This document shows positions 1-64,000 of a stretch of 64,000 nt of DNA, piece after piece. The first letter of the stretch is position 1. Each line of letters starts with the position of its first letter. Position numbers and translations under genes: made by a program. This DNA is from Heliomicrobium modesticaldum Ice1 (GTDB lineage: Bacteria; Bacillota; Desulfitobacteriia; Heliobacteriales; Heliobacteriaceae): positions 2,533,501 to 2,597,500 of the forward strand of contig NC_010337.2 in the NCBI RefSeq assembly GCF_000019165.1, in the 5' to 3' direction. The notes beneath the pieces are model-generated. The model was not told the origin of the DNA, did no database searches, and saw only the letters and a list, made by a program, of their open reading frames with translations.

Positions 1-345
1 CGTGTCTTTGACCGAATCAAAAGTGAAATTGGGATACTTGTCGTAGGGGCGACCGTCTTCCCCGATGTATTGCTGCGTATAGTCCTGGTTCCAGAGGATG
101 CCGATACCCACCATGGGCAAGCCCAAATCATAAGCCGCCTTCAAGTAATCGCCAGCCAGCACGCCGAGACCGCCGGCATAGATAGGCAATTGGGGATCTA
201 AGCCATATTCCATGCAAAAGTAGGCTACTCGAGGTTTTTTCGTCGTATCATTGTCAAGCCTCAAATCGCTTTTTCCGGCGGAAAAGGGGCATCTCCGCCG
301 GATTTCACCTCCCGCCACAGAAAATGGGGTTTCTTTTGCTATCAT
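1..345 (-). CDS. glgP: alpha-glucan (glycogen) phosphorylase, N-terminal part
   Basis: The first 115 codons of a gene that runs off the left edge. After a leader of about 35 residues come RVAYFCMEYGLDPQLPI, YAGGLGVLAGDYLKAA and a YTQQYIGEDGRPYDKYP stretch, which together are the opening of the short, DUF3417-lacking type of alpha-glucan phosphorylase (GT35). This family releases glucose-1-phosphate from storage glucan in the cytoplasm. The PLP-binding C-terminal half lies outside the window. ATG 345 is preferred because GGAG lies 6 nt upstream; the in-frame ATG at 351 directly abuts that GGAG. The gene is divergent from lexA. Confidence 0.85.
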   Translation of the reverse strand, partial: MIAKETPFSVAGGEIRRRCPFSAGKSDLRLDNDTTKKPRVAYFCMEYGLDPQLPIYAGGLGVLAGDYLKAAYDLGLPMVGIGILWNQDYTQQYIGEDGRPYDKYPNFTFDSVKDT

Positions 346-508
346 GCGCATCTCCAATAAATTCATACAACGCGCTTAAAGGGGGCAGTTTTCACGACTA
401 TACAACCGTTTTCCAAAGAAAGATGGTTTTTCCGTGAATTGATGTTTGATAGGTCAGATTATGTTATAATTATCGACGGAAGAACGGACATATCCGGGAG
501 GGCCTTTG

Positions 509-1120
509 ATGTTCGAGCTGAGCGAACGACAAAAGTCAATTCTGAACTATATCCGCACGGAAATCCGCCGCCGCGGCTATCCGCCCTCTGTCCGGGAGAT
601 CGGCGACGCCGTCGGCCTGACCTCCAGTTCAACCGTCCATGGTCACCTCAGCCGCTTGGAAAAAGCAGGTTTCATCCGTCGAGATCCCGCCAAGCCGCGG
701 GCGCTCGAAGTGCTAGCACCTGACGATGACAACGGGGTGGAACGTCCGCTCATTGACATCCCCATCGTCGGACGGATCAGCGCAGGTAGCCCTATTCTCG
801 CCACGGAGAACATCGAAAACACATTCCCCCTTCCGCTCGATTTCATCCGTACCGATCAGGTCTTTATCCTGACCGTCCGGGGTGAAAGCATGATCAACGC
901 CGGCATCCATGACGGAGACCTGGTGATCGTCCGCATCCAGCAGACGGCAGACAACGGCGACATCGTCGTGGCCTTGCTCGGCGACGAAGCGACAGTCAAA
1001 CGGTATTTCAAGGAAAAAGATTACTACCGGCTTCAGCCGGAAAACGACTATATGGAACCCATTCTGATCAAAGAAGTCCACATCCTCGGAAAGGTCATCG
1101 CCTTGTTTCGGAAGTTTTAA
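509..1120 (+). CDS. lexA: LexA repressor, SOS response
   Basis: 203 residues, a normal LexA length. The N-terminal winged helix (residues 1-65, starting [15 protein letters not shown]) binds operators. A Ala-Gly cleavage site follows in GRISAGSP. The S24-type self-cleavage domain carries the nucleophile Ser in GESMINAG and the general base Lys in EATVKRYF. RecA-stimulated self-cleavage would release SOS genes. The start is ATG 509, with GGGAGG 7 nt upstream; an immediately preceding TTG is also in frame. A TATAAT at 465-470 is a candidate -10, but no good -35 and no clear GAAC-N4-GTTC operator was found upstream. Confidence 0.97.
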
Positions 1121-1160
1121 GCTTTCACAGCGACAAGGCAAGTCATCCGAACATAAAAGA

Positions 1161-1194
1161 AGACGCCTTTCCATACTTGGAGGGCGTCTCTTTT
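1161..1194 (+). terminator. rho-independent terminator of lexA
   Basis: Inverted repeat AGACGCC (1161-1167) / GGCGTCT (1183-1189) followed by CTTTT, 40 nt after the lexA stop. Confidence 0.8.
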
Positions 1195-1268
1195 CATGCA
1201 TCCCAAATGCAGACAGATCGTTATAACACAGATACGGCCGTTCGGTATAATAGGGAAATGCCATTCGG

Positions 1269-2369
1269 TCACAAACGAGGCAACCGTTCCGTGGCATTTC
1301 GCTGTTTTTCCCGGTAACGGGCAAGACCCAGATCGACAAGCCGGCTGAGCAGTTCCCCGTAAGGGATACCTGTCGCCTCCCAGAGTTTCGGGTACATGCT
1401 GATTGAGGTAAAACCGGGCAGGGTATTGATCTCGTTGATGTACACTTCCCCGCTATTCTTGTCAAGCAGGAAGTCAACGCGCGAAAGACCAGAACCGTCA
1501 ATGGCCCGAAAAGCGCGGATGGCCATCTCTTGAAAAGTCGCCACATCGGCCGCTGCGATGGGCGCCGGGATGAGCAGGCGCGAATCAGCGGCGGCGTATT
1601 TGGCGTCATAGTCGTAAAACTCGTGGGCTGGCACGATCTCGCCGGGCACAGACGCTACCACCTCATCGTTCCCCAGCACACTGACCTCGATCTCACGGAC
1701 GTTGATCCCTTTTTCTACAATAAGTTTGCGATCGTAACGGACGGCGTCGTCAAAAGCGGCAACCAGTTCTGCTCGGTTGGTCGCCTTGGAGATGCCCACA
1801 CTAGAGCCCATGTTGGCCGGTTTGACGAAGCAGGGGTAGCCAAGACGGTCTTCCACTTCGTCGATAACCTGTTCCCGCGCCGACTCCCAGCGGTTGCGCA
1901 ACACCACGAGATAGGGCAGTTGGGGCAAATCACTCTGGGCAAAGAGCGCCTTCATGATCGCCTTATCCATGCCACAAGCCGATGCTAGGACACCACAGCC
2001 CACATAGGGCACGTTGGCTGCCTCAAAGAGGCCCTGAATCGTCCCATCCTCCCCGTTCGGACCATGCAATACCGGGAAGAAGACATCGACGGGAACAGGC
2101 TTCCTAGTAACAGGGTTTTCCTCGATCAGACCGGGGCAGGTCGGGTCAGGAATAAAATAAACCCGCTGACCGTAGGGTTGTTGTCCCTTGCGCAGGTTGT
2201 CGATCACGTTGGACCCCAACCACCACGCGCCATGGCGATCGATGCCGATGGTCAAGACATTGAAACGGAAGCGATCTAAGGCGTCCACAATGGATTGCGC
2301 AGATGTCAAGGATACCTCATGTTCCCCCGATCGACCACCACAGATTACGGCGATGGTCTGTTTCATCAT
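1269..2369 (-). CDS. ddl: D-alanine--D-alanine ligase
   Basis: 366 residues. This ATP-grasp enzyme makes the D-Ala-D-Ala dipeptide for peptidoglycan in the cytoplasm. Family hallmarks are visible: GGRSGEHEVSLTSAQ near the start, HGPNGEDGTIQG, the glycine-rich ATP loop MGSSVGISK, the omega-loop EFYDYDAKY typical of true D-Ala ligases, and the metal site INEINTLPGFT. ATG 2369 is chosen because AAGGGGG lies 8 nt upstream. An upstream in-frame extension of 19 residues lacks a ribosome site. It converges on lexA. Confidence 0.96.
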   Translation of the reverse strand: MMKQTIAVICGGRSGEHEVSLTSAQSIVDALDRFRFNVLTIGIDRHGAWWLGSNVIDNLRKGQQPYGQRVYFIPDPTCPGLIEENPVTRKPVPVDVFFPVLHGPNGEDGTIQGLFEAANVPYVGCGVLASACGMDKAIMKALFAQSDLPQLPYLVVLRNRWESAREQVIDEVEDRLGYPCFVKPANMGSSVGISKATNRAELVAAFDDAVRYDRKLIVEKGINVREIEVSVLGNDEVVASVPGEIVPAHEFYDYDAKYAAADSRLLIPAPIAAADVATFQEMAIRAFRAIDGSGLSRVDFLLDKNSGEVYINEINTLPGFTSISMYPKLWEATGIPYGELLSRLVDLGLARYREKQRNATERLPRL

Positions 2370-2462
2370 GCCAGGTCCCCCTTTCCAAGCAAAAAAGATG
2401 GACCGAACCACCCTTTTGCGTGCCATTCAGTAAGTATCCTATGCCGGTAATGGGGCAGGCGC

Positions 2463-2939
2463 TTACCAAACCTGCCAGATGAAGGCGATGATCATCACCA
2501 TCGCCAGCAAAAAGCGCAGGGCCGAAGCGCCTGCCAACCCGAGCACCGTTCCGACGCCTGCTTCCAGCGCCGTTTCAATGGAACGGCCATGCCATAGTTC
2601 GCCGGCGACGGCGCCTATGAATGCGCCAGCGACCGCACCGAAGGGTCCCAACGGGAGCCCCAGCAGCCCGCCGGCGACAGCACCCCAGGTCCCGGAGGAG
2701 GAAGCGCCAAAACGGCGAGCCCCCCAGGCCGTTCCCAGGTAATCAAATCCGCTCGACAGCAACACTGCGATCAGGTTCAGCCCTAAAAAGAGCGGCGTCA
2801 TCTTCTGAAATCCTTCGGCAAAGCCGTAGCCGACCATCGCCAGAAAGATCAAAGAAATGCCGGGAATCACCGGCAAAAAGGTGCCGAGGACACCGATGAA
2901 CATGACAACGATTGCGCCGATCAACCAATAATCGTACAA
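2463..2939 (-). CDS. DUF456 family small membrane protein
   Basis: 158 residues, almost entirely hydrophobic, with about four to five membrane segments. A Gly/Ala-rich centre (GAVAGGLLGLPLGPFGAVAG) resembles the glycine zippers of the DUF456 family. Its function is unknown. The start is TTG 2939, with GGGGAG 9 nt upstream. It lies between the YnbB-like gene and ddl on the same strand, 93 nt upstream of ddl, and may be co-transcribed. No signal peptide other than the first membrane helix. Confidence 0.75.
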   Translation of the reverse strand: MYDYWLIGAIVVMFIGVLGTFLPVIPGISLIFLAMVGYGFAEGFQKMTPLFLGLNLIAVLLSSGFDYLGTAWGARRFGASSSGTWGAVAGGLLGLPLGPFGAVAGAFIGAVAGELWHGRSIETALEAGVGTVLGLAGASALRFLLAMVMIIAFIWQVW

Positions 2940-3027
2940 ACTCCGACACTCCCCTGTGCCATTGCAAGGTCAATAACTTTAGTATTTCCACATTGTTTGA
3001 CGAGCTCCTGCACAGGGGCAGTGTTCT

Positions 3028-4392
3028 TCATCCGGGCAAAAGTCCCCCTTCGAGCAAGGTCTGGGCTGCAGAAAGGGCGCCGATCCGGACAAAGCTCTGA
3101 GACAGACCACCTTGAAAATACACCGCATAGGGATCGCGCATCGGCGCGTCAACGCTCAGTTCGCTCGTCGCCCCCTGGATAAAGGTTCCGCCAGCCATGA
3201 TTACGGAATCGGTGTAACCAGGCATCGGCGCCGGTTGGGGGACCACATGGCCGTCAACAGGGCAGGCCTTTTGAATGCCCTGGCAAAAGGCGACCACCCG
3301 TTCGGCGCTGCCGAGAGTGATGGCCTGGATGATGTCGCTTCGCTCTGCGTCATAGCGAGGGGTAACGGCAAAACCGAGTCGTTCAAAGAGCCTAGCGGCG
3401 AAAACAGCGCCCGCCAGCGCCTCGAAGACCATCTGGGGCGCCAGGAACAACCCCTGAAAGTAGAGTCGCCGGCCGCCCGGGCTGCTGCCTACGTGGGCAC
3501 CGATGCCTGGGGCCGTCAACCGCGTCGCGGCCCGGCGTACCAGAACCTCCCGTCCGGCGATGTAGCCGCCTGTGGGGGCCAGGCCGCCACCTAGATTTTT
3601 GATCAACGATCCGGCCATCAGATCGGCACCCAGGGCGGTCGGTTCCTCCCTTTCGACCAGTTCGCCATAACAGTTGTCAACAAAGCAGATCACATCAGGC
3701 CGCACCCGGTGAATAGCCGCGCAGGCCTCCCCGATCGCCTTCGATGTCAGCGATGGACGCAGACTGTAGCCGCGCGAGCGTTGGAAAAAGACTAACCTTG
3801 TCGCTGGACGCAGCCCTTGGAGGAGGGCGGGCAGGTCGATAGCTCCGTCGGCAGTCAGTTCCACCTGATCATAGGAAACGCCGAACTCGCGCAGGCTTCC
3901 CTCGGCTGGTTCTTCCCCAAGCCCGATGACCTCCCAGAGGGTGTCATAGGGCGTTCCCGTCGCTGATAGGATCTCATCGCCCGGTCGGAGGACGCCGAAC
4001 AAGGCTGTGGCGATAGCATGGGTCCCAGAAACAAACTGTTCACGCACGAGTGCGCTTTCCGCCGACAGCACGGTGGCCATCAGTTGGTCCAGGGTCTCAC
4101 GGGCGCTGTCGCCATAGCCGTAGCCGGTGGTCATACCCAGGTGGTAATCGGAAACACGGCAGTCATGAAAAGCCTCCAACAGCCGCAGTTGATGGTATTC
4201 TCGCCGTGCCGCCAGTTGCGCGATGACCGGGGCCGCATCGACAGCCGCCTCTTCTGCGAGGCGGGCCAGTTCCGGCGCGAGCCTGCCCCGTTGGCACAGG
4301 TTCGCGATAAGACCATTGTCGGCGCATACCCGATTCGCACAGTCTCCCCGTTTCTTTGTTGCTTCCGATTCTTTTATTGCTTCCAATTCCAC
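3028..4392 (-). CDS. YnbB-like PLP enzyme (aluminium-resistance / methionine gamma-lyase family)
   Basis: 454 residues. It belongs to the PLP fold-type I family named Alum_res, related to Cys/Met metabolism lyases. Visible signs are FVSGTHAIATALFGVLRPGD (substrate/PLP phosphate region), VDNCYGELVE (the Asp that pairs with the pyridine nitrogen) and the Schiff-base Lys in GSLIKNLGGG. The reaction is not established for this family. GTG 4392 is favoured by GGGGAG 5 nt upstream. It follows hflX by 47 nt, the same order as hflX-ynbB in Bacillus, so co-transcription is likely. Confidence 0.88.
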   Translation of the reverse strand: MELEAIKESEATKKRGDCANRVCADNGLIANLCQRGRLAPELARLAEEAAVDAAPVIAQLAARREYHQLRLLEAFHDCRVSDYHLGMTTGYGYGDSARETLDQLMATVLSAESALVREQFVSGTHAIATALFGVLRPGDEILSATGTPYDTLWEVIGLGEEPAEGSLREFGVSYDQVELTADGAIDLPALLQGLRPATRLVFFQRSRGYSLRPSLTSKAIGEACAAIHRVRPDVICFVDNCYGELVEREEPTALGADLMAGSLIKNLGGGLAPTGGYIAGREVLVRRAATRLTAPGIGAHVGSSPGGRRLYFQGLFLAPQMVFEALAGAVFAARLFERLGFAVTPRYDAERSDIIQAITLGSAERVVAFCQGIQKACPVDGHVVPQPAPMPGYTDSVIMAGGTFIQGATSELSVDAPMRDPYAVYFQGGLSQSFVRIGALSAAQTLLEGGLLPG

Positions 4393-4439
4393 AGATTCTC
4401 CCCATTCATTGCGTCTACCGGTTTCATCGCTTCTTGCTA

Positions 4440-6122
4440 TTAATATTTTTCAGGAACAGTCATCTGCCTGCCCGGCAGCGATGCGACATACGCCTTCGGC
4501 ACATCGGCGCGGACGCGGACGCCTTCCACCTCATGGGTTAGTTCGCGAACAACCCCGATCTGGTACAAGTGATGGATCTGTTTTCCCTCGTCATAGGGGA
4601 TCAACACGTCAATGGTGACGCGATCGTCCGGCAGCAGCCTGGCGATTTTCTCCAATAAGCCGTCAACGCCTTCTCCCGTATAGGCGGAAAGGGCGACCCA
4701 CGGATCGGGCGGACGCAATAAGGCATCTATTCCACCGGGCTGCAACCGGTCGATTTTGTTTAACACCGTCAGGATCGGCTTCTCCCCAGCGCCGATCTCT
4801 GCGAGCACCGCCTCTACGGTCCGCATCTGTTCCACCGCCGCCGGATGGGAGGCGTCCACGATATGCAGCAGCAGGTCGGCAGCCACGATCTCTTCCAAAG
4901 TGGCCCGGAAAGCCCGTACCAGCGAGTGGGGCAGTTTACGGATGAAGCCAACCGTATCGGAGAGCAGCACATCCCTCTCCGCAAGCAGCCGGATCCTTCG
5001 CGTCGTCGGATCCAAGGTGGCAAAGAGCTTGTCTTCCCCAGCAGGGCTCGTTCCCCCAAAGGGAGCAAAACGAGACACCAACAGGTTGCTTAAGGTCGAC
5101 TTGCCTGCGTTCGTATAGCCAACCATGGAGATCAGGGGCAGATCCAAACGCTGCCTAGAGTGGCGCAGCCGTTCCCGGTGATGGCGGACATGATTGAGTT
5201 CCCCTTCCAAATCTCTCATCCGCCGCCGCAGGTGGCGCCGATCCGTCTCCAGCTTTGTTTCTCCAGGTCCACGTGTGCCGATGCCGCCGCCCAGACGGGA
5301 CAATGCCTGCCCCTGACCGGTCAATCGCGGCAGCAGATAATGCAATTGGGCCAGTTCCACCTGCAGTTTGCCCTCCCTTGTCCGGGCCCGGCCGGCGAAG
5401 ATGTCCAGGATTAGGGCCGTCCGGTCGACGACGCGGATGCCGGTGAGGTTTTCCAATCGCCGTTGCTGAGCCGGCAACAACTCTTCATCGACGATCAACA
5501 GATCAGCGCGAGTCACCTGCAGGGCCAGCGTCAGTTCCCGGATCTTTCCCGAACCGAGATAGGTGGCGCGATCAGGCCGCTCCAAGCGCTGTGTCATCTG
5601 CCCAACGACAACAGCCCCAGCCGCTTCGGCCAGTTGGGCCAGTTCCTCAAGCGGCCGTTCTTCCCCTGCAACGCTATCCTCCAGTCCGATGAGAAAAGCC
5701 CGCTCTTGCTCTGCACCCGTTGCCGTCGTATCGACAGACGATATCCTCTTTTCATAGCGGCGCACCATCTCCTGCCAGGGGAAGGCGCAGAGCTTCTCAT
5801 AGCTCAGCGGCCCAATCGACTCAATGGCATGATCACTGCCGGGGGAAAGATAAGCCGCGGAGCCGCAATGGGGGTCTGCAGCGGCGATCACCGCCATGCA
5901 GTCGAGGTGTAATTGCCGGAGCGCCGACAGATCGACATCGCTCAAGTACGGGCTGTCGCCCGGATGGGTGTGAATGCAGCGAACACCGGCCAGGCGCCGC
6001 GTTCCCCGGCGGATGTCGTGGTCCATCATCGCCACCGTGTGGGCATCGCCAACGACCAGATCAACCACTCGACCGCGCCGATCTGCGAACAAAGCCACCT
6101 CCCGCCCGGTAAGAGAGGTAAA
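4440..6122 (-). CDS. hflX: GTPase HflX, 3' exon (gene interrupted by a group II intron)
   Basis: HflX binds the 50S subunit and rescues or splits stalled ribosomes in other bacteria. This exon encodes residues from FTSLTGREVALFADRRGRV onward: the N-terminal domain, the GLD region with KLETDRRHLRRRMRDLE, the G domain with P-loop GYTNAGKS, switch II DTVGFIRKLPHSL and the NKID base-specificity motif, and a C-terminal tail. Read alone it starts mid-domain. Exon 1 (8007-8141) ends on a complete codon and this exon starts on a complete codon, so removal of 6123-8006 gives an uninterrupted protein of about 605 residues. The first in-frame GTG in this exon (6098) would give an N-truncated 552-residue product. 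Confidence 0.95.
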   Translation of the reverse strand, partial: FTSLTGREVALFADRRGRVVDLVVGDAHTVAMMDHDIRRGTRRLAGVRCIHTHPGDSPYLSDVDLSALRQLHLDCMAVIAAADPHCGSAAYLSPGSDHAIESIGPLSYEKLCAFPWQEMVRRYEKRISSVDTTATGAEQERAFLIGLEDSVAGEERPLEELAQLAEAAGAVVVGQMTQRLERPDRATYLGSGKIRELTLALQVTRADLLIVDEELLPAQQRRLENLTGIRVVDRTALILDIFAGRARTREGKLQVELAQLHYLLPRLTGQGQALSRLGGGIGTRGPGETKLETDRRHLRRRMRDLEGELNHVRHHRERLRHSRQRLDLPLISMVGYTNAGKSTLSNLLVSRFAPFGGTSPAGEDKLFATLDPTTRRIRLLAERDVLLSDTVGFIRKLPHSLVRAFRATLEEIVAADLLLHIVDASHPAAVEQMRTVEAVLAEIGAGEKPILTVLNKIDRLQPGGIDALLRPPDPWVALSAYTGEGVDGLLEKIARLLPDDRVTIDVLIPYDEGKQIHHLYQIGVVRELTHEVEGVRVRADVPKAYVASLPGRQMTVPEKY

Positions 6123-8006
6123 ATCGAGTAGGAGGGGGTGATTAACCCCCGTCCTCTCACACCACCGTACGTACCGTTCGGTATACGGCGGTTCATGCTG
6201 GTTGACGATGAGATTGGTATGTTTCGACTAAACTGACTAAGCCCTGTTCCCGCCAGTAGGCGAGGCCAAGGGCTTTATTCATTTGCGGGGTCAAGGACAG
6301 ACGCCAATATCCTTTTCGTGAGCCGCTGATGTTGCATGCCCATTCCTCCGGGATCCCCAACGCCACTAAGTTTCGTCTTCGTGTCTTCGGGCGCTTCCAT
6401 TGCTTGAGCAGGCACATCCGCAGTCGTCGGCGAAGCCACTCATCCAACTCTTTAAGTACGCTTGGCGTGTCAATGAGTCGAAAGTAGCCCATCCAGCCTT
6501 TCAGGTATTGGTTGAGGGTGACCAGTCGGTCCTCCATCGCAATGCTTCGGTTCCGCCCAGTGAACTGGCGGATCTTCTCTTTCACCCGTTTCACCGTTTG
6601 GGGGGCGAGCCGAATCTTTGCTGCCTTATGCCACGTAAATGAAAACCCCAGAAACTTTCGGTTCCAGGGTCGGTCGACTGCGCTTTTCTCCCAGTTGACC
6701 TGCAGTTTTAACCGCCCCTCCAGAAACTTTGCCATACCCTCCATCACTCGTTGCCCTGCCCGTCGACTGCGGACGTAGACGTTACAGTCGTCGGCGTACC
6801 GGCAGAAGCGATGTCCCCGGCTTTCCAGTGCCTTATCCAAATCATCCAGGATGATGTTCGCCAGCAAAGGGCTGAGTGGACCTCCCTGGGGTGTTCCTTC
6901 CTCGCTCTTCACACGAATCCCGTTGAGCATGACCCCGGCCTTGAGGTATTCTCGGATCAACTTCAAGATTCGTTTGTCCTTCACCTTGCGCGCTACGCGC
7001 GCCATGAGAATGTCGTGATTGACGCGATCAAAGAACTGGGCCAGGTCCATGTCAACCACCCATCGGTAGCCGTCGGCGATGTATTCCTTCGCTTTCTTCA
7101 CCGCTTGGTGCGCACTCTTTCCCGGACGAAATCCGTAGCTGTTCGTGGAAAAGTCAGGGTCGAAGATCGGCATCAGGATCTGGTTCAGGGCCTGTTGGAT
7201 CAGTCGATCGACGACAGTGGGAATGCCCAGCTTCCGTGTTCCGCCTTGGGGTTTGGGAATTTCAACCCGCCGGACCGGTTGCGGTCGATAGGTCCCCTCC
7301 AACAATTCCTGTTTAATGCGCGACCATTCCTCTTTTAGGTACGGGCGCAGGGATTCTAGCCCCATACCGTCGATTCCGGCCGCGCCTTTGTTGGCCATGA
7401 CTCGCTTATACGCTTCCGTCATGTTCCCTCGTTCGACGACTTTCTCCATCAGATCATACGTCTCTTCGCGGGGTTGCTTCGCTTCTTGTGCCGGTAACGC
7501 GCTCGGCACTCCACCGGTCCCCTGCGGATTCACCGCTTCCTCCCGTTGGCAGTTCCCTTTCGGGATATTCGGCTGTCTCTGCGCGTCACGCGAACGCATC
7601 GTCGCTTCCCCTTCCATCATGTTCGGTCCTTCATCTGGCCGGACGTCGGGCCAGCCTACTATGACCTCTGCTGACTCCTGCCGGTTCAGCCACGCCTTTC
7701 GGCGTGGTTTCCCAAGTTACTTGGTCCCCCGGCAGGCCTCCCCGGGTAAGAACGTTGCCTTTCCCTCCATCTACCCGCCCCATTTACTCTCGGCAGCCTT
7801 CGGTGACAAGGACTTCGCTTTGTTCGGCAAGCTCATCCAACTGCCGCTAGCCTCACCTGGGGTTCGTGGTCCTCGGGCCGGAGGTTTGCCGCTGGCTTCC
7901 TTCAGATTCCGCCTCGCGGCGGACACCCTTGCCTTAAGCTAACGCCTACTGCCACCTTCGGCGTTCGGGACTTCCACCCTAGAGACAACGCCCATGCCGG
8001 GCGCAC
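6123..8006 (-). mobile_element. group IIC intron, copy A, inside hflX
   Basis: 1884 bp. Its 5' end at 8006 reads GTGCGCCCGGCATGGGC, the conserved group II start. The 3' end reads CCTCCTACTCGAT, ending in AT (the AY rule). Domain V lies at about 6152-6194 (GAACCGCCGTATACCG and its partner) and domain VI at about 6125-6150; these match the Oceanobacillus iheyensis group IIC type as I remember it. It encodes a maturase between domains III and V. The sense strand agrees with hflX transcription, which splicing requires. It is identical in extent to copy B at 22223-24106, with one noted silent base difference (7473 region). Confidence 0.95.
6193..7620 (-). CDS. ltrA: group II intron reverse transcriptase/maturase (copy A)
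   Basis: 475 residues. The reverse transcriptase palm carries the first catalytic Asp in VVDMDLAQFFDRVNHDIL, the GTPQGGPLSPLLANI motif and the catalytic CRYADDCNVYV. A maturase X/GIIM domain follows (LNQYLKGWMGYFRL, WLRRRLRMCLLKQWK). There is no HNH endonuclease domain, as expected for the bacterial class C lineage that relies on nicked or single-stranded DNA targets. GAAGGA lies 6 nt before ATG 7620. The stop overlaps the start of domain V. It promotes intron splicing and retrohoming. Confidence 0.96.
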   Translation of the reverse strand: MMEGEATMRSRDAQRQPNIPKGNCQREEAVNPQGTGGVPSALPAQEAKQPREETYDLMEKVVERGNMTEAYKRVMANKGAAGIDGMGLESLRPYLKEEWSRIKQELLEGTYRPQPVRRVEIPKPQGGTRKLGIPTVVDRLIQQALNQILMPIFDPDFSTNSYGFRPGKSAHQAVKKAKEYIADGYRWVVDMDLAQFFDRVNHDILMARVARKVKDKRILKLIREYLKAGVMLNGIRVKSEEGTPQGGPLSPLLANIILDDLDKALESRGHRFCRYADDCNVYVRSRRAGQRVMEGMAKFLEGRLKLQVNWEKSAVDRPWNRKFLGFSFTWHKAAKIRLAPQTVKRVKEKIRQFTGRNRSIAMEDRLVTLNQYLKGWMGYFRLIDTPSVLKELDEWLRRRLRMCLLKQWKRPKTRRRNLVALGIPEEWACNISGSRKGYWRLSLTPQMNKALGLAYWREQGLVSLVETYQSHRQPA

Positions 8007-8141
8007 CGAAACAAGCTCCTTTCCCACTTCCGGGGCAAGGAGCAAATTGGCGTCCATCTGAAGTTCCAGCATCCCCGTCAACCGTTCCAGACGGTTGCGC
8101 GCCACGCCGTCGACATTGCCTTTTATACGTTCAATACTCAT
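8007..8141 (-). CDS. hflX: GTPase HflX, 5' exon
   Basis: 45 codons, [20 protein letters not shown] to [10 protein letters not shown], matching the KGN...LERL opening of long clostridial HflX proteins. The last codon TCG ends exactly at the intron 5' boundary. Without splicing, translation continues into the intron as VRPAWALS and stops at 7902, giving a 79-residue product. No clear Shine-Dalgarno is seen before ATG 8141. The gene follows the spoVK-like gene by 33 nt, so it may be translated by coupling. Confidence 0.85.
8015..8043 (-). other. terminator-like hairpin at the hflX intron target
   Basis: On the minus strand GCTCCTT (8043-8037) pairs with AAGGAGC (8021-8015), with three further pairs possible inside the loop. 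The stem is followed by TTGTTTCG and then the intron. It lies within hflX coding sequence, so it is not a normal terminator, but it has the geometry that group IIC introns recognise. Confidence 0.6.
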
Positions 8142-8174
8142 AGCAGCATTTTACCATAGCTGAAGCTCTTTTGC

Positions 8175-9278
8175 CTAGCGTCGGGGTTTGAAAGCGGAAA
8201 CGAGACTGGAAGCATCGCCTAATGTAGGCGGTTCCAGGCCGGCGAGGTTACAGCCTTCCAGCATGTCCTGGGCTTCCAGCGTCATCAAGGCTTCTCGGGA
8301 GATCTTTGGGTAGTCATAGGCATGAAGCAGGCGCACTGCTTGGCGGCGGATAGCTTTTTCGGCTATATTCCGAACGAGCCGGGCATTGCCCCGGTGTCGA
8401 TGTCCGAACTTCTCTTGATGCAGCAAGAAATTGCGCAACGTTAACCGCGCTTCGCCTGACATGCGGTACTGTCGCTGCGCCACCATGGCGTCGGCGATGG
8501 CCAGAAGTTCCGCCGTCGTGTAATCGGGAAATTCTAATTGGATGGGGAAGCGGGAGCGAATCCCCGGGTTACAGTGCAGGAAGTAGTCCATCTCGTCTTT
8601 ATATCCTGCCAGAATCAGAATGAGGCTGTCGCGATGGTCCTCCATTGCCCGGACAAGACAATCGATGCACTCTTTGCCGAAGTCCTTTTCGCCCCCTCTT
8701 GCGAGCGAGTAAGCCTCGTCGATGAAGAGCACGCCACCGAGCGCTTTTTTCACCTGCTCCCGTGCCTTGACGGCAGTATGTCCGATATATTCGCCGACCA
8801 GATCAGCCCGTTCCACCTCGACGATATGCCCTTTCGGCAACACGCCCAGCTCTTTGAAGAGCCGCCCAATCAGGCGGGCGACGGTCGTTTTTCCGGAGCC
8901 CGGATTGCCTTTGAAAATCATGTGCAAGGCCATTGGCTCATTGATCAGACCCTCCTTGTCCCGGAGTTGCCGGATCTCCACAAAGGAGCGCAATTCATGA
9001 ATGAGCGCTTTGATCTCTTGAAGTCCAACCAAGCCCGATATCTCATCGAGGATCTCCTGAACCTTACCCGTCGCCTGTACTTTTCCTGTTGCTTGAACCT
9101 TCCCAGCAGCCTTTACCTTTTCGCCAACCTTTCCGTTTGTTCTTGCTTTTTCCGTTTCCCTTTCCTCCTGGCCCGCCGTCATTCCTCCACGAATCAAGGG
9201 GTTTGGCACGGGAAGCCAGGAAGTCTTGCTCAGTAAGGCCGTCTGTGTGTCGGGGTTGATATTTACCCGTATTTTCAA
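8175..9278 (-). CDS. spoVK: SpoVK-like AAA ATPase (CbbX family)
   Basis: 367 residues. After a low-complexity linker with repeated GKVQATGKVQATGKVQ comes a CbbX/SpoVK AAA core: GNPGSGKTTVARLIG (Walker A), GGVLFIDEAYSL (Walker B), a sensor-1 region LILAGYKDEM and the Arg finger region NPGIRSRFP. In Bacillus, SpoVK acts in spore maturation. The TTG start at 9278 is chosen because GGGAGGT lies 7 nt upstream; longer in-frame readings run back through a terminator at 9330-9358. The gene sits just before hflX, as in Bacillus. Confidence 0.88.
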   Translation of the reverse strand: MKIRVNINPDTQTALLSKTSWLPVPNPLIRGGMTAGQEERETEKARTNGKVGEKVKAAGKVQATGKVQATGKVQEILDEISGLVGLQEIKALIHELRSFVEIRQLRDKEGLINEPMALHMIFKGNPGSGKTTVARLIGRLFKELGVLPKGHIVEVERADLVGEYIGHTAVKAREQVKKALGGVLFIDEAYSLARGGEKDFGKECIDCLVRAMEDHRDSLILILAGYKDEMDYFLHCNPGIRSRFPIQLEFPDYTTAELLAIADAMVAQRQYRMSGEARLTLRNFLLHQEKFGHRHRGNARLVRNIAEKAIRRQAVRLLHAYDYPKISREALMTLEAQDMLEGCNLAGLEPPTLGDASSLVSAFKPRR

Positions 9279-9329
9279 GTCGGTCACCTCCCGCCCCGAT
9301 CCATATATCTTATGATCGCGAAGGGGAGA

Positions 9330-9358
9330 AAAAAACAAAACCCGGCTTTGGCGCCGGG
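9330..9358 (-). terminator. rho-independent terminator
   Basis: On the minus strand CCCGGC...GCCGGG (9358-9341) is followed by TTTTGTTTTTTT. It ends the transcript of the membrane protein gene at 9395-10210 and separates it from spoVK. Confidence 0.85.
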
Positions 9359-9394
9359 ACTTTATCTGTGCAGACCGTCTCCCTGTTCTCATGC

Positions 9395-10210
9395 TCACAT
9401 GGTATGCGTCGATTCCCGCTCGACCGGCAGCATTCCTTGGCGTTTCCAGGTTGCCGGATGACCTGCGTGGAGACATTGCACCTGAGCGCCGTTATAGAAG
9501 AGAACGTAGTGTAATTCGATCCGCTGTTGTCGCAGACATTGCGCGACTCGACGCACCTCATCCAGTTCCTCTGTGGCAGGAGAACGCCTGTCTTCTTCGG
9601 TCCGAAACCAAATCGCCGCCGAATGTCCGCCTTCCAGGCTGATCCATGCTGTCAGTTGATAAGGTTCTTGCAGTCCAAAACGCAGTTGATCAGAACGCCG
9701 CACCCCGAAGGAGATCACCTCCCCTTCCCCGTTTAGAACCGCCACAGAAAGGCGACCTCTGCCGAAGCGGCTGTTCAAGGCAGTCAACTCGGGAATAGAG
9801 TGAGCTGTCCAGACCTGCTCCTCTATCAGCTCGTCAAACTCGAAATCCCAACCTTCAAGGACCTGTTCGAGCAAAACCTCCCGCTGCAGGGATATATATC
9901 TGCCGGTGGATATGAGCATCGCAGCCCCCATGGCCAGCACCCCGGACGCGAGCGTGCGCCCCCCGCCGGAAAGCGGCGTCTCCGCCATACGTGTCGCCTC
10001 ACCGACGATGACATCTGCTCCCAACAAGAAAAGAGGATAGAGTCCAAGGGCGAGACAGATGGCGCCACCGCGCAACCACCTCATGTCCTGCTGTCCAAAA
10101 CCGCGCTGCAGCATAGCGGCCGACATTTGGTCGCTATAGTGCACAACCCCGCCAAAGAGTACAAACCAAGCGACCATTTCCCATTGGCTGTCCCAGGGGA
10201 AGATGCTCAT
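9395..10210 (-). CDS. membrane protein of unknown function
   Basis: 271 residues. The N-terminal third has about three membrane helices (MVAWFVLFGGVVHYSDQM, the GGAICLALGLYPLFLLGADV region, and LASGVLAMGAAMLISTG). The remainder is a soluble acidic domain with no family I recognise. ATG 10210 is preferred because GGAG lies 9 nt upstream; the ATG at 10219 directly abuts the GGAG. It lies 32 nt after the next gene upstream and both sit between hfq and spoVK, so they may form one unit. Confidence 0.6.
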   Translation of the reverse strand: MSIFPWDSQWEMVAWFVLFGGVVHYSDQMSAAMLQRGFGQQDMRWLRGGAICLALGLYPLFLLGADVIVGEATRMAETPLSGGGRTLASGVLAMGAAMLISTGRYISLQREVLLEQVLEGWDFEFDELIEEQVWTAHSIPELTALNSRFGRGRLSVAVLNGEGEVISFGVRRSDQLRFGLQEPYQLTAWISLEGGHSAAIWFRTEEDRRSPATEELDEVRRVAQCLRQQRIELHYVLFYNGAQVQCLHAGHPATWKRQGMLPVERESTHTM

Positions 10211-10242
10211 GTTCACCATCTCCGTCCTAAAGAGATGACCCT

Positions 10243-11040
10243 TTATTCAGGATATTTCGACAGAAAAGGCGAATTCCCTGGTCTGGCCGCCGAAATTATT
10301 TTGATCTTTCCGTTTTGATCGCTCACGAGCAGCTTCCCCTCGTCGTTGAGAGCCAGCGAAGCAATGCTGCCGCCGACGGAAAAATAGGAGACCAACTCCC
10401 CTGTTCCGCGCCAAACCTCGATGCGTTCATTGGTGCCCACAAAAATATATCCTCTAGGCTCGACAGCAAGACCGGTAATGTTTGCCGTCCCGCCACCTGC
10501 GCAGGGACCGAACTGCCGTTCTATCTCCCCTTCCCCATTGATGACGTAGAGCATGCCCTGGGGATCGGCCGCCACAGTCCGTCCCCCTTTGAGCGGAACC
10601 AGGGCGGTTGCAGTAAAGGGCAACCCCTCCAAGGTCTTTTCCGTCACCCAGCCGTCTCCCCAATGAGGTTCTCCCGGCGCAGCCGCCGTCACTCCCTCAT
10701 CTACAAAGGGGGGGGGTTCAGATACCGTTGCTCGGGAGGGCAAAGGGGCGAGCACAGAAAATCTCTCCGTCGAAAGGATGGATAGGAGGGGCGGCCAACC
10801 GCTCAACCATGCCGACGTACCGCCACCAAGGAGCAGCAAAAGGGCAACCCCTATCAGGATCAGATAGCGTTTTCGCGAGCGCGCTGTTTTCTTTTTGTAC
10901 CGGTACGGGGGCAGTGAAGGCGACAGTTCCCCCGAAGCCGCCCCACGGTCAAAACCGGTGGCCAAAATCCGTCCCCTTCGTTTCCGATTCTCCTTCGCTT
11001 CCACAGCATTTTCGTCCAACTGTTCGGAAAGGTCATTCAT
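10243..11040 (-). CDS. single-pass protein with a beta-propeller-like outer domain, unknown function
   Basis: 265 residues: a basic cytoplasmic N-terminus, one membrane helix (YLILIGVALLLLLGGGTSAW), a Pro-rich linker, then repeated strands of the type GGRTVAADPQGMLYVING and ITGLAVEPRGYIFVGTN that resemble NHL/SMP-30 propeller blades. Only about three blades fit, so a full propeller would need oligomerisation or the resemblance is loose. ATG 11040 has GAGGTGG 5 nt upstream. I do not recognise the family. Confidence 0.6.
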   Translation of the reverse strand: MNDLSEQLDENAVEAKENRKRRGRILATGFDRGAASGELSPSLPPYRYKKKTARSRKRYLILIGVALLLLLGGGTSAWLSGWPPLLSILSTERFSVLAPLPSRATVSEPPPFVDEGVTAAAPGEPHWGDGWVTEKTLEGLPFTATALVPLKGGRTVAADPQGMLYVINGEGEIERQFGPCAGGGTANITGLAVEPRGYIFVGTNERIEVWRGTGELVSYFSVGGSIASLALNDEGKLLVSDQNGKIKIISAARPGNSPFLSKYPE

Positions 11041-11171
11041 GTCTGCCACCTCGTTCTCTTTTCTTTTTGATGGAACGCCTTCGGAACATCCCCGAAGATT
11101 CCTGTTATGTATTCTCTCAAATTATTTCATAATCCTTCCATTAATGCAAATATAATCAAATTTATGGGCAT

Positions 11172-11200
11172 AAAAAAAACGCCTCAGCGAGGCGCTTTTT
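11172..11200 (-). terminator. terminator after hfq (bidirectional)
   Basis: CGCCTC / GAGGCG hairpin with T-runs on both sides: AAAAAAAA on the left gives T8 after the stem on the minus strand. It lies just after the hfq stop. Confidence 0.85.
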
Positions 11201-11212
11201 TGGCAGTTCTCT

Positions 11213-11449
11213 TTAGGCCTTATTGGCGTCCATGGAAAGGGAAACGGGACGCAAGGGCATGATCGTCGAGATGGCATGCTTATAGACCATCTGCTGCTTG
11301 CCTTCTACGTCAAGGAAGACAGTGAAGCTGTCAAAGCCTTTGACCATCCCCTTGATTTGAAAGCCGTTCACCAGAAAGATGGTGACCGGGAGGTTTTCTT
11401 TGCGCACTTGATTCAGGAATGCATCCTGAAGATTGAGTTGTTTGGTCAT
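11213..11449 (-). CDS. hfq: RNA chaperone Hfq
   Basis: 78 residues, typical for Gram-positive Hfq. The Sm1 motif contains [19 protein letters not shown] and Sm2 contains [11 protein letters not shown] (the KH motif). Known hexamers pair small RNAs with messages. ATG 11449 overlaps the miaA stop as ATGA, with GGAGGGG 7 nt upstream inside miaA, so translation is coupled to MiaA. The miaA-hfq pair is conserved in many bacteria. Confidence 0.98.
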
Positions 11450-12486
11450 CTGAATGCCCCTCCATCATTGATATTTCTCTCTACATGCCCTCCAAGAGCG
11501 TTACTGACGACATCGAAAATCCCTTCCATCAGTCTTTCCCGATCCATGGCGTCGGCGGCAAACCAGATCAACCGGGTGTCCCGGCGAAACCATGTATACT
11601 GACGCTTGGCAAAGTGCCGCGTATCCCGCTGCAGTAAGTAGAGCGCCCGAGCAAGGTCATATTCGCCCTGAAGGTACCCGACGATTTCCTTGTACCCGAT
11701 AGCTTGCATCGATGGAAGCGTTGGCGCATATCCCCCTTTTAGGAGCCCTTTTACTTCTTCCACCAACCCCGATTCTATCATGTTCCGGGCACGCAGGTCA
11801 ATGCGACGATACAACTCTTGCCGGTCCATTGTCAGGGCGATAGGCGCCAACTGGTATTTTGGCTGCCGGACTGAGTCGGCATAATGGAAGTCACTCTGGC
11901 GGCGGCCTGTCAGTCGGTAGACTTCCAGGGCGCGGATGATGCGCTTACGATCATTCACGTGAATGCGCGCTGCCGATATCGGATCAACCTCAGCCAGGCG
12001 CCTGTGTAGCGCCTCCAGCCCGGAGGCGTCCGCCTCCTGCTCTAGCTGGCTGCGCAGTTCCAGGTCTGTAGCTTCTTCCGTAAATTCGTAGTGATCGATA
12101 ATCGACTGCACGTACAGGCCTGTGCCCCCTACCAGGATAGGCAATCTACCGCGGTTGACGATTTCGGGGATGAGGGTCGTCACCCTCCTTTGAAAGTCGG
12201 CCACGCTGAAGGGTTCATCAGGATCAAGAATATCGATCATGTGGTGGAGGATACCACCCCGTTCCTCCTGTTTCAGCTTGGCTGTGCCAATGTCCATTCC
12301 CCGGTAGACCTGCATGGAATCGCCGGAGATGATTTCGCCGTTAAATCGCCGGGCCACGGCAATGCCGACATCAGACTTGCCGACTGCAGTCGGCCCCACA
12401 ATCAGCACAAGTGGGAGTAGCGGGTTAGCGCCGTGGGACCCTAAAGCGGCATCGACCAAATCGTTATGTCTATCGTTCGCCCCCAA
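11446..12486 (-). CDS. miaA: tRNA dimethylallyltransferase
   Basis: 346 residues. MiaA adds dimethylallyl to A37 of tRNAs that read UNN codons. Visible are the P-loop [14 protein letters not shown], the catalytic-site [31 protein letters not shown] and [16 protein letters not shown] start at 12486 is proposed, with GGAGG 8-9 nt upstream. This leaves about 25 extra residues before the P-loop strand. The start overlaps the end of the upstream methyltransferase gene by 17 nt, so the genes are coupled. MiaB, the next enzyme on the same nucleotide, is encoded at 18204-19529. Confidence 0.96.
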
Positions 12487-13375
12487 AGGCCTCACCTCCT
12501 CCAGACCAGATACCGTAGGCCACAGGGGCATATTTCCCGCCTTCAACCCGCTCCGGTGCCAAGCGATCCCATTCGGGACTGTCACGCCGTTCCTTCATGA
12601 CGACGCGGCGACGAGCGACCCGGCGCGCTTCTGCAATCACATCCGCTTCAATCGGCCGGGGATCGGCCAGCTGGCGAAGCCCCCCTATCCCGTTGGAGGC
12701 GCGCAGCGCCTGGCGGAACATGGGATCGAAATAGACGCTGTCAAAACTGCCCTTCGCAAAGCTTTTCAACAGTGCGCGGTGATCGCCTTGGAGCACGCGG
12801 ATGCGCGCCATAATCCTGTAGAGATCGTCCGATTTCCGATGTTGATAGTGTTGCAGTCCTTCGCGGACGATGAGGGCGATCAGCCGGTTGTGTTCGATCC
12901 CAGTCACTGCCCCCTTGTCTCCTGCAGCGTAAGCGGCCACGAGGGCGTCAGCACCCAGGCCGAGGGTGCAGTCGAGGATCTGGTCTCCCGAACGGATATC
13001 CAAGGCGTGGACAAGGGGATCGCGCTGCCCTTTTTTCAAGGCTTGGATGCGCAGCACCGCCATATTAGGATGAAAGAAGAAGGCCTCCTCGCCTTGGTGG
13101 AGGATCAGGTCGTTCTTTTCGACGATCAACAGCGCTTTACCGCCAGCCTCCCGAATCAGCCATTCAACCGATTTTCCCTCCCGAGGGACGAAGTCTGCGC
13201 CCAGTTCCGCCGCCAGCGCCCGGGCCCGCTCCTCCAACACAGAAGTGCTTTTGTGGACCGTCGTCACAAGAAGCTCCTTCAACTGGTCTTCGAAGCACAG
13301 TTCAAAAAGCTCTTCCGGGCCAAACGGCGCCTGATGCCCGGAGTGTTCTTGGAGACGATGTTCCTGCTGCGCCAT
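12470..13375 (-). CDS. class I SAM-dependent methyltransferase (DUF548/RsmJ-like)
   Basis: 301 residues. A Rossmann methyltransferase with the SAM loop DCTLGLGADALVAAY and the catalytic-type motif SVYFDPMF. The layout resembles the RsmJ/DUF548 family, whose Proteobacterial member methylates 16S rRNA G1516; the substrate here is not known. An N-terminal extension of about 130 residues precedes the SAM domain. ATG 13375 has AGGAG 6 nt upstream. It lies 2 nt after mutL and overlaps miaA, so it belongs to the mutS-mutL-miaA-hfq operon. Confidence 0.8.
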   Translation of the reverse strand: MAQQEHRLQEHSGHQAPFGPEELFELCFEDQLKELLVTTVHKSTSVLEERARALAAELGADFVPREGKSVEWLIREAGGKALLIVEKNDLILHQGEEAFFFHPNMAVLRIQALKKGQRDPLVHALDIRSGDQILDCTLGLGADALVAAYAAGDKGAVTGIEHNRLIALIVREGLQHYQHRKSDDLYRIMARIRVLQGDHRALLKSFAKGSFDSVYFDPMFRQALRASNGIGGLRQLADPRPIEADVIAEARRVARRRVVMKERRDSPEWDRLAPERVEGGKYAPVAYGIWSGGGEAFGGER

Positions 13376-13377
13376 GG

Positions 13378-15360
13378 TCAACTCCTGTAAAAGCGGCGTT
13401 CAAGTTCCCTCCGGTCGATGCGCAACAGATAGGGACGGCCATGGGGGCACGTGTCGACTCCTTCCAGCCGTGCCAACTGTTGCAAGAGAGCGCCCATCTC
13501 AGCATGGCTCATCACCTGGCCAGCCTTGACAGCGCCGCGGCAAGCCATGCTGCTCAAAGCAGCCCTCCGAATGACCTCCCGGTCGCGAAGGCCCTTCATC
13601 AAACTGTTGAGGATATCTCGAAAAAACCCCTTTTCCTCTCCTGGCGGCAGGCCGACCGGAACGGCCCGGATCAGCAGGGTGTTGCCGCCGAAGTGCTCCA
13701 CGATCAAACCGGCATCGCGGAGTTCGGCGATGGCCTCCATAGCCCCCTGAAACTCTGCTGGTGTCAAGGTGACCGTCACCGGCAGCAGCAGCTGCTGGCT
13801 GGCGCATACACCAGCCTCATTCAGGTAGCGCTCTTTTAACCCATGATAAAGCACCCGTTCATGTGCAGCATGCTGGTCCACCAGATAAAGAGTGTCACCA
13901 CCCTCAGCCAGGATATAGGAACGCCGAAACTGGCCGATGGGGATCCATTCGGCTACATCCCCGGCAACCAGCCCTTCCACCGGTTGGCATTCTTTCTCTG
14001 CCCTTGGTTCCTGCCGGTGGAGTGGGAGGTTTTCAGAGAGACATTGCCGGATTGATTCAGACTGTGATTCCGTCTCCTCAAGAGACTCCCGGAGACAGTC
14101 TGTAGGAAGTTCCTGAGACGATTCCCGATACAATGCTCTCCCCTGCCCGAAGTCGCCACTGTTCAGGCGTTCCACCCTTTCTGAACGTTCCGGGCTTTTT
14201 GGGAGCTCTTGCTTCGTAGGCGAAAGAGCACCTTCTCGATACAGCAGTATCCGGTCCTGCCGCCACCGTTCTCCCTCCGCTTTTTCCCTAACGTCACTAG
14301 ATAGCTGCTGAGTTGGAGGCGCCCCGTCGCTTTGAAACGACGCAAGTGACCACAGAGGACGCGAAAGGGGGCGACTGCGCAGCGTCTGCAACACCGTTTG
14401 ACGCGTGAAGTCAGCCACATCCCGCTCCCGGTCAAACTTGATCTCTTGCTTGGTCGGATGACTGTTTACGTCAATCGTCTGCGGCGGCAGTTCCAGATGA
14501 AGGACAAAAAAGGGAAAGCGCCCCCCCGGCAGCATGCCGTGATAAGCCTCTTCGACGGCCTGACTCAAGATGCGGCAGCGCACCCAACGCTGATTTACAA
14601 ACCAGTTCTGATGATTGCGGTTGTTCCGATGCAGTGACGGAGATCCGATAAAGCCCCTCAAGGTCCAACCATCCGGCGCCACCGCCGACAGCGGCAACAG
14701 AAAGGAGATGATCTCGCGGCCGAAGACAGCCGACAAGGTCTCTAATGGCTTATTGTTCCCAGGGGAGCGGAAGCTAATCTGTTTCCCCTGGGTGAGTGAA
14801 AAAGCAACATGGGGATAAGCTGCAGCCAGCCGCCAGATCACCTCAGCGCAAGCGGAACCTTCGGCTGTGGCGGAACGGAGAAACTTGCGCCGGGCCGGCG
14901 TGTTGAAAAAAAGATCCTCCACCTGCACAGTCGTGCCTGGCGGCGCACCTACCGCCTCGATGGGATAGCGTTCGCCGCCATCGATCCTCACTCGTGTAGC
15001 CTGGTTGTCGATGCTTCTCCGGGTGGTGATGACTAAACGAGATACGGCGGCAATCGAAGGGAGCGCCTCTCCCCGGAAACCAAGGGTCTGCACAGCCATT
15101 AGATCTTCCGCTCGCCGGATTTTACTCGTGGCGTGGCGCTCAACACAAAGCTCCGCGTCGTCAGCAGCCATACCACAGCCGTTGTCTATGATTCGGATCA
15201 GTTTTTTCCCGCCTTCGGCGAGGGTGATATCGATACGAGTGGCGCCCGCATCGAGAGCATTTTCAAGGAGTTCCTTGACGATGGAGGCCGGTCGCTCGAC
15301 AACCTCGCCGGCAGCGATTTGGTTGACCGTATGGGTGTCAAGGCGTTGAATGACTCCCAT
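13378..15360 (-). CDS. mutL: DNA mismatch repair protein MutL (endonuclease type)
   Basis: 660 residues. The GHKL ATPase N-terminus shows NQIAAGEVVERPASIVKELL, DNGCGM and GFRGEALPSI. A variable acidic linker covers about residues 340-460. The C-terminal nicking domain carries DQHAAHERVLYH, ACRGAVKAG and CPHGRP, the zinc-linked endonuclease motifs of bacteria without MutH. The last Glu of the DQHA(X2)E(X4)E motif is replaced by His. ATG 15360 is 2 nt after the mutS stop, with GGGGGAGG inside the mutS end. Coupled expression with MutS is clear. Confidence 0.97.
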   Translation of the reverse strand: MGVIQRLDTHTVNQIAAGEVVERPASIVKELLENALDAGATRIDITLAEGGKKLIRIIDNGCGMAADDAELCVERHATSKIRRAEDLMAVQTLGFRGEALPSIAAVSRLVITTRRSIDNQATRVRIDGGERYPIEAVGAPPGTTVQVEDLFFNTPARRKFLRSATAEGSACAEVIWRLAAAYPHVAFSLTQGKQISFRSPGNNKPLETLSAVFGREIISFLLPLSAVAPDGWTLRGFIGSPSLHRNNRNHQNWFVNQRWVRCRILSQAVEEAYHGMLPGGRFPFFVLHLELPPQTIDVNSHPTKQEIKFDRERDVADFTRQTVLQTLRSRPLSRPLWSLASFQSDGAPPTQQLSSDVREKAEGERWRQDRILLYREGALSPTKQELPKSPERSERVERLNSGDFGQGRALYRESSQELPTDCLRESLEETESQSESIRQCLSENLPLHRQEPRAEKECQPVEGLVAGDVAEWIPIGQFRRSYILAEGGDTLYLVDQHAAHERVLYHGLKERYLNEAGVCASQQLLLPVTVTLTPAEFQGAMEAIAELRDAGLIVEHFGGNTLLIRAVPVGLPPGEEKGFFRDILNSLMKGLRDREVIRRAALSSMACRGAVKAGQVMSHAEMGALLQQLARLEGVDTCPHGRPYLLRIDRRELERRFYRS

Positions 15361-15362
15361 GG

Positions 15363-18095
15363 CTACCTCCCCCGTTTCAATTTCTTCTGCTGTTTGGCTA
15401 GCCAGTTAAGGGCATCCAGAGGCGTCATACGGTTGATGTCCAGACGATCGAGTGCCTCGGCCAAGCGGAAGATGGCCTCGCTCCCCATGATAGGCCTTGA
15501 AGCATCGCTCTGTTCTCCAAAGAGCATCAACTGCCCCGGGTCGCTGTCATCGTATAGAAAGACAGAGGCTTCATGAGCAAAGTGACTAGACGTTTCATTG
15601 GCTACAACGGCAACAGAGACGCTTTGATCTGAGGTTGTATTTGTTGTCATCGCAAGGGCCTTTTGCTCCGGACGTTTTTTTGATTCACTTTCCAGGTTGG
15701 CCAGGATCTCCCGTGCCCGCAGGATGACGGAAGAGGGCAACCCGGCCAAACGCGCCACCTGAATGCCATAGCTTTTATTGACACCGCCGGGACGAATCTG
15801 GTGCAAAAAGACAATATCGTCACCCGATTCACGAACAGCGATGGTGTAGCAGCGCACACCGGGGAGGGTTTCTTCCAGGCGGACCAGTTCGTGATAATGG
15901 GTGGCGAAAAGGGACTTGGCGCCCAGTCGCTGGATCGCCTCTGCCACTGCCCAGGCGATGGCCATGCCATCAAAGGTGCTGGTCCCGCGCCCCACCTCAT
16001 CAAGGACGACAAGACTGCGTGACGTGGCATGATGCAGGATATGGGCCACCTCGGTCATCTCAACCATAAAGGTGCTTTGGCCTGTCGCGAGATCATCAGA
16101 GGCGCCGACGCGAGTGAAGATGCGATCCACTACGCCGATAGCAGCTGCGGTGGCCGGAACAAAAGACCCCACCTGGGCCAGGAGCACGATCAGAGCAACC
16201 TGACGCATATAGGTGCTCTTACCGGCCATATTGGGGCCCGTGATCAAAAGCAACGTCTCTCCATCACAGAAGCGCGTGTCATTGGGCACGAAGACACCAG
16301 GCCCCAGATGCGCCTCCACGACAGGATGTCGACCACCCTGGATGTGGATCTCTGTGCCATCATGAATATCCGGGCAGACATAGCCTTGTTCAACAGCCAC
16401 CTGGGCCAAGGCGGCAAAGACATCAAGATGGGCCACCTGCTCTGCCGTCTTCTGTAACTGCGGCAACAGGGCCTCTATTGAGCTCCGCAATTCTGTAAAC
16501 AGACGGTATTCCAACTGGGTCAGTTTTTCTTCTGCGCCGAGGATCTTCTCCTCATACGTTTTTAACTCCGGCGTGATGTATCGCTCACCGTTGGCCAGGG
16601 TCTGCCGTCGGATGTAATCAGCCGGAACGCTGGTCATATTGGCTTTAGACACTTCAATAAAATAGCCGAAGACCTTGTTAAAACCTACCTTTAAAGACCG
16701 GATCCCTGTCCGCTCCCGCTCCCGCTGTTCAATATGGGCCAGCCACTCTTTACCGGAACCGGCGATCTTTCGCAGTTCGTCCACTTCCGGGTGAAAGCCA
16801 CTGCGGATCAGGCCGCCATCGCGGACAGAGACAGGTGGATCGTCGACGAGCGTCTCTGTGATGCGCCGGGCCACAGGGGTGAGCGCGTCGATCCGGCTGG
16901 CGAGTTTTTCGAGCACCGATGGACCCTGGCGCAGTTTGTCCAAGACAGTCGGCAGCGCCTCCAGCGATGACGCCAAGGCGATCAAGTCCCGCCCGTTCGC
17001 CGAACCGTACGCCACCTTACCGGCCAGCCGTTCCAGATCGTACACCGCCCGCAGCCCCGCCCGCACATCCTGGCGCAAAAGCCCGTCATCGACCAGCGCT
17101 GCAACGACAGCCTGGCGTTTACAGATCGCCTCGACGTCCGTCAGGGGCTGTTCGATCCAGCGCTTGATCAACCTGCCGCCCATGGCCGTGACGGTCTTGT
17201 CGATCACCCCTAACAGGGAGCCTTTGCGACTACCCTCCCGCATCGTCCGGGTCAATTCCAGATTGCGACGAGTAGCCGGGTCGAGGCGCATAAAATGGTC
17301 CGTCCTGTAGGTCCTCAAGCGGGTGATATGGGGCAGATTGGCCTTTTGGGTATCCTGGACATAGCGCAGGTTGATGGCAGCGGCGACGATGGCCGCTGGC
17401 CAGTGGGCACAACCAAAAGCTTCCAGACTGGACAGGTTAAACTGCCCCTTGATGACTGTCGTCGCCTGTTCCACTGTCAGGTCTTCTGCCGGATACGAGC
17501 TGACGAGAATGCCCTGCTTCTTCCAACCATCTGTCAATTCGGGAAAATTGGCCGCTACAGCAGGATAGACGAGCAGTTCTTTAGGAGCCAAGCGGAGGAG
17601 TTCTGCCTGAAGCGCCACCAGGTCACAATCATACCAGCGAGCCGCCATAAAATCACCGGTAAAGACATCGAGCGCAGCCAGCCCCCACTCATCAGCGATG
17701 TGGGCCACGGCGACGAGGTAGTTGTTGCTCTTTTCTTCAAGGACGTTTGTGTCCATCAGGGTGCCAGGGGTGACGACACGGACAATCTCCCGCTTGACAA
17801 TCCCTTTGGCGGCGGCCGGGTCTTCTACCTGTTCGCAGATGGCGACCTTATACCCCTTCTCGACAAGGCGCGATATGTACCCTTGGGCGGAGTGATAGGG
17901 CACACCGCACATGGGGATGCGTTCTTCCAGGCCAGCTTCCCGTCCCGTAAGGGTGATCTCCAGTTCTCGCGATGCCAGGAGAGCATCAGGACCAAACATC
18001 TCATAAAAATCACCGAGACGGAAAAAAAGTATTGCGTCAGGGTGGCGATTCTTGATCTCCTGGTATTGCTTCATCATGGGAGTGACAGCTTTCAT
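15363..18095 (-). CDS. mutS: DNA mismatch recognition protein MutS
   Basis: 910 residues. MutS1 type: the mismatch-intercalating FYEMF motif near residue 30 (LGDFYEMFGPDA), then connector, core and clamp domains. The C-terminal ATPase has GPNMAGKSTYMRQ (Walker A), DEVGRGTSTFDG (Walker B) and FATHYHEL. Together with MutL it starts mismatch repair. ATG 18095 has GAGGT 9 nt upstream. It is the first gene of the mutS-mutL-methyltransferase-miaA-hfq run, 108 nt after miaB. Confidence 0.98.
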   Translation of the reverse strand: MKAVTPMMKQYQEIKNRHPDAILFFRLGDFYEMFGPDALLASRELEITLTGREAGLEERIPMCGVPYHSAQGYISRLVEKGYKVAICEQVEDPAAAKGIVKREIVRVVTPGTLMDTNVLEEKSNNYLVAVAHIADEWGLAALDVFTGDFMAARWYDCDLVALQAELLRLAPKELLVYPAVAANFPELTDGWKKQGILVSSYPAEDLTVEQATTVIKGQFNLSSLEAFGCAHWPAAIVAAAINLRYVQDTQKANLPHITRLRTYRTDHFMRLDPATRRNLELTRTMREGSRKGSLLGVIDKTVTAMGGRLIKRWIEQPLTDVEAICKRQAVVAALVDDGLLRQDVRAGLRAVYDLERLAGKVAYGSANGRDLIALASSLEALPTVLDKLRQGPSVLEKLASRIDALTPVARRITETLVDDPPVSVRDGGLIRSGFHPEVDELRKIAGSGKEWLAHIEQRERERTGIRSLKVGFNKVFGYFIEVSKANMTSVPADYIRRQTLANGERYITPELKTYEEKILGAEEKLTQLEYRLFTELRSSIEALLPQLQKTAEQVAHLDVFAALAQVAVEQGYVCPDIHDGTEIHIQGGRHPVVEAHLGPGVFVPNDTRFCDGETLLLITGPNMAGKSTYMRQVALIVLLAQVGSFVPATAAAIGVVDRIFTRVGASDDLATGQSTFMVEMTEVAHILHHATSRSLVVLDEVGRGTSTFDGMAIAWAVAEAIQRLGAKSLFATHYHELVRLEETLPGVRCYTIAVRESGDDIVFLHQIRPGGVNKSYGIQVARLAGLPSSVILRAREILANLESESKKRPEQKALAMTTNTTSDQSVSVAVVANETSSHFAHEASVFLYDDSDPGQLMLFGEQSDASRPIMGSEAIFRLAEALDRLDINRMTPLDALNWLAKQQKKLKRGR

Positions 18096-18203
18096 GGTGG
18101 TGATACCTCATAACGAAAATGTCCACAGGGCATCTTTTCACTATTATCCTAGTTATCTTTGCGAACCCGGCCATCCTGACCGCCAACGGCGCCTACCTTA
18201 GCA

Positions 18204-19529
18204 CTACTTTGATACCATCGTTCCCAACAATGTCCACGTCCGCGCCTCATCAATGCGAACCGAGACTATCTCCCCCACCTGATAGTCGGCGCCGGCGAAG
18301 ACAACGATCTTGTTGCCTCGTGTCCTTCCGGTCATCAGTTCCTTATTGGTCTTGCTACGGCCTTCAACGAGAACCTCCTGGACAGACCCGATGATGGCCT
18401 GATTATGTTCCAGGCTGATCCGGTTTTGCAGTTGCAACAGACGCTGGAAGCGCGCTTTTTTTATCTCGGCATCGACCTGTTCTGCGAATTCCGCCGCAGG
18501 CGTGCCACTGCGCTTGGAGTACAGAAAGGTAAAAGCGTTGTCATAACGAACCTTTTCAATCAAATCGAGGGTGTCAGCAAAATCCTCTTCCGTCTCACCG
18601 GGAAACCCGACGATCAGGTCCGTCGTCAGCACCACATCAGGCATAGCCCGGCGGATCTGGCCAATTAACTCCATGTATTGTTCCCGGCTGTAGCCGCGGT
18701 TCATGGCCGCCAAGATCCGGTTGCTCCCGGCCTGAACAGGCAGGTGGATCTGTTCGCAAACCTTGTCCAACTCAGCCATCGCCGCGATCAGCTCCAGACT
18801 GAAATCCTTTGGATGGGATGTGGTGAAGCGTATCCGTTTCAGCCCTTCCACCTGGTTCACAATCCGCAGCAGGTCGGCGAAGGAAACCTGCCGATTCAGA
18901 TCCTTGCCATAGGCGTTAACATTTTGTCCAAGAAGTGTCACTTCCTTCACGCCCTGAGCGACGAGGGATTGGACCTCCCGGATCACGTCTTCCGGCGCAC
19001 GGCTGCGTTCCCGACCACGAACATGGGGAACGATGCAATAGCTGCAGAAGTTATTGCAACCGTACATGATCGTCACATGGGCCTTGATGCCCTCTGCCTT
19101 ACGCTCCGGCAGGTTCTCGGTGACCTCGCCTTCGCTGTCCCAAACCTCGACAACCTGTCCAAACTGGCACTGCTCGAGCATGCGCGGCAACTGATGCAGG
19201 TTGTGAGTGCCGAAAACAATATCCACATAAGGATATTCCTTGCGGATCCGCTCGCTCATGCCCGGCTGCTGGACCATACAGCCGCCGATGCCGATGACCA
19301 CTTCGGGCCGGACCAACTTATACTTGCGCAGTTCACCCAACTTGCCTAATATCTTGCGCTCCGCCGATTCACGGACACAGCAGGTGTTGATCAGCAAGAT
19401 GCGAGCCTCTTCCGGGGTGGACGCCGTATATCCCATCTGCTGGAGAAAGCCAGCCAGCGACTCCGTATCCCGTTCGTTCATCTGACAACCGTAAGTCAAA
19501 ATATGATAGGTATCCTTCTTTTCGCTCAC
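18204..19529 (-). CDS. miaB: tRNA-2-methylthio-N6-dimethylallyladenosine synthase
   Basis: 441 residues. A radical-SAM methylthiotransferase. The N-terminal UPF0004 domain holds Cys in YGCQMNERDTE, NTCCVRESAE and GGCMVQQ. The radical SAM cluster is CNNFCSYC, and a C-terminal TRAM domain follows (VLVEGRSKTN, GNKIVVFAG). It modifies the i6A37 product of MiaA. GTG 19529 is chosen because GAGGAG lies 7 nt upstream; an earlier in-frame ATG precedes that ribosome site. Confidence 0.97.
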   Translation of the reverse strand: MSEKKDTYHILTYGCQMNERDTESLAGFLQQMGYTASTPEEARILLINTCCVRESAERKILGKLGELRKYKLVRPEVVIGIGGCMVQQPGMSERIRKEYPYVDIVFGTHNLHQLPRMLEQCQFGQVVEVWDSEGEVTENLPERKAEGIKAHVTIMYGCNNFCSYCIVPHVRGRERSRAPEDVIREVQSLVAQGVKEVTLLGQNVNAYGKDLNRQVSFADLLRIVNQVEGLKRIRFTTSHPKDFSLELIAAMAELDKVCEQIHLPVQAGSNRILAAMNRGYSREQYMELIGQIRRAMPDVVLTTDLIVGFPGETEEDFADTLDLIEKVRYDNAFTFLYSKRSGTPAAEFAEQVDAEIKKARFQRLLQLQNRISLEHNQAIIGSVQEVLVEGRSKTNKELMTGRTRGNKIVVFAGADYQVGEIVSVRIDEARTWTLLGTMVSK

Positions 19530-19623
19530 AGGTCTGCTCCTCAACATTTTTTTCGGTTAGATCATTATACCCACTGCGGTGATTATTGAAAAGCGGAGAC
19601 CTGTACAGAAAAATACCCCTGGC

Positions 19624-21096
19624 CTATTCCCGACGCGCCGGGACAGAATAGCCAATGGGAAAGTGGACACTAAAACAGGACCCTTTTGAGCTTGATTCCA
19701 CGGTTATCTTCGCCTTATGACGACTGGCGATGTTGTAAGCGATAGGCAGGCCTAACCCTGTTCCCTTGTCTTTGGTGGTGAAAAAGGGAACGCCCAGGTT
19801 TTTCATATCCTTGTCCGATATCCCAGAACCTTGGTCCTCGATTTGCAAGACGACGACATCATCATCAACAGCTGTCCGAATCGTGACGCACTTTCCGGGC
19901 GCCATAGCTTCCAAGCCGTTTCTAACAAGATTAAAAAGCAGTTGACGAATCTCCTTTTCATCGAGGATCAGATCGGGCACATCGGCCAGTTCCAATTGAA
20001 TCCACTTGTCTTCCCGCAGCGCATCGGCTTGCAACAAGGGGAAAAAGTCCTCGACCAGCCTTTTCAGGTTGCTTGGCTGGGGATCTTTCGATTTACGTCG
20101 GGTAAAACTCAGAAACTCAGTGATGATCGCATTGGCACGATCAAGCTCACTGATCATCAATTCAAAGTACCGGCGACGCTCTTCATTTTCATCCATCTTG
20201 GACATGATCTGAAGGAAGCCCCGGACAGTCGTCATAGGGTTGCGGATCTCATGTCCCAGCCCGGCGGCCATCCGCGCGATGATGTTTAACCGGTCAATGG
20301 AGAGAAGTTCCTGCTCCAACTGTTTTTGTACAGTAACATCACGGCCGACACCATAAATCAGCCCCGTCTGCAAGTTCACCACTGATGTCCAGGAAATCCA
20401 CCGATAGGATCCATCCTTGCATCGATGACGCACCTCTAGGTCTCGCAAGGGTTGGCTCTTAAATTGCTCCCAGTTCAACGCCTTCACCTTGATCTGATCA
20501 TCTTCGTGAATCAGACTTAGATAGGGGGTGGCCATCAGTTCTTCTTCGCTATAGCCCAGCACATGGGAAAAGGCGCTGTTGATCTGTTTATAATAACCAT
20601 CCATGCCGACAACGCACATCAAATCGACCGATAGGGAAAAAAACTGCCGGATCTGGTTTTCGGCGCTGTCCCTCTCTTCACGCAGCAATTCCGTCTGAGA
20701 GTGCAGCTCGGCTTCGATCCGTTTTTCTTCAGTGATATCCTGCACTTGCGCGAGCGTATAGACAAGACGTCCATACTGATCCTTAATCGGAACGATAGTG
20801 AGTTGAACCCAGATCAACCGACTGCGATTGATATATCGCTTTTCCAGTGTATAGCCGTCCAATTCACCGGAATGGAGACGCCGCAAATACTCCCCTTCCG
20901 TTTCTACATCGTCGGGGTGGGAAAAATCCTGAAAGCGCATATGCAGCAGTTCCTGTTCCGAATAACCGACGATCGAACAAAAGGCTTTGTTTGCCTTCAG
21001 GCATTTCCCCTCCAGGTCGTTCAAGCACAATCCGACAGCAGCGTGTTCAAATATGAGCCGGTAATCGTCCTGTTCTTTCGACAAGTCGGGATGCAT
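19624..21096 (-). CDS. two-PAS sensor histidine kinase (sporulation-kinase-like)
   Basis: 490 residues, no membrane segment, so cytoplasmic. Two PAS/PAC units (about residues 12-130 and 150-270), a HisKA domain with the phospho-acceptor His in GLGHEIRNPMTTVRGFLQ, and an HATPase with N box LFNLVRNGLEAM, G1 DQGSGI, F box FFTTKDKGTGLGLPI. This arrangement resembles the orphan kinases that feed Spo0A in Bacillus; no partner regulator is adjacent, so the target is inferred only. ATG 21096 has GGGAGGT 7 nt upstream. Confidence 0.9.
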   Translation of the reverse strand: MHPDLSKEQDDYRLIFEHAAVGLCLNDLEGKCLKANKAFCSIVGYSEQELLHMRFQDFSHPDDVETEGEYLRRLHSGELDGYTLEKRYINRSRLIWVQLTIVPIKDQYGRLVYTLAQVQDITEEKRIEAELHSQTELLREERDSAENQIRQFFSLSVDLMCVVGMDGYYKQINSAFSHVLGYSEEELMATPYLSLIHEDDQIKVKALNWEQFKSQPLRDLEVRHRCKDGSYRWISWTSVVNLQTGLIYGVGRDVTVQKQLEQELLSIDRLNIIARMAAGLGHEIRNPMTTVRGFLQIMSKMDENEERRRYFELMISELDRANAIITEFLSFTRRKSKDPQPSNLKRLVEDFFPLLQADALREDKWIQLELADVPDLILDEKEIRQLLFNLVRNGLEAMAPGKCVTIRTAVDDDVVVLQIEDQGSGISDKDMKNLGVPFFTTKDKGTGLGLPIAYNIASRHKAKITVESSSKGSCFSVHFPIGYSVPARRE

Positions 21097-21298
21097 CTTT
21101 CCCACCTCCCTGATGCAATATATTATTTACTCCTTCGACTAAAAGGGTCTATTTCCTCCCTTTTTTTGTCACGCATAGCGATTTCATCTCTATGCTTCTA
21201 TCTTTTTCAAGCCACTTCCAACCACTTCCTTGTTTATTCACCTCCCATCGGTTACATTAGTGAAGTAAGGAACGACACGACAATGAAAGGGGATTGCC

Positions 21299-21484
21299 AT
21301 GACGGTCCATGAATCGATCGGACTCTACATGGGTGCCATCGCTTTGGCGCTGCTTATCGGGTACATCGCTGCGCGCATCAAAATAAACCGGATGCAGGCG
21401 GCAGGGAAAGGGAATCTGGCAAAACAAGCAAAAGGTGCTTCAAAGACGCAAAAGACGCGAGAAAAGCCGCGAGAGAACCGTTAG
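21299..21484 (+). CDS. small single-pass membrane protein, unknown
   Basis: 61 residues: one membrane helix (YMGAIALALLIGYIAA) followed by a very basic tail rich in Lys, Arg, Gln and Thr. AAAGGGG lies 7 nt before the ATG. I do not recognise it. It lies between the kinase and the tRNA operon and reads toward the tRNAs, with no clear terminator between. The ribosome site and the membrane-helix-plus-basic-tail design argue for a real gene. Confidence 0.5.
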   Translation: MTVHESIGLYMGAIALALLIGYIAARIKINRMQAAGKGNLAKQAKGASKTQKTREKPRENR

Positions 21485-21545
21485 AGCGCCAATCGGCTTA
21501 TCCATCAGGAAGAATATATTTCTACTTTCTCCGTTAAAAATATTG

Positions 21546-21574
21546 TTGATTTGCCTTTGTAAATCCGTTATAAT
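21546..21574 (+). promoter_or_regulatory. sigma-A promoter of the tRNA operon
   Basis: TTGATT (21546-21551), 17-nt spacer, TATAAT (21569-21574), 19 nt before the first tRNA. Confidence 0.8.
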
Positions 21575-21593
21575 TCCTCTTGCGCTTCGAATT

Positions 21594-21669
21594 GGCCCGT
21601 TGGTCAAGCGGTCTAAGACACCGCCCTTTCACGGCGGTTACAGGGGTTCGAATCCCCTACGGGTCACCA
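21594..21669 (+). tRNA. tRNA-Glu (UUC)
   Basis: Cloverleaf with acceptor GGCCCGT/ACGGGTC, anticodon TTC in CCCTTTCACGG, T-loop GGTTCGAATCC and encoded CCA. Confidence 0.97.
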
Positions 21670-21671
21670 AC

Positions 21672-21747
<76 letters not shown>

Positions 21748-21753
21748 TTTCAC

Positions 21754-21838
<85 letters not shown>

Positions 21839-21842
21839 TCAC

Positions 21843-21917
21843 TGGGGTGTAGCCAAGCGGTAAGGCAGCGGACTTTGACTCCGCCATTCGTTGGTTCGAA
21901 TCCAGCCACCCCAGCCA
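21843..21917 (+). tRNA. tRNA-Gln (UUG)
   Basis: Acceptor TGGGGTG/CACCCCA, anticodon TTG in GGACTTTGACTCC, T-loop GGTTCGAATCC, encoded CCA. Confidence 0.97.
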
Positions 21918-21935
21918 TTTTGGTCTCACTCTCCT

Positions 21936-22011
21936 GATCCATTAGCTCAGTTGGTAGAGCACCTGACTTTTAATCAGGGTGTCGCTGGTTCGAGTCCAGC
22001 ATGGATCACCA
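21936..22011 (+). tRNA. tRNA-Lys (UUU)
   Basis: Acceptor GATCCAT/ATGGATC, anticodon TTT in GACTTTTAATC, T-loop GGTTCGAGTCC, encoded CCA. Confidence 0.97.
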
Positions 22012-22015
22012 TGTT

Positions 22016-22090
22016 GCGGAAGTAGCTCAGCGGTAGAGCATCGCCTTGCCAAGGCGAGGGTCGCGAGTTCGAATCTCGTCTTCCGCTCCA
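22016..22090 (+). tRNA. tRNA-Gly (GCC)
   Basis: Acceptor GCGGAAG/CTTCCGC, anticodon GCC in CCTTGCCAAGG, T-loop AGTTCGAATCT, encoded CCA. Confidence 0.97.
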
Positions 22091-22098
22091 TTCATTAT

Positions 22099-22175
22099 GG
22101 CGGTTGTGGCGAAGTGGTTAACGCACCGGATTGTGGCTCCGGCATTCGGGGGTTCAAGTCCCCTCAACCGCCCCA
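22099..22175 (+). tRNA. tRNA-His (GUG)
   Basis: Acceptor GCGGTTG/CAACCGC with the extra 5' G (22099) opposite C73 that marks tRNA-His, anticodon GTG in GATTGTGGCTC, encoded CCA. Confidence 0.96.
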
Positions 22176-22185
22176 TTGTGACAGG

Positions 22186-22217
22186 AAGCTGTGGCTTAAA
22201 GACACAGCTTTTTTTCT
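22186..22217 (+). terminator. terminator of the tRNA operon
   Basis: AAGCTGTG (22186-22193) / CACAGCTT (22203-22210) hairpin followed by a T-run. Intron copy B begins 6 nt later on the opposite strand. Confidence 0.85.
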
Positions 22218-22222
22218 TAATA

Positions 22223-24106
22223 ATCGAGTAGGAGGGGGTGATTAACCCCCGTCCTCTCACACCACCGTACGTACCGTTCGGTATACGGCGGTTCATGCTG
22301 GTTGACGATGAGATTGGTATGTTTCGACTAAACTGACTAAGCCCTGTTCCCGCCAGTAGGCGAGGCCAAGGGCTTTATTCATTTGCGGGGTCAAGGACAG
22401 ACGCCAATATCCTTTTCGTGAGCCGCTGATGTTGCATGCCCATTCCTCCGGGATCCCCAACGCCACTAAGTTTCGTCTTCGTGTCTTCGGGCGCTTCCAT
22501 TGCTTGAGCAGGCACATCCGCAGTCGTCGGCGAAGCCACTCATCCAACTCTTTAAGTACGCTTGGCGTGTCAATGAGTCGAAAGTAGCCCATCCAGCCTT
22601 TCAGGTATTGGTTGAGGGTGACCAGTCGGTCCTCCATCGCAATGCTTCGGTTCCGCCCAGTGAACTGGCGGATCTTCTCTTTCACCCGTTTCACCGTTTG
22701 GGGGGCGAGCCGAATCTTTGCTGCCTTATGCCACGTAAATGAAAACCCCAGAAACTTTCGGTTCCAGGGTCGGTCGACTGCGCTTTTCTCCCAGTTGACC
22801 TGCAGTTTTAACCGCCCCTCCAGAAACTTTGCCATACCCTCCATCACTCGTTGCCCTGCCCGTCGACTGCGGACGTAGACGTTACAGTCGTCGGCGTACC
22901 GGCAGAAGCGATGTCCCCGGCTTTCCAGTGCCTTATCCAAATCATCCAGGATGATGTTCGCCAGCAAAGGGCTGAGTGGACCTCCCTGGGGTGTTCCTTC
23001 CTCGCTCTTCACACGAATCCCGTTGAGCATGACCCCGGCCTTGAGGTATTCTCGGATCAACTTCAAGATTCGTTTGTCCTTCACCTTGCGCGCTACGCGC
23101 GCCATGAGAATGTCGTGATTGACGCGATCAAAGAACTGGGCCAGGTCCATGTCAACCACCCATCGGTAGCCGTCGGCGATGTATTCCTTCGCTTTCTTCA
23201 CCGCTTGGTGCGCACTCTTTCCCGGACGAAATCCGTAGCTGTTCGTGGAAAAGTCAGGGTCGAAGATCGGCATCAGGATCTGGTTCAGGGCCTGTTGGAT
23301 CAGTCGATCGACGACAGTGGGAATGCCCAGCTTCCGTGTTCCGCCTTGGGGTTTGGGAATTTCAACCCGCCGGACCGGTTGCGGTCGATAGGTCCCCTCC
23401 AACAATTCCTGTTTAATGCGCGACCATTCCTCTTTTAGGTACGGGCGCAGGGATTCTAGCCCCATACCGTCGATTCCGGCCGCGCCTTTGTTGGCCATGA
23501 CTCGCTTATACGCTTCCGTCATGTTCCCTCGTTCGACGACTTTCTCCATCAGGTCATACGTCTCTTCGCGGGGTTGCTTCGCTTCTTGTGCCGGTAACGC
23601 GCTCGGCACTCCACCGGTCCCCTGCGGATTCACCGCTTCCTCCCGTTGGCAGTTCCCTTTCGGGATATTCGGCTGTCTCTGCGCGTCACGCGAACGCATC
23701 GTCGCTTCCCCTTCCATCATGTTCGGTCCTTCATCTGGCCGGACGTCGGGCCAGCCTACTATGACCTCTGCTGACTCCTGCCGGTTCAGCCACGCCTTTC
23801 GGCGTGGTTTCCCAAGTTACTTGGTCCCCCGGCAGGCCTCCCCGGGTAAGAACGTTGCCTTTCCCTCCATCTACCCGCCCCATTTACTCTCGGCAGCCTT
23901 CGGTGACAAGGACTTCGCTTTGTTCGGCAAGCTCATCCAACTGCCGCTAGCCTCACCTGGGGTTCGTGGTCCTCGGGCCGGAGGTTTGCCGCTGGCTTCC
24001 TTCAGATTCCGCCTCGCGGCGGACACCCTTGCCTTAAGCTAACGCCTACTGCCACCTTCGGCGTTCGGGACTTCCACCCTAGAGACAACGCCCATGCCGG
24101 GCGCAC
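22223..24106 (-). mobile_element. group IIC intron, copy B, behind the ccdA terminator
   Basis: 1884 bp with the same GTGCG 5' end (24106) and CTCGAT 3' end (22223) as copy A and almost the same sequence throughout. The 5' exon is the terminator hairpin of the ccdA-like gene, followed by TTGCTCG. This is the standard group IIC target. The insertion disrupts no gene. Confidence 0.95.
22293..23720 (-). CDS. ltrA: group II intron reverse transcriptase/maturase (copy B)
   Basis: 475 residues with the same protein sequence as copy A (6193-7620). It has an intact palm (CRYADDCNVYV) and maturase domain and no endonuclease. With copy A it is a likely source of maturase in trans for the damaged copy C. 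Confidence 0.96.
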   Translation of the reverse strand: MMEGEATMRSRDAQRQPNIPKGNCQREEAVNPQGTGGVPSALPAQEAKQPREETYDLMEKVVERGNMTEAYKRVMANKGAAGIDGMGLESLRPYLKEEWSRIKQELLEGTYRPQPVRRVEIPKPQGGTRKLGIPTVVDRLIQQALNQILMPIFDPDFSTNSYGFRPGKSAHQAVKKAKEYIADGYRWVVDMDLAQFFDRVNHDILMARVARKVKDKRILKLIREYLKAGVMLNGIRVKSEEGTPQGGPLSPLLANIILDDLDKALESRGHRFCRYADDCNVYVRSRRAGQRVMEGMAKFLEGRLKLQVNWEKSAVDRPWNRKFLGFSFTWHKAAKIRLAPQTVKRVKEKIRQFTGRNRSIAMEDRLVTLNQYLKGWMGYFRLIDTPSVLKELDEWLRRRLRMCLLKQWKRPKTRRRNLVALGIPEEWACNISGSRKGYWRLSLTPQMNKALGLAYWREQGLVSLVETYQSHRQPA

Positions 24107-24110
24107 CGAG

Positions 24111-24147
24111 CAAGACCCAGGGAGTTCTTCCCCGGGTCTTTTTTTGG
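24111..24147. terminator. terminator downstream of the ccdA-like gene
   Basis: AAGACCC (24112-24118) / GGGTCTT (24134-24140) with inner GGG/CCC pairs. On the minus strand the stem is followed by GCTCG and then intron B, so the original U-tract may have been separated by the insertion. On the plus strand it is followed by a T-run. Confidence 0.7.
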
Positions 24148-24163
24148 CCATTTATCAGAAGTT

Positions 24164-24877
24164 TCAGAAGTTCGGAAGAAAATCCAGGTAGGCGCTCATT
24201 CTGCCCAGTCGGTCCGTCAGGATCAATATCCCGACGGCCACCATGATGAGGCCGCTGGCCATAGAGATCTTGGTGAGATGGCGGCTCATGCGCCGAAACC
24301 AGAAATCAAACCTGGCGATCGACAGGGCTGTCACCAGGAAAGGAATGGCCAACCCCGTCGAGTAGGCGGTCAGCAGCGCTAATCCCTGACCCAGTGTCTC
24401 TCCAGTAGCTGCGTAGATGTAGATGGCCGACAGGATTGGCCCTACACAGGGCGACCACCCGGCGGCGAAAGCCATGCCCAACAGAAAGGCACCCAGCCAT
24501 CCGCCTGTCTTCGGCTTACCTCCCAGGCGAACCTCCCGATAGAGGCCGGGAATCGGCAACAGCCCGCTTAGATGAAGGCCGAAAAGGACGATGATCGCGC
24601 CAGCGGTCACGCGCAAGCCCCCTTGGTATTGGACCAACCATTTTCCGATCACCGTAGCCGTCGCTCCTAGGGCGATGAAGACAACAGAGAAGCCGAGGAC
24701 AAAGGCGATGGCGCGCCAAAAAGGATTGTTCGGTTTCGCCGCTTCGCCCTGAGGCAGTTCCGCGACGACAGAGCCGGTCAGGTACGTCACATAAGCCGGC
24801 ACGAGCGGTAATACGCAGGGCGATAAGAAGGAAGCGATTCCTGCGAGAAACGCTACTGTCAAGGAAACCGAGTCCAA
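24164..24877 (-). CDS. ccdA: CcdA-type thiol-disulfide transporter
   Basis: 237 residues, six predicted membrane helices. The two redox Cys lie in the inverted-repeat helices, SFLSPCVLPLVPAY and GWSPCVGPILSA, the DsbD/CcdA signature. It moves reducing equivalents from cytoplasmic thioredoxin across the membrane, usually for cytochrome c maturation or spore-coat and envelope thiol proteins. The TTG start at 24877 has GGGGGAGGGG about 6 nt upstream. The partner (ResA- or CcsB-like) is not in this window. Confidence 0.93.
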   Translation of the reverse strand: MDSVSLTVAFLAGIASFLSPCVLPLVPAYVTYLTGSVVAELPQGEAAKPNNPFWRAIAFVLGFSVVFIALGATATVIGKWLVQYQGGLRVTAGAIIVLFGLHLSGLLPIPGLYREVRLGGKPKTGGWLGAFLLGMAFAAGWSPCVGPILSAIYIYAATGETLGQGLALLTAYSTGLAIPFLVTALSIARFDFWFRRMSRHLTKISMASGLIMVAVGILILTDRLGRMSAYLDFLPNF

Positions 24878-25014
24878 ACGATACCCCTCCCCCCTATTCT
24901 CCATCACAGTTTAGCGCAGAATGACGGAGGGTTCAAGAGAAAAGAGAAAGACGCTTTCTATGAATCAATCTTCTTCTTGTGCTTGCCGAAGACCTTGCCC
25001 CAACAGGACAAGGT

Positions 25015-25755
25015 TCAATCGATGTAATGACTGGTAAAGTGCTCAATCAGCCCGTCCTTTTCGTCACGGGCCACGGCAGGCGCCAGCGTCTGGGCCAGCA
25101 GTCGCGCATCCTCGAAGCTGGCGCAGGGGATACCGCCGATGATAAAAGGACGGAGCACCTGAAAACGCGGGATCTCGATTCGCAACGGCTCCGCCGGCAA
25201 CCGCGTCACCACCGTCAAATAGGGCGCCTGGGCCGCCTTGGCGAACTTGCGCAGGATGTGCTGGAGCTTGCTCTCAATCTGGTCCCCCATCGGCCCCATC
25301 AGGAGGGACTGATCGTAGAGATCTTTTCCGGACTTCTGCCACCTCCGGCCCAAGGCCTCAAAGCTCTCGAAGCCTGCTCGGGTAGCAAAATTGGCTGATT
25401 CGTCACGAGCCACCTGGGCAAGCAACTGTAAGTAGGATTTTCGCGACTTATCCATGTCCAGGACGACAAAAGGCTGCAAGTGGCGAGCCACCATGCCAGA
25501 AGCGAACCTGCGATCATCGGCCAGTTGGAATGTCATCTTGATAATGATCAGGGACAGGTTGATATCTCGCAGCAACCGCCTTTCTTCCTCATCGTAGAGC
25601 TGCGGTTCCTGTTTTCCCAGCTTGCGAAACCCCTCATAACCTGCTCCGTTCCACTGGTCGGAAATCTCCAAGCCTGGCGGCAAAGACAATTCTTTCGGCG
25701 ATGGGTCATTCCATCCACTGCCGCGCCGTTGGAAAAGTTTGACCAACATCCCCAT
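25015..25755 (-). CDS. protein of unknown function
   Basis: 246 residues, soluble, without signal peptide or recognised motif. It is mixed helical, with Leu- and Arg-rich segments (EEERRLLRDINLSLIIIKMT) and a C-terminal alpha/beta region. GGGGGGG lies 7 nt before ATG 25755. It is divergent from the subtilase at 25934 with a short shared upstream region. No function is assigned. Confidence 0.65.
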   Translation of the reverse strand: MGMLVKLFQRRGSGWNDPSPKELSLPPGLEISDQWNGAGYEGFRKLGKQEPQLYDEEERRLLRDINLSLIIIKMTFQLADDRRFASGMVARHLQPFVVLDMDKSRKSYLQLLAQVARDESANFATRAGFESFEALGRRWQKSGKDLYDQSLLMGPMGDQIESKLQHILRKFAKAAQAPYLTVVTRLPAEPLRIEIPRFQVLRPFIIGGIPCASFEDARLLAQTLAPAVARDEKDGLIEHFTSHYID

Positions 25756-25933
25756 GGCAAGCCCCCCCGAAATTTATTTCCATTTTTATCCACTTATCTA
25801 TTCGTCGATTCCCTCTGCTTTCCTCTTTCGTTTTTTCACCGCTTTTGTCGAACCAGACGGGAACGGAATAACCTTCTTTTCCATAAGTTGGATTACGACT
25901 ACGTCGCTGCTTGTGGGAAAGGAGCTTTTTTAC

Positions 25934-26866
25934 ATGAGAGATATCGTCACAACCCGAGGCGCTGGACTGCCACAGTACGGGAAAACCCATCTCTTCCCTC
26001 TCACTATCCACCGAATCATGGATCGAGTGCCCGGACAGGTGATCGATTATGGCATTCAGCTGATGAACGCACCCCGACAATGGCTGCGTTCGAAAGGGGA
26101 AAACATTCGTGTCGCTGTCTTGGACACAGGTATCGATAGGGCGCACCCTGATTTGAAAGAGAATATCCGGGGAGGCTACAACTTTCTTGACGATAATGAC
26201 AACTATGCCGATGATCATGGTCATGGCACTCATGTATCAGGGATCATCGCCGGCTCGGACAACGGCATCGGCATCGTCGGCGTCGCCCCGAAAACTCAAC
26301 TGTACGCGCTCAAGGTGCTCGATGAAAAAGGAGAAGGCGGTCAGGAGCATGTCATCGCCGCTATCAATTGGGCGTTTGACTATGGTATTCATCTGCTCAA
26401 CCTATCCTTCGGGAGCCAAAAGCCGAACGCCAAACTGCGCGCCATCATGGAAAAGGCCAATCGGGCAGGGCTCACTTTTGTAGCCGCTGCCGGGAACGAT
26501 GCCTCTAAAGCGTTTACAAAGGACTCTATCGATTATCCGGGGCGCTGGGCCGATCTGGTGCTCACGGTAGCCGCCGTCGACCGCAGCATCAAACGGGCCT
26601 CCTTTTCCAGCCAAGGACCGGAATTGTTCCTGGCCGCTCCAGGTGTCAACATCCTAAGCACCTATCCCTTAAACCGCTATGTGCGCCTTTCCGGTACCAG
26701 TATGGCTGCGCCCCATATCACCGGCGCCGTCGCGTTGATGATGGCAGAAAGACGGAAGAGATCCGGCACCCTCCCCAATCCGGCTGACGTGCGCCGGTTC
26801 ATGATGGAACATGCCGTTGCCATCGGAGACCGGAAGGATTATGGCTATGGTTTTTTCCGATTTTAG
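25934..26866 (+). CDS. intracellular subtilisin-like serine protease
   Basis: 310 residues, family S8. The catalytic triad is visible: Asp in VAVLDTGIDRAHPD, His in DDHGHGTHVSGIIAG, Ser in SGTSMAAPHITGA, with the oxyanion Asn in AAAGNDASKAF. There is no signal peptide, and only a short pro-region precedes the core, as in the Bacillus intracellular proteases that degrade cell protein in stationary phase. ATG 25934 has AAAGGAG upstream at 25917-25923; in-frame sequence further upstream has no ribosome site and codes unusual hydrophobic text. Confidence 0.93.
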   Translation: MRDIVTTRGAGLPQYGKTHLFPLTIHRIMDRVPGQVIDYGIQLMNAPRQWLRSKGENIRVAVLDTGIDRAHPDLKENIRGGYNFLDDNDNYADDHGHGTHVSGIIAGSDNGIGIVGVAPKTQLYALKVLDEKGEGGQEHVIAAINWAFDYGIHLLNLSFGSQKPNAKLRAIMEKANRAGLTFVAAAGNDASKAFTKDSIDYPGRWADLVLTVAAVDRSIKRASFSSQGPELFLAAPGVNILSTYPLNRYVRLSGTSMAAPHITGAVALMMAERRKRSGTLPNPADVRRFMMEHAVAIGDRKDYGYGFFRF

Positions 26867-26893
26867 TTCAAAGGAGAGGAAACGAAAGAAGAA

Positions 26894-26928
26894 AGACGCC
26901 ATTCCGCGATTGGAATAGCGTCTCTTCG
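26894..26928. terminator. shared terminator between the subtilase and corA
   Basis: AGACGC-cATTCC (26894-26906) pairs with GGAAT-aGCGTCT (26912-26923). The genes converge here, so it probably serves both strands. Confidence 0.7.
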
Positions 26929-26953
26929 TTAAATTATAATAGGGCAGTCCTGC

Positions 26954-27925
26954 TCATATCCAATTCTTTCGCCGGAACCAATAAATCATCCCTGCCGATA
27001 GCGCCGCCATGCTCAACCAGATGGCGTAGAACATAAAGGGATAATCTTGGGCGGGGATGGGCACGTTCATCCCGAAGGCGCCCGTGACGACCGTCAGCGG
27101 CATGGAGATGGTTGAGATGATCGTCAGCACCCGCATGATCTCGTTCGTTCGGTTAGAGATAATCGAGAAATAGGTGTCCATAGCGCTATTGACGAGGTCG
27201 CGGTAGGTGTCGATGGTGTCAGAGATCCGCTCGATATGGTCCACCAAATCGAGATAATAGGGGCGGTTGTCTTCGCGCACTTCGAAAGAGTAGCGGCCGT
27301 TGATATTGGAAAAGATCCGCTTCTGGGGCAGCACAGTCTTGCGCAGGAGAAGCAAGGTTCGCTTCAGCGCCAGCATCTCGTCTGTCGTCTCGCGGGCCGG
27401 GTTGATGTACAGCTCATCTTCAAGTTCGTCGATCCGGTCACCGAGTCGTTCCACAATGGGAAAGTACTCATCGATGATGCCGTCGACGATGGCATAGATA
27501 AGATAATCGGGGCCACGATTCATGAGCCGCGTTCCCCGCAGGCAGTGATAGGCCACACGACCGACGGCCGGCAATGCGGAACGGTGCAGCGTGACAATGT
27601 AGTTTTTGCCCAAAAAAACATCCAATTCGAAGAGGGTCAACTCATCGTCGCTTTCTTCGTCGTAGCGGAGGGCGTGAAAGACAAAGAAAAAGTATCGGTC
27701 ATACCGGTCAACCTTCGCGCGGGGGCTGGCATGGAGCACGTCTTCGATGGCCAGCGGGTGAAAGTCGAAGACACGGGCCACCCGGTTGACCTCGTCAGCG
27801 TCATAATCATAGAGATCAATCCAGATCAGGTTATCCGGGGAAGCGAGCCATTGCTCCAAATGATCTAGGTTGATGTCATGGAGTACCTTATCTTGCTGCA
27901 CATCGAAGATATAGGTCTTGATCAT
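26954..27925 (-). CDS. corA: CorA family Mg2+/Co2+ channel
   Basis: 323 residues. A large cytoplasmic alpha/beta N-terminal domain and long stalk helix (RIDELEDELYINPARETTDE) are followed by two C-terminal membrane helices. The selectivity signature GMN lies in VVTGAFGMNVP, and the basic end RRKNWI stays inside. Pentamers conduct Mg2+ inward. GGGAGGT precedes the ATG by 9 nt. Confidence 0.96.
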   Translation of the reverse strand: MIKTYIFDVQQDKVLHDINLDHLEQWLASPDNLIWIDLYDYDADEVNRVARVFDFHPLAIEDVLHASPRAKVDRYDRYFFFVFHALRYDEESDDELTLFELDVFLGKNYIVTLHRSALPAVGRVAYHCLRGTRLMNRGPDYLIYAIVDGIIDEYFPIVERLGDRIDELEDELYINPARETTDEMLALKRTLLLLRKTVLPQKRIFSNINGRYSFEVREDNRPYYLDLVDHIERISDTIDTYRDLVNSAMDTYFSIISNRTNEIMRVLTIISTISMPLTVVTGAFGMNVPIPAQDYPFMFYAIWLSMAALSAGMIYWFRRKNWI

Positions 27926-28023
27926 TTCGTTCTACCTCCCATGGCCCGCCTGACCCGGATCCAATGTACTCTTTCCCCACCCATACTGTCAATACGCCAA
28001 GCTCATTCAATTCATTGTCCCCA

Positions 28024-28048
28024 AAAAAGAGAAACGGCTTTCGCCGTC
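28024..28048 (-). terminator. terminator of the YlaI-like gene
   Basis: On the minus strand ACGGC-GAAA-GCCGT followed by TTCTCTTTTTT, starting right at the stop codon of the gene at 28050. Confidence 0.75.
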
Positions 28049-28049
28049 C

Positions 28050-28220
28050 CTACATCGGTTTGGGTACCTTTTGCGACTCATTGGCCTCAAAGTTAATCTT
28101 GGCCGTACAGCGCAGGCATATGTATCCGGTAATTTTCGTTTTTCCTTGAAAGTCGGACCACTTGGGATGGCTTTTGTCGATTTCGTCCTTCTTTCCGCAG
28201 AGCATACAGCGCGCTTCCAT
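28050..28220 (-). CDS. YlaI-like zinc-ribbon protein (DUF2197)
   Basis: 56 residues. Two CxxC pairs, CMLCGKKDEID and GYICLRC, form a probable zinc ribbon. The spacing and DEID/HP pattern match the short DUF2197 proteins of Bacilli and Clostridia, whose function is unknown. ATG 28220 is chosen because GAGGAGGTG lies 5 nt upstream. The gene ends in its own terminator. Confidence 0.75.
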   Translation of the reverse strand: MEARCMLCGKKDEIDKSHPKWSDFQGKTKITGYICLRCTAKINFEANESQKVPKPM

Positions 28221-28249
28221 AAGGCACCTCCTCACCACTAACAGCTTCG

Positions 28250-28310
28250 ACAAAGGAGCGCGATCTTCCTACATCCCATTCGCAAGAGCGCACGATTACA
28301 AAGGAGCGCG
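28250..28310. repeat. two copies of a 13-bp direct repeat
   Basis: ACAAAGGAGCGCG occurs at 28250-28262 and 28298-28310, between gapA and the YlaI-like gene. Meaning unknown. Confidence 0.6.
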
Positions 28311-28353
28311 CTAGTCTGCCGAGCCTAGAAAAACAAGTCTTCAGCCATCCGAC

Positions 28354-29361
28354 TTATAGTCCTTTCCCCACTTTTGCTGCCAGATCAAGGACGCGGCAGG
28401 AATAGCCCCATTCGTTGTCATACCAAGCAACGACCTTGGCCATGCGGCCGGACGTGACCATGGTGGACAAGGCGTCGACGATGGACGAGTAGTGGGTGCC
28501 CAGAAAATCGTTGGAGACGAGGGGCTCGTCGCAGACGGAGAGGATCCCTTCCATATCCCCTTTCGCCGCAACGCGGAGCGCTTCGTTGATCGTCTCCTTA
28601 TCGACGGGGCGTTCCAGGGTGACAACGAGGTCAACGACAGAGACATTCGGAACAGGCACACGCAAGGAAAAACCGTTCAACCGGCCTTCCAGCTCGGGGA
28701 GGACGAGAGAAACGGCCTTGGCAGCCCCGGTGGTCGTGGGAATGATAGAGAGATCGAGGGCGCGGGCGCGGCGCAGGTCCTTATGGGCATCATCGAGGAT
28801 GCGCTGGTCGTTGGTAAAGGCGTGAACCGTCGTCATCAAGCCTTCTACGATGCCGAACTCGCGATGGAGCACCTTGGCTACGGGCGCCAGGCAATTGGTC
28901 GTGCAAGAGGCGTTAGAAATGATATGATGCCGTTCCGGGTCGTAAATATGGTCATTGACCCCCATCACGATGGTGACATCTTCATTTTTGGCGGGAGCTG
29001 TGATGATCACCTTTTTGGCGCCGCCGACGAGATGCTTGGCCGCTTCTTCCCCTTTATTGAACTTCCCCGTCGACTCGATAACAATATCAACGCCCAGATC
29101 GCCCCAAGGCAGCCGAGCGGGGTCGCGATCAGACACGATGCGGACAGGTTTGCCGTTGACGATGATGCTGTCTTCTGCGGCTTTCACATCGGCGTTAAAA
29201 GTGCCATGAACGGAGTCATACTTCACCAGGTAGGCTGTCGTTTGCGGATCCGAGGTGACGTTAACGGCGACGATCTCCACATCATCGCGGTCGACGGACG
29301 CCCGAAAAACGTTGCGCCCGATACGGCCAAAGCCATTAATCCCCACTTTTACGGCCAACAA
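28354..29361 (-). CDS. gapA: glyceraldehyde-3-phosphate dehydrogenase
   Basis: 335 residues, the standard length. NAD-binding Rossmann start [16 protein letters not shown]; catalytic Cys in [10 protein letters not shown], His region and the [14 protein letters not shown] loop. It oxidises and phosphorylates glyceraldehyde 3-phosphate in glycolysis. The TTG start at 29361 is supported by AGGAG 7 nt upstream and by the family length. It is alone, with no cggR, pgk or tpi next to it. Confidence 0.97.
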
Positions 29362-29394
29362 TAATGCACTCCTTACGTAACAATTCGGTGACAC

Positions 29395-29772
29395 TATTTC
29401 GACCCACGCTTTTAATTTCCTGCTTTTAAGCGCAAAAAATAGGCATATAGTATGTCTTATTTTTAATAAATGTTATTTTATTCACTAGAAAGGGTTTTTC
29501 CCCTTCGCGAACTTTGTCTAAAGAAATCGTACGTTGACCAAGAGCGGCCTTGTGTTTATCATAAAATGCAGGTAAAGCTTAAGTCGATGAAATATTCTGA
29601 TAAATACACCCTATTTGATCGATGCTCCCCTTTTCACAAATGTTGCCGCTCCTCCCCTTTGCTTGCGGTTACATCGGGGCATCCGGTAATGGATTGGGTG
29701 GAGTCACCCGACTAGGTAATCGAATCGGGCAACCGAAGATCGAATCGGGCAATCGAATATGGAGGAATCTCG
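29395..29772. other. intergenic region between gapA and a chemoreceptor-like gene
   Basis: 378 nt, AT-rich near gapA. It holds the divergent promoters, but no convincing -35/-10 pair was found. A 14-bp direct repeat ATCGAATCGGGCAA lies at 29719-29732 and 29739-29752, just before the ribosome site of the plus-strand gene. An 81-codon reading frame at 29470 has no ribosome site and was not accepted. Confidence 0.5.
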
Positions 29773-30603
29773 ATGAGCAACATGACTTTGCTGGATCATT
29801 TTGTAGCTATCAGCAAACACATCAATGAATTCCTGCCTCAAGCCGCTTCCGTTACCGTTTGTGACCGCAACCTAAAGGTTCTGTCCTATACCCCGGCGCC
29901 TGACCTCAATCTCCGCATCCGCCCCGGCGAAACGTTGCCTTCGACGACGGCAGCCTACGTTGCCATCACCGAAAACCGGCGCGTCACCCGCAAGGTAGAT
30001 AAGTCTGTCTACGGCGTTGACTACATGGCTGTCGGTTGGCCGATCCCCGGTCCCGGCGGCGAGATCCTGGGCGCCGTGGCCTTCGCGACCCCCATTCACC
30101 GCCAAGTGGCTCTGCAAGCGATGGCGGAAGAATTAAACGCCTCTGTCCAGGAGATAAACGCCTCCGCCGGCATCATCGCCAAGTCTTCACAGGATCTGGT
30201 CCAAGCCAACACAGCGCTGAATGAGACATCGACAGAGGCGAAAGAAAAAGTTGCCGCCACTGACGATGTGGTCAACTTTATCCGCAAGGTGGCCAATCAA
30301 ACGCGCCTGCTCGGATTGAACGCCTCCATAGAGGCCGCTCGGGCCGGCGAGTTAGGTCTTGGCTTTGCCGTCGTGGCCGGGGAAATCCAAAAGCTAGCCC
30401 AGGACAGCGCCCGTTCAGCCGATCAAATCGCGGGCACGCTGAGCCGCATCCATCAACTGATCCTGACCGTATCCAAAGAGAGCGAAGAACTGAACAAGAT
30501 CACCCAGGCCCAGGTGCACATGGCGGAAAACATCACCCAGGCCCTGGATCAGATCAGCCGCATGGCGGAACGACTTACGGAAATGGCGCAAGATCTGGTT
30601 TGA
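29773..30603 (+). CDS. soluble methyl-accepting chemotaxis-like protein
   Basis: 276 residues with no membrane helix. Residues 1-115 form a small sensory domain ([38 protein letters not shown]). A short cytoplasmic signalling hairpin follows, with the receptor tip [20 protein letters not shown], the CheA/CheW contact. The helical bundle is short compared with classical receptors. GGAGGAATCTCG precedes the ATG. No chemotaxis genes adjoin; the chemosensory operon at 53662-58272 is a possible partner. Confidence 0.88.
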
Positions 30604-30611
30604 GATGAAAA

Positions 30612-30646
30612 AAAACCTGTCGGGCATGATCCTGCAGGTTTTTTTA
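30612..30646. terminator. bidirectional terminator
   Basis: AAACCTG / CAGGTTT hairpin with A-run on the left and T-run on the right, between two convergent genes; it touches the stop codon of the amidoligase gene. Confidence 0.8.
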
Positions 30647-32137
30647 GATCCGGTTGGCGCTGCCGCCAAGCCAGGAGATGCTGTAGCGGGGACGGGGGAC
30701 ATAGCGGTAGCGATGGATCCCGACGGGCAGTTTCCAAGCGCGGCGGATATCAACGTCCTCCTGGACATAGCCCCCTTCTTCAGCCATCGTCCAGATTCGC
30801 TGAGTCAGGAGGCGCATTGTTTCTGAATCGTCAAGGGCGACCAAATCGAGCAGTGTCTGCCGCAAAAAGGGCATGAGCGCCTTTCGCTTCCCGCCGTAAA
30901 ACGCCTCTTGCACCTCGGGCAGCAGGAAGTCCCACCGCTCCATCCTCCGATAGTGCTGAGCCACAACAGCGGCCAGGTGCAAGGCGATCCAAGCTGTCTC
31001 CGGAGAAGCCAGCCATGATCCCGGGGTACGATATTCAAAACCATGAGGTTTCACCCGGAAATCGCCGAGAGCGCCGTAGAACTGGCGGCGCCGGGCAGCC
31101 GTCTCCGGGTTTTCCAAATACAGCAGCGGCAATGCCAGGTATTGATCGAGGGCGCGAATGAGACGGCTGTTCGGCTGTAGTCCGCCGAAATGGATATGAC
31201 CGCCTGTCGGATAACCGGGATAGGGTTCTGATCCGGTCACCCAGGCGATGTTGGCATAGGGACAGAGACGGTTCGCCTCATTGAGGACATTACGCAACTG
31301 CCGAAGCGCCTCAACGGCGTTTTCTGCTGGCGCCGGGCGGACTTCAGCCAAGGGTAAGTCGTCAGACGCCCCGAAAGCTCGTCGATTGTCGCAACCGACC
31401 GTCCCCGTGCGCGGAAAAAACCGGGAGGCCGGCACCATGCGCCGACCGGGAACGAGGGAGAGCATAAACTCGGGATCTGAGCCGATAGTCACAGAGGACT
31501 TTTCCTGCCACTCCCGGACGGACGTTGCGATCGCTTCGGCGTAAGCCTGGGCCAGCCTCTTGCGGACCACAGGCGCAGGGTCGATGCCGAGGATGATGGG
31601 GCCGCGAGAACGGTTGACACCCAGGTGGACTCTGCCAAAATCAATACTCAGACAGTGCAGCGCCCGGATGGCTGTGCTGACCATCCGTTCCTCTTCCCAG
31701 GGCGTCAACTGTTCGACCCAATGAAAGGCAGGCGCCACCGATTTGTTAGGCAGTAGATCACGCAGCTGCTGTGTAATCAAGACCTTACGCTGAACGGCAA
31801 CAACACGGCTATCCCATAGATAGATGAGGTATTCTTTCGGCCAGGCGGAGAAAGGCCACCGGCTGGAATCCTCCCCGAGCAACGCCTGCAGGTGATTTTT
31901 TTGCAGCACCTTTTCTACCGTATCAAAATCGGTCGCCGGGGAAGCGACCGCCCGCACATTGAACAGCCGCTGGGCGACTGCCGAATGACTCTCCCTCCCT
32001 GCCCCCCATTCGATCCACCAGTCGACCGGTTCTTCCGGCCCCTGCCGGCCAGCGGTCACGTTGACCCCGCGAGCAGACAACCGGCGCGTCAACTCCAATA
32101 CGCTTGAATTTGCTTCATGGCGAATATATATTTTCAC
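30644..32137 (-). CDS. putative amidoligase (phage-type COOH-NH2 ligase 2 domain)
   Basis: 497 residues. The C-terminal half carries IGSDPEFMLSLVPGR, SDDLPLAEVRPAPAEN, GGHIHFGGLQ and FEYRTPGSWLASPET, the pattern of COOH-NH2 ligase type 2 proteins (related to glutamine synthetase/gamma-GCS folds), first noted in phiEco32-like phages. It should join a carboxylate to an amine using ATP; the substrate is unknown. GTG 32137 has GGGGAG 4 nt upstream and overlaps the preceding ATP-grasp gene by 23 nt. Last gene of a four-gene operon. Confidence 0.75.
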   Translation of the reverse strand: MKIYIRHEANSSVLELTRRLSARGVNVTAGRQGPEEPVDWWIEWGAGRESHSAVAQRLFNVRAVASPATDFDTVEKVLQKNHLQALLGEDSSRWPFSAWPKEYLIYLWDSRVVAVQRKVLITQQLRDLLPNKSVAPAFHWVEQLTPWEEERMVSTAIRALHCLSIDFGRVHLGVNRSRGPIILGIDPAPVVRKRLAQAYAEAIATSVREWQEKSSVTIGSDPEFMLSLVPGRRMVPASRFFPRTGTVGCDNRRAFGASDDLPLAEVRPAPAENAVEALRQLRNVLNEANRLCPYANIAWVTGSEPYPGYPTGGHIHFGGLQPNSRLIRALDQYLALPLLYLENPETAARRRQFYGALGDFRVKPHGFEYRTPGSWLASPETAWIALHLAAVVAQHYRRMERWDFLLPEVQEAFYGGKRKALMPFLRQTLLDLVALDDSETMRLLTQRIWTMAEEGGYVQEDVDIRRAWKLPVGIHRYRYVPRPRYSISWLGGSANRI

Positions 32138-33221
32138 AAAACTCCCCCCTCCGAACCGCCAGATATCTGAGGTACGATGCCAACAGATAGTCGCTTTTCC
32201 GTTGAATCCAAGGTTCGTCAAAACGTCCCGGCTTGGCATTGATCTCCAGAAGCCATAAACGTTCGCCCCTCTGTTCTAGACCCATATCCAATGTCAAAAT
32301 CCCAAAGTGCTCTCCACTGCCGGCTTCGAGCGCACGGGCTGCCGCAATGGCCGCTGTCGCGATTTCTGATTCGATGGCTTTCCAACGAAAGCGGTCGAAC
32401 CGGAGGCGCAGCAGCTGCTCCCGGCGAAGGATCTTCCCTCCGTTGGGACGGTGGGTAACCACGTGACCAGGCGCAGCCAGCCGGATGCCGGCATCGACAT
32501 AAGTCCATCGGCCTCGACCGTCTTTTTGGACGAGGACACGAAAGTCATAGGGCCGGCCATCAATGTGATCAAGCGACAAGGCCTGCTGGCACAGGTAGTC
32601 GCGTTGGTTTAGCAGACTATCAAGCCAAGCCAGCAGTTCCTGTCTATCGTGGAGGGAAGACGTGAGAGCGATCTTCTTGCGGGCCTCCGTCACCTGCCAG
32701 GCGGGACCGTTCTGACGGATCCGAAAGATCCCTTCGCCGCCGCAGCTGTCAACTGGTTTCAGATACAAGCAGGATCGGTGCGCCAACATGGCCAGCACGT
32801 CTGAAGGCGACGGCTGCAGTGACGTTTCCGGCAGGTACTCAGCAACTGCGCTGCCCGATAAGGTACGGTAGAGAACAGCCTTTGACAGGTAGCCCGGATT
32901 GAAAAGGACATCCCCCTGCTGCGTTAAAGCGCGCAGGCGTGACTGCACCGCAGGCCGTCGCTCCCAACTGCGGTTGAGGATACGGTTGTAGAGAATTTTT
33001 GGCGCTGCCTTGTGTTCTCCATGCCAACGCCGTCCCACCCCCGGCCGCCAGACCCTCACGTACCCTTTCTGTCCCAGGTCATCAACAGCCACGGCGACGG
33101 CATTAATCCCCCGCAGGCGCAAGGCATTCACTGTTTCGGCGATCGCTGGCGACCACCGGCCAAAAGGTGCAGTTTTCGACCCTTCGCCGGCAGCCAGAAT
33201 CCCAACATAAGGCCCTGTCAT
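32115..33221 (-). CDS. YheC/YheD-type ATP-grasp protein (third of three)
   Basis: 368 residues. ATP-grasp fold of the YheC/YheD family, linked to the spore surface in Bacillus. Visible: SCLYLKPVDSCGGEGIFRI (ATP loop), RPYDFRVLVQKDGRG and the metal-binding LWLLEINAKPGRFDEP. The N-terminal portion (VGILAAGEGSKTAPFGR) is that of YheC. Start ATG overlaps the stop of the next upstream gene as ATGA, and its own end overlaps the amidoligase start, so the operon is translationally coupled. The reaction is unknown; ATP-grasp enzymes usually ligate carboxylates to amines. Confidence 0.88.
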   Translation of the reverse strand: MTGPYVGILAAGEGSKTAPFGRWSPAIAETVNALRLRGINAVAVAVDDLGQKGYVRVWRPGVGRRWHGEHKAAPKILYNRILNRSWERRPAVQSRLRALTQQGDVLFNPGYLSKAVLYRTLSGSAVAEYLPETSLQPSPSDVLAMLAHRSCLYLKPVDSCGGEGIFRIRQNGPAWQVTEARKKIALTSSLHDRQELLAWLDSLLNQRDYLCQQALSLDHIDGRPYDFRVLVQKDGRGRWTYVDAGIRLAAPGHVVTHRPNGGKILRREQLLRLRFDRFRWKAIESEIATAAIAAARALEAGSGEHFGILTLDMGLEQRGERLWLLEINAKPGRFDEPWIQRKSDYLLASYLRYLAVRRGEFCENIYSP

Positions 33222-34552
33222 GGTGCGCTGTCCCTTCCTCCATCCTCAAATCCGTCCAAGAAGCGCCCATAGGCAATGGGCCGCTCCAGGGAAAGACGGA
33301 CGAGCCGCGGATCCCCCTCCCCTTCATCGAGCCTTTTGAAGGGTTTGGCGTTGATTTCCAACAACCAGACCTTGCCGCTTCGATCAATGGCCATGTCCAG
33401 TCCCAATTCACCCAGCGTCAATCCGGCACTCTCCTCCAAGATACGGGGCAGTGCTCCCCCCCATCGCTGCAATTCTCTGAGGATGGTCGACCGTTTTCGC
33501 TTCGACGGCAACGAGGCGGCTTTCAAAGTATTGAGGATGCCCATCGCTTTTCCGCCTTGGCTGAGGTTAGAGGTGAATTTGCCCGGTGGAGCGATCCGGC
33601 CGAACGCCTTAGTGATCCCCCATTTCCCTCGCCCGTCTTTCTGCGCCAGCAGGCGGATGTCGAAGGGCGCCCCATCGATCAAGGCCAGGCGCAACCCCTG
33701 CTGTGCCACAAAGGCAGTTCGTTCAAGGAGGCCTTTGATCTTGGCTTCAATCGCGTTTCGCGTGTACGCCAAGCCCAGGGTGACTGCTGATTGACAGTTG
33801 ATCCAGGAGTACCCTCCTGACGGGTGAAGGCCGATCCGATAGATGCCGTATCCCTGGGTCCCATGGATCGGTTTGATATAGACGACACGGTGTTCTTTCA
33901 GCAAGGGCCAGATATCCTCCGCTTTCTGCAACAGGCGCGTTTCCGGCAGAAGCGACCGGACAGCGGCATGCTGCTGGAGCAGACGGTGGGTCTCCCACTT
34001 GTCGAGGTAGCGGGGATTAAAGAGAATCAAGCCCGGTATTTCGAACAGACGATTTTTGCATTCGATGACCTCCGGCAGATTCTCTACCTTTCGCGAAGGA
34101 ATTCGGTTATAAACGACCCGGGGGACGGGGAAGGTCTTCTTGCGCCACTCATCACCGACGAGGATGACGCCTGTCACCGTCCGCTCCTCCCAATCAATAT
34201 CCTGAGGACTAAAAACGACGGCAATCACGCCCATGTCACGGGCGTAGCGCTGGGTTTCTTTAAGGTGAGACGACCAGAGGTAGGATTTGTTTGGATAACG
34301 GTAAGAGAAAATACCAAGCAGAGGACCTGCGACAAAAGCCTGCTCCTCCTTCGAGTAGGTGAGTTGATAGGGTAGATCGGCAGGCCAGTGCAGGCCGGAC
34401 AGCACGCCCGGAGCGAGCTGAGACTGCCCTTCGGCTGAAACAATACGGACAGTCGCCTGCCGGGAAAGCACGCCGGCGCGGATGAGGACTGCTTTCCCCG
34501 CTTCGACGCCGATTGTCCCGGCCTGGTGGGCCGTCAGGTAGATGGTGCCCAT
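33218..34552 (-). CDS. YheC/YheD-type ATP-grasp protein (second of three)
   Basis: 444 residues. It has an N-terminal beta-rich extension of about 90 residues (MGTIYLTAHQAGTIGVEAG) like that of YheD, then the ATP-grasp part: VVYIKPIHGTQGYGIYRI, PFDIRLLAQKDGRGKWG, ELGLDMAIDRSGKVWLLEI followed by NAKP. ATG 34552 lies 5 nt after the stop of the upstream gene; the ribosome site is weak (GGTGAG), consistent with coupling. Confidence 0.88.
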   Translation of the reverse strand: MGTIYLTAHQAGTIGVEAGKAVLIRAGVLSRQATVRIVSAEGQSQLAPGVLSGLHWPADLPYQLTYSKEEQAFVAGPLLGIFSYRYPNKSYLWSSHLKETQRYARDMGVIAVVFSPQDIDWEERTVTGVILVGDEWRKKTFPVPRVVYNRIPSRKVENLPEVIECKNRLFEIPGLILFNPRYLDKWETHRLLQQHAAVRSLLPETRLLQKAEDIWPLLKEHRVVYIKPIHGTQGYGIYRIGLHPSGGYSWINCQSAVTLGLAYTRNAIEAKIKGLLERTAFVAQQGLRLALIDGAPFDIRLLAQKDGRGKWGITKAFGRIAPPGKFTSNLSQGGKAMGILNTLKAASLPSKRKRSTILRELQRWGGALPRILEESAGLTLGELGLDMAIDRSGKVWLLEINAKPFKRLDEGEGDPRLVRLSLERPIAYGRFLDGFEDGGRDSAP

Positions 34553-34556
34553 GCTC

Positions 34557-35630
34557 TCACCCGGCCTCTTTCCCTGCCAGATACCGCGCATATTCCAAGG
34601 GTCGGCGGACCGCCGTGAGGCGCCCTTGCAAGTCGCCGATGCGACTGAAGATGCCCCGCCCGGGGCGTGAATTGGCTTCTAAAAACCATACCCTGCCTTC
34701 GCGATCAACCAGGAAGTCAAGGCCTAGTTCTGCCAGTCCCGGGTAGTGGCGGGACAGGGCGTGGGCGATGCGCAGGGACAGCGCAAAAACCTGTTCCGCC
34801 GTCACATTAACGCCACTCTCCGCCAGCGCCTCCGAAAGCGGCGCGGCGCTGGCGCCGGTGTGCAGGTTGCAGGTGATCCCATTACCCGCCACCCGTGCGC
34901 TGCCCCCAGTGACCTCCCATTGCCCGCGCTTCCCCCGCTGGACCAGGACGCGCAGGTCATAGATGCGACCCTTCCAGCGAGCCGGTTCGATGGCCCGCTG
35001 GATCAGGTAGCGCTGCCCTAACGTCCGGCTCTTGAGCCACCGCCAGGCTGCCTTGCGTCGCAAGTGCTGTCTCTGCCCGCCCGTCGGCTCAAGGACAACC
35101 TCTTCTTCTCCGGCTAGGGACATGCGGATGATCCCCTTGCCTTTTGACCCCTTGTCCGGTTTGAGGTACACCTTCCGCCACGCTGCCAACTTGGACGACC
35201 ACCCCCGCTCTCCCGTGAGCAATCGCGTTTCCGGCAGGTGGGGAGCGATAGCCGGATCATGGAGCAGACGCCGGTAGACGCCGTATTTGCCACCGAAGGG
35301 GGGATTGAAGATGGGAATTCCCCGCAGCTGAAAGGCCCGCCTGCAAGAGGCTGCTTGCAAATCATGGGGGATATAGCGGTCATAGACGACATCCGGGATG
35401 GGCGTTCGTCGCAGAATCCAGCGCTGTCTCCGGCTGTCATAGACATACCCTTTCACTTGACAGCGCTGCCAGTCGACATAGTTTGGCGGGAAAACGACCA
35501 GGGTGATATCCATTGTCTTCGCCAACAGCGCCATCTGCCCGAAAAATAGCCGGTTGCCACGGAAATTTTCCCGAATGGTTCGGGGATGAACGAGCATGCC
35601 GAGAATGATCGGTTCACACCCCCTCCCCAA
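34557..35630 (-). CDS. YheC/YheD-type ATP-grasp protein (first of three)
   Basis: 357 residues from the TTG at 35630. ATP-grasp motifs: KVYLKPDKGSKGKGIIRM, RIYDLRVLVQRGKRGQW, LDFLVDREGRVWFLEANSRP. It resembles YheC, with IILGMLVHPRTIREN near the start. The true start is uncertain: a strong GGGGAGGGGG lies inside the first codons of the TTG reading, so a start at a nearby ATT or at ATG 35597 is possible. First gene of the operon. Confidence 0.85.
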   Translation of the reverse strand: MGRGCEPIILGMLVHPRTIRENFRGNRLFFGQMALLAKTMDITLVVFPPNYVDWQRCQVKGYVYDSRRQRWILRRTPIPDVVYDRYIPHDLQAASCRRAFQLRGIPIFNPPFGGKYGVYRRLLHDPAIAPHLPETRLLTGERGWSSKLAAWRKVYLKPDKGSKGKGIIRMSLAGEEEVVLEPTGGQRQHLRRKAAWRWLKSRTLGQRYLIQRAIEPARWKGRIYDLRVLVQRGKRGQWEVTGGSARVAGNGITCNLHTGASAAPLSEALAESGVNVTAEQVFALSLRIAHALSRHYPGLAELGLDFLVDREGRVWFLEANSRPGRGIFSRIGDLQGRLTAVRRPLEYARYLAGKEAG

Positions 35631-35640
35631 GTCTACTGCA

Positions 35641-35808
35641 CTATATGTAAAGCCCCCCCGACTGGTGAGCCGCGCTCGACTTTTCCCGTAAGGCCGTCAC
35701 CTCTGGGGTAACTGTGTTTTTCATTGGCCGGGCACAACCGGTTACAAACAGACCGATGACGAGAAACAGCAAGGGGATCAGCAAAAGGGGCCATTTCTTT
35801 TGAGACAA
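35641..35808 (-). CDS. small predicted lipoprotein
   Basis: 55 residues from a TTG start. A KK-containing n-region, a hydrophobic core (WPLLLIPLLFLVIGLF) and a lipobox ending VTGC give a classic lipoprotein signal, leaving a mature part of about 30 residues rich in Thr, Ser and Ala. The ribosome site (GGCGGTG) is weak. It lies 10 nt before the ATP-grasp operon on the same strand and could be its first member. No family recognised. Confidence 0.5.
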   Translation of the reverse strand: MSQKKWPLLLIPLLFLVIGLFVTGCARPMKNTVTPEVTALREKSSAAHQSGGLYI

Positions 35809-35927
35809 TAGAAACACCGCCTTAGAAGGAAGTTTCGGCGGTTATATCTTTGCTCACTGAGATAAAGATATACTGGCACACCTTCCCGCCAAGCCGTCTA
35901 TCGTACGTATCTTCTCTTGGCAGACAA

Positions 35928-36596
35928 TCAATCTACAGTGATCATCTCCTTTAAGTCGGCGAACTTTTTCGGACCAATTCCGGGGACATTTTGCAGGTCC
36001 TCTATGCACTGGAAGGGGCCCTTTGTCTCCCGGTATTGGATGATCTTCTGGGCTGTCGAAGGACCCACACCGGGCAATCGGTCCAACTCGGCCGCATCTG
36101 CTTGGTTGATGTTGATTAAAGCGCTCGCGCCGGCCTGTTTCGACGAACTCCCCCCGCTCTTTATCAACCCTTGTCCGGATCCGGCGGCAGCAGTCGCCCG
36201 ATTGTTCCCCTCACCGCTTCCCCCCTGTCGAGAGGGGACAATGATCTGGCGACCGTCTGTCAAAGACGCTGCCCGGTTGATCCCATCCACATCGGCGTCG
36301 GGAAGAGGTTCTGCCATCCGGACGGCGTCTTCCACACGACTCCCTGCGGGCAGGCGGTAGACGCCCGGTTTACTGACGGCTCCGGTGACATGAACGGCTA
36401 TCTCCTTCTCTGCTTTTGTCCCGTTCCGATTTATCCCCTGCTCCCCACCGGAAACATTCGCCCTTGCCGCCGGAAGGATTTTCTTTTCCGCCGACGTTTG
36501 CGAATAGAGCTTTGTCCCTTGAAGCCCCATACCGATCACCAATAACACCAGCAACCCGCCGAGAATCGCAAATAATCGTTTCGGATTCTCCATCAT
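35928..36596 (-). CDS. comEA: ComEA-like DNA-binding competence protein
   Basis: 222 residues: an N-terminal membrane anchor (RLFAILGGLLVLLVIGMGL), an SLBB domain (VHVTGAVSKPGVYRLPAGSR), a Gly/Ser linker and a C-terminal double helix-hairpin-helix (INQADAAELDRLPGVGPSTA, LQNVPGIGPKKFADL). Surface ComEA binds incoming DNA for uptake. AAGGGGTG lies 5 nt before ATG 36596. comEC/comER are not adjacent. Two hairpins at 35820-35871 follow it. Confidence 0.92.
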   Translation of the reverse strand: MMENPKRLFAILGGLLVLLVIGMGLQGTKLYSQTSAEKKILPAARANVSGGEQGINRNGTKAEKEIAVHVTGAVSKPGVYRLPAGSRVEDAVRMAEPLPDADVDGINRAASLTDGRQIIVPSRQGGSGEGNNRATAAAGSGQGLIKSGGSSSKQAGASALININQADAAELDRLPGVGPSTAQKIIQYRETKGPFQCIEDLQNVPGIGPKKFADLKEMITVD

Positions 36597-36822
36597 TTCG
36601 TCACCCCTTATCTGCTTTTAGCATTCCAGGTTCGACAGGGAAAACCCTTTTCCTTCCAAAAAATCATTATTTTTGAATTTTTTCTTGTAAAAAATCTGTC
36701 CCTGCCTTTTGTTCGACGCTGCCGCCAGCGTCTTTTTAATGACCATTCAATCGGCGGTTAGACTGGTTCTGCTTGAACGGTTATGTTACACTAAAAGTAC
36801 TAAGAATCGTTCGGAAAGGAAG

Positions 36823-37134
36823 ATGGCCTTGATTCAGGAAATTCATTCATCTAACAACCAGGTATCTGTAACGCTGGCGGGAAGCATTCTCGTCACTGAT
36901 GCTGCGGAACTGCGGGAAAAGCTGCTCAAATATGCAGATAAGGAGGGTGTTCAGTTTCATATCGATATGCAGCGCGTTGAGTTTATCGATAGTTCCGGTC
37001 TGGGCGTTCTAGTGACTGTATTGAAGCGAAGTCGACAAAAGGGCGGCGACGTCATCATCAAAGGAATCCACGGTGTTGTCAAAGAGGTCTTTGAATTGAC
37101 ACGCTTAAATCGTGTCTTCCAAATCCAGTCTTAA
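36823..37134 (+). CDS. STAS domain anti-sigma factor antagonist
   Basis: 103 residues from ATG 36823, all one STAS domain of the SpoIIAA/RsbV type. The phosphorylatable Ser lies in EFIDSSGLGVLVTVLKRS. Such proteins free sigma factors by binding an anti-sigma kinase, or act in similar partner switches. The TTG at 36829 has better spacing (8 nt) from AGGA than the ATG (2 nt) and may be the true start. No anti-sigma kinase gene is adjacent. Confidence 0.9.
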   Translation: MALIQEIHSSNNQVSVTLAGSILVTDAAELREKLLKYADKEGVQFHIDMQRVEFIDSSGLGVLVTVLKRSRQKGGDVIIKGIHGVVKEVFELTRLNRVFQIQS

Positions 37135-37469
37135 CCGATTCGTTCCTGTCAGCTCCACCTTGCGATTGGATGCTGACCGTCAAGTTTCATTCTCCCTCCA
37201 GACCCAGCTTGTTTCCCGCGTCACAGGGAGTTGTCTTTTTCCTCCTGAAATTCCGAAATAAAACCCCTTGTCTCAATGTGACAAGGGGTTTATAATGTCT
37301 TGTGCATATTCGGGCGTTGAACTTTTCTGAGAAAGGTCCAAATTTTGTCCAATGTTCGACAATCGCTCTTTGTTCACTTTTTGATAAAAAGCCATTTGCT
37401 TGCGACCCGACGGGTCGTGAAAGACATTTTTGTGAAAAATCACGCAATTGCAGTTGGGAGGTGCCTCAG
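37135..37469. other. intergenic region before the [FeFe] hydrogenase gene, with a strong hairpin
   Basis: 335 nt. It contains a perfect 12-bp inverted repeat, AAACCCCTTGTC (37261-37272) / GACAAGGGGTTT (37280-37291), probably the terminator of the STAS gene (T-run is better on the minus strand). Reading frames across the rest lack ribosome sites. No promoter of the hydrogenase gene could be assigned with confidence. Confidence 0.55.
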
Positions 37470-38924
37470 ATGCAACCCAAATTTGAAACGACGGTACAAC
37501 TGCTGCGGCATGAGGTACTGACTCATGTGGCCAAACTGGCTATGGAAAAAACACTCGATCAGCATAAGGAACTCATCCCCTACATGATCGTGCAAGGCAA
37601 AAAACCGCGTTTCCGTTGCTGTGTCTATAAAGAGCGAGCCGTCCTCAAAGAAAGGGTGAGCCTGGCCTGCGGAAATGATGTGCGCGGTTCCTCCGGCATC
37701 ATTCAGGTCATGCAGACAGCCTGTGAAGAATGTCCTGTAGAACGGTTCACCGTGACGGAAGCTTGCCGCGGCTGTATCGCCCACCCTTGCATGGAGGCCT
37801 GTCCTGTCGGTGCTATCAGCCAGATCAACCGCCGGGCCATCATCAACCAGGAAAAGTGCATCGAATGCGGTCGCTGCCGCCAGGCTTGCCCCTACGGCGC
37901 CATCACCGATACACAGCGCCCCTGTATCAAGGCCTGTCCGGTCAAGGCCATTTCCTACAGCGAAGACAAGCTGGCTACGATCGACCAGAAGAAATGCATC
38001 AACTGCGGCCAGTGCGCTTACCGCTGCCCCTTCGGTGCCATCTCGGACAAGTCTTTCATCACCCAGGTCATCGGCACGTTGCAGGCGAAAGACCGTCCCG
38101 TATACGCTCTCCTCGCTCCAGCCGTGGTAGCTCAGTTTCCCGAGGCCGATCTGGGCCAGATCCGCACGGCATTGAAGCAGATCGGATTCTTCGATGTGGT
38201 GGAAGCAGCCCTCGGCGCTGACATGATCGTCCCCGAAGAGGCGAAGGAGCTGGAAGAGAAAATCCATGCTGGCTCTTTTCTTACCACTTCCTGCTGCCCA
38301 GCCTTTTTTGACATGGTGGATAAGCACTTCCCCGCCCTAAAAGGCAACGTGTCGACCACCGTCTCCCCCATGATCGCCGCAGCCCGCTACATCAAAGCGA
38401 AGAATGCCCATGCAGTCGTCGTCTTTATCGGCCCCTGCATCGCTAAAAAAGCGGAGATCACGCGCGAGTCTGTTGCCGGAGCAGTAGACTACACCCTTAC
38501 CTTTGAAGAGCTGTTCGCCCTCTTCCATGCCACCGACATCGATCCGGCTGAGTGCGAATCCCATCTCCGAGAAGAAACGTCCCCCTTCAGCCGCGCTTTC
38601 GCCCGTTCTGGTGGCGTGACCGCTGCCGTCATCCAGTCACTGAAAGAAGATAACAAGCAGCTGGAGGTGCGTTCGGTAAAGTGCAACGGCGCGGAGGAGT
38701 GCATCAAGGCGCTTCGCCTGGCCAAAGCGGGCAAACTGCCGGAAAACTTCATCGAAGGCATGGTCTGTGTCGGCGGCTGTATCGGTGGACCGGCTGCGCT
38801 GAACCATAGCGCCAAAGCCAAGGCGATGATCGACAAGTTCAGCGCTGAAGCAAAGGTAAAAACGATCCGGGAAGCCCTCGAGCCACTCGATAACAGTGAC
38901 CTTGACCTGCATAGCCACCTCTAA
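37470..38924 (+). CDS. monomeric [FeFe] hydrogenase with ferredoxin domains
   Basis: 484 residues. Reversible H2 production from reduced ferredoxin. The N-terminal half has many Cys clusters: CEECP, CRGCIAHPCMEACP, CIECGRCRQACP, CIKACP and CINCGQCAYRCP, enough for at least three [4Fe-4S] clusters. The H-domain has L1 TTSCCPAFFDM, L2 IGPCIAKKAE and L3 EGMVCVGGCIGGP. L2 has Gly-Pro-Cys where the standard enzymes have Met-Pro-Cys, as in group B hydrogenases. GGGAGGTG lies 6 nt before ATG 37470. The HydEFG maturases are not in this window. Confidence 0.92.
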   Translation: MQPKFETTVQLLRHEVLTHVAKLAMEKTLDQHKELIPYMIVQGKKPRFRCCVYKERAVLKERVSLACGNDVRGSSGIIQVMQTACEECPVERFTVTEACRGCIAHPCMEACPVGAISQINRRAIINQEKCIECGRCRQACPYGAITDTQRPCIKACPVKAISYSEDKLATIDQKKCINCGQCAYRCPFGAISDKSFITQVIGTLQAKDRPVYALLAPAVVAQFPEADLGQIRTALKQIGFFDVVEAALGADMIVPEEAKELEEKIHAGSFLTTSCCPAFFDMVDKHFPALKGNVSTTVSPMIAAARYIKAKNAHAVVVFIGPCIAKKAEITRESVAGAVDYTLTFEELFALFHATDIDPAECESHLREETSPFSRAFARSGGVTAAVIQSLKEDNKQLEVRSVKCNGAEECIKALRLAKAGKLPENFIEGMVCVGGCIGGPAALNHSAKAKAMIDKFSAEAKVKTIREALEPLDNSDLDLHSHL

Positions 38925-39006
38925 ACGGCAAGTGAACTGTCCGTTACTCCACGCTGAATCCCAAAAACATCGACGAAAAAGTGACAAGGACAAAGAATCG
39001 ATTTGA

Positions 39007-39040
39007 GAATGCCGGCGAGGATGCGTCGGCATTCCCTTAT
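39007..39040 (+). terminator. terminator of the hydrogenase gene
   Basis: GAATGCCG (39007-39014) / CGGCATTC (39027-39034) followed by CCTTATT. The T-tract is modest. Confidence 0.6.
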
Positions 39041-39117
39041 TCCGGATGTGTGGCGGAATTTTGCTGTCCCCTTAGTTTCTCTGTGGCATCGGTCTTTCGA
39101 TTAATCGTTGAAATATA

Positions 39118-39146
39118 TTGACTTTTTTCGTGAAAAATTTTACAAT
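39118..39146 (+). promoter_or_regulatory. strong sigma-A promoter of a small peptide gene
   Basis: TTGACT (39118-39123), 17-nt AT-rich spacer, TACAAT (39141-39146): the best promoter match in the window. Confidence 0.8.
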
Positions 39147-39196
39147 GTATTTAAGCCTTAACATATTCTTAACAAAAGAGAAGGGAGGCGTTGAAC

Positions 39197-39271
39197 ATGT
39201 TGCTCGAACTGGTAATCGCGATGATTGTAACTTCGGTCCTCTTCGCCAACCTTAAGCCGGCGCCTCGCTAG
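39197..39271 (+). CDS. 24-residue hydrophobic membrane peptide
   Basis: The peptide starts MLLELVIAMIVTSVLFANL and ends KPAPR: one membrane helix with a short basic tail. AAGGGAGG lies 8 nt before the ATG, a consensus promoter lies 50 nt further up, and a strong terminator is at 39368-39406, so it is a complete small transcription unit. I do not recognise the peptide. Single-helix subunits of membrane complexes and type I toxin peptides both look like this. A second ribosome-site-like AGGAGGG (39328) precedes a 6-codon frame encoding LPAPHL, similar to the LKPAPR tail, perhaps a degraded duplicate. Confidence 0.6.
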   Translation: MLLELVIAMIVTSVLFANLKPAPR

Positions 39272-39367
39272 CTTAGCGAGCCAGGGAAGATGGTAAAAAC
39301 ATGACAAAAAGCTGGCCAAGCGCCTTTAGGAGGGATGTTTCATTTTGCCGGCGCCTCATCTCTGATT

Positions 39368-39406
39368 GCCGCTCGGACTTCGGTCTGAAGCGGCATTTGC
39401 TTTTGC
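39368..39406 (+). terminator. terminator of the small peptide transcript
   Basis: GCCGCT-CGGAC-TTCG-GTCTG-A-AGCGGC (39368-39394), a long stem with a TTCG tetraloop, followed by ATTTGCTTTTGC. Confidence 0.75.
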
Positions 39407-39495
39407 AGCAGACACCCTTGCCTTAGGCTAACGCCTACTGCCACCTTCGGCGTTCGGGTCTTCCACCTTACAGACAAAGCCCATGCCAGGCGCAC
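39407..39495 (-). mobile_element. truncated 5' end of an older group II intron
   Basis: The minus strand starts GTGCGCCTGGCATGGGC at 39495 and follows the 5' end of the full introns for about 85 nt with scattered substitutions (CTTTGTCTGTAAGG against CGTTGTCTCTAGGG, for example). Homology ends at the terminator at 39368-39406. The rest of this intron is gone. Full copy C is inserted immediately before its first base. Confidence 0.85.
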
Positions 39496-41358
39496 ATCGA
39501 GTAGGAGGGGGTGATTAACCCCCGTCCTCTCACACCACCGTACGTACCGTTCGGTATACGGCGGTTCATGCTGGTTGACGATGAGATTGGTATGTTTCGA
39601 CTAAACTGACTAAGCCCTGTTCCCGCCAGTAGGCGAGGCCAAGGGCTTTATTCATTTGCGGGGTCAAGGACAGACGCCAATATCCTTTTCGTGAGCCGCT
39701 GATGTTGCATGCCCATTCCTCCGGGATCCCCAACGCCACTAAGTTTCGTCTTCGTGTCTTCGGGCGCTTCCATTGCTTGAGCAGGCACATCCGCAGTCGT
39801 CGGCGAAGCCACTCATCCAACTCTTTAAGTACGCTTGGCGTGTCAATGAGTCGAAAGTAGCCCATCCAGCCTTTCAGGTATTGGTTGAGGGTGACCAGTC
39901 GGTCCTCCATCGCAATGCTTCGGTTCCGCCCAGTGAACTGGCGGATCTTCTCTTTCACCCGTTTCACCGTTTGGGGGGCGAGCCGAATCTTTGCTGCCTT
40001 ATGCCACGTAAATGAAAACCCCAGAAACTTTCGGTTCCAGGGTCGGTCGACTGCGCTTTTCTCCCAGTTGACCTGCAGTTTTAACCGCCCCTCCAGAAAC
40101 TTTGCCATACCCTCCATCACTCGTTGCCCTGCCCGTCGACTGCGGACGTAGACGTTACAGTCGTCGGCGTACCGGCAGAAGCGATGTCCCCGGCTTTCCA
40201 GTGCCTTATCCAAATCATCCAGGATGATGTTCGCCAGCAAAGGGCTGAGTGGACCTCCCTGGGGTGTTCCTTCCTCGCTCTTCACACGAATCCCGTTGAG
40301 CATGACCCCGGCCTTGAGGTATTCTCGGATCAACTTCAAGATTCGTTTGTCCTTCACCAGAATGTCGTGATTGACGCGATCAAAGAACTGGGCCAGGTCC
40401 ATGTCAACCACCCATCGGTAGCCGTCGGCGATGTATTCCTTCGCTTTCTTCACCGCTTGGTGCGCACTCTTTCCCGGACGAAATCCGTAGCTGTTCGTGG
40501 AAAAGTCAGGGTCGAAGATCGGCATCAGGATCTGGTTCAGGGCCTGTTGGATCAGTCGATCGACGACAGTGGGAATGCCCAGCTTCCGTGTTCCGCCTTG
40601 GGGTTTGGGAATTTCAACCCGCCGGACCGGTTGCGGTCGATAGGTCCCCTCCAACAATTCCTGTTTAATGCGCGACCATTCCTCTTTTAGGTACGGGCGC
40701 AGGGATTCTAGCCCCATACCGTCGATTCCGGCCGCGCCTTTGTTGGCCATGACTCGCTTATACGCTTCCGTCATGTTCCCTCGTTCGACGACTTTCTCCA
40801 TCAGGTCATACGTCTCTTCGCGGGGTTGCTTCGCTTCTTGTGCCGGTAACGCGCTCGGCACTCCACCGGTCCCCTGCGGATTCACCGCTTCCTCCCGTTG
40901 GCAGTTCCCTTTCGGGATATTCGGCTGTCTCTGCGCGTCACGCGAACGCATCGTCGCTTCCCCTTCCATCATGTTCGGTCCTTCATCTGGCCGGACGTCG
41001 GGCCAGCCTACTATGACCTCTGCTGACTCCTGCCGGTTCAGCCACGCCTTTCGGCGTGGTTTCCCAAGTTACTTGGTCCCCCGGCAGGCCTCCCCGGGTA
41101 AGAACGTTGCCTTTCCCTCCATCTACCCGCCCCATTTACTCTCGGCAGCCTTCGGTGACAAGGACTTCGCTTTGTTCGGCAAGCTCATCCAACTGCCGCT
41201 AGCCTCACCTGGGGTTCGTGGTCCTCGGGCCGGAGGTTTGCCGCTGGCTTCCTTCAGATTCCGCCTCGCGGCGGACACCCTTGCCTTAAGCTAACGCCTA
41301 CTGCCACCTTCGGCGTTCGGGACTTCCACCCTAGAGACAACGCCCATGCCGGGCGCAC
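39496..41358 (-). mobile_element. group IIC intron, copy C, behind the lctD terminator
   Basis: 1863 bp, 21 bp shorter than copies A and B because of one deletion in the reverse transcriptase gene. Same GTGCG start (41358) and CTCGAT end (39496). The 5' exon is the terminator hairpin of the etf-lctD operon followed by TTTTTTCG. The 3' exon is the first base of the older intron remnant. Confidence 0.95.
39566..40972 (-). CDS. ltrA: group II intron reverse transcriptase/maturase (copy C, 7-residue deletion)
   Basis: 468 residues. Same protein as copies A and B except that MARVARK is missing after DRVNHDIL, directly behind the first catalytic Asp region of the palm. The frame is kept. The lost DNA (21 bp, rich in GCGC palindromes) lay at the point equivalent to 6989-7009 in copy A. 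The loss may impair polymerase activity; maturase from copies A and B could act in trans. Confidence 0.9.
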   Translation of the reverse strand: MMEGEATMRSRDAQRQPNIPKGNCQREEAVNPQGTGGVPSALPAQEAKQPREETYDLMEKVVERGNMTEAYKRVMANKGAAGIDGMGLESLRPYLKEEWSRIKQELLEGTYRPQPVRRVEIPKPQGGTRKLGIPTVVDRLIQQALNQILMPIFDPDFSTNSYGFRPGKSAHQAVKKAKEYIADGYRWVVDMDLAQFFDRVNHDILVKDKRILKLIREYLKAGVMLNGIRVKSEEGTPQGGPLSPLLANIILDDLDKALESRGHRFCRYADDCNVYVRSRRAGQRVMEGMAKFLEGRLKLQVNWEKSAVDRPWNRKFLGFSFTWHKAAKIRLAPQTVKRVKEKIRQFTGRNRSIAMEDRLVTLNQYLKGWMGYFRLIDTPSVLKELDEWLRRRLRMCLLKQWKRPKTRRRNLVALGIPEEWACNISGSRKGYWRLSLTPQMNKALGLAYWREQGLVSLVETYQSHRQPA

Positions 41359-41359
41359 C

Positions 41360-41394
41360 GAAAAAAGCCGCAGCGCAAAGTGTGCTGCGGCTTG
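41360..41394 (-). terminator. terminator of the etfB-etfA-lctD operon
   Basis: Minus strand GCCGCAGC (41391-41384) / GCTGCGGC (41374-41367) followed by TTTTTT; intron C begins right after the U-tract. Confidence 0.9.
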
Positions 41395-41427
41395 ATACAG
41401 GATATATCAAAGGGGTATCAGATTTGC

Positions 41428-42837
41428 CTAACCGACGAGGACTTTACCGGGGTTCATGATGCCGTTGGGGTCCAGTGCCTTCTTAATGGTCACCAGCACC
41501 TTGCGCTGGGCATCGGTCATGTGCTTGTCCATGGCCTGGGCGCGCTTGGCGCCAATGCCGTGTTCACCGGATAGGTTGCCGCCGAGGGCATAGACTTCTT
41601 CGTACAGTTCGTCAAGGACGGCGTTCTTCAGCTCATGCCAGGCGTGATCGTCGCGGTCTTCCCGCAAGATGGTGCAGTGGATGTTGCCGTCACCGGCATG
41701 GCCGGCGCTGGGGATCTTACAGTCGTACTTGGCGGCGATGCGCTCAATGGCTTCAATGGCTTTGGGGATGTTGGAGACGGGGACCACGATGTCTTCCATG
41801 CAATAGACGGGGCTGATCATCCGAATGGCTTCGGCGTAGCACTTCCGGGACTTCCAGATCCGCTCCTGAGTGGACATGTTGTCAGCCACAAAGACTTCCA
41901 GGGCGCCGTTTTCCAAAGCCAGCTTGCCGATGGTCTCATAATCGTCCTGAACCTGCGTTTCCGAAGTGCCGTCCACTTCGCAGATGATATAGGCGCCGGC
42001 GTCGCCGTAAGGCAGTTTTTTGTTCAGATACATCTCCGCCGATTTGATGGAGAGGCTGTCCATGAACTCGAGGCAGGTGGGAATGATGCCGGCAGTCATG
42101 ATCTTGGGAACGACCTTGATGGCGGTCTGCATATCGGCGAAGGGGATGAGCAGGTCGGCCACATACTTGGGCAGGGGCATCAGTTTCAGCCAGACCTTGG
42201 TGACGATCCCCAGGGTGCCTTCGGAGCCGACCATCAGGTGAACGATATCGTAGCCGGTAACGTCTTTGACGTTTTTACCGCCAAAGGTGACGATCTCACC
42301 GTCAGGCATGACGATTTCCAGGCCATAGATGTGGCGGGAGGTGACACCGTACTTGACGGCCTTGTTGCCGCCGGCGTTGGTGGCCACGTTGCCGCCGATG
42401 AAGGAGGAGTCAGCCGAACAGGGGTCGCCGGCGTAGAGCAGGCCATGTTCTTTGGCCGTCTTCTGGACGTCGCCGGTGGTGACGCCAGGTTCGCAGATCA
42501 TGAACAGGTTTTCCGTATCTACGTCCAAGATCTGGTTCATCTTCTCCAGGGAGAGAACGATGCCGCCTTGCAGGGGAACAGCACCCGCAGCCAGACCGGA
42601 GCCGGCGCCCCGCGGCGTGATGGGGATCCGTTCACGGTTGGCCAGCTTGACCACTTCGGAAACCTGCTGGGCATTTTCCGGTTTAACGACGACTTCGGGC
42701 ATCTTTTCCCAAAGCTTGTCGGAGACTTCGTCCTTGGAGTACATCTCCATTTTTTCTTCGTCGATGAGAACATTGGCGTCACCCAAGAGGGCGCGCAGCT
42801 CTGCGACGACGCCATCGGTCACTTTATTGAATTGCAT
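41428..42837 (-). CDS. FAD-binding D-lactate/glycolate dehydrogenase subunit (LctD/GlcD-like)
   Basis: 469 residues of the VAO/PCMH flavoprotein family. FAD-binding part: ITPRGAGSGLAAGAVPLQGG, YAGDPCSADSSFIGGNVATN, HLMVGSEGTLGIVT. C-terminal catalytic part: SAGHAGDGNIHCTI, LSGEHGIGAKRAQAM, DPNGIMNPGK. Located directly after etfB and etfA, it matches the LctBCD arrangement of Acetobacterium, where lactate oxidation by NAD+ is driven by electron confurcation. A glycolate or other 2-hydroxy acid substrate is possible. It has a normal GGGGG ribosome site. Confidence 0.88.
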   Translation of the reverse strand: MQFNKVTDGVVAELRALLGDANVLIDEEKMEMYSKDEVSDKLWEKMPEVVVKPENAQQVSEVVKLANRERIPITPRGAGSGLAAGAVPLQGGIVLSLEKMNQILDVDTENLFMICEPGVTTGDVQKTAKEHGLLYAGDPCSADSSFIGGNVATNAGGNKAVKYGVTSRHIYGLEIVMPDGEIVTFGGKNVKDVTGYDIVHLMVGSEGTLGIVTKVWLKLMPLPKYVADLLIPFADMQTAIKVVPKIMTAGIIPTCLEFMDSLSIKSAEMYLNKKLPYGDAGAYIICEVDGTSETQVQDDYETIGKLALENGALEVFVADNMSTQERIWKSRKCYAEAIRMISPVYCMEDIVVPVSNIPKAIEAIERIAAKYDCKIPSAGHAGDGNIHCTILREDRDDHAWHELKNAVLDELYEEVYALGGNLSGEHGIGAKRAQAMDKHMTDAQRKVLVTIKKALDPNGIMNPGKVLVG

Positions 42838-42854
42838 TCCTCTACACCCCCTGC

Positions 42855-43898
42855 TTACGCGTTGGCCTTCAAGTTTTTAAAGGCTTCGATCATCATGGGA
42901 ACGACTTCGAAGACATCGCCGACGATGCCGAAGTCGGCCACTTTGAAGATCTGAGCATCCGGATCCTTGTTGACGGCCACGACGACTTCGGACGTCTGCA
43001 TGCCAGCCAGGTGCTGGATCTTGCCGGAGAGGCCGAAGGCGAAGTAGAGCTTCGGCGCAACGGTCTTGCCGGAAAGGCCGATCTGGTGCGGGTAGGTGGT
43101 CCAGCCCAGTTCAACGGCGTCACGGGTGGCGCCGACACCGGCGCCGAGGATGCGGGCCAGTTCTTCGACCATCTTAAAGCCGTCGGCGTTCTTCATGCCT
43201 TTGCCGCCAGCGACAATGATATCAGCTTCTTCGATGCTGACTTCCTGGGTGGTGTCTTTGATATATTCGAGGAATTTTTCGGGGGTGAAGAAGGTCGCCC
43301 CTTCGTATTTTTTGACGATGACTTCGCCGGTGCGGTTGGCGTCGAAAGCGGCCGGTTTGGCCGACTTGGGACGGACGGTAGCCATCTGGGGGCGATGGTC
43401 CGGCGTCTTGATGGTAGCCATGATGTTGCCGCCGATGGCGGGACGGGTTTGCAGGAGGAGTCGTGTATCAGCGTCGACGGTCAGTTCGGTGCAGTCAGCC
43501 GTCAGACCCGTGTCCAGCATGGCCGCCACAAGAGGCATGACGGTCCGGCCGGTGGTGGTGGCGGCGGCGACGATGACTTCCGGCTTCAGCTCTTCACAGA
43601 GCTTGGTGATGGCTTTGCTGTAGGGGCGAGGCAGAAAGTTTTTCAAAGCGGCGTCTTTGATGAAGAAGACCTTGTCAGCGCCGCGCTTGACGACCTCTTC
43701 CAGACCATCGATCTCATCGCCGAGGAGGACGCAGGAGAGTTCGCAGCCCAGGTCGTCGGCCAGCTTGCGACCGCGGGTCAGCAGTTCGTAGGTGACTGTC
43801 AGGATCTTGCCGTCTTTCTGTTCGCCGAAGACGAGGACCCCTTTATATTGCGAGAGCTTTTGCTCTTTTTCCACGTTTGCGTTGACGTACGTCGACAT
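42855..43898 (-). CDS. etfA: electron transfer flavoprotein, alpha subunit
   Basis: 347 residues. The C-terminal FAD domain shows VELGWTTYPHQIGLSGKTV, YFAFGLSGKIQHLAGM and ADFGIVGD. The N-terminus begins with a short leader then YKGVLVFGEQKDGKI; there is no N-terminal ferredoxin domain. GGGGAGGG precedes the ATG by 5 nt, 14 nt after etfB. Passes electrons between the LctD-like flavoprotein and a carrier. Confidence 0.95.
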   Translation of the reverse strand: MSTYVNANVEKEQKLSQYKGVLVFGEQKDGKILTVTYELLTRGRKLADDLGCELSCVLLGDEIDGLEEVVKRGADKVFFIKDAALKNFLPRPYSKAITKLCEELKPEVIVAAATTTGRTVMPLVAAMLDTGLTADCTELTVDADTRLLLQTRPAIGGNIMATIKTPDHRPQMATVRPKSAKPAAFDANRTGEVIVKKYEGATFFTPEKFLEYIKDTTQEVSIEEADIIVAGGKGMKNADGFKMVEELARILGAGVGATRDAVELGWTTYPHQIGLSGKTVAPKLYFAFGLSGKIQHLAGMQTSEVVVAVNKDPDAQIFKVADFGIVGDVFEVVPMMIEAFKNLKANA

Positions 43899-43912
43899 CG
43901 TTATCCCTCCCC

Positions 43913-44701
43913 TTAAATGGCTTCCTTGCCGGCGAGAAACTTCATCATCTCTTCAACCGGCCCGGTGGTGCCGTCAGCTTTTTTCATGATCGTGTCGCGA
44001 GACAGCTTGGGACTGAACACCTTCACGACCCGGGTCGGTGAACCCTTGAGACCCAGTTCAGCGGGATCGAGGCCCAGTTCAGCAGGGCCATAAACGGGAA
44101 CAGCCCTTTCTTTGGCTTTCAGCTTGCCTTTGAGGGTCGGGAAACCGGGTTCGTTGATGTCTTTGTTGACGGTGACCATAACAGGGAAGGGTATTTCAAC
44201 GCGCTCAAAGCCGCCTTCGACGGTACGCTTGACGATGACGCCGCCTTCTTTGACTTCCACAGCGGAGACATAGGTTGCCACGGGGATGCCCAGGTAGTAG
44301 GCGATCATGGCGCCCGTCTGACCGGTTTCGCCGTCGGTGGCGCGTTCGCCGCAAAGGATCAGATCCACATCGCCCAGCTTACGGATGGCAGCGGCGATGG
44401 CTTTGGCGGTGGCAATGGTGTCCGATCCGGCAAAAGCGCGGCCAGAGATGAGCACGCCGCCGTCGGCGCCCATGGCGATGGCTTCTTTGATGGCTTTCAT
44501 GGCCGATTCAGGACCCATGCTGACTGCGGTAACTTTCACATTCTCGTGTGAATTTTTGATGGCGATGGCCTCAGCCAAGGCGTTTTCGTCGAGCGGGTTG
44601 ATAATGGTGTCTTTCCCGCTGCGAATCATGACGCCGGTGACGGGATCCATCTTCACGTTGTCTGTGCCGGGAACCTGTTTAACAAGCACGACAATGTTCA
44701 C
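43913..44701 (-). CDS. etfB: electron transfer flavoprotein, beta subunit
   Basis: 262 residues. NIVVLVKQVPGTDNVKMDP start, DGETGQTGAMIAYYLGIP nucleotide loop and VMVTVNKDINEPGFPTLKG. The loop region is compatible with the FAD/NAD-binding bifurcating type, but this cannot be decided by eye. GTG 44701 is chosen because GGGGGTG lies 8 nt upstream; codons further up lack a site. First gene of the operon. Confidence 0.95.
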   Translation of the reverse strand: MNIVVLVKQVPGTDNVKMDPVTGVMIRSGKDTIINPLDENALAEAIAIKNSHENVKVTAVSMGPESAMKAIKEAIAMGADGGVLISGRAFAGSDTIATAKAIAAAIRKLGDVDLILCGERATDGETGQTGAMIAYYLGIPVATYVSAVEVKEGGVIVKRTVEGGFERVEIPFPVMVTVNKDINEPGFPTLKGKLKAKERAVPVYGPAELGLDPAELGLKGSPTRVVKVFSPKLSRDTIMKKADGTTGPVEEMMKFLAGKEAI

Positions 44702-44797
44702 CGTTTTGCACCCCCTGCAATATTTGAAACCTGATGTTTGGTTCATGTGGACGTAAACCACAGTTCATCTCAAGCAGTTGAGGGCCGGGTGGCTCAG

Positions 44798-44808
44798 TGG
44801 TCAGACCG
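44798..44808. promoter_or_regulatory. candidate GntR/FCD-type operator
   Basis: TGGTCAGACCG matches the TGGTNNNACCA core of LldR/PdhR-type operators with one mismatch, in the leader of a presumed lactate operon. Confidence 0.4.
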
Positions 44809-44903
44809 CATATTGGTGCAAAAAAAGAGTGCATGGCCCTGTCATGCCGCTTGTGAACGAGGGGCTTACCACAACACACATGAAATGTATTTTGTATGTA
44901 CTC

Positions 44904-44933
44904 ATTATAAAGCAAAAAAGTCAGACGTCTAAT
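44904..44933 (-). promoter_or_regulatory. candidate etf operon promoter with overlapping palindrome
   Basis: TTAGAC - 18 nt - TATAAT on the minus strand. The palindrome AGACGTCT (44923-44930) overlaps the -35 and shares the GTCAGAC half with the site at 44798. Confidence 0.45.
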
Positions 44934-45077
44934 ATTTTGTGAATTAAAAATATTCGGAAATATTATTTTTTTGTTGTGGAACTTTTTTGGTGACTCAATA
45001 CCGCCCTTTTGGGTTCAACCCCTTTCCGTGAACCAGTTTATCTGAGCTAGATATCAGACCATGTTGGATTGAATGAA

Positions 45078-45122
45078 AGAAAAAGGACGATAAAGAGTTA
45101 TGTTTACCCTCTAACCGTCCTT
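45078..45122 (-). terminator. terminator of purL
   Basis: Minus strand GGACG (45120-45116) with AGAG/CTCT inside pairs with CGTCC (45089-45085), followed by TTTTTC. Confidence 0.65.
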
Positions 45123-45214
45123 ATCCTTATTGGCCCCTAAAACTTTCATGACTCTCAGGTCACAGGCGATGACGAAAAAGAGCTTTTACAAAAAGTTCAT
45201 CGAATTTTCATGTA

Positions 45215-48200
45215 TCATTGGAAGTACGCCACCCCAGAAGCGAAGATCCGCTGATCTTTCTCTCCCGGCACATTCACCGCCACAAAACGTCCGATCCGCT
45301 CAGAGTGGCCCATCTTGCCAAGGATGCGCCCGTCGGGGCTCGTAATGCCTTCGACGGCGGCGACGGAACCGTTCGGGTTGTAACGGATGTCCTCGCTGAT
45401 GTTGCCATCAAGGTCGACATACTGGGTTGCGATCTGTCCGTTGGCGAGGAGGCGCTCAACCATCTCCGGCGATGCGAAGAAGCGGCCTTCCCCGTGGGAG
45501 AGGGCAACAGAATGGACCTCCCCTGCCTTCACAGAGGAAAACCAGGGCGACAGGGTCGATACGACCTTCGTCCGAGCCATGCAGGAGATGTGGCGACCGA
45601 TCCGGTTGTATGTCAGGGTCGGACTATCCTCGGTGATGTCCACGATCTCGCCGTAAGGGACGAGGCCGAGCTTGATCAGTGCCTGGAAGCCGTTGCAGAT
45701 GCCGAGCATGAGGCCGTCTCTCCTCTTCAGCAGGTTTGCGACGGCTTCTTTCACCCGGGGGTTGCGGAACATGGCGGCGATAAACTTACCCGATCCTTCC
45801 GGCTCGTCGCCGGCGCTGAACCCGCCGGGGAGGGCGACGATCTGGGCGTTGTTAATTCCCTTCACCATCTCGGTGATGCTTTCCTCCACATCCCTGGGCG
45901 TCAGGTTGCGGACGATGAGGAGATCGGCGACGGCACCGGCCTTTTCAAAAGCGCGAGCCGTGTCATACTCGCAGTTGGTCCCTGGGAAAACAGGGATGAA
46001 GACACGGGGACGGGCGATCTTCACGGCTGGGCGATCGCTGTTCCGATTGGTGAACAGGCGGTTGGCGTTGACTACTCTGTCACTGTGTCTGTTCTTAAGC
46101 GATACCATCAGATCATCGCTCGTCTTCACCCGTGTCGGGAAGATCTTCTCCAGCGGTTTTTCCCAAGCGCTCTGGGCCTCGGTCAAAGCGATTTCTACGC
46201 CGTTGACACGCAGGATCGGCGCTTCCTGGGTGTAGCCCAAGAGCACATAGGGAACATCGCCGAAGGAGACGGCCAAGTCGGCGGCGCTGTCGATCTCCAA
46301 GACGAGGGAGCCATAATCGGTACGGAATAGGTCGGCAGGCGCGAAGCCGTCACCCATGATCAGGCCGATCCGGTTGCCGAAAGCCATCTTGCTGACGGCG
46401 GCGGCAACACCGCCGAAGCCGACCGCATAGGCGGCGAGCACCTTTCCTTCCCCGACCAGTTCGGCCACCTTCCGGTAGTTGCGGTCGAGGCTGGCGAAGT
46501 CGGGCAGTTCGTTCTCATCACGGCGCAGGGGCAAGAGGACGACAGGATGGCCGGTGCCTTTGAACTCGGAGGAGATGGCCTGGCTGGCGTCCATCACGTT
46601 AACAGCAAAGGAAACAAGGGTGGGCGGCACATGGAGGTCCATGAAGGTGCCGGACATGCTGTCTTTGCCGCCGATGGCGGCGATACCGAGCCGCTTCTGG
46701 GCCACAAAGGCGCCGAGGAGGGCGCTGAAGGGCTTCCCCCAGCGAACGGGGTCTTTGCCCAGTTTTTCGAAATACTCCTGCAGGGTGAGTCGGATGCGGC
46801 GGTAATCGCCGCCCAGGGCGACGGCCTTGGCGACCGACTCGATGACCGCATAGAGGGCACCGTGGAAAGGGCTCCATTTGGCCAGTTGGGGGTTGTAGCC
46901 GAAGGTCATCGCTGTAGCGGTGGTCGTCTCGCCGCCGAGGACGGGGAGCTTGGCCACCATGCCCTGAGCCGGTGATGCCTGATGGACACCGCCGAAGGGC
47001 ATCAGCACCGTGTTGGCGCCGATGGTGCTGTCGAAGCGGTCGACGAGACCCTTCTGGCTGCACACGTTCAGGTCGCTCAGGTTGGCGAGCCAGGCGGCGC
47101 GCAGGTCGGGCAGTTGGCCCTCGACCGCCGCAGGCAGGGTTTTAAAGTAATTCTTTTCAGCTTCCGGCCCTTTGACGGTCACTGTCGTCCGTTGTTTGAC
47201 GCCGTTGGTGTTCAGGAACTGGCGGCTTAAGTTGACGATGGTCGCACCGCGCCAGTTCATCTTCAACCGCTTTTCCGCTGTCACAGAAGCGACAGGGGTC
47301 ACTTCCAGGTTTTCCTCATGGGCCAACCGAATGAAGGCGTCTACATCTTCCGGGGCAACGACGACGGCCATCCGCTCCTGCGATTCGGCGATGGCCAGTT
47401 CTGTCCCGTCGAGGCCCTCATATTTTTTGGGAATAGCATCCAAGTTGACAATGAGGCCATCGGTCAGTTCGCCGATGGCGACAGAGACACCGCCGGCGCC
47501 GAAGTCATTGCACTTTTTGATCCGCCGGCTGACATCGGGATGGCGGAAGAGACGCTGGATCTTCCGTTCGGTGACAGGGTTGCCCTTTTGGACCTCGGCA
47601 CCGCAGGTGAAGAGCGATTCGGCTGTGTGCTCCTTCGATGAGCCGGTAGCGCCACCGCAGCCGTCGCGGCCAGTCCGTCCGCCGACGAGGAGGATCACAT
47701 CGCCCGGCGCAGGAGCTTTGCGGACAACGTTTTGCCGCGGAACCGCGCCGATGACCGCACCAATCTCCATCCGCTTGGCGACGAAGCCCTCATCATAAAT
47801 CTCTGCCACCTGCCCTGTCGCAAGGCCGATTTGGTTGCCATAAGAGCTGTAGCCAGCGGCGGCGCCAATGGTGATCTTGCGCTGAGGCAGCTTGCCGGGC
47901 AGGGTGTTCTCCACAGGGGTGCGGGGGTCGCCGCTGCCGGTGACACGCATGGCCTGGTAAACATAGGATCGCCCGGACAGGGGATCGCGAATCGCCCCGC
48001 CGAGACAGGTGGCGGCGCCGCCGAAGGGTTCGATTTCGGTCGGGTGGTTATGGGTCTCGTTTTTGAACATGACGAGCCAATCTTCTTTTTTGCCGTCTAC
48101 ATCAGCCTGCACGACAATGCTGCAAGCGTTGATCTCATCCGACTCGTCGAGGTCATCGAGGTGGCCCTGTTTTTTCATTTCCTTCATGGCAATGACAGCC

Positions 48201-49033
48201 ATATCCATCAGGCAGACATCGCGCTCTTTGTCGCCGTAGACGAGGTTGCGCGATTGCAGATATTCCTCATAAGCCGCCCGGATCGGACCGGTGAAGGCAC
48301 CCTCTTCAATCTGGACGTCCTCGATCTTCGTAAAGAAGGTGGTATGGCGGCAGTGGTCAGACCAGTAGGTGTCGATGACCCGAATCTCGGTGATCGTCGG
48401 ATCACGCTGTTCCTCATCACGGAAATAGGCCTGGCAGAAGCGAACGTCCTCGAAGCTCATGGCCAGGCTCAACTGCCTCATGAGCGACCGCAGTTCCTCA
48501 TCATTGGCAGCGATAAAGCCGTCAAGGGTCTTCACATCTTCCGGCGGCTGGAGCTGCATATCCAGGGAAGCCGGTTTTTCCAGGCTGGCCTCGCGCGATT
48601 CGACGGGGTTGATGCAATAAGCCTTGATCCGGTTGAACTCATCGTCGCTGATCTGGCCTTCGAGGACGATCACCTTGGCTGACTGAACGACGGGACGCTC
48701 TTTCTGGGTCACGATCTGAATGCACTGAGCCGCCCAATCAGCCCGTTGGTCATACTGGCCGGGCAGGTATTCCATGGCAAAGAGGCGATGAGCCGGGTCG
48801 GTCTCCAGCCGTTCGTCGTACACAAGGTCCACGTTGGGTTCCGAGAAGATCGTGCCGCGGACCCGGGCGTACTCCTCGTCGGAGATGCCGGCCACATCGT
48901 AACGGTTGACGATCCTCAAGCTTTCCAATCCGGAGATGCCCAAGTTATCTCGCAGGTCATCGCGCAGGTGCTGGGCTTCCACATTGAAACCCTCGCGTTT
49001 TTCCACAAAGATCCGGCGTATCGCCTTATCCAT
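45215..49033 (-). CDS. purL: phosphoribosylformylglycinamidine synthase, single-chain
   Basis: 1272 residues. It makes FGAM from FGAR and glutamine in purine synthesis. The single chain joins a PurS-like start, the AIRS-type synthetase core (TYWSDHCRHTTFFTKI, KNETHNHPTEIEPFGGAAT, GGKDSMSG) and a C-terminal glutaminase with nucleophile Cys in MLGICNGFQALIKLG and SVALSHGEGRF. This is the clostridial long form; most Gram-positives split it into PurS, PurL and PurQ. The ATG is 12 nt from GGGGGGT, a long spacing, and an ATT codon could serve instead. No other pur genes adjoin. Confidence 0.95.
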   Translation of the reverse strand: MDKAIRRIFVEKREGFNVEAQHLRDDLRDNLGISGLESLRIVNRYDVAGISDEEYARVRGTIFSEPNVDLVYDERLETDPAHRLFAMEYLPGQYDQRADWAAQCIQIVTQKERPVVQSAKVIVLEGQISDDEFNRIKAYCINPVESREASLEKPASLDMQLQPPEDVKTLDGFIAANDEELRSLMRQLSLAMSFEDVRFCQAYFRDEEQRDPTITEIRVIDTYWSDHCRHTTFFTKIEDVQIEEGAFTGPIRAAYEEYLQSRNLVYGDKERDVCLMDMAVIAMKEMKKQGHLDDLDESDEINACSIVVQADVDGKKEDWLVMFKNETHNHPTEIEPFGGAATCLGGAIRDPLSGRSYVYQAMRVTGSGDPRTPVENTLPGKLPQRKITIGAAAGYSSYGNQIGLATGQVAEIYDEGFVAKRMEIGAVIGAVPRQNVVRKAPAPGDVILLVGGRTGRDGCGGATGSSKEHTAESLFTCGAEVQKGNPVTERKIQRLFRHPDVSRRIKKCNDFGAGGVSVAIGELTDGLIVNLDAIPKKYEGLDGTELAIAESQERMAVVVAPEDVDAFIRLAHEENLEVTPVASVTAEKRLKMNWRGATIVNLSRQFLNTNGVKQRTTVTVKGPEAEKNYFKTLPAAVEGQLPDLRAAWLANLSDLNVCSQKGLVDRFDSTIGANTVLMPFGGVHQASPAQGMVAKLPVLGGETTTATAMTFGYNPQLAKWSPFHGALYAVIESVAKAVALGGDYRRIRLTLQEYFEKLGKDPVRWGKPFSALLGAFVAQKRLGIAAIGGKDSMSGTFMDLHVPPTLVSFAVNVMDASQAISSEFKGTGHPVVLLPLRRDENELPDFASLDRNYRKVAELVGEGKVLAAYAVGFGGVAAAVSKMAFGNRIGLIMGDGFAPADLFRTDYGSLVLEIDSAADLAVSFGDVPYVLLGYTQEAPILRVNGVEIALTEAQSAWEKPLEKIFPTRVKTSDDLMVSLKNRHSDRVVNANRLFTNRNSDRPAVKIARPRVFIPVFPGTNCEYDTARAFEKAGAVADLLIVRNLTPRDVEESITEMVKGINNAQIVALPGGFSAGDEPEGSGKFIAAMFRNPRVKEAVANLLKRRDGLMLGICNGFQALIKLGLVPYGEIVDITEDSPTLTYNRIGRHISCMARTKVVSTLSPWFSSVKAGEVHSVALSHGEGRFFASPEMVERLLANGQIATQYVDLDGNISEDIRYNPNGSVAAVEGITSPDGRILGKMGHSERIGRFVAVNVPGEKDQRIFASGVAYFQ

Positions 49034-49353
49034 AATAAAAACAATACCCCCCGTGACTGATTCAATAGTTATCCGTAAGTCTCACAATCGACAATCATCA
49101 TTATAACACGGCCAATAGGGAATTGGCGAAACCTGTCTAATCTTGTGGCGTCGGCCCCTGCGCGGGCTGATTTTTTCTTGTCCACTGTCGTTTTTTTGGA
49201 GGACTTGTCGGGAGAGAAAGAGAACTCCTTCCCCATTACACGGAATCGCCGGCAGGTCGATGTTTCAGCGCTTGTGCCCTTAGCGCAACTTGCTGGATCA
49301 CGGATTGCATGTCACAGGGGGTCGCTGGCGGATTCCTCAAAGGGAAGTATGCT
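49034..49353. other. divergent region between purL and the deacetylase gene
   Basis: 320 nt. A minus-strand TATAAT (49105-49100) is a candidate -10 for purL, with no good -35. A short GC hairpin plus T-run (near 49155-49180) faces the plus strand. No PurBox, riboswitch or gene was recognised. Confidence 0.4.
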
Positions 49354-50346
49354 ATGAAAGACAAAAATCTTACCATCGTTGCCGTTCTTGTCCTCATCGG
49401 AGGCATCGCCGCCGGCTTATTCACGCTCGAACAAACCAGAGCCAGCGCCCCAACCTCTCCCCCGTCGCCTGTAAAGACTCCGGCAACAGCAACAGCGGGC
49501 ACAAAGGACGCTAAAACGTCCCCCGCTTTGTCTGAAACGGACAAGACGAACGGGGAAAAGAAATCGGATACGTTGCCGCAGGCTTTTCTGCAATCTTCTC
49601 CGGAGAAAATCGACACTTTGCCCAAGGCCAGCGGATCGTCCACCAAAGGCATGACAGGTCCCCAGGACTGGTGGATCCCCCGCCACGAGACGGGCGTCGC
49701 CCCCCAGTGGCCCCGCTCGATGATCGGTGCCATCGAAGCGTATAACCCGGTATACCGGATCCCGTCGGAAGAGAAAACACTCTATCTGACTTTTGATGAA
49801 GGATATGAGAATGGGTTCACGCCAAGGATTTTAGCGACTTTGTCCCAGGCAAAGGTCCCGGCTACCTTTTTTGTCACCGGCCAGTTTATCGATACCCATC
49901 CGGAACTGGTTCGCGACATGGGTCTGCGCGGATTCGGCGTCGGCAACCACACCCAGACCCATCCGGACATGACCAAGCTGAGCGCTGAGCGGCAAAAAGC
50001 GGAACTGATGAAGGTCAGTGAAGCCATCAAGAACCTCACAGGACGGCAGCCAAACTACTACCGTCCACCCATGGGCCGCTTTGACGCCGCCTCTGTGGCC
50101 ATCGCCCATGAACTGGGTTTGACGACAACCTTCTGGAGTATTGCCTACCGGGACTGGGAGGTGGATAAGCAGATCGGTCCGGACAAGGCACTGCTCCAAG
50201 TGATGAAGCAGATCCATCCGGGAGCGGTCATTCTGCTCCATGCCGTCTCCCAGGACAACACCGAGATGCTCCCTCGCTTCATTGAAGAGTGCCGCGCCCA
50301 AGGGTATATATTCAAAGCGCTGCCGGGTGAGCCGTCACCAAGGTAA
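49354..50346 (+). CDS. pdaA: PdaA-like polysaccharide deacetylase
   Basis: 330 residues. N-terminal signal anchor (LTIVAVLVLIGGIAAGLF), a Thr/Ser/Pro/Lys-rich linker, then a CE4 deacetylase: LYLTFDEGYENGFTPRIL (motif 1, with Glu where Bacillus PdaA has Asn, as I recall it), GNHTQTHPDM (metal His pair), YYRPPMGRFD, TTFWSIAYRDWEVD and LLHAVSQDNTEML. PdaA deacetylates muramic acid so that spore cortex delta-lactam forms. AAGGGAAG lies 6 nt before ATG 49354. Confidence 0.9.
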   Translation: MKDKNLTIVAVLVLIGGIAAGLFTLEQTRASAPTSPPSPVKTPATATAGTKDAKTSPALSETDKTNGEKKSDTLPQAFLQSSPEKIDTLPKASGSSTKGMTGPQDWWIPRHETGVAPQWPRSMIGAIEAYNPVYRIPSEEKTLYLTFDEGYENGFTPRILATLSQAKVPATFFVTGQFIDTHPELVRDMGLRGFGVGNHTQTHPDMTKLSAERQKAELMKVSEAIKNLTGRQPNYYRPPMGRFDAASVAIAHELGLTTTFWSIAYRDWEVDKQIGPDKALLQVMKQIHPGAVILLHAVSQDNTEMLPRFIEECRAQGYIFKALPGEPSPR

Positions 50347-50405
50347 GGTAGCGGTTACATGGTGCTGCAGAGATAAGGCAGCCTTTCTGCGACAAAAGGG
50401 ATCCC

Positions 50406-51743
50406 TTACCCTTCCTGTTTCGCTGACGCCAACGACTTGCAGTTCAACACCCAGTAGATCGGCAACCCGATAACGGTGATGATCAGGGCCAGCAGGGTGT
50501 CTGTCGGGTTGTCAAAAATGGTGCTGATGACGATAAAACCGGAACCGACGATCGCGACGAGCGGGATGATGGGATAGCCAGGCACGCTGTAGGTCCGCAG
50601 TGCGGCGCTGTTCTTCTTCCGCAGGATGAAGATGGCTACGAAGGCGAGGATATAAAAGACATAGATGGCAAAAATGGCGATGTCGGACAGGCGATCCGGG
50701 TCGGCGACAAACATCATCAGGAGGGCGAGAACCACCTGGAAGACGGTGGCGAAGATGGGCGTTCCGAGGTCCGGTTGTACCTGAGACAGCAGGCGAGAGA
50801 AAGGCAGTTGGCCCCGCTCGGCCATCGCCAGCGGCACCCGGGGAAAAGTGAGGATTTTGCCGTTGAGGCAGCCGAAGATGGAGACCATGATGCCGATGCT
50901 GATCAGTTTGCCCCCGATGCCGCCAAAGAGGATTGTGGCCGTCGTGCCGGCGGCGTTTTCGCCCAGTTTGGCGATTTCAGAGGCGGGCAGGACGTGCAGC
51001 ATGGCGATGTTGACAGAGATGTAGGCGACGGTGACGACGGAAAGACCGATGATGATGGCGCGCGGGAGGATTTTGGCCGGGTTTTTCATCTCGCCGGCGA
51101 CAAAGCCGACGAGCAACCAGCCGTCATAAGCCCAAAGGGTCGCCAGGATGGCGGCGGCCATGCCGGTTTTTTCGGTGACACCGCTGGCCATGTTGAGAAT
51201 CTGACCGTCACCCTGCCAAATGCCAAAGATGGCGATCAGGGCGATAGGGATCAGTTTGCCCGCAGTGGCCAGGGTTTGCACAAAACCTCCGTATTTAGTG
51301 CCGATGCTGTTGACGACAGCCAAAAAGACGATGGTGCCAATGCCGATATAGAGCTTCGTTTCCGGCCCCCACCCGAAGAAGTGGGCCACAAGGGATCCAA
51401 AGTACAGACCTAAAGCGGCGATGACGGCAGGACCGTAGATCAGGGTTTGCACCCATCCGCAGAGATAGCCCCACAGCTTGCCGTAGACCTCTTCTAAATA
51501 GACGTAAAGGCCGCCTGTTTTCGGGATCTGAGTCGCCAACTCGACAATGGTAAGGCCGCTGGCGATGGTGATGAGCCCGCCGAGGATCCATGCCCAAAGC
51601 GCCATGGTCGAGTCGCCTGAAGCGGAAATGACCTTCCCTGGTTTCATGAAGATACCTGAGCCGATGACTGAACCGATGACAATGGACATGGCGACGATCG
51701 TTCCAATGTCTTTCTTCAGCATCGATTCCGAGTTGTGTTGCAT
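50406..51743 (-). CDS. APC family amino acid permease (SteT/LAT-like)
   Basis: 445 residues, 12 predicted membrane helices. GSVIGSGIFMKPGKV in helix 1 is the substrate-binding glycine motif; ELATQIPKTGGLYVYLEEVY and LWAYDGWLLVGFVAGEMKNP are typical of the LAT group that includes the Ser/Thr exchanger SteT. The actual substrate cannot be read from sequence. ATG 51743 has AAAGGAG 9 nt upstream. Confidence 0.92.
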   Translation of the reverse strand: MQHNSESMLKKDIGTIVAMSIVIGSVIGSGIFMKPGKVISASGDSTMALWAWILGGLITIASGLTIVELATQIPKTGGLYVYLEEVYGKLWGYLCGWVQTLIYGPAVIAALGLYFGSLVAHFFGWGPETKLYIGIGTIVFLAVVNSIGTKYGGFVQTLATAGKLIPIALIAIFGIWQGDGQILNMASGVTEKTGMAAAILATLWAYDGWLLVGFVAGEMKNPAKILPRAIIIGLSVVTVAYISVNIAMLHVLPASEIAKLGENAAGTTATILFGGIGGKLISIGIMVSIFGCLNGKILTFPRVPLAMAERGQLPFSRLLSQVQPDLGTPIFATVFQVVLALLMMFVADPDRLSDIAIFAIYVFYILAFVAIFILRKKNSAALRTYSVPGYPIIPLVAIVGSGFIVISTIFDNPTDTLLALIITVIGLPIYWVLNCKSLASAKQEG

Positions 51744-52258
51744 CCTGTGATGCTCCTTTCGTGGATTGACCACTGAGTTTTCGGGGGTTTGTTTGTGCCT
51801 CGCGGACACTTGTACATTATACAAGGAACCTTTGCAATCGTCAGCAATAATTTTATTCCTCTTCGAGAATTCCGTGTAAAACTTCAAAAAATCAGTATTT
51901 TCTTTGATTCAACCCTTCGCCGCCTTAGGCGTGCTGATCTTCCCGGGAATCCTTACCTCGACCGGAACTGACCAACTCCCTGTTGCTTCGACTGGCTGGA
52001 TCGCTGCAGTTTTGCCGGCGTTATTCGAGGTGAACTTAATCCTCGTCGTTGCTGGCGGGATCGCCGGCGCTTTCCTGTGGGGACAACTGATGCCATAGGA
52101 AGCAATTGCTACCGAAGGTAAAGCACCTGATGCCAAAGAAAAAATAGAGATAAAAGCAAAACAGGCCCGCTTCCTTGATGGAAGGGCCTGTCTCGCTTTT
52201 GTTGATCTAGCCATGAGCGAGTTGTACGCAATGCCTGTACTTTCCCCAGATATCCCCT
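51744..52258. other. 515-nt region without a confirmed gene, possible membrane protein fragment
   Basis: A 64-codon plus-strand frame (51904-52098) encodes hydrophobic text (VNLILVVAGGIAGAFLWGQL) but starts at TTG with no ribosome site and may be a remnant. The opposite strand reads through a terminator hairpin. Nothing else is recognised apart from the terminator at 52150-52191. Confidence 0.35.
52150..52191 (-). terminator. terminator behind the cyclophilin remnant
   Basis: ACAGGCCC (52161-52168) / GGGCCTGT (52184-52191) with further pairs inside (TTCC/GGAA); on the minus strand followed by TTTTGCTTTTA. Confidence 0.8.
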
Positions 52259-52417
52259 TTACTTCTCTTCGATGCTGATCGTTTCGATGAGCACTTCTTC
52301 CATCGGCTTGCTCCGTTCGCCGCCAGCGCCCCATTCTACAGGTGTGTCGGAGATCTTCAGCACCACGTCCATCCCTTCGGTGACTTGGCCGATCAATGGA
52401 AAAGGGCAATCGCTGTC
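52259..52417 (-). pseudogene. 3' remnant of a cyclophilin-type peptidyl-prolyl isomerase
   Basis: About 52 codons: DSDCPFPLIGQVTEGMDVV then ISDTPVEWGAGGERSKPMEE and VLIETISIEEK. This is the last third of a cyclophilin (FGKVTEGMDVV...P..VVIESI type). The upstream catalytic part (FHRVI, GTGGPGY, SQFFI) is absent, since the next gene begins on the other strand about 100 nt away. The terminator is kept, suggesting a recent 5' deletion. Confidence 0.7.
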
Positions 52418-52514
52418 ACAGTACTGCCCTTGCCTACATAATAAAGAACGTTGAGAATCGCGCCCATCGAAATCGGTCGGCTCTTTTCGAGCCTGCGGCA
52501 AGGGAGCGTTGTCT

Positions 52515-53642
52515 ATGTTTGATCTTGAACAACTCCAGGGCCTCCTGCTCCAACCCTTTTCGTTCCTATATCACCGTTATGACGTCCATGTGATGGTGTA
52601 CCTACGGGGGCATCCAGAATACGAATCCCTGGAGGCCATGATCCTGCTCCGTGAAGGTTCTGATCCGCTGATCTGGGCAATTATCACGCTCCACGATCAA
52701 TCCCAGGTCGATCATGTCAATGACGAGCGGGTGGTCCAACAATTGAAACGAGAAGGACTGAAACGGGAGATCTATTTCCGGACCATCGGTTGCCGCCGGA
52801 CCGTAGAAGAAGAGATCGCCCGCGTTCAGCTCTCCTTCCATTCTTACCGAGGGGAACCGGTCCGCCTCGATTTCGTCGCCGCCAGCAAGACCTCCTCTTT
52901 TTGGGGCGGACCCGTCGACCCAGGGGAACATGCCCGGCGGAATTCCCTGCCAGTCATGTTCCGCCAGCGAAGCACCTTGGCCGGCAAGCGGAGCCGGTTG
53001 CTCATCACCGGCAAAGAGTACGCCATCCCCTGCCGCATCTGGATTCCCTTTTTCTTCACCGGACTCAAGGGGTATTACTCGGAGGTCTTCGATCTAGCGG
53101 TCCTCCGCTCCGGCGATTGGAAGATCCGGTTGGTCGAGAAGCCAAAAAAAGGGGTGACAGGCGAGCGGTGGCGTTTCGTGAGCAACAGCAGCGAGATCGA
53201 CTACGTAATCACGGCCGTCAGTGAGGAACAGCTGGTTGTCCAGTCGGCAGAAAATCATTTGATCCTGTCCCGGCGCAATGACTGCCCCGCTTTACGCGCC
53301 TTCGGTTCCGCCTCCCATACGGTCGCTTCGGGAACAGGAAACTTTGCCGTTCAGTTTGATCCGCCGTTGCCCCTCCCCTCCCTTGACGCCGATCAGTCAG
53401 AAAAAACAAAGGCGGGCATCGAAGCAGCGCCCGCCGGTGAGAGCCAGGAAGGACGGTTTACTTTGTCTATCGACGACAATGAACTCGTCGCCGGAAAAAC
53501 CATGGTTCGGGAACATGCCGAAGGGGTCGAGATTCGCCTGTTACCGGATCACCCCCGCTGGGCGAAGCGGCGGTCGCTGACAATAACAGTGGAGAAACAA
53601 GGCGACGCCTTTTCCATTTGCACCAGCGTTGACCATGGCTAA
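52515..53642 (+). CDS. protein of unknown function
   Basis: 375 residues, soluble, no signal peptide. An N-terminal alpha/beta region (residues 1-110) is followed by a beta-rich part (RIWIPFFFTGLKGYYSEVFD) and a linker rich in Pro, Ala and Glu before a last beta segment. I recognise no family. AAGGGAG lies 9 nt before ATG 52515. It converges on the chemosensory operon, 19 nt from the receptor stop. Confidence 0.65.
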   Translation: MFDLEQLQGLLLQPFSFLYHRYDVHVMVYLRGHPEYESLEAMILLREGSDPLIWAIITLHDQSQVDHVNDERVVQQLKREGLKREIYFRTIGCRRTVEEEIARVQLSFHSYRGEPVRLDFVAASKTSSFWGGPVDPGEHARRNSLPVMFRQRSTLAGKRSRLLITGKEYAIPCRIWIPFFFTGLKGYYSEVFDLAVLRSGDWKIRLVEKPKKGVTGERWRFVSNSSEIDYVITAVSEEQLVVQSAENHLILSRRNDCPALRAFGSASHTVASGTGNFAVQFDPPLPLPSLDADQSEKTKAGIEAAPAGESQEGRFTLSIDDNELVAGKTMVREHAEGVEIRLLPDHPRWAKRRSLTITVEKQGDAFSICTSVDHG

Positions 53643-53661
53643 TCGCATGACCGAAGAGCGA

Positions 53662-54921
53662 CTATGTATCTGACTGCCTTGACGAGTGTTTGAGTGTTGC
53701 CATTTCGCTCAACTGCTTACGGAGAATCTCTGTGTGTTCGAGCATCGTCTCGGCCAATAGCCGAATTTTTTGTCGAGTCGCAGCCTGCTCGATCATGCGC
53801 TGGTTCATGGCTTCCTCTTTCGTCGGGTCCGGAGATCTCAAACAGCCAATCTGGTCGATGCTGTCGACCATGTTTCGACTGGCCTTAGCGATCTGTTCGA
53901 CTGCTGCTGTGACATCATGGATCTGGGTGGCCGTATTGTTGACCAGATCGGCGATGGTCTCAAAGCCGGCGCCGGCGTCACGGGCCAGCTGGGTGCCCGC
54001 TTCTACCTCTTTTCCTCCCGTCTCCATGGATGTGACAGCTTTTGCCGTCTCTCTCTGAATCTCGGCGATGAGGACGCCGATCTCCCGCGCCGCTTTGGCT
54101 GAACTCTCCGCCAGTTTCCGCACCTCTTCGGCGACGACAGCGAAGCCTCTTCCCTGTTCGCCGGCCCGGGCCGCTTCAATGGCCGCATTCAAGGCCAGCA
54201 GGTTCGTCTGATCGGCGATGCTGGTGATCACATTGGCGATTTGGCTGACTTGTCCTGACTTGCTGCCCAGTTGTTGGATGATGGCGGCTGTATGGAGGGA
54301 GGCGTTGCTAACAGATTCCATCTGGTTGACGACGGCCATGATCGAGTTCCACCCCGCCTCAGCCGATGAATAGGCGTCAGCCGCAGACTGGCTGGCAGAT
54401 GCTGAACTCTCGGCGAGGGCTTCCATTGCCTGGGCGATTTCGATCGATTCGCCCCGCAAGCGTTCCGCCAACCGGACCTGTGCTTCCTCAACGGGCGCCT
54501 GCCCGTCCTGCGCCGCTGTCTGGGCTGTCTCAAGGGAAAGGTCATCGAGATAAGCGTCGAGGTGGAATCGCAATTCACCGGCTCCTGTTGCTATGGTTTC
54601 TGCCAAGCGATGCACATCGGCTAGGGCCGCGGCCTGCCTTTCGATAAAGCCCTTGATTTGTCTTTCCGGCGAAGGGTCTGCGTCGCCGCCTAAGCAGGCC
54701 TCCGACACCAGGGCGCGCAGTTTATCCATCTGTGCGACCAATTGGGCAGCCGATAACCCCAGCATCACCGCGGCAACGGCAGTGAAGACACCAAAGAAAA
54801 CACTAAAAAGAGCCGCCCTTGCCGGATCTGAGAAGAAAACGCTCGCGCACGCACCTGCCGCCCCAAGAACGGCGGCGGCAGTGAGCAGCAAGAGCTTGCT
54901 TTTTTCGTTGAACCCGTTCAT
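53662..54921 (-). CDS. short methyl-accepting chemotaxis-like protein
   Basis: 419 residues. Two N-terminal membrane helices with almost no outside loop ([40 protein letters not shown]), then an Ala/Glu-rich helical region and the signalling tip [20 protein letters not shown] with [15 protein letters not shown]. The lack of an outer domain implies a membrane or cytoplasmic signal. Last gene of the operon with the CheA-like kinase, CheY and CheX-like genes. Confidence 0.9.
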
Positions 54922-54977
54922 CTTCCGCGATACCCACCTTTCCCGTCAGCCGGGTTCACCCTTTTTCGCTCCCTCGA

Positions 54978-56930
54978 TCAAGTGATGATGCGAGGGAGAC
55001 GGAAGATGAAGGCAGTTCCTTTTCCGACTTCAGAGCAGACTTCGACACTCCCCCCGAGGCTTTCCACCTCAGCCCGGACAGCAGCCATCCCGACGCCGCG
55101 GCCCGATACGATGCTGACTTCATCTTTCGTGGAAAAGCGGTCCATGAAGATGATCTCGATGACTTCCTTGTCAGAGAGGCCATCGATGGCTTCCTCTGAG
55201 TAAATCCCTTTCTCCAGCGCCTTGGCTTTGATCACGGCAGGGTCAATCCCTTTGCCGTCGTCGGCGATGACAAGGGTAAAGCCTTCCGATTCAGCCTTCA
55301 CTTCTACCCGGATCGTTCCGTATTCAGGCTTGCCGGCTTCGATGCGGCTGTCCATATCCTCGATGCCGTGGTCGACGACATTGCGGAAGACATGGATAAG
55401 GGATTTGCAGAACTTCGTATAAGCCCTCTTGTCAATAAAGATGTCGTCACCGCTGATCTCGATCGGCTTGATGCCCTTTTCTAACCGTTCTGCCAGGCTT
55501 TGCACGTATTCGCCATAAGGCGCCAGAATATCTTTAAAGTTGCTGCAACGGAGTCGCCTGATCAGGGACAACAGTTCAGCCTGTTGCTCATCCGAGAAAG
55601 CAGCGGTGACACGCTGTTCGATCTCAATGATCCGGTCAAGGCTGACCGCAAAGGTCTGGCTCTGGCAGAAGAAGTCTTCGCCCAGGATCTCGGTGATGAT
55701 CTCCCGGTCGCGGGCGAGATAGTGCTCGCAGTCGACAGAATCTACGATCTCTTTGATGGCCTCAACAGTGACATTGCCGCTGTCGGTCAACAGAGAGAGA
55801 CGATCTTCCAACTCATGCAGATGGGCAGCCGTGTGGGAAAGGTGCAGCTGGCTGAAGTCTCCTTTGTATGTGTGGACAGCGCGGTAGATCTCAGACAGCT
55901 TTTCTGCTGGGCTGTAGCCGCTCTCGAGGATTTCTGGAACAGTCTTCTCCATGAGCTCTTTGAAGCCGTCCATGCCGTTGATGATGTCGCTCTGGCAGGA
56001 GAGCGCTTTGAGCACCATCTTCAGATTGTTTTTTTCCTCGATCATCTTTTGTTCGAGCGCTTTTTTCTCGGTAATGTCGGTGAGGATCGCCATCACGATC
56101 TTCTGCTCCAGTTGAGGAATGACCTTATACTCACACTGGATGATCTTTTCTGCAACCTTGATTTCGCTTGGCAGCAGGGAGATGTAGACATTCCTCTCCA
56201 GGCTGTTATTGGCATTGAAGATCCCTTTCAGCACCGCATCAGTCGTTTCCCGTTCCTCTTGAGAAAGGTGGCAACCGATCAATTCAAGAAAGTTGAGCCC
56301 GCCGATTTCCCTTTCGAAGATATCGACACATTCCAAGCTGTACTCGTTGAAGATGACCAGGTCATTCCCAAAGGACAAAAAACCTTGACCCGCGTTGTCC
56401 ATCAGATTTTTGATCGTTTCCTTCTGTTTTTCCAGCAGCCGAATCTGCTTTTCCCTGCGTTTGGACAGTTCTACCATGAAGCGGCGGATGCTGATTGCGC
56501 CAAGGTAGCAGCCCTTGTCCTCGACAAGGATGAAATCGTAGAGGCTGTCCTGGTCGCGGCTCATAGACAGCATGCCGATCTGCGTGATATCCGTGCTGGG
56601 ATTGACGATCAGCGGCTGCTTGTTCATGACACGGTTCACGGGCCGGGTCAGGAAAACCTCCCGTCCAAACTGCCGGCCGATCCTGCGGTAAAAGCTGTTC
56701 CGCATGATCAGTCCCGCTGCGCGGCCTTGTTTAAGTACGACGACGCCTTCTATGTTCTCATCGGCCTCGAAGATTTCCAGGACACGATTCCCCAGATCGT
56801 TAAAATCGACGACGGGAACCTTCTGAATCAACTTACCGATATGCACGTCATAATGATCGCCTGTTTCTTCTGCGTCGAGGGCACCGTTTTTTTCCGGGAG
56901 GTTGATGAGTATCTCTTCCATTACCGCCAT
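54978..56930 (-). CDS. CBS-PAS-HPt-HATPase kinase, CheA-like
   Basis: 650 residues, cytoplasmic. A pair of CBS-like repeats (about 30-160), a PAS-like domain (about 180-300; GFLSFGNDLVIFNEYSLECV), a coiled link, an HPt domain with phospho-acceptor His in YRAVHTYKGDFSQLHL, and a CheA-type ATPase (SLIHVFRNVVDHGIEDM, ADDGKGIDP, GRGVGMAAVRAEVESLGG). The CheA P2 and CheW-like P5 domains are missing, so it would not dock onto a normal receptor array. CheY at 56987 is the obvious target. ATG 56930 has AAAGGGG 9 nt upstream. Confidence 0.85.
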   Translation of the reverse strand: MAVMEEILINLPEKNGALDAEETGDHYDVHIGKLIQKVPVVDFNDLGNRVLEIFEADENIEGVVVLKQGRAAGLIMRNSFYRRIGRQFGREVFLTRPVNRVMNKQPLIVNPSTDITQIGMLSMSRDQDSLYDFILVEDKGCYLGAISIRRFMVELSKRREKQIRLLEKQKETIKNLMDNAGQGFLSFGNDLVIFNEYSLECVDIFEREIGGLNFLELIGCHLSQEERETTDAVLKGIFNANNSLERNVYISLLPSEIKVAEKIIQCEYKVIPQLEQKIVMAILTDITEKKALEQKMIEEKNNLKMVLKALSCQSDIINGMDGFKELMEKTVPEILESGYSPAEKLSEIYRAVHTYKGDFSQLHLSHTAAHLHELEDRLSLLTDSGNVTVEAIKEIVDSVDCEHYLARDREIITEILGEDFFCQSQTFAVSLDRIIEIEQRVTAAFSDEQQAELLSLIRRLRCSNFKDILAPYGEYVQSLAERLEKGIKPIEISGDDIFIDKRAYTKFCKSLIHVFRNVVDHGIEDMDSRIEAGKPEYGTIRVEVKAESEGFTLVIADDGKGIDPAVIKAKALEKGIYSEEAIDGLSDKEVIEIIFMDRFSTKDEVSIVSGRGVGMAAVRAEVESLGGSVEVCSEVGKGTAFIFRLPRIIT

Positions 56931-56986
56931 AGGACTCAACCCCTTTCATCCAATTCGACACAATGCCATTGGAAAGCTTTCAGCCC

Positions 56987-57349
56987 TTAGGCTTTCAATA
57001 CCTCATCAACGGCGCTGAGGACCTTATTAGCGTCGAAGGGTTTCGTCACATAGCTTTTGGCGCCGCTGTTGATCGCTTCGAGAATCTTCGGCGCCTGACC
57101 CAAGGCGGAGATCATGATCACTTTGGCCCGCGGATTTTCCTGGATGATCTTTTTTAGCGCCGCGATGCCGTCCATTTTCGGCATGGTGATGTCCATGGTG
57201 ACCAGTTCCGGTTTCAGTTCGCTGTATTTCTTGCAGGCTTCCTCACCGTTGACAGCTTCACCGACAATCTCGTGACCTTTTGTGGTCAATATTTTCTTCA
57301 GGTTGCCTCGGGACAGGTTAGAATCGTCACAGATTAAAATACGCGCCAT
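56987..57349 (-). CDS. cheY: CheY-like single-domain response regulator
   Basis: 120 residues. Receiver domain only: acidic pair in LICDDSNLSR, phospho-acceptor Asp in LVTMDITMPKMDG, switch residues in VIMISALGQ and Lys in SYVTKPFDANK. It lies between the CheX-like gene and the kinase, 27 nt and 56 nt away. It should be phosphorylated by the HPt kinase; the output could be the flagellar or pilus motor, or another partner. Confidence 0.95.
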   Translation of the reverse strand: MARILICDDSNLSRGNLKKILTTKGHEIVGEAVNGEEACKKYSELKPELVTMDITMPKMDGIAALKKIIQENPRAKVIMISALGQAPKILEAINSGAKSYVTKPFDANKVLSAVDEVLKA

Positions 57350-57375
57350 GGCTTACGAACCTCCTTGTTGTCAAT

Positions 57376-58272
57376 TTACCCGGCAATAGCGGGAATCCCT
57401 TCGGCGAAGATGAAATCAATTCGGCCGAAAGGCAAGTGAACGGGGATGCGAAAGAGAGTCTGGCCTCTCAGCAAGGCTTTTTCCTGGCACAGCGTCGGTG
57501 GCTGCAGTTCCAAATCAATGCCCTGGTTGGACAAAGAGGCCAAGAAGAGACCGCAGGTGACGTTTAAGAATTCGCCGAGCGAATCCTGCATCTCAATATC
57601 GTCGATGCCCAGACCTTCGCTGAAACGGAGGGCGAACTGTTCGATCACATCCTGTTCTCCGGCAAGTCCCATGAACAGGTCGTAGCTGCCGTTCATCGTC
57701 GTAAAGACCAACCTTTTGAAGGCAACCTGTTCAACCACTTCTCCCTGACTGAAACGGAAATTGCTTTCGACAAAACGGAAGGTATTCTTAACAAAGCTGA
57801 GGAAGGCATCGCGATAGAGCCGGTTCTCCTCGGACTGGTTGAGCTTCAAGAAGACATCGACCATGGCCTCCATATCGTCATTTTTCAACGCTTCGAATTC
57901 CTGGTCGCTGATGTTACGCTGTTCTTTAAACTCTCTCAGCAGATCGGCCATCTGGTCATAGGTGAAGAATCCTTTATCGACAAGCACCTGGCTGAGGGCG
58001 AGATAACTGCTTGACTGATTGCCCAGCAACTCTTCCAGTTGGGCGACAGTCAGAAACCCTTCCTGTACAGCCAGTTCGCCAAAACGTTTGTCTTGCTTAA
58101 GCTGCAGGCTGTGGATCTGTTCGACCTGCTCTCCTGTCATGTATCCGGCATCAATCGCCAACACGCCAAGCCGTGCCCGGACATGCTTCAAACGATTTAA
58201 CACTTCACCTAATTGGTCCATCGTGAGTAAATGCCGTTCAAGAAGGTAATTGCCAAAAAACTGGGTGAACAT
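57376..58272 (-). CDS. CheX-like protein with N-terminal helical repeats
   Basis: 298 residues. The first 120 residues contain three repeats of about 40 residues of the form LGVLAIDAGYMTGEQVEQI, FGELAVQEGFLTVAQLEEL and SQVLVDKGFFTYDQMADL, resembling the N-terminal domain of type II/IV secretion ATPases. The C-terminal half (about 155-298) resembles CheX/FliY phosphatase folds (FTTMNGSYDLFMGL, SLGEFLNVTCGLF). It may remove phosphate from CheY. First gene of the operon. Confidence 0.7.
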   Translation of the reverse strand: MFTQFFGNYLLERHLLTMDQLGEVLNRLKHVRARLGVLAIDAGYMTGEQVEQIHSLQLKQDKRFGELAVQEGFLTVAQLEELLGNQSSSYLALSQVLVDKGFFTYDQMADLLREFKEQRNISDQEFEALKNDDMEAMVDVFLKLNQSEENRLYRDAFLSFVKNTFRFVESNFRFSQGEVVEQVAFKRLVFTTMNGSYDLFMGLAGEQDVIEQFALRFSEGLGIDDIEMQDSLGEFLNVTCGLFLASLSNQGIDLELQPPTLCQEKALLRGQTLFRIPVHLPFGRIDFIFAEGIPAIAG

Positions 58273-58418
58273 GCTGTCAAGACCTCTCTCTCGTTGTTCG
58301 TTGCTATTTGTAGAGGTGGTTTAGGGCCGAAGGACATGACTTCCCGTTCATCATAATAATGGTGAAGTGTTATCCAGAATTTACTGGTTCGTTAAGGAAA
58401 CGTAAAAGTCCGCTTAAA
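58273..58418 (-). promoter_or_regulatory. upstream region of the chemosensory operon, cut by an IS element
   Basis: 146 nt between the CheX-like start and the IS. ATTATGAT is a weak -10 candidate. No sigma-D (TAAA-N15-GCCGATAA) box was found. Anything further upstream has been displaced by the IS. Confidence 0.3.
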
Positions 58419-58521
58419 GAGGCCGTCTAGAAAATAAGCAAATTCCCTAGCCAGCCCTTGCAAAAGCATGATTTTTTAATACAAACAGCAAAAAACTAGA
58501 GTCTTTTTATCGGTCTCACCG

Positions 58522-58552
58522 GCCCTTTTTGAGGATTTTCCTCAAAAAGGGC
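58522..58552 (-). terminator. hairpin behind the IS transposase gene
   Basis: Perfect inverted repeat GCCCTTTTTGAGGA (58522-58535) / TCCTCAAAAAGGGC (58539-58552) with a 3-nt loop. Confidence 0.7.
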
Positions 58553-58570
58553 AGATCTCCCCCTTGCACC

Positions 58571-60193
58571 TTATGCGGCTTTTTTGAAAGCAACACCGCG
58601 TAAGGCACTCACCTCCAACACCATGGTTGCATTCTTATCATTTCGTAGACGGTTGAGTTTTTGAAAGTTCGCCGCTAACGCGCTGAGCCGGGCGGCATAA
58701 GCCAGATTTCGTTTTCCGATACGGCGAACCCGGCGCAGTCCGTAACGGTTGACCAGTTCATTTTGCTTGGCTTCGATGCGGCTGCGAAGACGCATCTGTT
58801 CCTTATAGATTTTCGTTTGGGAGTGCTTTGCCGCCTCGAGCATGACACCATAGGCGTTGTGAATAAAAATCGTGCGCCGATGTTTCTTTTCTTTAAAACA
58901 GGTCGTGTAACGAGGGCAGTGCTTGCAATCATGGTCCTTGGCGCGAAGCACGAAGTTCTTCCCATCTGCCACTTCCGAATAGGTGGTGATGACTTTTCCT
59001 CTCGGGCAGATCAGTTGTGTTTGGTCTTCGGAAACTTGAAATCCCTCGCCCGCGAGGATATCACATTTTGTCTTTGGTGAAAGTGGCGCCACTACGTCAA
59101 TGCCTTTTTCCTTGAGGGTGACACGGTCATCGCCCGCACCATAGTGGGTATCTCCAATGATCGTCGGGTTTTCTACACAATCGGTGGGAAGCTGATCCGC
59201 TAACGGCACCAGACTGGAGCCGTCATAGTCGTTGGCTTTCATGGCCTCGGCGGCGGCGATAAATCCGGAATTTCCGACTTCGACGATGGCCATCTTATAC
59301 CCGCGCCATTTCGTCTTGCCCTTACAACCGAAACGGGCTTCGCTGTCTACAGCCGAAACTATCATATCTTTGACAGAACCGCCGGGGGCTATCTCAAGAG
59401 TTCCATCATCTTTCCGAATGATTCGTTCACGGAGGATACGGCAAAGCAAAAGGGCGTAATGAATGACATCGGGCTTCTTCTTCCACGAAGCCTCCGATGA
59501 CTCCACGTAGGCCAGCAGTTCGTCAGCCTCGCTGACCACTTCAACAAGCCGTTCCATTTTGGCCTTATCGTCCAGGTTATGCTCTTTCACTTCCGTCACT
59601 GTTTCCAGGTAACGTACCGCCCGAGGGGCATGGGGGATTGCATGCCATGGAACACTGTATTGCTTCGCCAAAAGACGCACCAACAGGCGCATGGCTTGGC
59701 GGATCAGTTCGATGGTCGTGGGGGCACTGATGGGAGCTATGACATGGGTCGTGTCCGTTATCCAAGGTTCTTTCCCTGTCAAAACGCCCAGGTAGTACAT
59801 CAACCGGATAAAGCGATCGAGATAGACCTTATCAAGTTCCTTTTGGATGAGCCGTTGCCGGTGGACGCCAAAATTGGCGTGATCAATGCCCGGTTCATCG
59901 AGGGCCATTCCTAACGCAAACTTGACCTCGATGTTCACACGTGTCTGTGCTTCCATCCCCCGGTCTGTTTCGCCCAGCATTTCCTGTAACATGCAGGCCA
60001 TCGTCATCTGCCGGGCCGCATGACTGGGACGTCCGTTGTCAAGGCAATAGAGACCTGTAAAATCCTCCGGTTGTATTAATAGGGGCGCCAATTCACGAAA
60101 CAGGCGAAAGACGGAATCGGCAGGCACAAGTTGGTCCCAGAGGGCTGCAAAGTCGTAAAAGCTAACTTGGGGGTCCACATCGAATCGAAACAA
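58571..60193 (-). CDS. IS1182-type transposase
   Basis: 540 residues, full length. N-terminal DUF772-like domain with RPSHAARQMTMACMLQEMLG, DDE core with the first Asp in PWITDTTHVIAP, a second in NPTIIGDTHYGAGDDR and a C-terminal Cys cluster (CKHCPRYTTCF), then the basic RMRLRSRIEAKQNELVNRYG-like region of the IS1182 family (the last quoted from about residue 465). No frameshift is seen, so it may be active. Confidence 0.93.
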   Translation of the reverse strand: MFRFDVDPQVSFYDFAALWDQLVPADSVFRLFRELAPLLIQPEDFTGLYCLDNGRPSHAARQMTMACMLQEMLGETDRGMEAQTRVNIEVKFALGMALDEPGIDHANFGVHRQRLIQKELDKVYLDRFIRLMYYLGVLTGKEPWITDTTHVIAPISAPTTIELIRQAMRLLVRLLAKQYSVPWHAIPHAPRAVRYLETVTEVKEHNLDDKAKMERLVEVVSEADELLAYVESSEASWKKKPDVIHYALLLCRILRERIIRKDDGTLEIAPGGSVKDMIVSAVDSEARFGCKGKTKWRGYKMAIVEVGNSGFIAAAEAMKANDYDGSSLVPLADQLPTDCVENPTIIGDTHYGAGDDRVTLKEKGIDVVAPLSPKTKCDILAGEGFQVSEDQTQLICPRGKVITTYSEVADGKNFVLRAKDHDCKHCPRYTTCFKEKKHRRTIFIHNAYGVMLEAAKHSQTKIYKEQMRLRSRIEAKQNELVNRYGLRRVRRIGKRNLAYAARLSALAANFQKLNRLRNDKNATMVLEVSALRGVAFKKAA

Positions 60194-60337
60194 GGTACAT
60201 CGCCTCGCTATAAACAGTCTTTGTACCTATATCCTTCGACGCGAAGAGTCGAATTCCCTTTAAATTCCACCAATTTCCATATAAAAACGTCTTGCTTTTT
60301 GCCCTCTCTTGAGGGGGTTTTTAGACAGACTCTTAAA

Positions 60338-60578
60338 GCTTTTGCGATAAAAGAAATGATTGACAAGGTTGGCGGCTAGTTAGGCAAAATGCTGTCATTC
60401 CATTCTTTTGATCCGTTTTTAACTGACAAATCTGCTATAATGTTCTGTAGACACAAAGATTAGGCAAAGCACTCCAAGGGCATGATCATCGTCCCCCTTT
60501 GAAGGTTTGGGGATATCCCATCCCCTTCCTTACATAGTGATTAAGAGGTATAGTGAAAAGTGAGGAGGATTTTGTTTC
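60338..60578 (+). promoter_or_regulatory. upstream region of the glutamate-synthase-like gene
   Basis: 241 nt. An extended -10, TG-C-TATAAT (60433-60441), has no good -35. A small GGGGAT/ATCCCC hairpin lies near 60510-60527 in the leader. The ribosome site GAGGAGG lies 10 nt before ATG 60579. Confidence 0.5.
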
Positions 60579-62156
60579 ATGACCTTCAGCAAACTCAATC
60601 GAAGCACAGCCACCATGACCAAGGCTCGCACCCCTGACAGCGTCGTCCCCTTCTCGGGCCTCTGCGCCACCTGCCTGGACGGGTGCCCCGGTCTCTGCGA
60701 GGTAGGCAAGTCCGCCTATCGCGCCAAAGAGACGCTCTATCCCCAGCCTTTTGGCACCACCACTTCTGCTTCTGAAAAAGATTATCCCGTCGACCTGTCC
60801 CACTTTAACATCATGGGAACAGCCGTCGGCGCTAAGGGCATTGAAGCCGACTCGGACAAGGCCATCTTCCCCGCTGTCAACATTGAGACGGAAATCGGCA
60901 GTGAACATAAAATCAAGCTGAAGAATCCCATCGTCATCGCCGGCATGGGCTCAACCAACGTGGCCGCCAACAACTGGGACCACCTGGCCGCCGGCGCCGC
61001 CATCTCCGGCGTGGCCATCGTCATCGGTGAAAATATCTGCGGCATGGACCCCCATGTGGAGATCAAAGACGGCAAGGTTGTCCATTCTCCTGCACTAAAA
61101 GCCCGCGTCAAGGCTTTCCAGAACTGGTACAACGGCTACGGGTGCATTGCTGTCCAAGCCAACGTGGAAGACACCGGCCTGGGCGTTCAGGAGTACGCCC
61201 TCGAAAAGCTCGGCGTCACCGCAGTGGAGTTGAAGTGGGGCCAGGGCGCGAAAGACATTGGCGGCGAAGTGAAACTGAACACGCTGGAACGGGCCATGCA
61301 GCTGAAAAACCGCGGTTACATCGTGTTGCCAAACCCCCTCGAAGCGGATGTGCAGGCGGCCTTTAAGGCGGGTGCCTTCAAAGAGTTCGAGCGCCACTCC
61401 CGCATCGGCATGGTCACGCGCGAATCCTTCATGGCCCGCGTCGATGAGCTGCGCGCCAAAGGGGCAAAACACATCTTCCTCAAGACAGGCGCTTACCGTG
61501 CCGCCGACCTGGCCCGGGCCGTCAAGTTCGCCTCTGACGCCAAGCTCGACCTGCTCACCGTCGACGGCGCCGGCGGCGGCACCGGCATGAGCCCCTGGCG
61601 GATGATGAACGAATGGGGACTGCCCACCGTCTATATCCAGGCCCTGCTCGTCAAGTACCTCGACAAGCTGGCAGCCAAAGGCGCTTACATTCCGCCTGTC
61701 GCCATCGCCGGCGGCTTCACCCTGGAAGACCAGATGTTCAAAGGCTTCGCCCTTGGCGCTCCCTACATCAAAGCCATCGGCATGGCCCGTTCACCCCTGA
61801 CGGCGGCCATGGTCGGCAAGACTATCGGCAACCAAATCAAAGAAGGCAAGCTCGCCGGCGAAGCCGCCAAGTATGGCGACACGCTGGAGAAAGTCTTCAT
61901 GCTCACCTCGGACGTGAAGAAAATGACAGGCGATCGCTTCGAAGAGCTTCCTGTCGGCGCCATCGGCGTCTACAGCTACTTCGAGCGCCTGGCCCAGGGC
62001 CTCAAGCAGTTCATGTGCGGCGCCCGCAAATTCTCCCTCGAACACATCACCCGCGACGACCTCTGCGCTCTCACCCGCGAGGCGGCCGAAATCACCGGGA
62101 TCAAGTACATCATGGATCATGACGCCGAAGAGGCGGAGGCCATTCTGGAAGGTTAA
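60579..62156 (+). CDS. FMN-binding glutamate-synthase-like protein with N-terminal Cys motif
   Basis: 525 residues. The core is the FMN/TIM-barrel domain of glutamate synthase large subunits (VDGAGGGTGMSPWRMMNEWG, PPVAIAGGFTLEDQMFKG, GAPYIKAIGMARSP). The N-terminus has a Cys-rich CATCLDGCPGLCEVG, and single Cys follow in GENICGMDP and FMCGARKF, so an iron-sulfur centre is plausible. The glutaminase domain and the GltD partner are absent, so ammonia-using glutamate synthesis is not shown. Such stand-alone proteins are common in Clostridia and methanogens, with functions mostly untested. Confidence 0.85.
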   Translation: MTFSKLNRSTATMTKARTPDSVVPFSGLCATCLDGCPGLCEVGKSAYRAKETLYPQPFGTTTSASEKDYPVDLSHFNIMGTAVGAKGIEADSDKAIFPAVNIETEIGSEHKIKLKNPIVIAGMGSTNVAANNWDHLAAGAAISGVAIVIGENICGMDPHVEIKDGKVVHSPALKARVKAFQNWYNGYGCIAVQANVEDTGLGVQEYALEKLGVTAVELKWGQGAKDIGGEVKLNTLERAMQLKNRGYIVLPNPLEADVQAAFKAGAFKEFERHSRIGMVTRESFMARVDELRAKGAKHIFLKTGAYRAADLARAVKFASDAKLDLLTVDGAGGGTGMSPWRMMNEWGLPTVYIQALLVKYLDKLAAKGAYIPPVAIAGGFTLEDQMFKGFALGAPYIKAIGMARSPLTAAMVGKTIGNQIKEGKLAGEAAKYGDTLEKVFMLTSDVKKMTGDRFEELPVGAIGVYSYFERLAQGLKQFMCGARKFSLEHITRDDLCALTREAAEITGIKYIMDHDAEEAEAILEG

Positions 62157-62238
62157 ATAAAAGACTGTTCACGAGAAGACGGCTCAACAGAAGATTGCTT
62201 CACCAGATCATTTTCAACGTTCATAAAAGGCTTCAGCA

Positions 62239-62284
62239 AAAGAACCACGGCCGGCATGAGCAGCGGTCGTGGTTCTTCTTTTCA
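62239..62284 (+). terminator. terminator of the glutamate-synthase-like gene
   Basis: AAGAACCACG...CGTGGTTCTT hairpin (62240-62277) followed by CTTTTC. Confidence 0.8.
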
Positions 62285-62367
62285 CAGTGGACATACCTTC
62301 GGGGCGCTTGGTATATTTGGGTATATATTCTGTGAACATTCCAAAAAAAGAATTTGAGGTATGACCG

Positions 62368-64000
62368 ATGGACACTGCCAATCGCCTACTGATCGAATTT
62401 CACTCCCCCTCTCCACTGGCTTCTTTCGGCCTCAAGCGACAGTTTCCCGCCATCACCAAGGGGGACAACGGATGGTACCGCATCGCCTTCACTGCCGATA
62501 GCAGAGACCAGGTCCAACTGTGCGAGTTCTGGAAAAAAGCCCGCCGCTGGGAGATCAGGCGCATCAGCGCTTCCGGAAAAGCGATTACGTCGGAACAGTT
62601 GGACAAGATCGTCACCTGCCTGGAACAACGCCAAAAAGTCCGCGACGCCGCTTTCTACTGTGACGGGCGCAGCGTGGGGCTCACAGCCCGCGATGAAAGG
62701 GCGCTCTTCTTTCCGGGCTGCCGTTTCCTCATCGTCGATGACGTAGACTGGAGCGACCCGGATGGGCCCCGCTGGTATCGCCACGGTGCTGTCGATGGCG
62801 ACGGCTTTTTTCATACGGACAAGGCGGCTGTTCTCGCTATGCTGGAGCAGCTGGCCCAATCTTCAGGCTGCGCCGCCTGCCCCGCCCTCGATTGGCAGCA
62901 GATCGCTCGTCGTGTCTCCGCCCTTCCCGATACAATCAACCCGCGCAAGGACGGCACCTGGGAGTACCGCTTCGATGCCGCTGGAACCACTGTGACAGGC
63001 ATCATTCGGACACCGCCTGAGCGGGTCGGCAATGGCCGCTTTGACATGGACACCTGCATGACCAGCGTCCGTGTAGACGAATCAAAAGCACTCACAAACA
63101 GCACAGAATCGAGACCTGTGAAGTCTGAAGGAGCCTATCGAGAGGCCGATCTTCTTACCGGCACTGGCAGTGGATCTACGACCGGCTCCTCTAAGACCGG
63201 CTCCTCCTCATCGGACGCCATCTCCCATCCGCTCGATAATCCCATGGAAGATTTCTTCCGCCCCGTCAAACCGGGCAAGGTCACCTATGCCGACGTGGGT
63301 GGTTTAAAAGAGGAACTGCGCCTGCTCCGCGAGGCCGTCGAACTGCCTTTGCGCTACCCTGATCTGGTGCGGACCCTCAACATCACGCCCCCGAAGGGTG
63401 TATTGCTCTACGGCCCGCCGGGCTGCGGCAAGACGCTGCTCGCCCAGGCTGTCGCCAACGAGGTGGAGGCCACCTTTTTCGCCGTCAAAGGGCCAGAGTT
63501 TCTCTCCTCCCTCCACGGGCAGAGCGAAAAGCGCCTGCGCGACCTCTTCGCCCAGGCCGAGAAAAAAGCTCCAAGCATCATCTTCTTTGACGAGATCGAC
63601 GCCTTCGCCTTCGACCGCAGCCGGACGACGACCTCCTATGAGGCAACGCTGGTGGCCCAGTTTCTCTCCCTCATGGACGGCTTTGATCGGCGCGCCCAGG
63701 TCGTCGTCATCGCCACCACCAACCGGCTCGACGTGCTCGACAAGGCCCTTCTCCGCCCTGGCCGCTTCGACTACCGCATCTGCGTGACCGTGCCGACTGT
63801 GGAGGACCGCCTGCAGATTTTTAAGCTCCATACGGCCAAGATGCCCTTGGAAGGGACGGTCAACATCAACGACCTGGCTGAGCAGACGAAGGGCTTCACC
63901 GGCGCCGATATCGCCGCCCTCTGCGCCAAGGCGGCCCTGATGGCGGTGGCCCGTGCGTTAGGACCGGACATGGACCGCTGGCCGGCCTCCCTCTCCAGCG
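62368..64000 (+). CDS. Cdc48-like AAA ATPase with an unrecognised N-terminal domain, truncated by the window
   Basis: 544 codons are visible with no stop before the right edge. Residues 1-230 form a domain I do not recognise, with several Cys and Trp (QLCEFWKKARRWEIRRIS, FFPGCRFLIVDDVDW). A Thr/Gly/Ser linker follows (TGTGSGSTTGSSKTGSSSS), then a first AAA module: DVGGLKEELRLLREAVELP, Walker A GPPGCGKT, Walker B IIFFDEIDAF, sensor VVIATTNRLDVLD and Arg finger RPGRFDYRI. A second AAA module may lie beyond the edge. ATG 62368 has GAGGT 7 nt upstream; ATG 62361 abuts that GAGGT. Confidence 0.88.
   Translation, partial: MDTANRLLIEFHSPSPLASFGLKRQFPAITKGDNGWYRIAFTADSRDQVQLCEFWKKARRWEIRRISASGKAITSEQLDKIVTCLEQRQKVRDAAFYCDGRSVGLTARDERALFFPGCRFLIVDDVDWSDPDGPRWYRHGAVDGDGFFHTDKAAVLAMLEQLAQSSGCAACPALDWQQIARRVSALPDTINPRKDGTWEYRFDAAGTTVTGIIRTPPERVGNGRFDMDTCMTSVRVDESKALTNSTESRPVKSEGAYREADLLTGTGSGSTTGSSKTGSSSSDAISHPLDNPMEDFFRPVKPGKVTYADVGGLKEELRLLREAVELPLRYPDLVRTLNITPPKGVLLYGPPGCGKTLLAQAVANEVEATFFAVKGPEFLSSLHGQSEKRLRDLFAQAEKKAPSIIFFDEIDAFAFDRSRTTTSYEATLVAQFLSLMDGFDRRAQVVVIATTNRLDVLDKALLRPGRFDYRICVTVPTVEDRLQIFKLHTAKMPLEGTVNINDLAEQTKGFTGADIAALCAKAALMAVARALGPDMDRWPASLSS

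What the first reader, a model, noticed from the sequence alone, without database searches (positions are those of the whole stretch)
30644..35808. Operon of three YheC/YheD ATP-grasp proteins, a phage-type amidoligase and a small lipoprotein
Four genes overlap or nearly abut (ATGA overlap, 23-nt overlap, 4-nt gap). Each of the four is predicted to join a carboxylate to an amine with ATP. A tiny lipoprotein gene lies 10 nt upstream on the same strand. YheC/YheD are known as spore-associated proteins of unknown reaction. Four ligases in series suggest stepwise synthesis of a peptide or poly-amide, perhaps a spore-coat or envelope polymer. I know of no described product.
Basis: partly seen in the sequence, partly recalled or inferred. 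Interest (0 to 1): 0.65.

Follow-up and report, generated by a model that had tools for sequence, protein, structure and literature searches.

The report
Spore-coat peptide-ligase operon in heliobacteria
Four adjacent genes that look like amide-bond-forming enzymes are switched on by a late spore-formation promoter conserved in all heliobacteria examined, so this phototroph probably decorates its spore coat with ligase-built peptides; the gene grouping was already predicted to be coat-related, but nobody knows the product.

Summary
The four-gene operon is real. Pfam finds three YheC/D ATP-grasp proteins (PF14398) and one PF14395 COOH-NH2 ligase. It is intact in eight of nine heliobacterial genomes (split across contigs in the ninth). 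PF14395 always co-occurs with PF14398 (37/37 of 299 genomes drawn from the phylum). In ten other families the module sits beside cotE, the outer spore-coat gene; heliobacteria lack cotE.

New here:
(1) A consensus sigma-K (late mother-cell) promoter, TCACC-N15-ACATATAGTG, precedes the first ligase gene in 9/9 heliobacteria. In 80 named loci, 18 of 28 such sites lie at starts of genes of this module (expected about 1).
(2) The three YheCD paralogues belong to three ancient orthologous classes, all with intact ATP-grasp residues. A model of one is closest to RimK (Z 23).
(3) The 'amidoligase' carries an unannotated N-terminal RimK-like ATP-grasp domain whose metal ligands are not conserved, ahead of a YbdK/GCL/PafA-like ligase domain.

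The 'lipoprotein' ORF overlaps the promoter, was not found in the other heliobacteria checked, and is not part of the unit.

Best reading: a late-sporulation module that adds amino acids to a spore-coat protein or peptide. Chemistry, substrate and product are inferred. By my memory of Pfam text, a 2009 study already predicted coat or cell-wall modification, so the kind is known.

The parts
35639..35668 (-). sigma-K-type promoter TCACC-N15-ACATATAGTG for the ligase operon
   Evidence: Matches the B. subtilis sigma-K consensus KCACM / GCATANNNTA, gap 14-16 (PMC3416734; PMC517825), except for the first and last base of the -10 block; present 9/9 in heliobacteria; strict form found only twice in the 3.08-Mb genome
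34557..35630 (-). First YheC/D-type ATP-grasp ligase (start codon uncertain, TTG 35630 is the ORF limit)
   Evidence: PF14398 E 2e-70; catalytic K, DxR, D, ExN invariant; member of a 42-sequence clade from 11 families
33218..34552 (-). Second YheC/D-type ATP-grasp ligase, 444 aa, with an extra N-terminal domain of about 75 aa
   Evidence: PF14398 E 2.6e-73; AlphaFold2 pLDDT 93.7; residues 77-433 match RimK Z 23.2, ArgX 22.6, glutathione synthetase 22.4
32115..33221 (-). Third YheC/D-type ATP-grasp ligase, 368 aa, the class most often next to the amidoligase
   Evidence: PF14398 E 1.3e-65; 39-sequence clade, support 0.99
30644..32137 (-). COOH-NH2 ligase, 497 aa: N-terminal degenerate RimK-like ATP-grasp domain (1-211) plus GCL/YbdK/PafA-like ligase domain (214-470)
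   Evidence: PF14395 E 2.2e-103; AlphaFold2 pLDDT 88, pTM 0.90; VIA Z 16.5 to RimK for 1-211 and 17.1 to the YbdK-family protein 1tt4 for 214-469
30605..30644 (-). Terminator-like hairpin directly after the last stop codon
   Evidence: Fold -17.1 kcal/mol, z -5.2 against shuffles, followed by a U run
35641..35817 (-). Lipoprotein-like ORF, judged NOT part of the operon
   Evidence: Overlaps the operon promoter; not found at this place in the other heliobacteria; no Pfam family above cut-off

Best explanation
The operon is a late-sporulation module. In the mother cell, sigma-K RNA polymerase transcribes four ligase genes from the promoter at 35639-35668. Three non-redundant YheC/D ATP-grasp enzymes, which resemble RimK, LysX/ArgX and glutathione synthetase, each activate a carboxylate as acyl phosphate and join it to an amine. 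The fourth enzyme uses a gamma-glutamylcysteine-ligase/YbdK/PafA-like domain for a further carboxylate-amine ligation; its own N-terminal RimK-like domain has lost the metal-binding residues and probably holds the substrate. Together they add short, template-free amino-acid chains or cross-links to a spore-coat protein (or build a coat-embedded peptide). Shown by computation: gene content, conserved order, three orthologous classes, intact ATP-grasp motifs, fold matches, sigma-K-type promoter, cotE linkage elsewhere. Inferred: actual ligase activity, order of steps, the substrate being a coat protein, and the product.
For: Pfam assignments. 37/37 PF14395 genomes also have PF14398, against 52/262 of the rest, p 5e-23. 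CotE in 23/37 PF14395 genomes against 17/262, p 2e-14; cotE lies on the same strand, next to a ligase gene, in ten families. SpoIVA in 36/37, the exception being a 61%-complete genome. Sigma-K motif 9/9 in heliobacteria; 28/66 operon heads against 9/348 neighbouring genes, p 7e-18; 18 of 28 strict consensus hits in 80 named loci lie at starts of genes of this module, expected fraction 0.035, p 6e-20. Invariant ATP-grasp residues in all three paralogues. RimK/ArgX/GSH-synthetase fold, Z 22-23. YbdK/GCL/Dop/PafA fold with invariant residues in the fourth protein. Heliobacteria sporulate and encode sigma-K but lack most known B. subtilis cot genes (PMC7143216, PMC9147875). B. [quoted passage not shown]
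Against: Heliobacteria and Syntrophomonadaceae have no cotE beside the operon, and all nine heliobacteria lack CotE altogether. B. subtilis yheC and yheD are reported under sigma-E with SpoIIID, not sigma-K (PMC517825). The stand-alone heliobacterial amidoligase shows no sigma-K site with this pattern. ATP-grasp folds also include kinases (PPIP5K, Z 19), so fold alone does not prove amide ligation. The genomes compared are related, so the p-values overstate independence. No substrate gene was identified.
Confidence: 0.6

Rival explanations
1. The enzymes make a free small peptide or polyamide (like glutathione, cyanophycin or a protective metabolite) that accumulates in the mother cell or spore core, rather than modifying a coat protein.
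For: Glutathione synthetase fits nearly as well as RimK (Z 22.4 against 23.2), and the combination of a GCL-like domain with ATP-grasp proteins mirrors glutathione synthesis. No substrate protein was found next to the operon in heliobacteria.
Against: cotE adjacency in ten families points to the coat; RimK, ArgX/LysX and TTLL (protein-modifying ligases) are among the best fold matches.
Confidence: 0.25
2. The operon modifies the peptidoglycan cortex or vegetative envelope, not the coat.
For: D-Ala-D-Ala ligases share the fold; an AstE/AspA-type zinc peptidase that also matches Peptidase_M99 (a cell-shape carboxypeptidase family) lies beside the amidoligase in five other families.
Against: The peptidase is not next to the heliobacterial operon. 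Sigma-K acts late in the mother cell, as does the coat programme; cortex genes are reported under sigma-E in B. subtilis (PMC7911427).
Confidence: 0.08
3. The proteins are structural coat components derived from ligases and no longer act as enzymes; B. subtilis YheD strongly self-associates and forms a shell.
For: YheD shell and self-interaction (PMC7911427); the N-terminal domain of the fourth protein has lost ATP-grasp metal ligands.
Against: K, DxR, D and ExN residues are 99-100% conserved in 139 YheCD sequences, and 29 columns are invariant in the PF14395 protein, as expected for working active sites.
Confidence: 0.07

Closest known systems
Firmicute YheC/YheD - PF14395 amidoligase - CotE gene neighbourhoods (Iyer et al. 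2009, PMID 20023723; content recalled from the Pfam texts, paper not held)
   Same: Same two ligase families in one cluster in spore-formers, proposed from context to act in spore coat or cell-wall modification.
   Different: Heliobacteria lack CotE; here the promoter, orthologous classes and extra N-terminal ATP-grasp-like domain are documented; two further PF14395 genes in the genome, one fused to a YheCD domain.
B. subtilis yheC-yheD
   Same: PF14398 proteins tied to sporulation; YheD surrounds the spore (PMC7911427).
   Different: Two genes without an amidoligase (PF14395 rings in no control genome, B. subtilis included); reported under sigma-E and SpoIIID (PMC517825), whereas here the promoter is of sigma-K type.
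RimK, LysX/ArgX (protein-carboxylate amino-acid ligases)
   Same: Best structural matches of the second YheCD protein (Z 22-23, rmsd 2.6-3.1) with ATP-grasp residues present.
   Different: About 15-20% identity, not recognised by the RimK Pfam model; substrate unknown.
phiEco32-like phage COOH-NH2 ligase
   Same: Shares the PF14395/PHROG 3815 ligase domain.
   Different: Viral relatives match mainly residues 188-483, the ligase domain; none covers the N-terminal ATP-grasp-like domain.
Bifunctional glutathione synthetase GshF (GshAB)
   Same: A GCL-type domain and an ATP-grasp domain on one chain (fold match Z about 14-15 to the GCL part).
   Different: Order reversed here, and the ATP-grasp domain has lost its metal ligands.

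Membership tests
Pfam PF14398 ATPgrasp_YheCD (three proteins) | Score above the curated cut-off (26.8 bits) over the whole domain | tested here: met
   237, 247 and 222 bits, nearly full-length profile
Pfam PF14398 ATPgrasp_YheCD (three proteins) | ATP-grasp catalytic residues K, K, DxR, D, ExN | tested here: met
   Conserved at 99-100% in 139 sequences and present in all three paralogues
Pfam PF14395 COOH-NH2 ligase (fourth protein) | Score above cut-off (25 bits), complete domain | tested here: met
   345 bits, profile 1-254 of 254; GxDPEF, ExRP, GGHxH, RR, FEYR motifs invariant or nearly so
Coat-linked amidoligase/YheCD/CotE module | PF14395 and PF14398 genes in one cluster | tested here: met
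Coat-linked amidoligase/YheCD/CotE module | cotE adjacent | tested here: not met
   No CotE in any of nine heliobacterial genomes, though present next to the module in ten other families
Sigma-K regulon (mother cell, late) | KCACM - 14-16 nt - GCATANNNTA promoter upstream | tested here: met
   TCACC-N15-ACATATAGTG, 9/9 heliobacteria; first and last base of the -10 block differ from the B. subtilis consensus
Sigma-K regulon (mother cell, late) | Transcription dependent on sigK | not testable with these tools
   Needs expression data
RimK family (protein amino-acid ligases) | Recognised by the RimK sequence models | tested here: not met
   No RimK Pfam hit up to E 1 and only 13-15 bits to the rimK models of NCBIfam, cut-offs 143-314
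RimK family (protein amino-acid ligases) | RimK-like fold with ATP-grasp site | tested here: met
   Z 23.2, rmsd 2.9, 274 residues
RimK family (protein amino-acid ligases) | Adds amino acids to a protein carboxylate | not testable with these tools
   Needs enzyme assay

The most novel reading that the evidence does not exclude
Many Bacillota spores carry a class of coat material made without ribosomes: amino-acid chains or isopeptide cross-links built on coat proteins by a fixed set of three RimK-like ligases and one GCL/PafA-like ligase under sigma-K. In heliobacteria this module persists without CotE and would be a main way of making the coat.
Probability: 0.3. Interest if true: 0.75.

Novelty: new member of a known kind. 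Interest (0 to 1): 0.5.

Why it matters
YheC/YheD and PF14395 proteins occur across many spore-formers but, as far as the held literature shows, no reaction is known for either. Placing the operon under a sigma-K-type promoter, sorting the ligases into three conserved classes plus one two-domain ligase, and removing the lipoprotein from the unit gives a clear experiment: delete the module and analyse the coat by mass spectrometry. For heliobacteria, whose known coat genes are mostly missing (PMC7143216, PMC9147875), it is a good candidate for how their coat is made.

Tried and rejected
Lipoprotein as an operon member: rejected, because the promoter overlaps its end and it was not found at this place in other heliobacteria. 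Sigma-70 promoter for the operon: no minus-strand site in the scan. Sequence search of solved structures with P0004 and P0002: nothing useful. Cluster-12 protein near the stand-alone amidoligase as a hidden CotE: profile comparison negative (probability 0.4%). Sigma-K site upstream of the stand-alone amidoligase: not found. Literature searches for experiments on this gene grouping found none in the held library; the 2009 prediction paper is not held.

Full report
What is there. The window is bases 2533501-2597500 of a single-contig genome of 3,075,407 bp. By size (from memory) it is Heliomicrobium modesticaldum. Its family (f1) is Heliobacteriaceae: contigs of G004, G006, G007 and G008 have exactly the lengths of named Heliobacterium chlorum, Heliophilum fasciatum, Heliorestis acidaminivorans and Heliobacterium mobile contigs. 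Pfam gives PF14398 (ATPgrasp_YheCD) for the first three and PF14395 (phiEco32-like COOH-NH2 ligase) for the fourth, all far above cut-off. The fourth gene starts best at GTG 32137 after a GGAGG-type ribosome-binding stretch, giving 497 aa.

Distribution. All nine heliobacterial genomes carry the operon, with the order YheCD-YheCD-YheCD-amidoligase; in one MAG it is cut by a contig end inside the fourth gene. In an even draw of 299 genomes of the phylum, PF14395 occurs in 37, and every one of these also has PF14398 (p 5e-23). 36 of the 37 have the spore-coat ATPase SpoIVA; the exception is 61% complete. A scan of named GTDB contigs found 270 relatives, the best 80 in Heliobacteriaceae, Syntrophomonadaceae, Thermincola, Symbiobacterium, Thermaerobacter, Paenibacillus, Thermoactinomycetaceae, Aneurinibacillus and unplaced Clostridia. 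Of the 46 such loci of at least 15 kb, 43 carry a YheCD or cotE gene beside the amidoligase.

Neighbourhood. I clustered the genes around the module in the fetched loci. The commonest partner is CotE (PF10628, E 1.7e-32), on the same strand and next to a ligase gene, usually 30-240 nt away, in 23 genomes of ten families; some have two tandem copies. CotE is absent from all nine heliobacteria. Other repeated partners are an AstE/AspA-type zinc peptidase, usually convergent with the amidoligase (five families), and a GNAT acetyltransferase overlapping or abutting a ligase gene at the end of the cluster (three families).

Promoter. Directly before the first ligase gene the window has TCACC-N15-ACATATAGTG on the minus strand (35668-35639). 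The B. subtilis sigma-K consensus is KCACM and GCATANNNTA with a gap of 14-16 (PMC3416734; PMC517825). Sigma-E shares the -10 element but has T instead of C at position 4 of the -35 element (PMC517825). The same element is present upstream of the operon in 9 of 9 heliobacteria, with a spacer of fixed length but diverged sequence, and in several it follows a T-rich, terminator-like end of the preceding unit. The strict form occurs only twice in the whole genome. In other families a looser form stands before cotE or a YheCD gene: 28 of 66 operon heads against 9 of 348 neighbouring genes (p 7e-18). In the 80 named loci, 18 of 28 strict hits are at starts of genes of this module against an expected fraction of 0.035 (p 6e-20). 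These genomes are related, so the p-values overstate independence, but seven or so families contribute. A hairpin with a U run follows the last stop codon, so the transcription unit is promoter - four ligases - terminator. The lipoprotein-like ORF ends inside this promoter and was not found in that place in the other heliobacteria; it is not part of the unit.

The three YheCD proteins. In a tree of 139 sequences the three paralogues fall in three separate clades, each with one copy per heliobacterial genome and each spanning 9-11 families. This is what one expects of three different, non-interchangeable steps. The ATP-grasp residues (lysines, DxR, D, ExN) are 99-100% conserved and present in all three. 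The AlphaFold2 model of the second protein (pLDDT 93.7) matches RimK (Z 23.2, rmsd 2.9, 274 residues), ArgX/LysX (22.5), glutathione synthetase (22.4) and TTLL6 (19.5), but also PPIP5K kinases (19.4). Sequence models of RimK do not recognise it, so it works like RimK at most; it is not filed as RimK. Its first 75 residues form a separate domain that was not tested on its own.

The fourth protein. Its model (pLDDT 88, pTM 0.90) has two domains. Residues 214-470 match YbdK-family proteins (Z 17.1), Dop (15.6), plant glutamate-cysteine ligase (15.1) and PafA (14.8); 29 columns are invariant among 51 relatives. Residues 1-211, to which Pfam assigns nothing, match RimK (Z 16.5), and a profile comparison aligns 146-190 with the C-terminal catalytic strand of YheCD (E 7e-5, probability 62%). 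The positions that correspond to the RimK metal ligands, by my alignment to the RimK sequence recalled from memory (171, 184, 186), are H, G and D here and variable in the family, so this domain is probably not catalytic. Viral relatives cover mainly the ligase domain and none covers the N-terminal one.

How it most likely works. Late in sporulation the mother cell makes the four proteins. The three YheCD enzymes and the GCL-like domain form successive amide bonds, most likely on a coat protein or a coat-embedded peptide. Shown by computation: genes, order, classes, motifs, folds, promoter, partners. Inferred: enzymatic activity, order of steps, substrate and product. Main rivals are a free peptide product (0.25), cortex or envelope modification (0.08), and a structural role without catalysis (0.07).

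What is known. B. [quoted passage not shown] yheC and yheD are reported as sigma-E genes activated by SpoIIID (PMC517825). A 2012 survey saw no CotE in clostridia (PMC3533761); the cotE genes next to this module in Thermincola and others extend that. Heliobacteria make endospores and encode sigma-K but lack most B. subtilis cot genes (PMC7143216, PMC9147875). From memory, the Pfam entries for PF14395 and PF14398 cite Iyer et al. 2009 for a role in spore coat or cell-wall modification on the basis of YheCD and CotE neighbourhoods; a later paper of the same group refers to such operonic linkage (PMC4431377). The module is therefore a new member of a known, untested kind. The promoter, the three classes, the hidden ATP-grasp-like domain and the persistence of the module without CotE are what this analysis adds; whether Iyer et al. 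had some of these could not be checked.

Noticed in passing
L053:4556-5194 (genome 1259555-1260193), + strand: A ~190-aa protein without a significant Pfam hit, conserved in all nine heliobacteria a few genes from the stand-alone amidoligase, preceded by two sigma-K-type sites in eight of them and one in the ninth: a candidate coat protein. Profile comparison with CotE was negative.
   Followed up: partly
L053:7542-9071 and L063-L070: A stand-alone PF14395 amidoligase gene conserved in all nine heliobacteria between spoVG and glmU, without a sigma-K site by the pattern used; its upstream region holds a conserved CGTCTACTATTCCACAT stretch and, in several species, a GACAAAATTTTGTC palindrome.
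   Followed up: partly
L054:6564-9338 (genus-specific; also L072, L073): A 924-aa fusion of PF14395 and PF14398 domains in which several otherwise near-invariant ligase residues are changed (P223 to V, E369 to Q, R371 to L), suggesting altered function.
   Followed up: partly
L278:1501-1662 (genome about 1676600): The only other strict sigma-K match in the genome stands before a 33-aa Arg/Cys-rich ORF (MNRRRCHRRRRVRVINLRPGQTAVVRCRCCCND), a possible tiny coat peptide, with a reverse-transcriptase-like ORF, perhaps a group II intron, just downstream.
   Followed up: no
window 35597-35630: The first ligase gene has no ATG/GTG/TTG at normal distance from its GGGGAGGGGGTG ribosome-binding stretch; comparison with relatives suggests an unusual start codon (ATC or ATT) or a short leader.
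   Followed up: partly
L140, L142, L162, L164, L199, L225: Two tandem CotE-family genes next to the module in Thermincola and relatives, although a 2012 survey (PMC3533761) saw no CotE outside bacilli.
   Followed up: partly
L132, L134, L136, L141, L144, L165: AstE/AspA-type zinc peptidase genes (also matching Peptidase_M99), usually convergent with the amidoligase, in Syntrophomonadaceae and four other families; they could trim or cleave the amide product.
   Followed up: no
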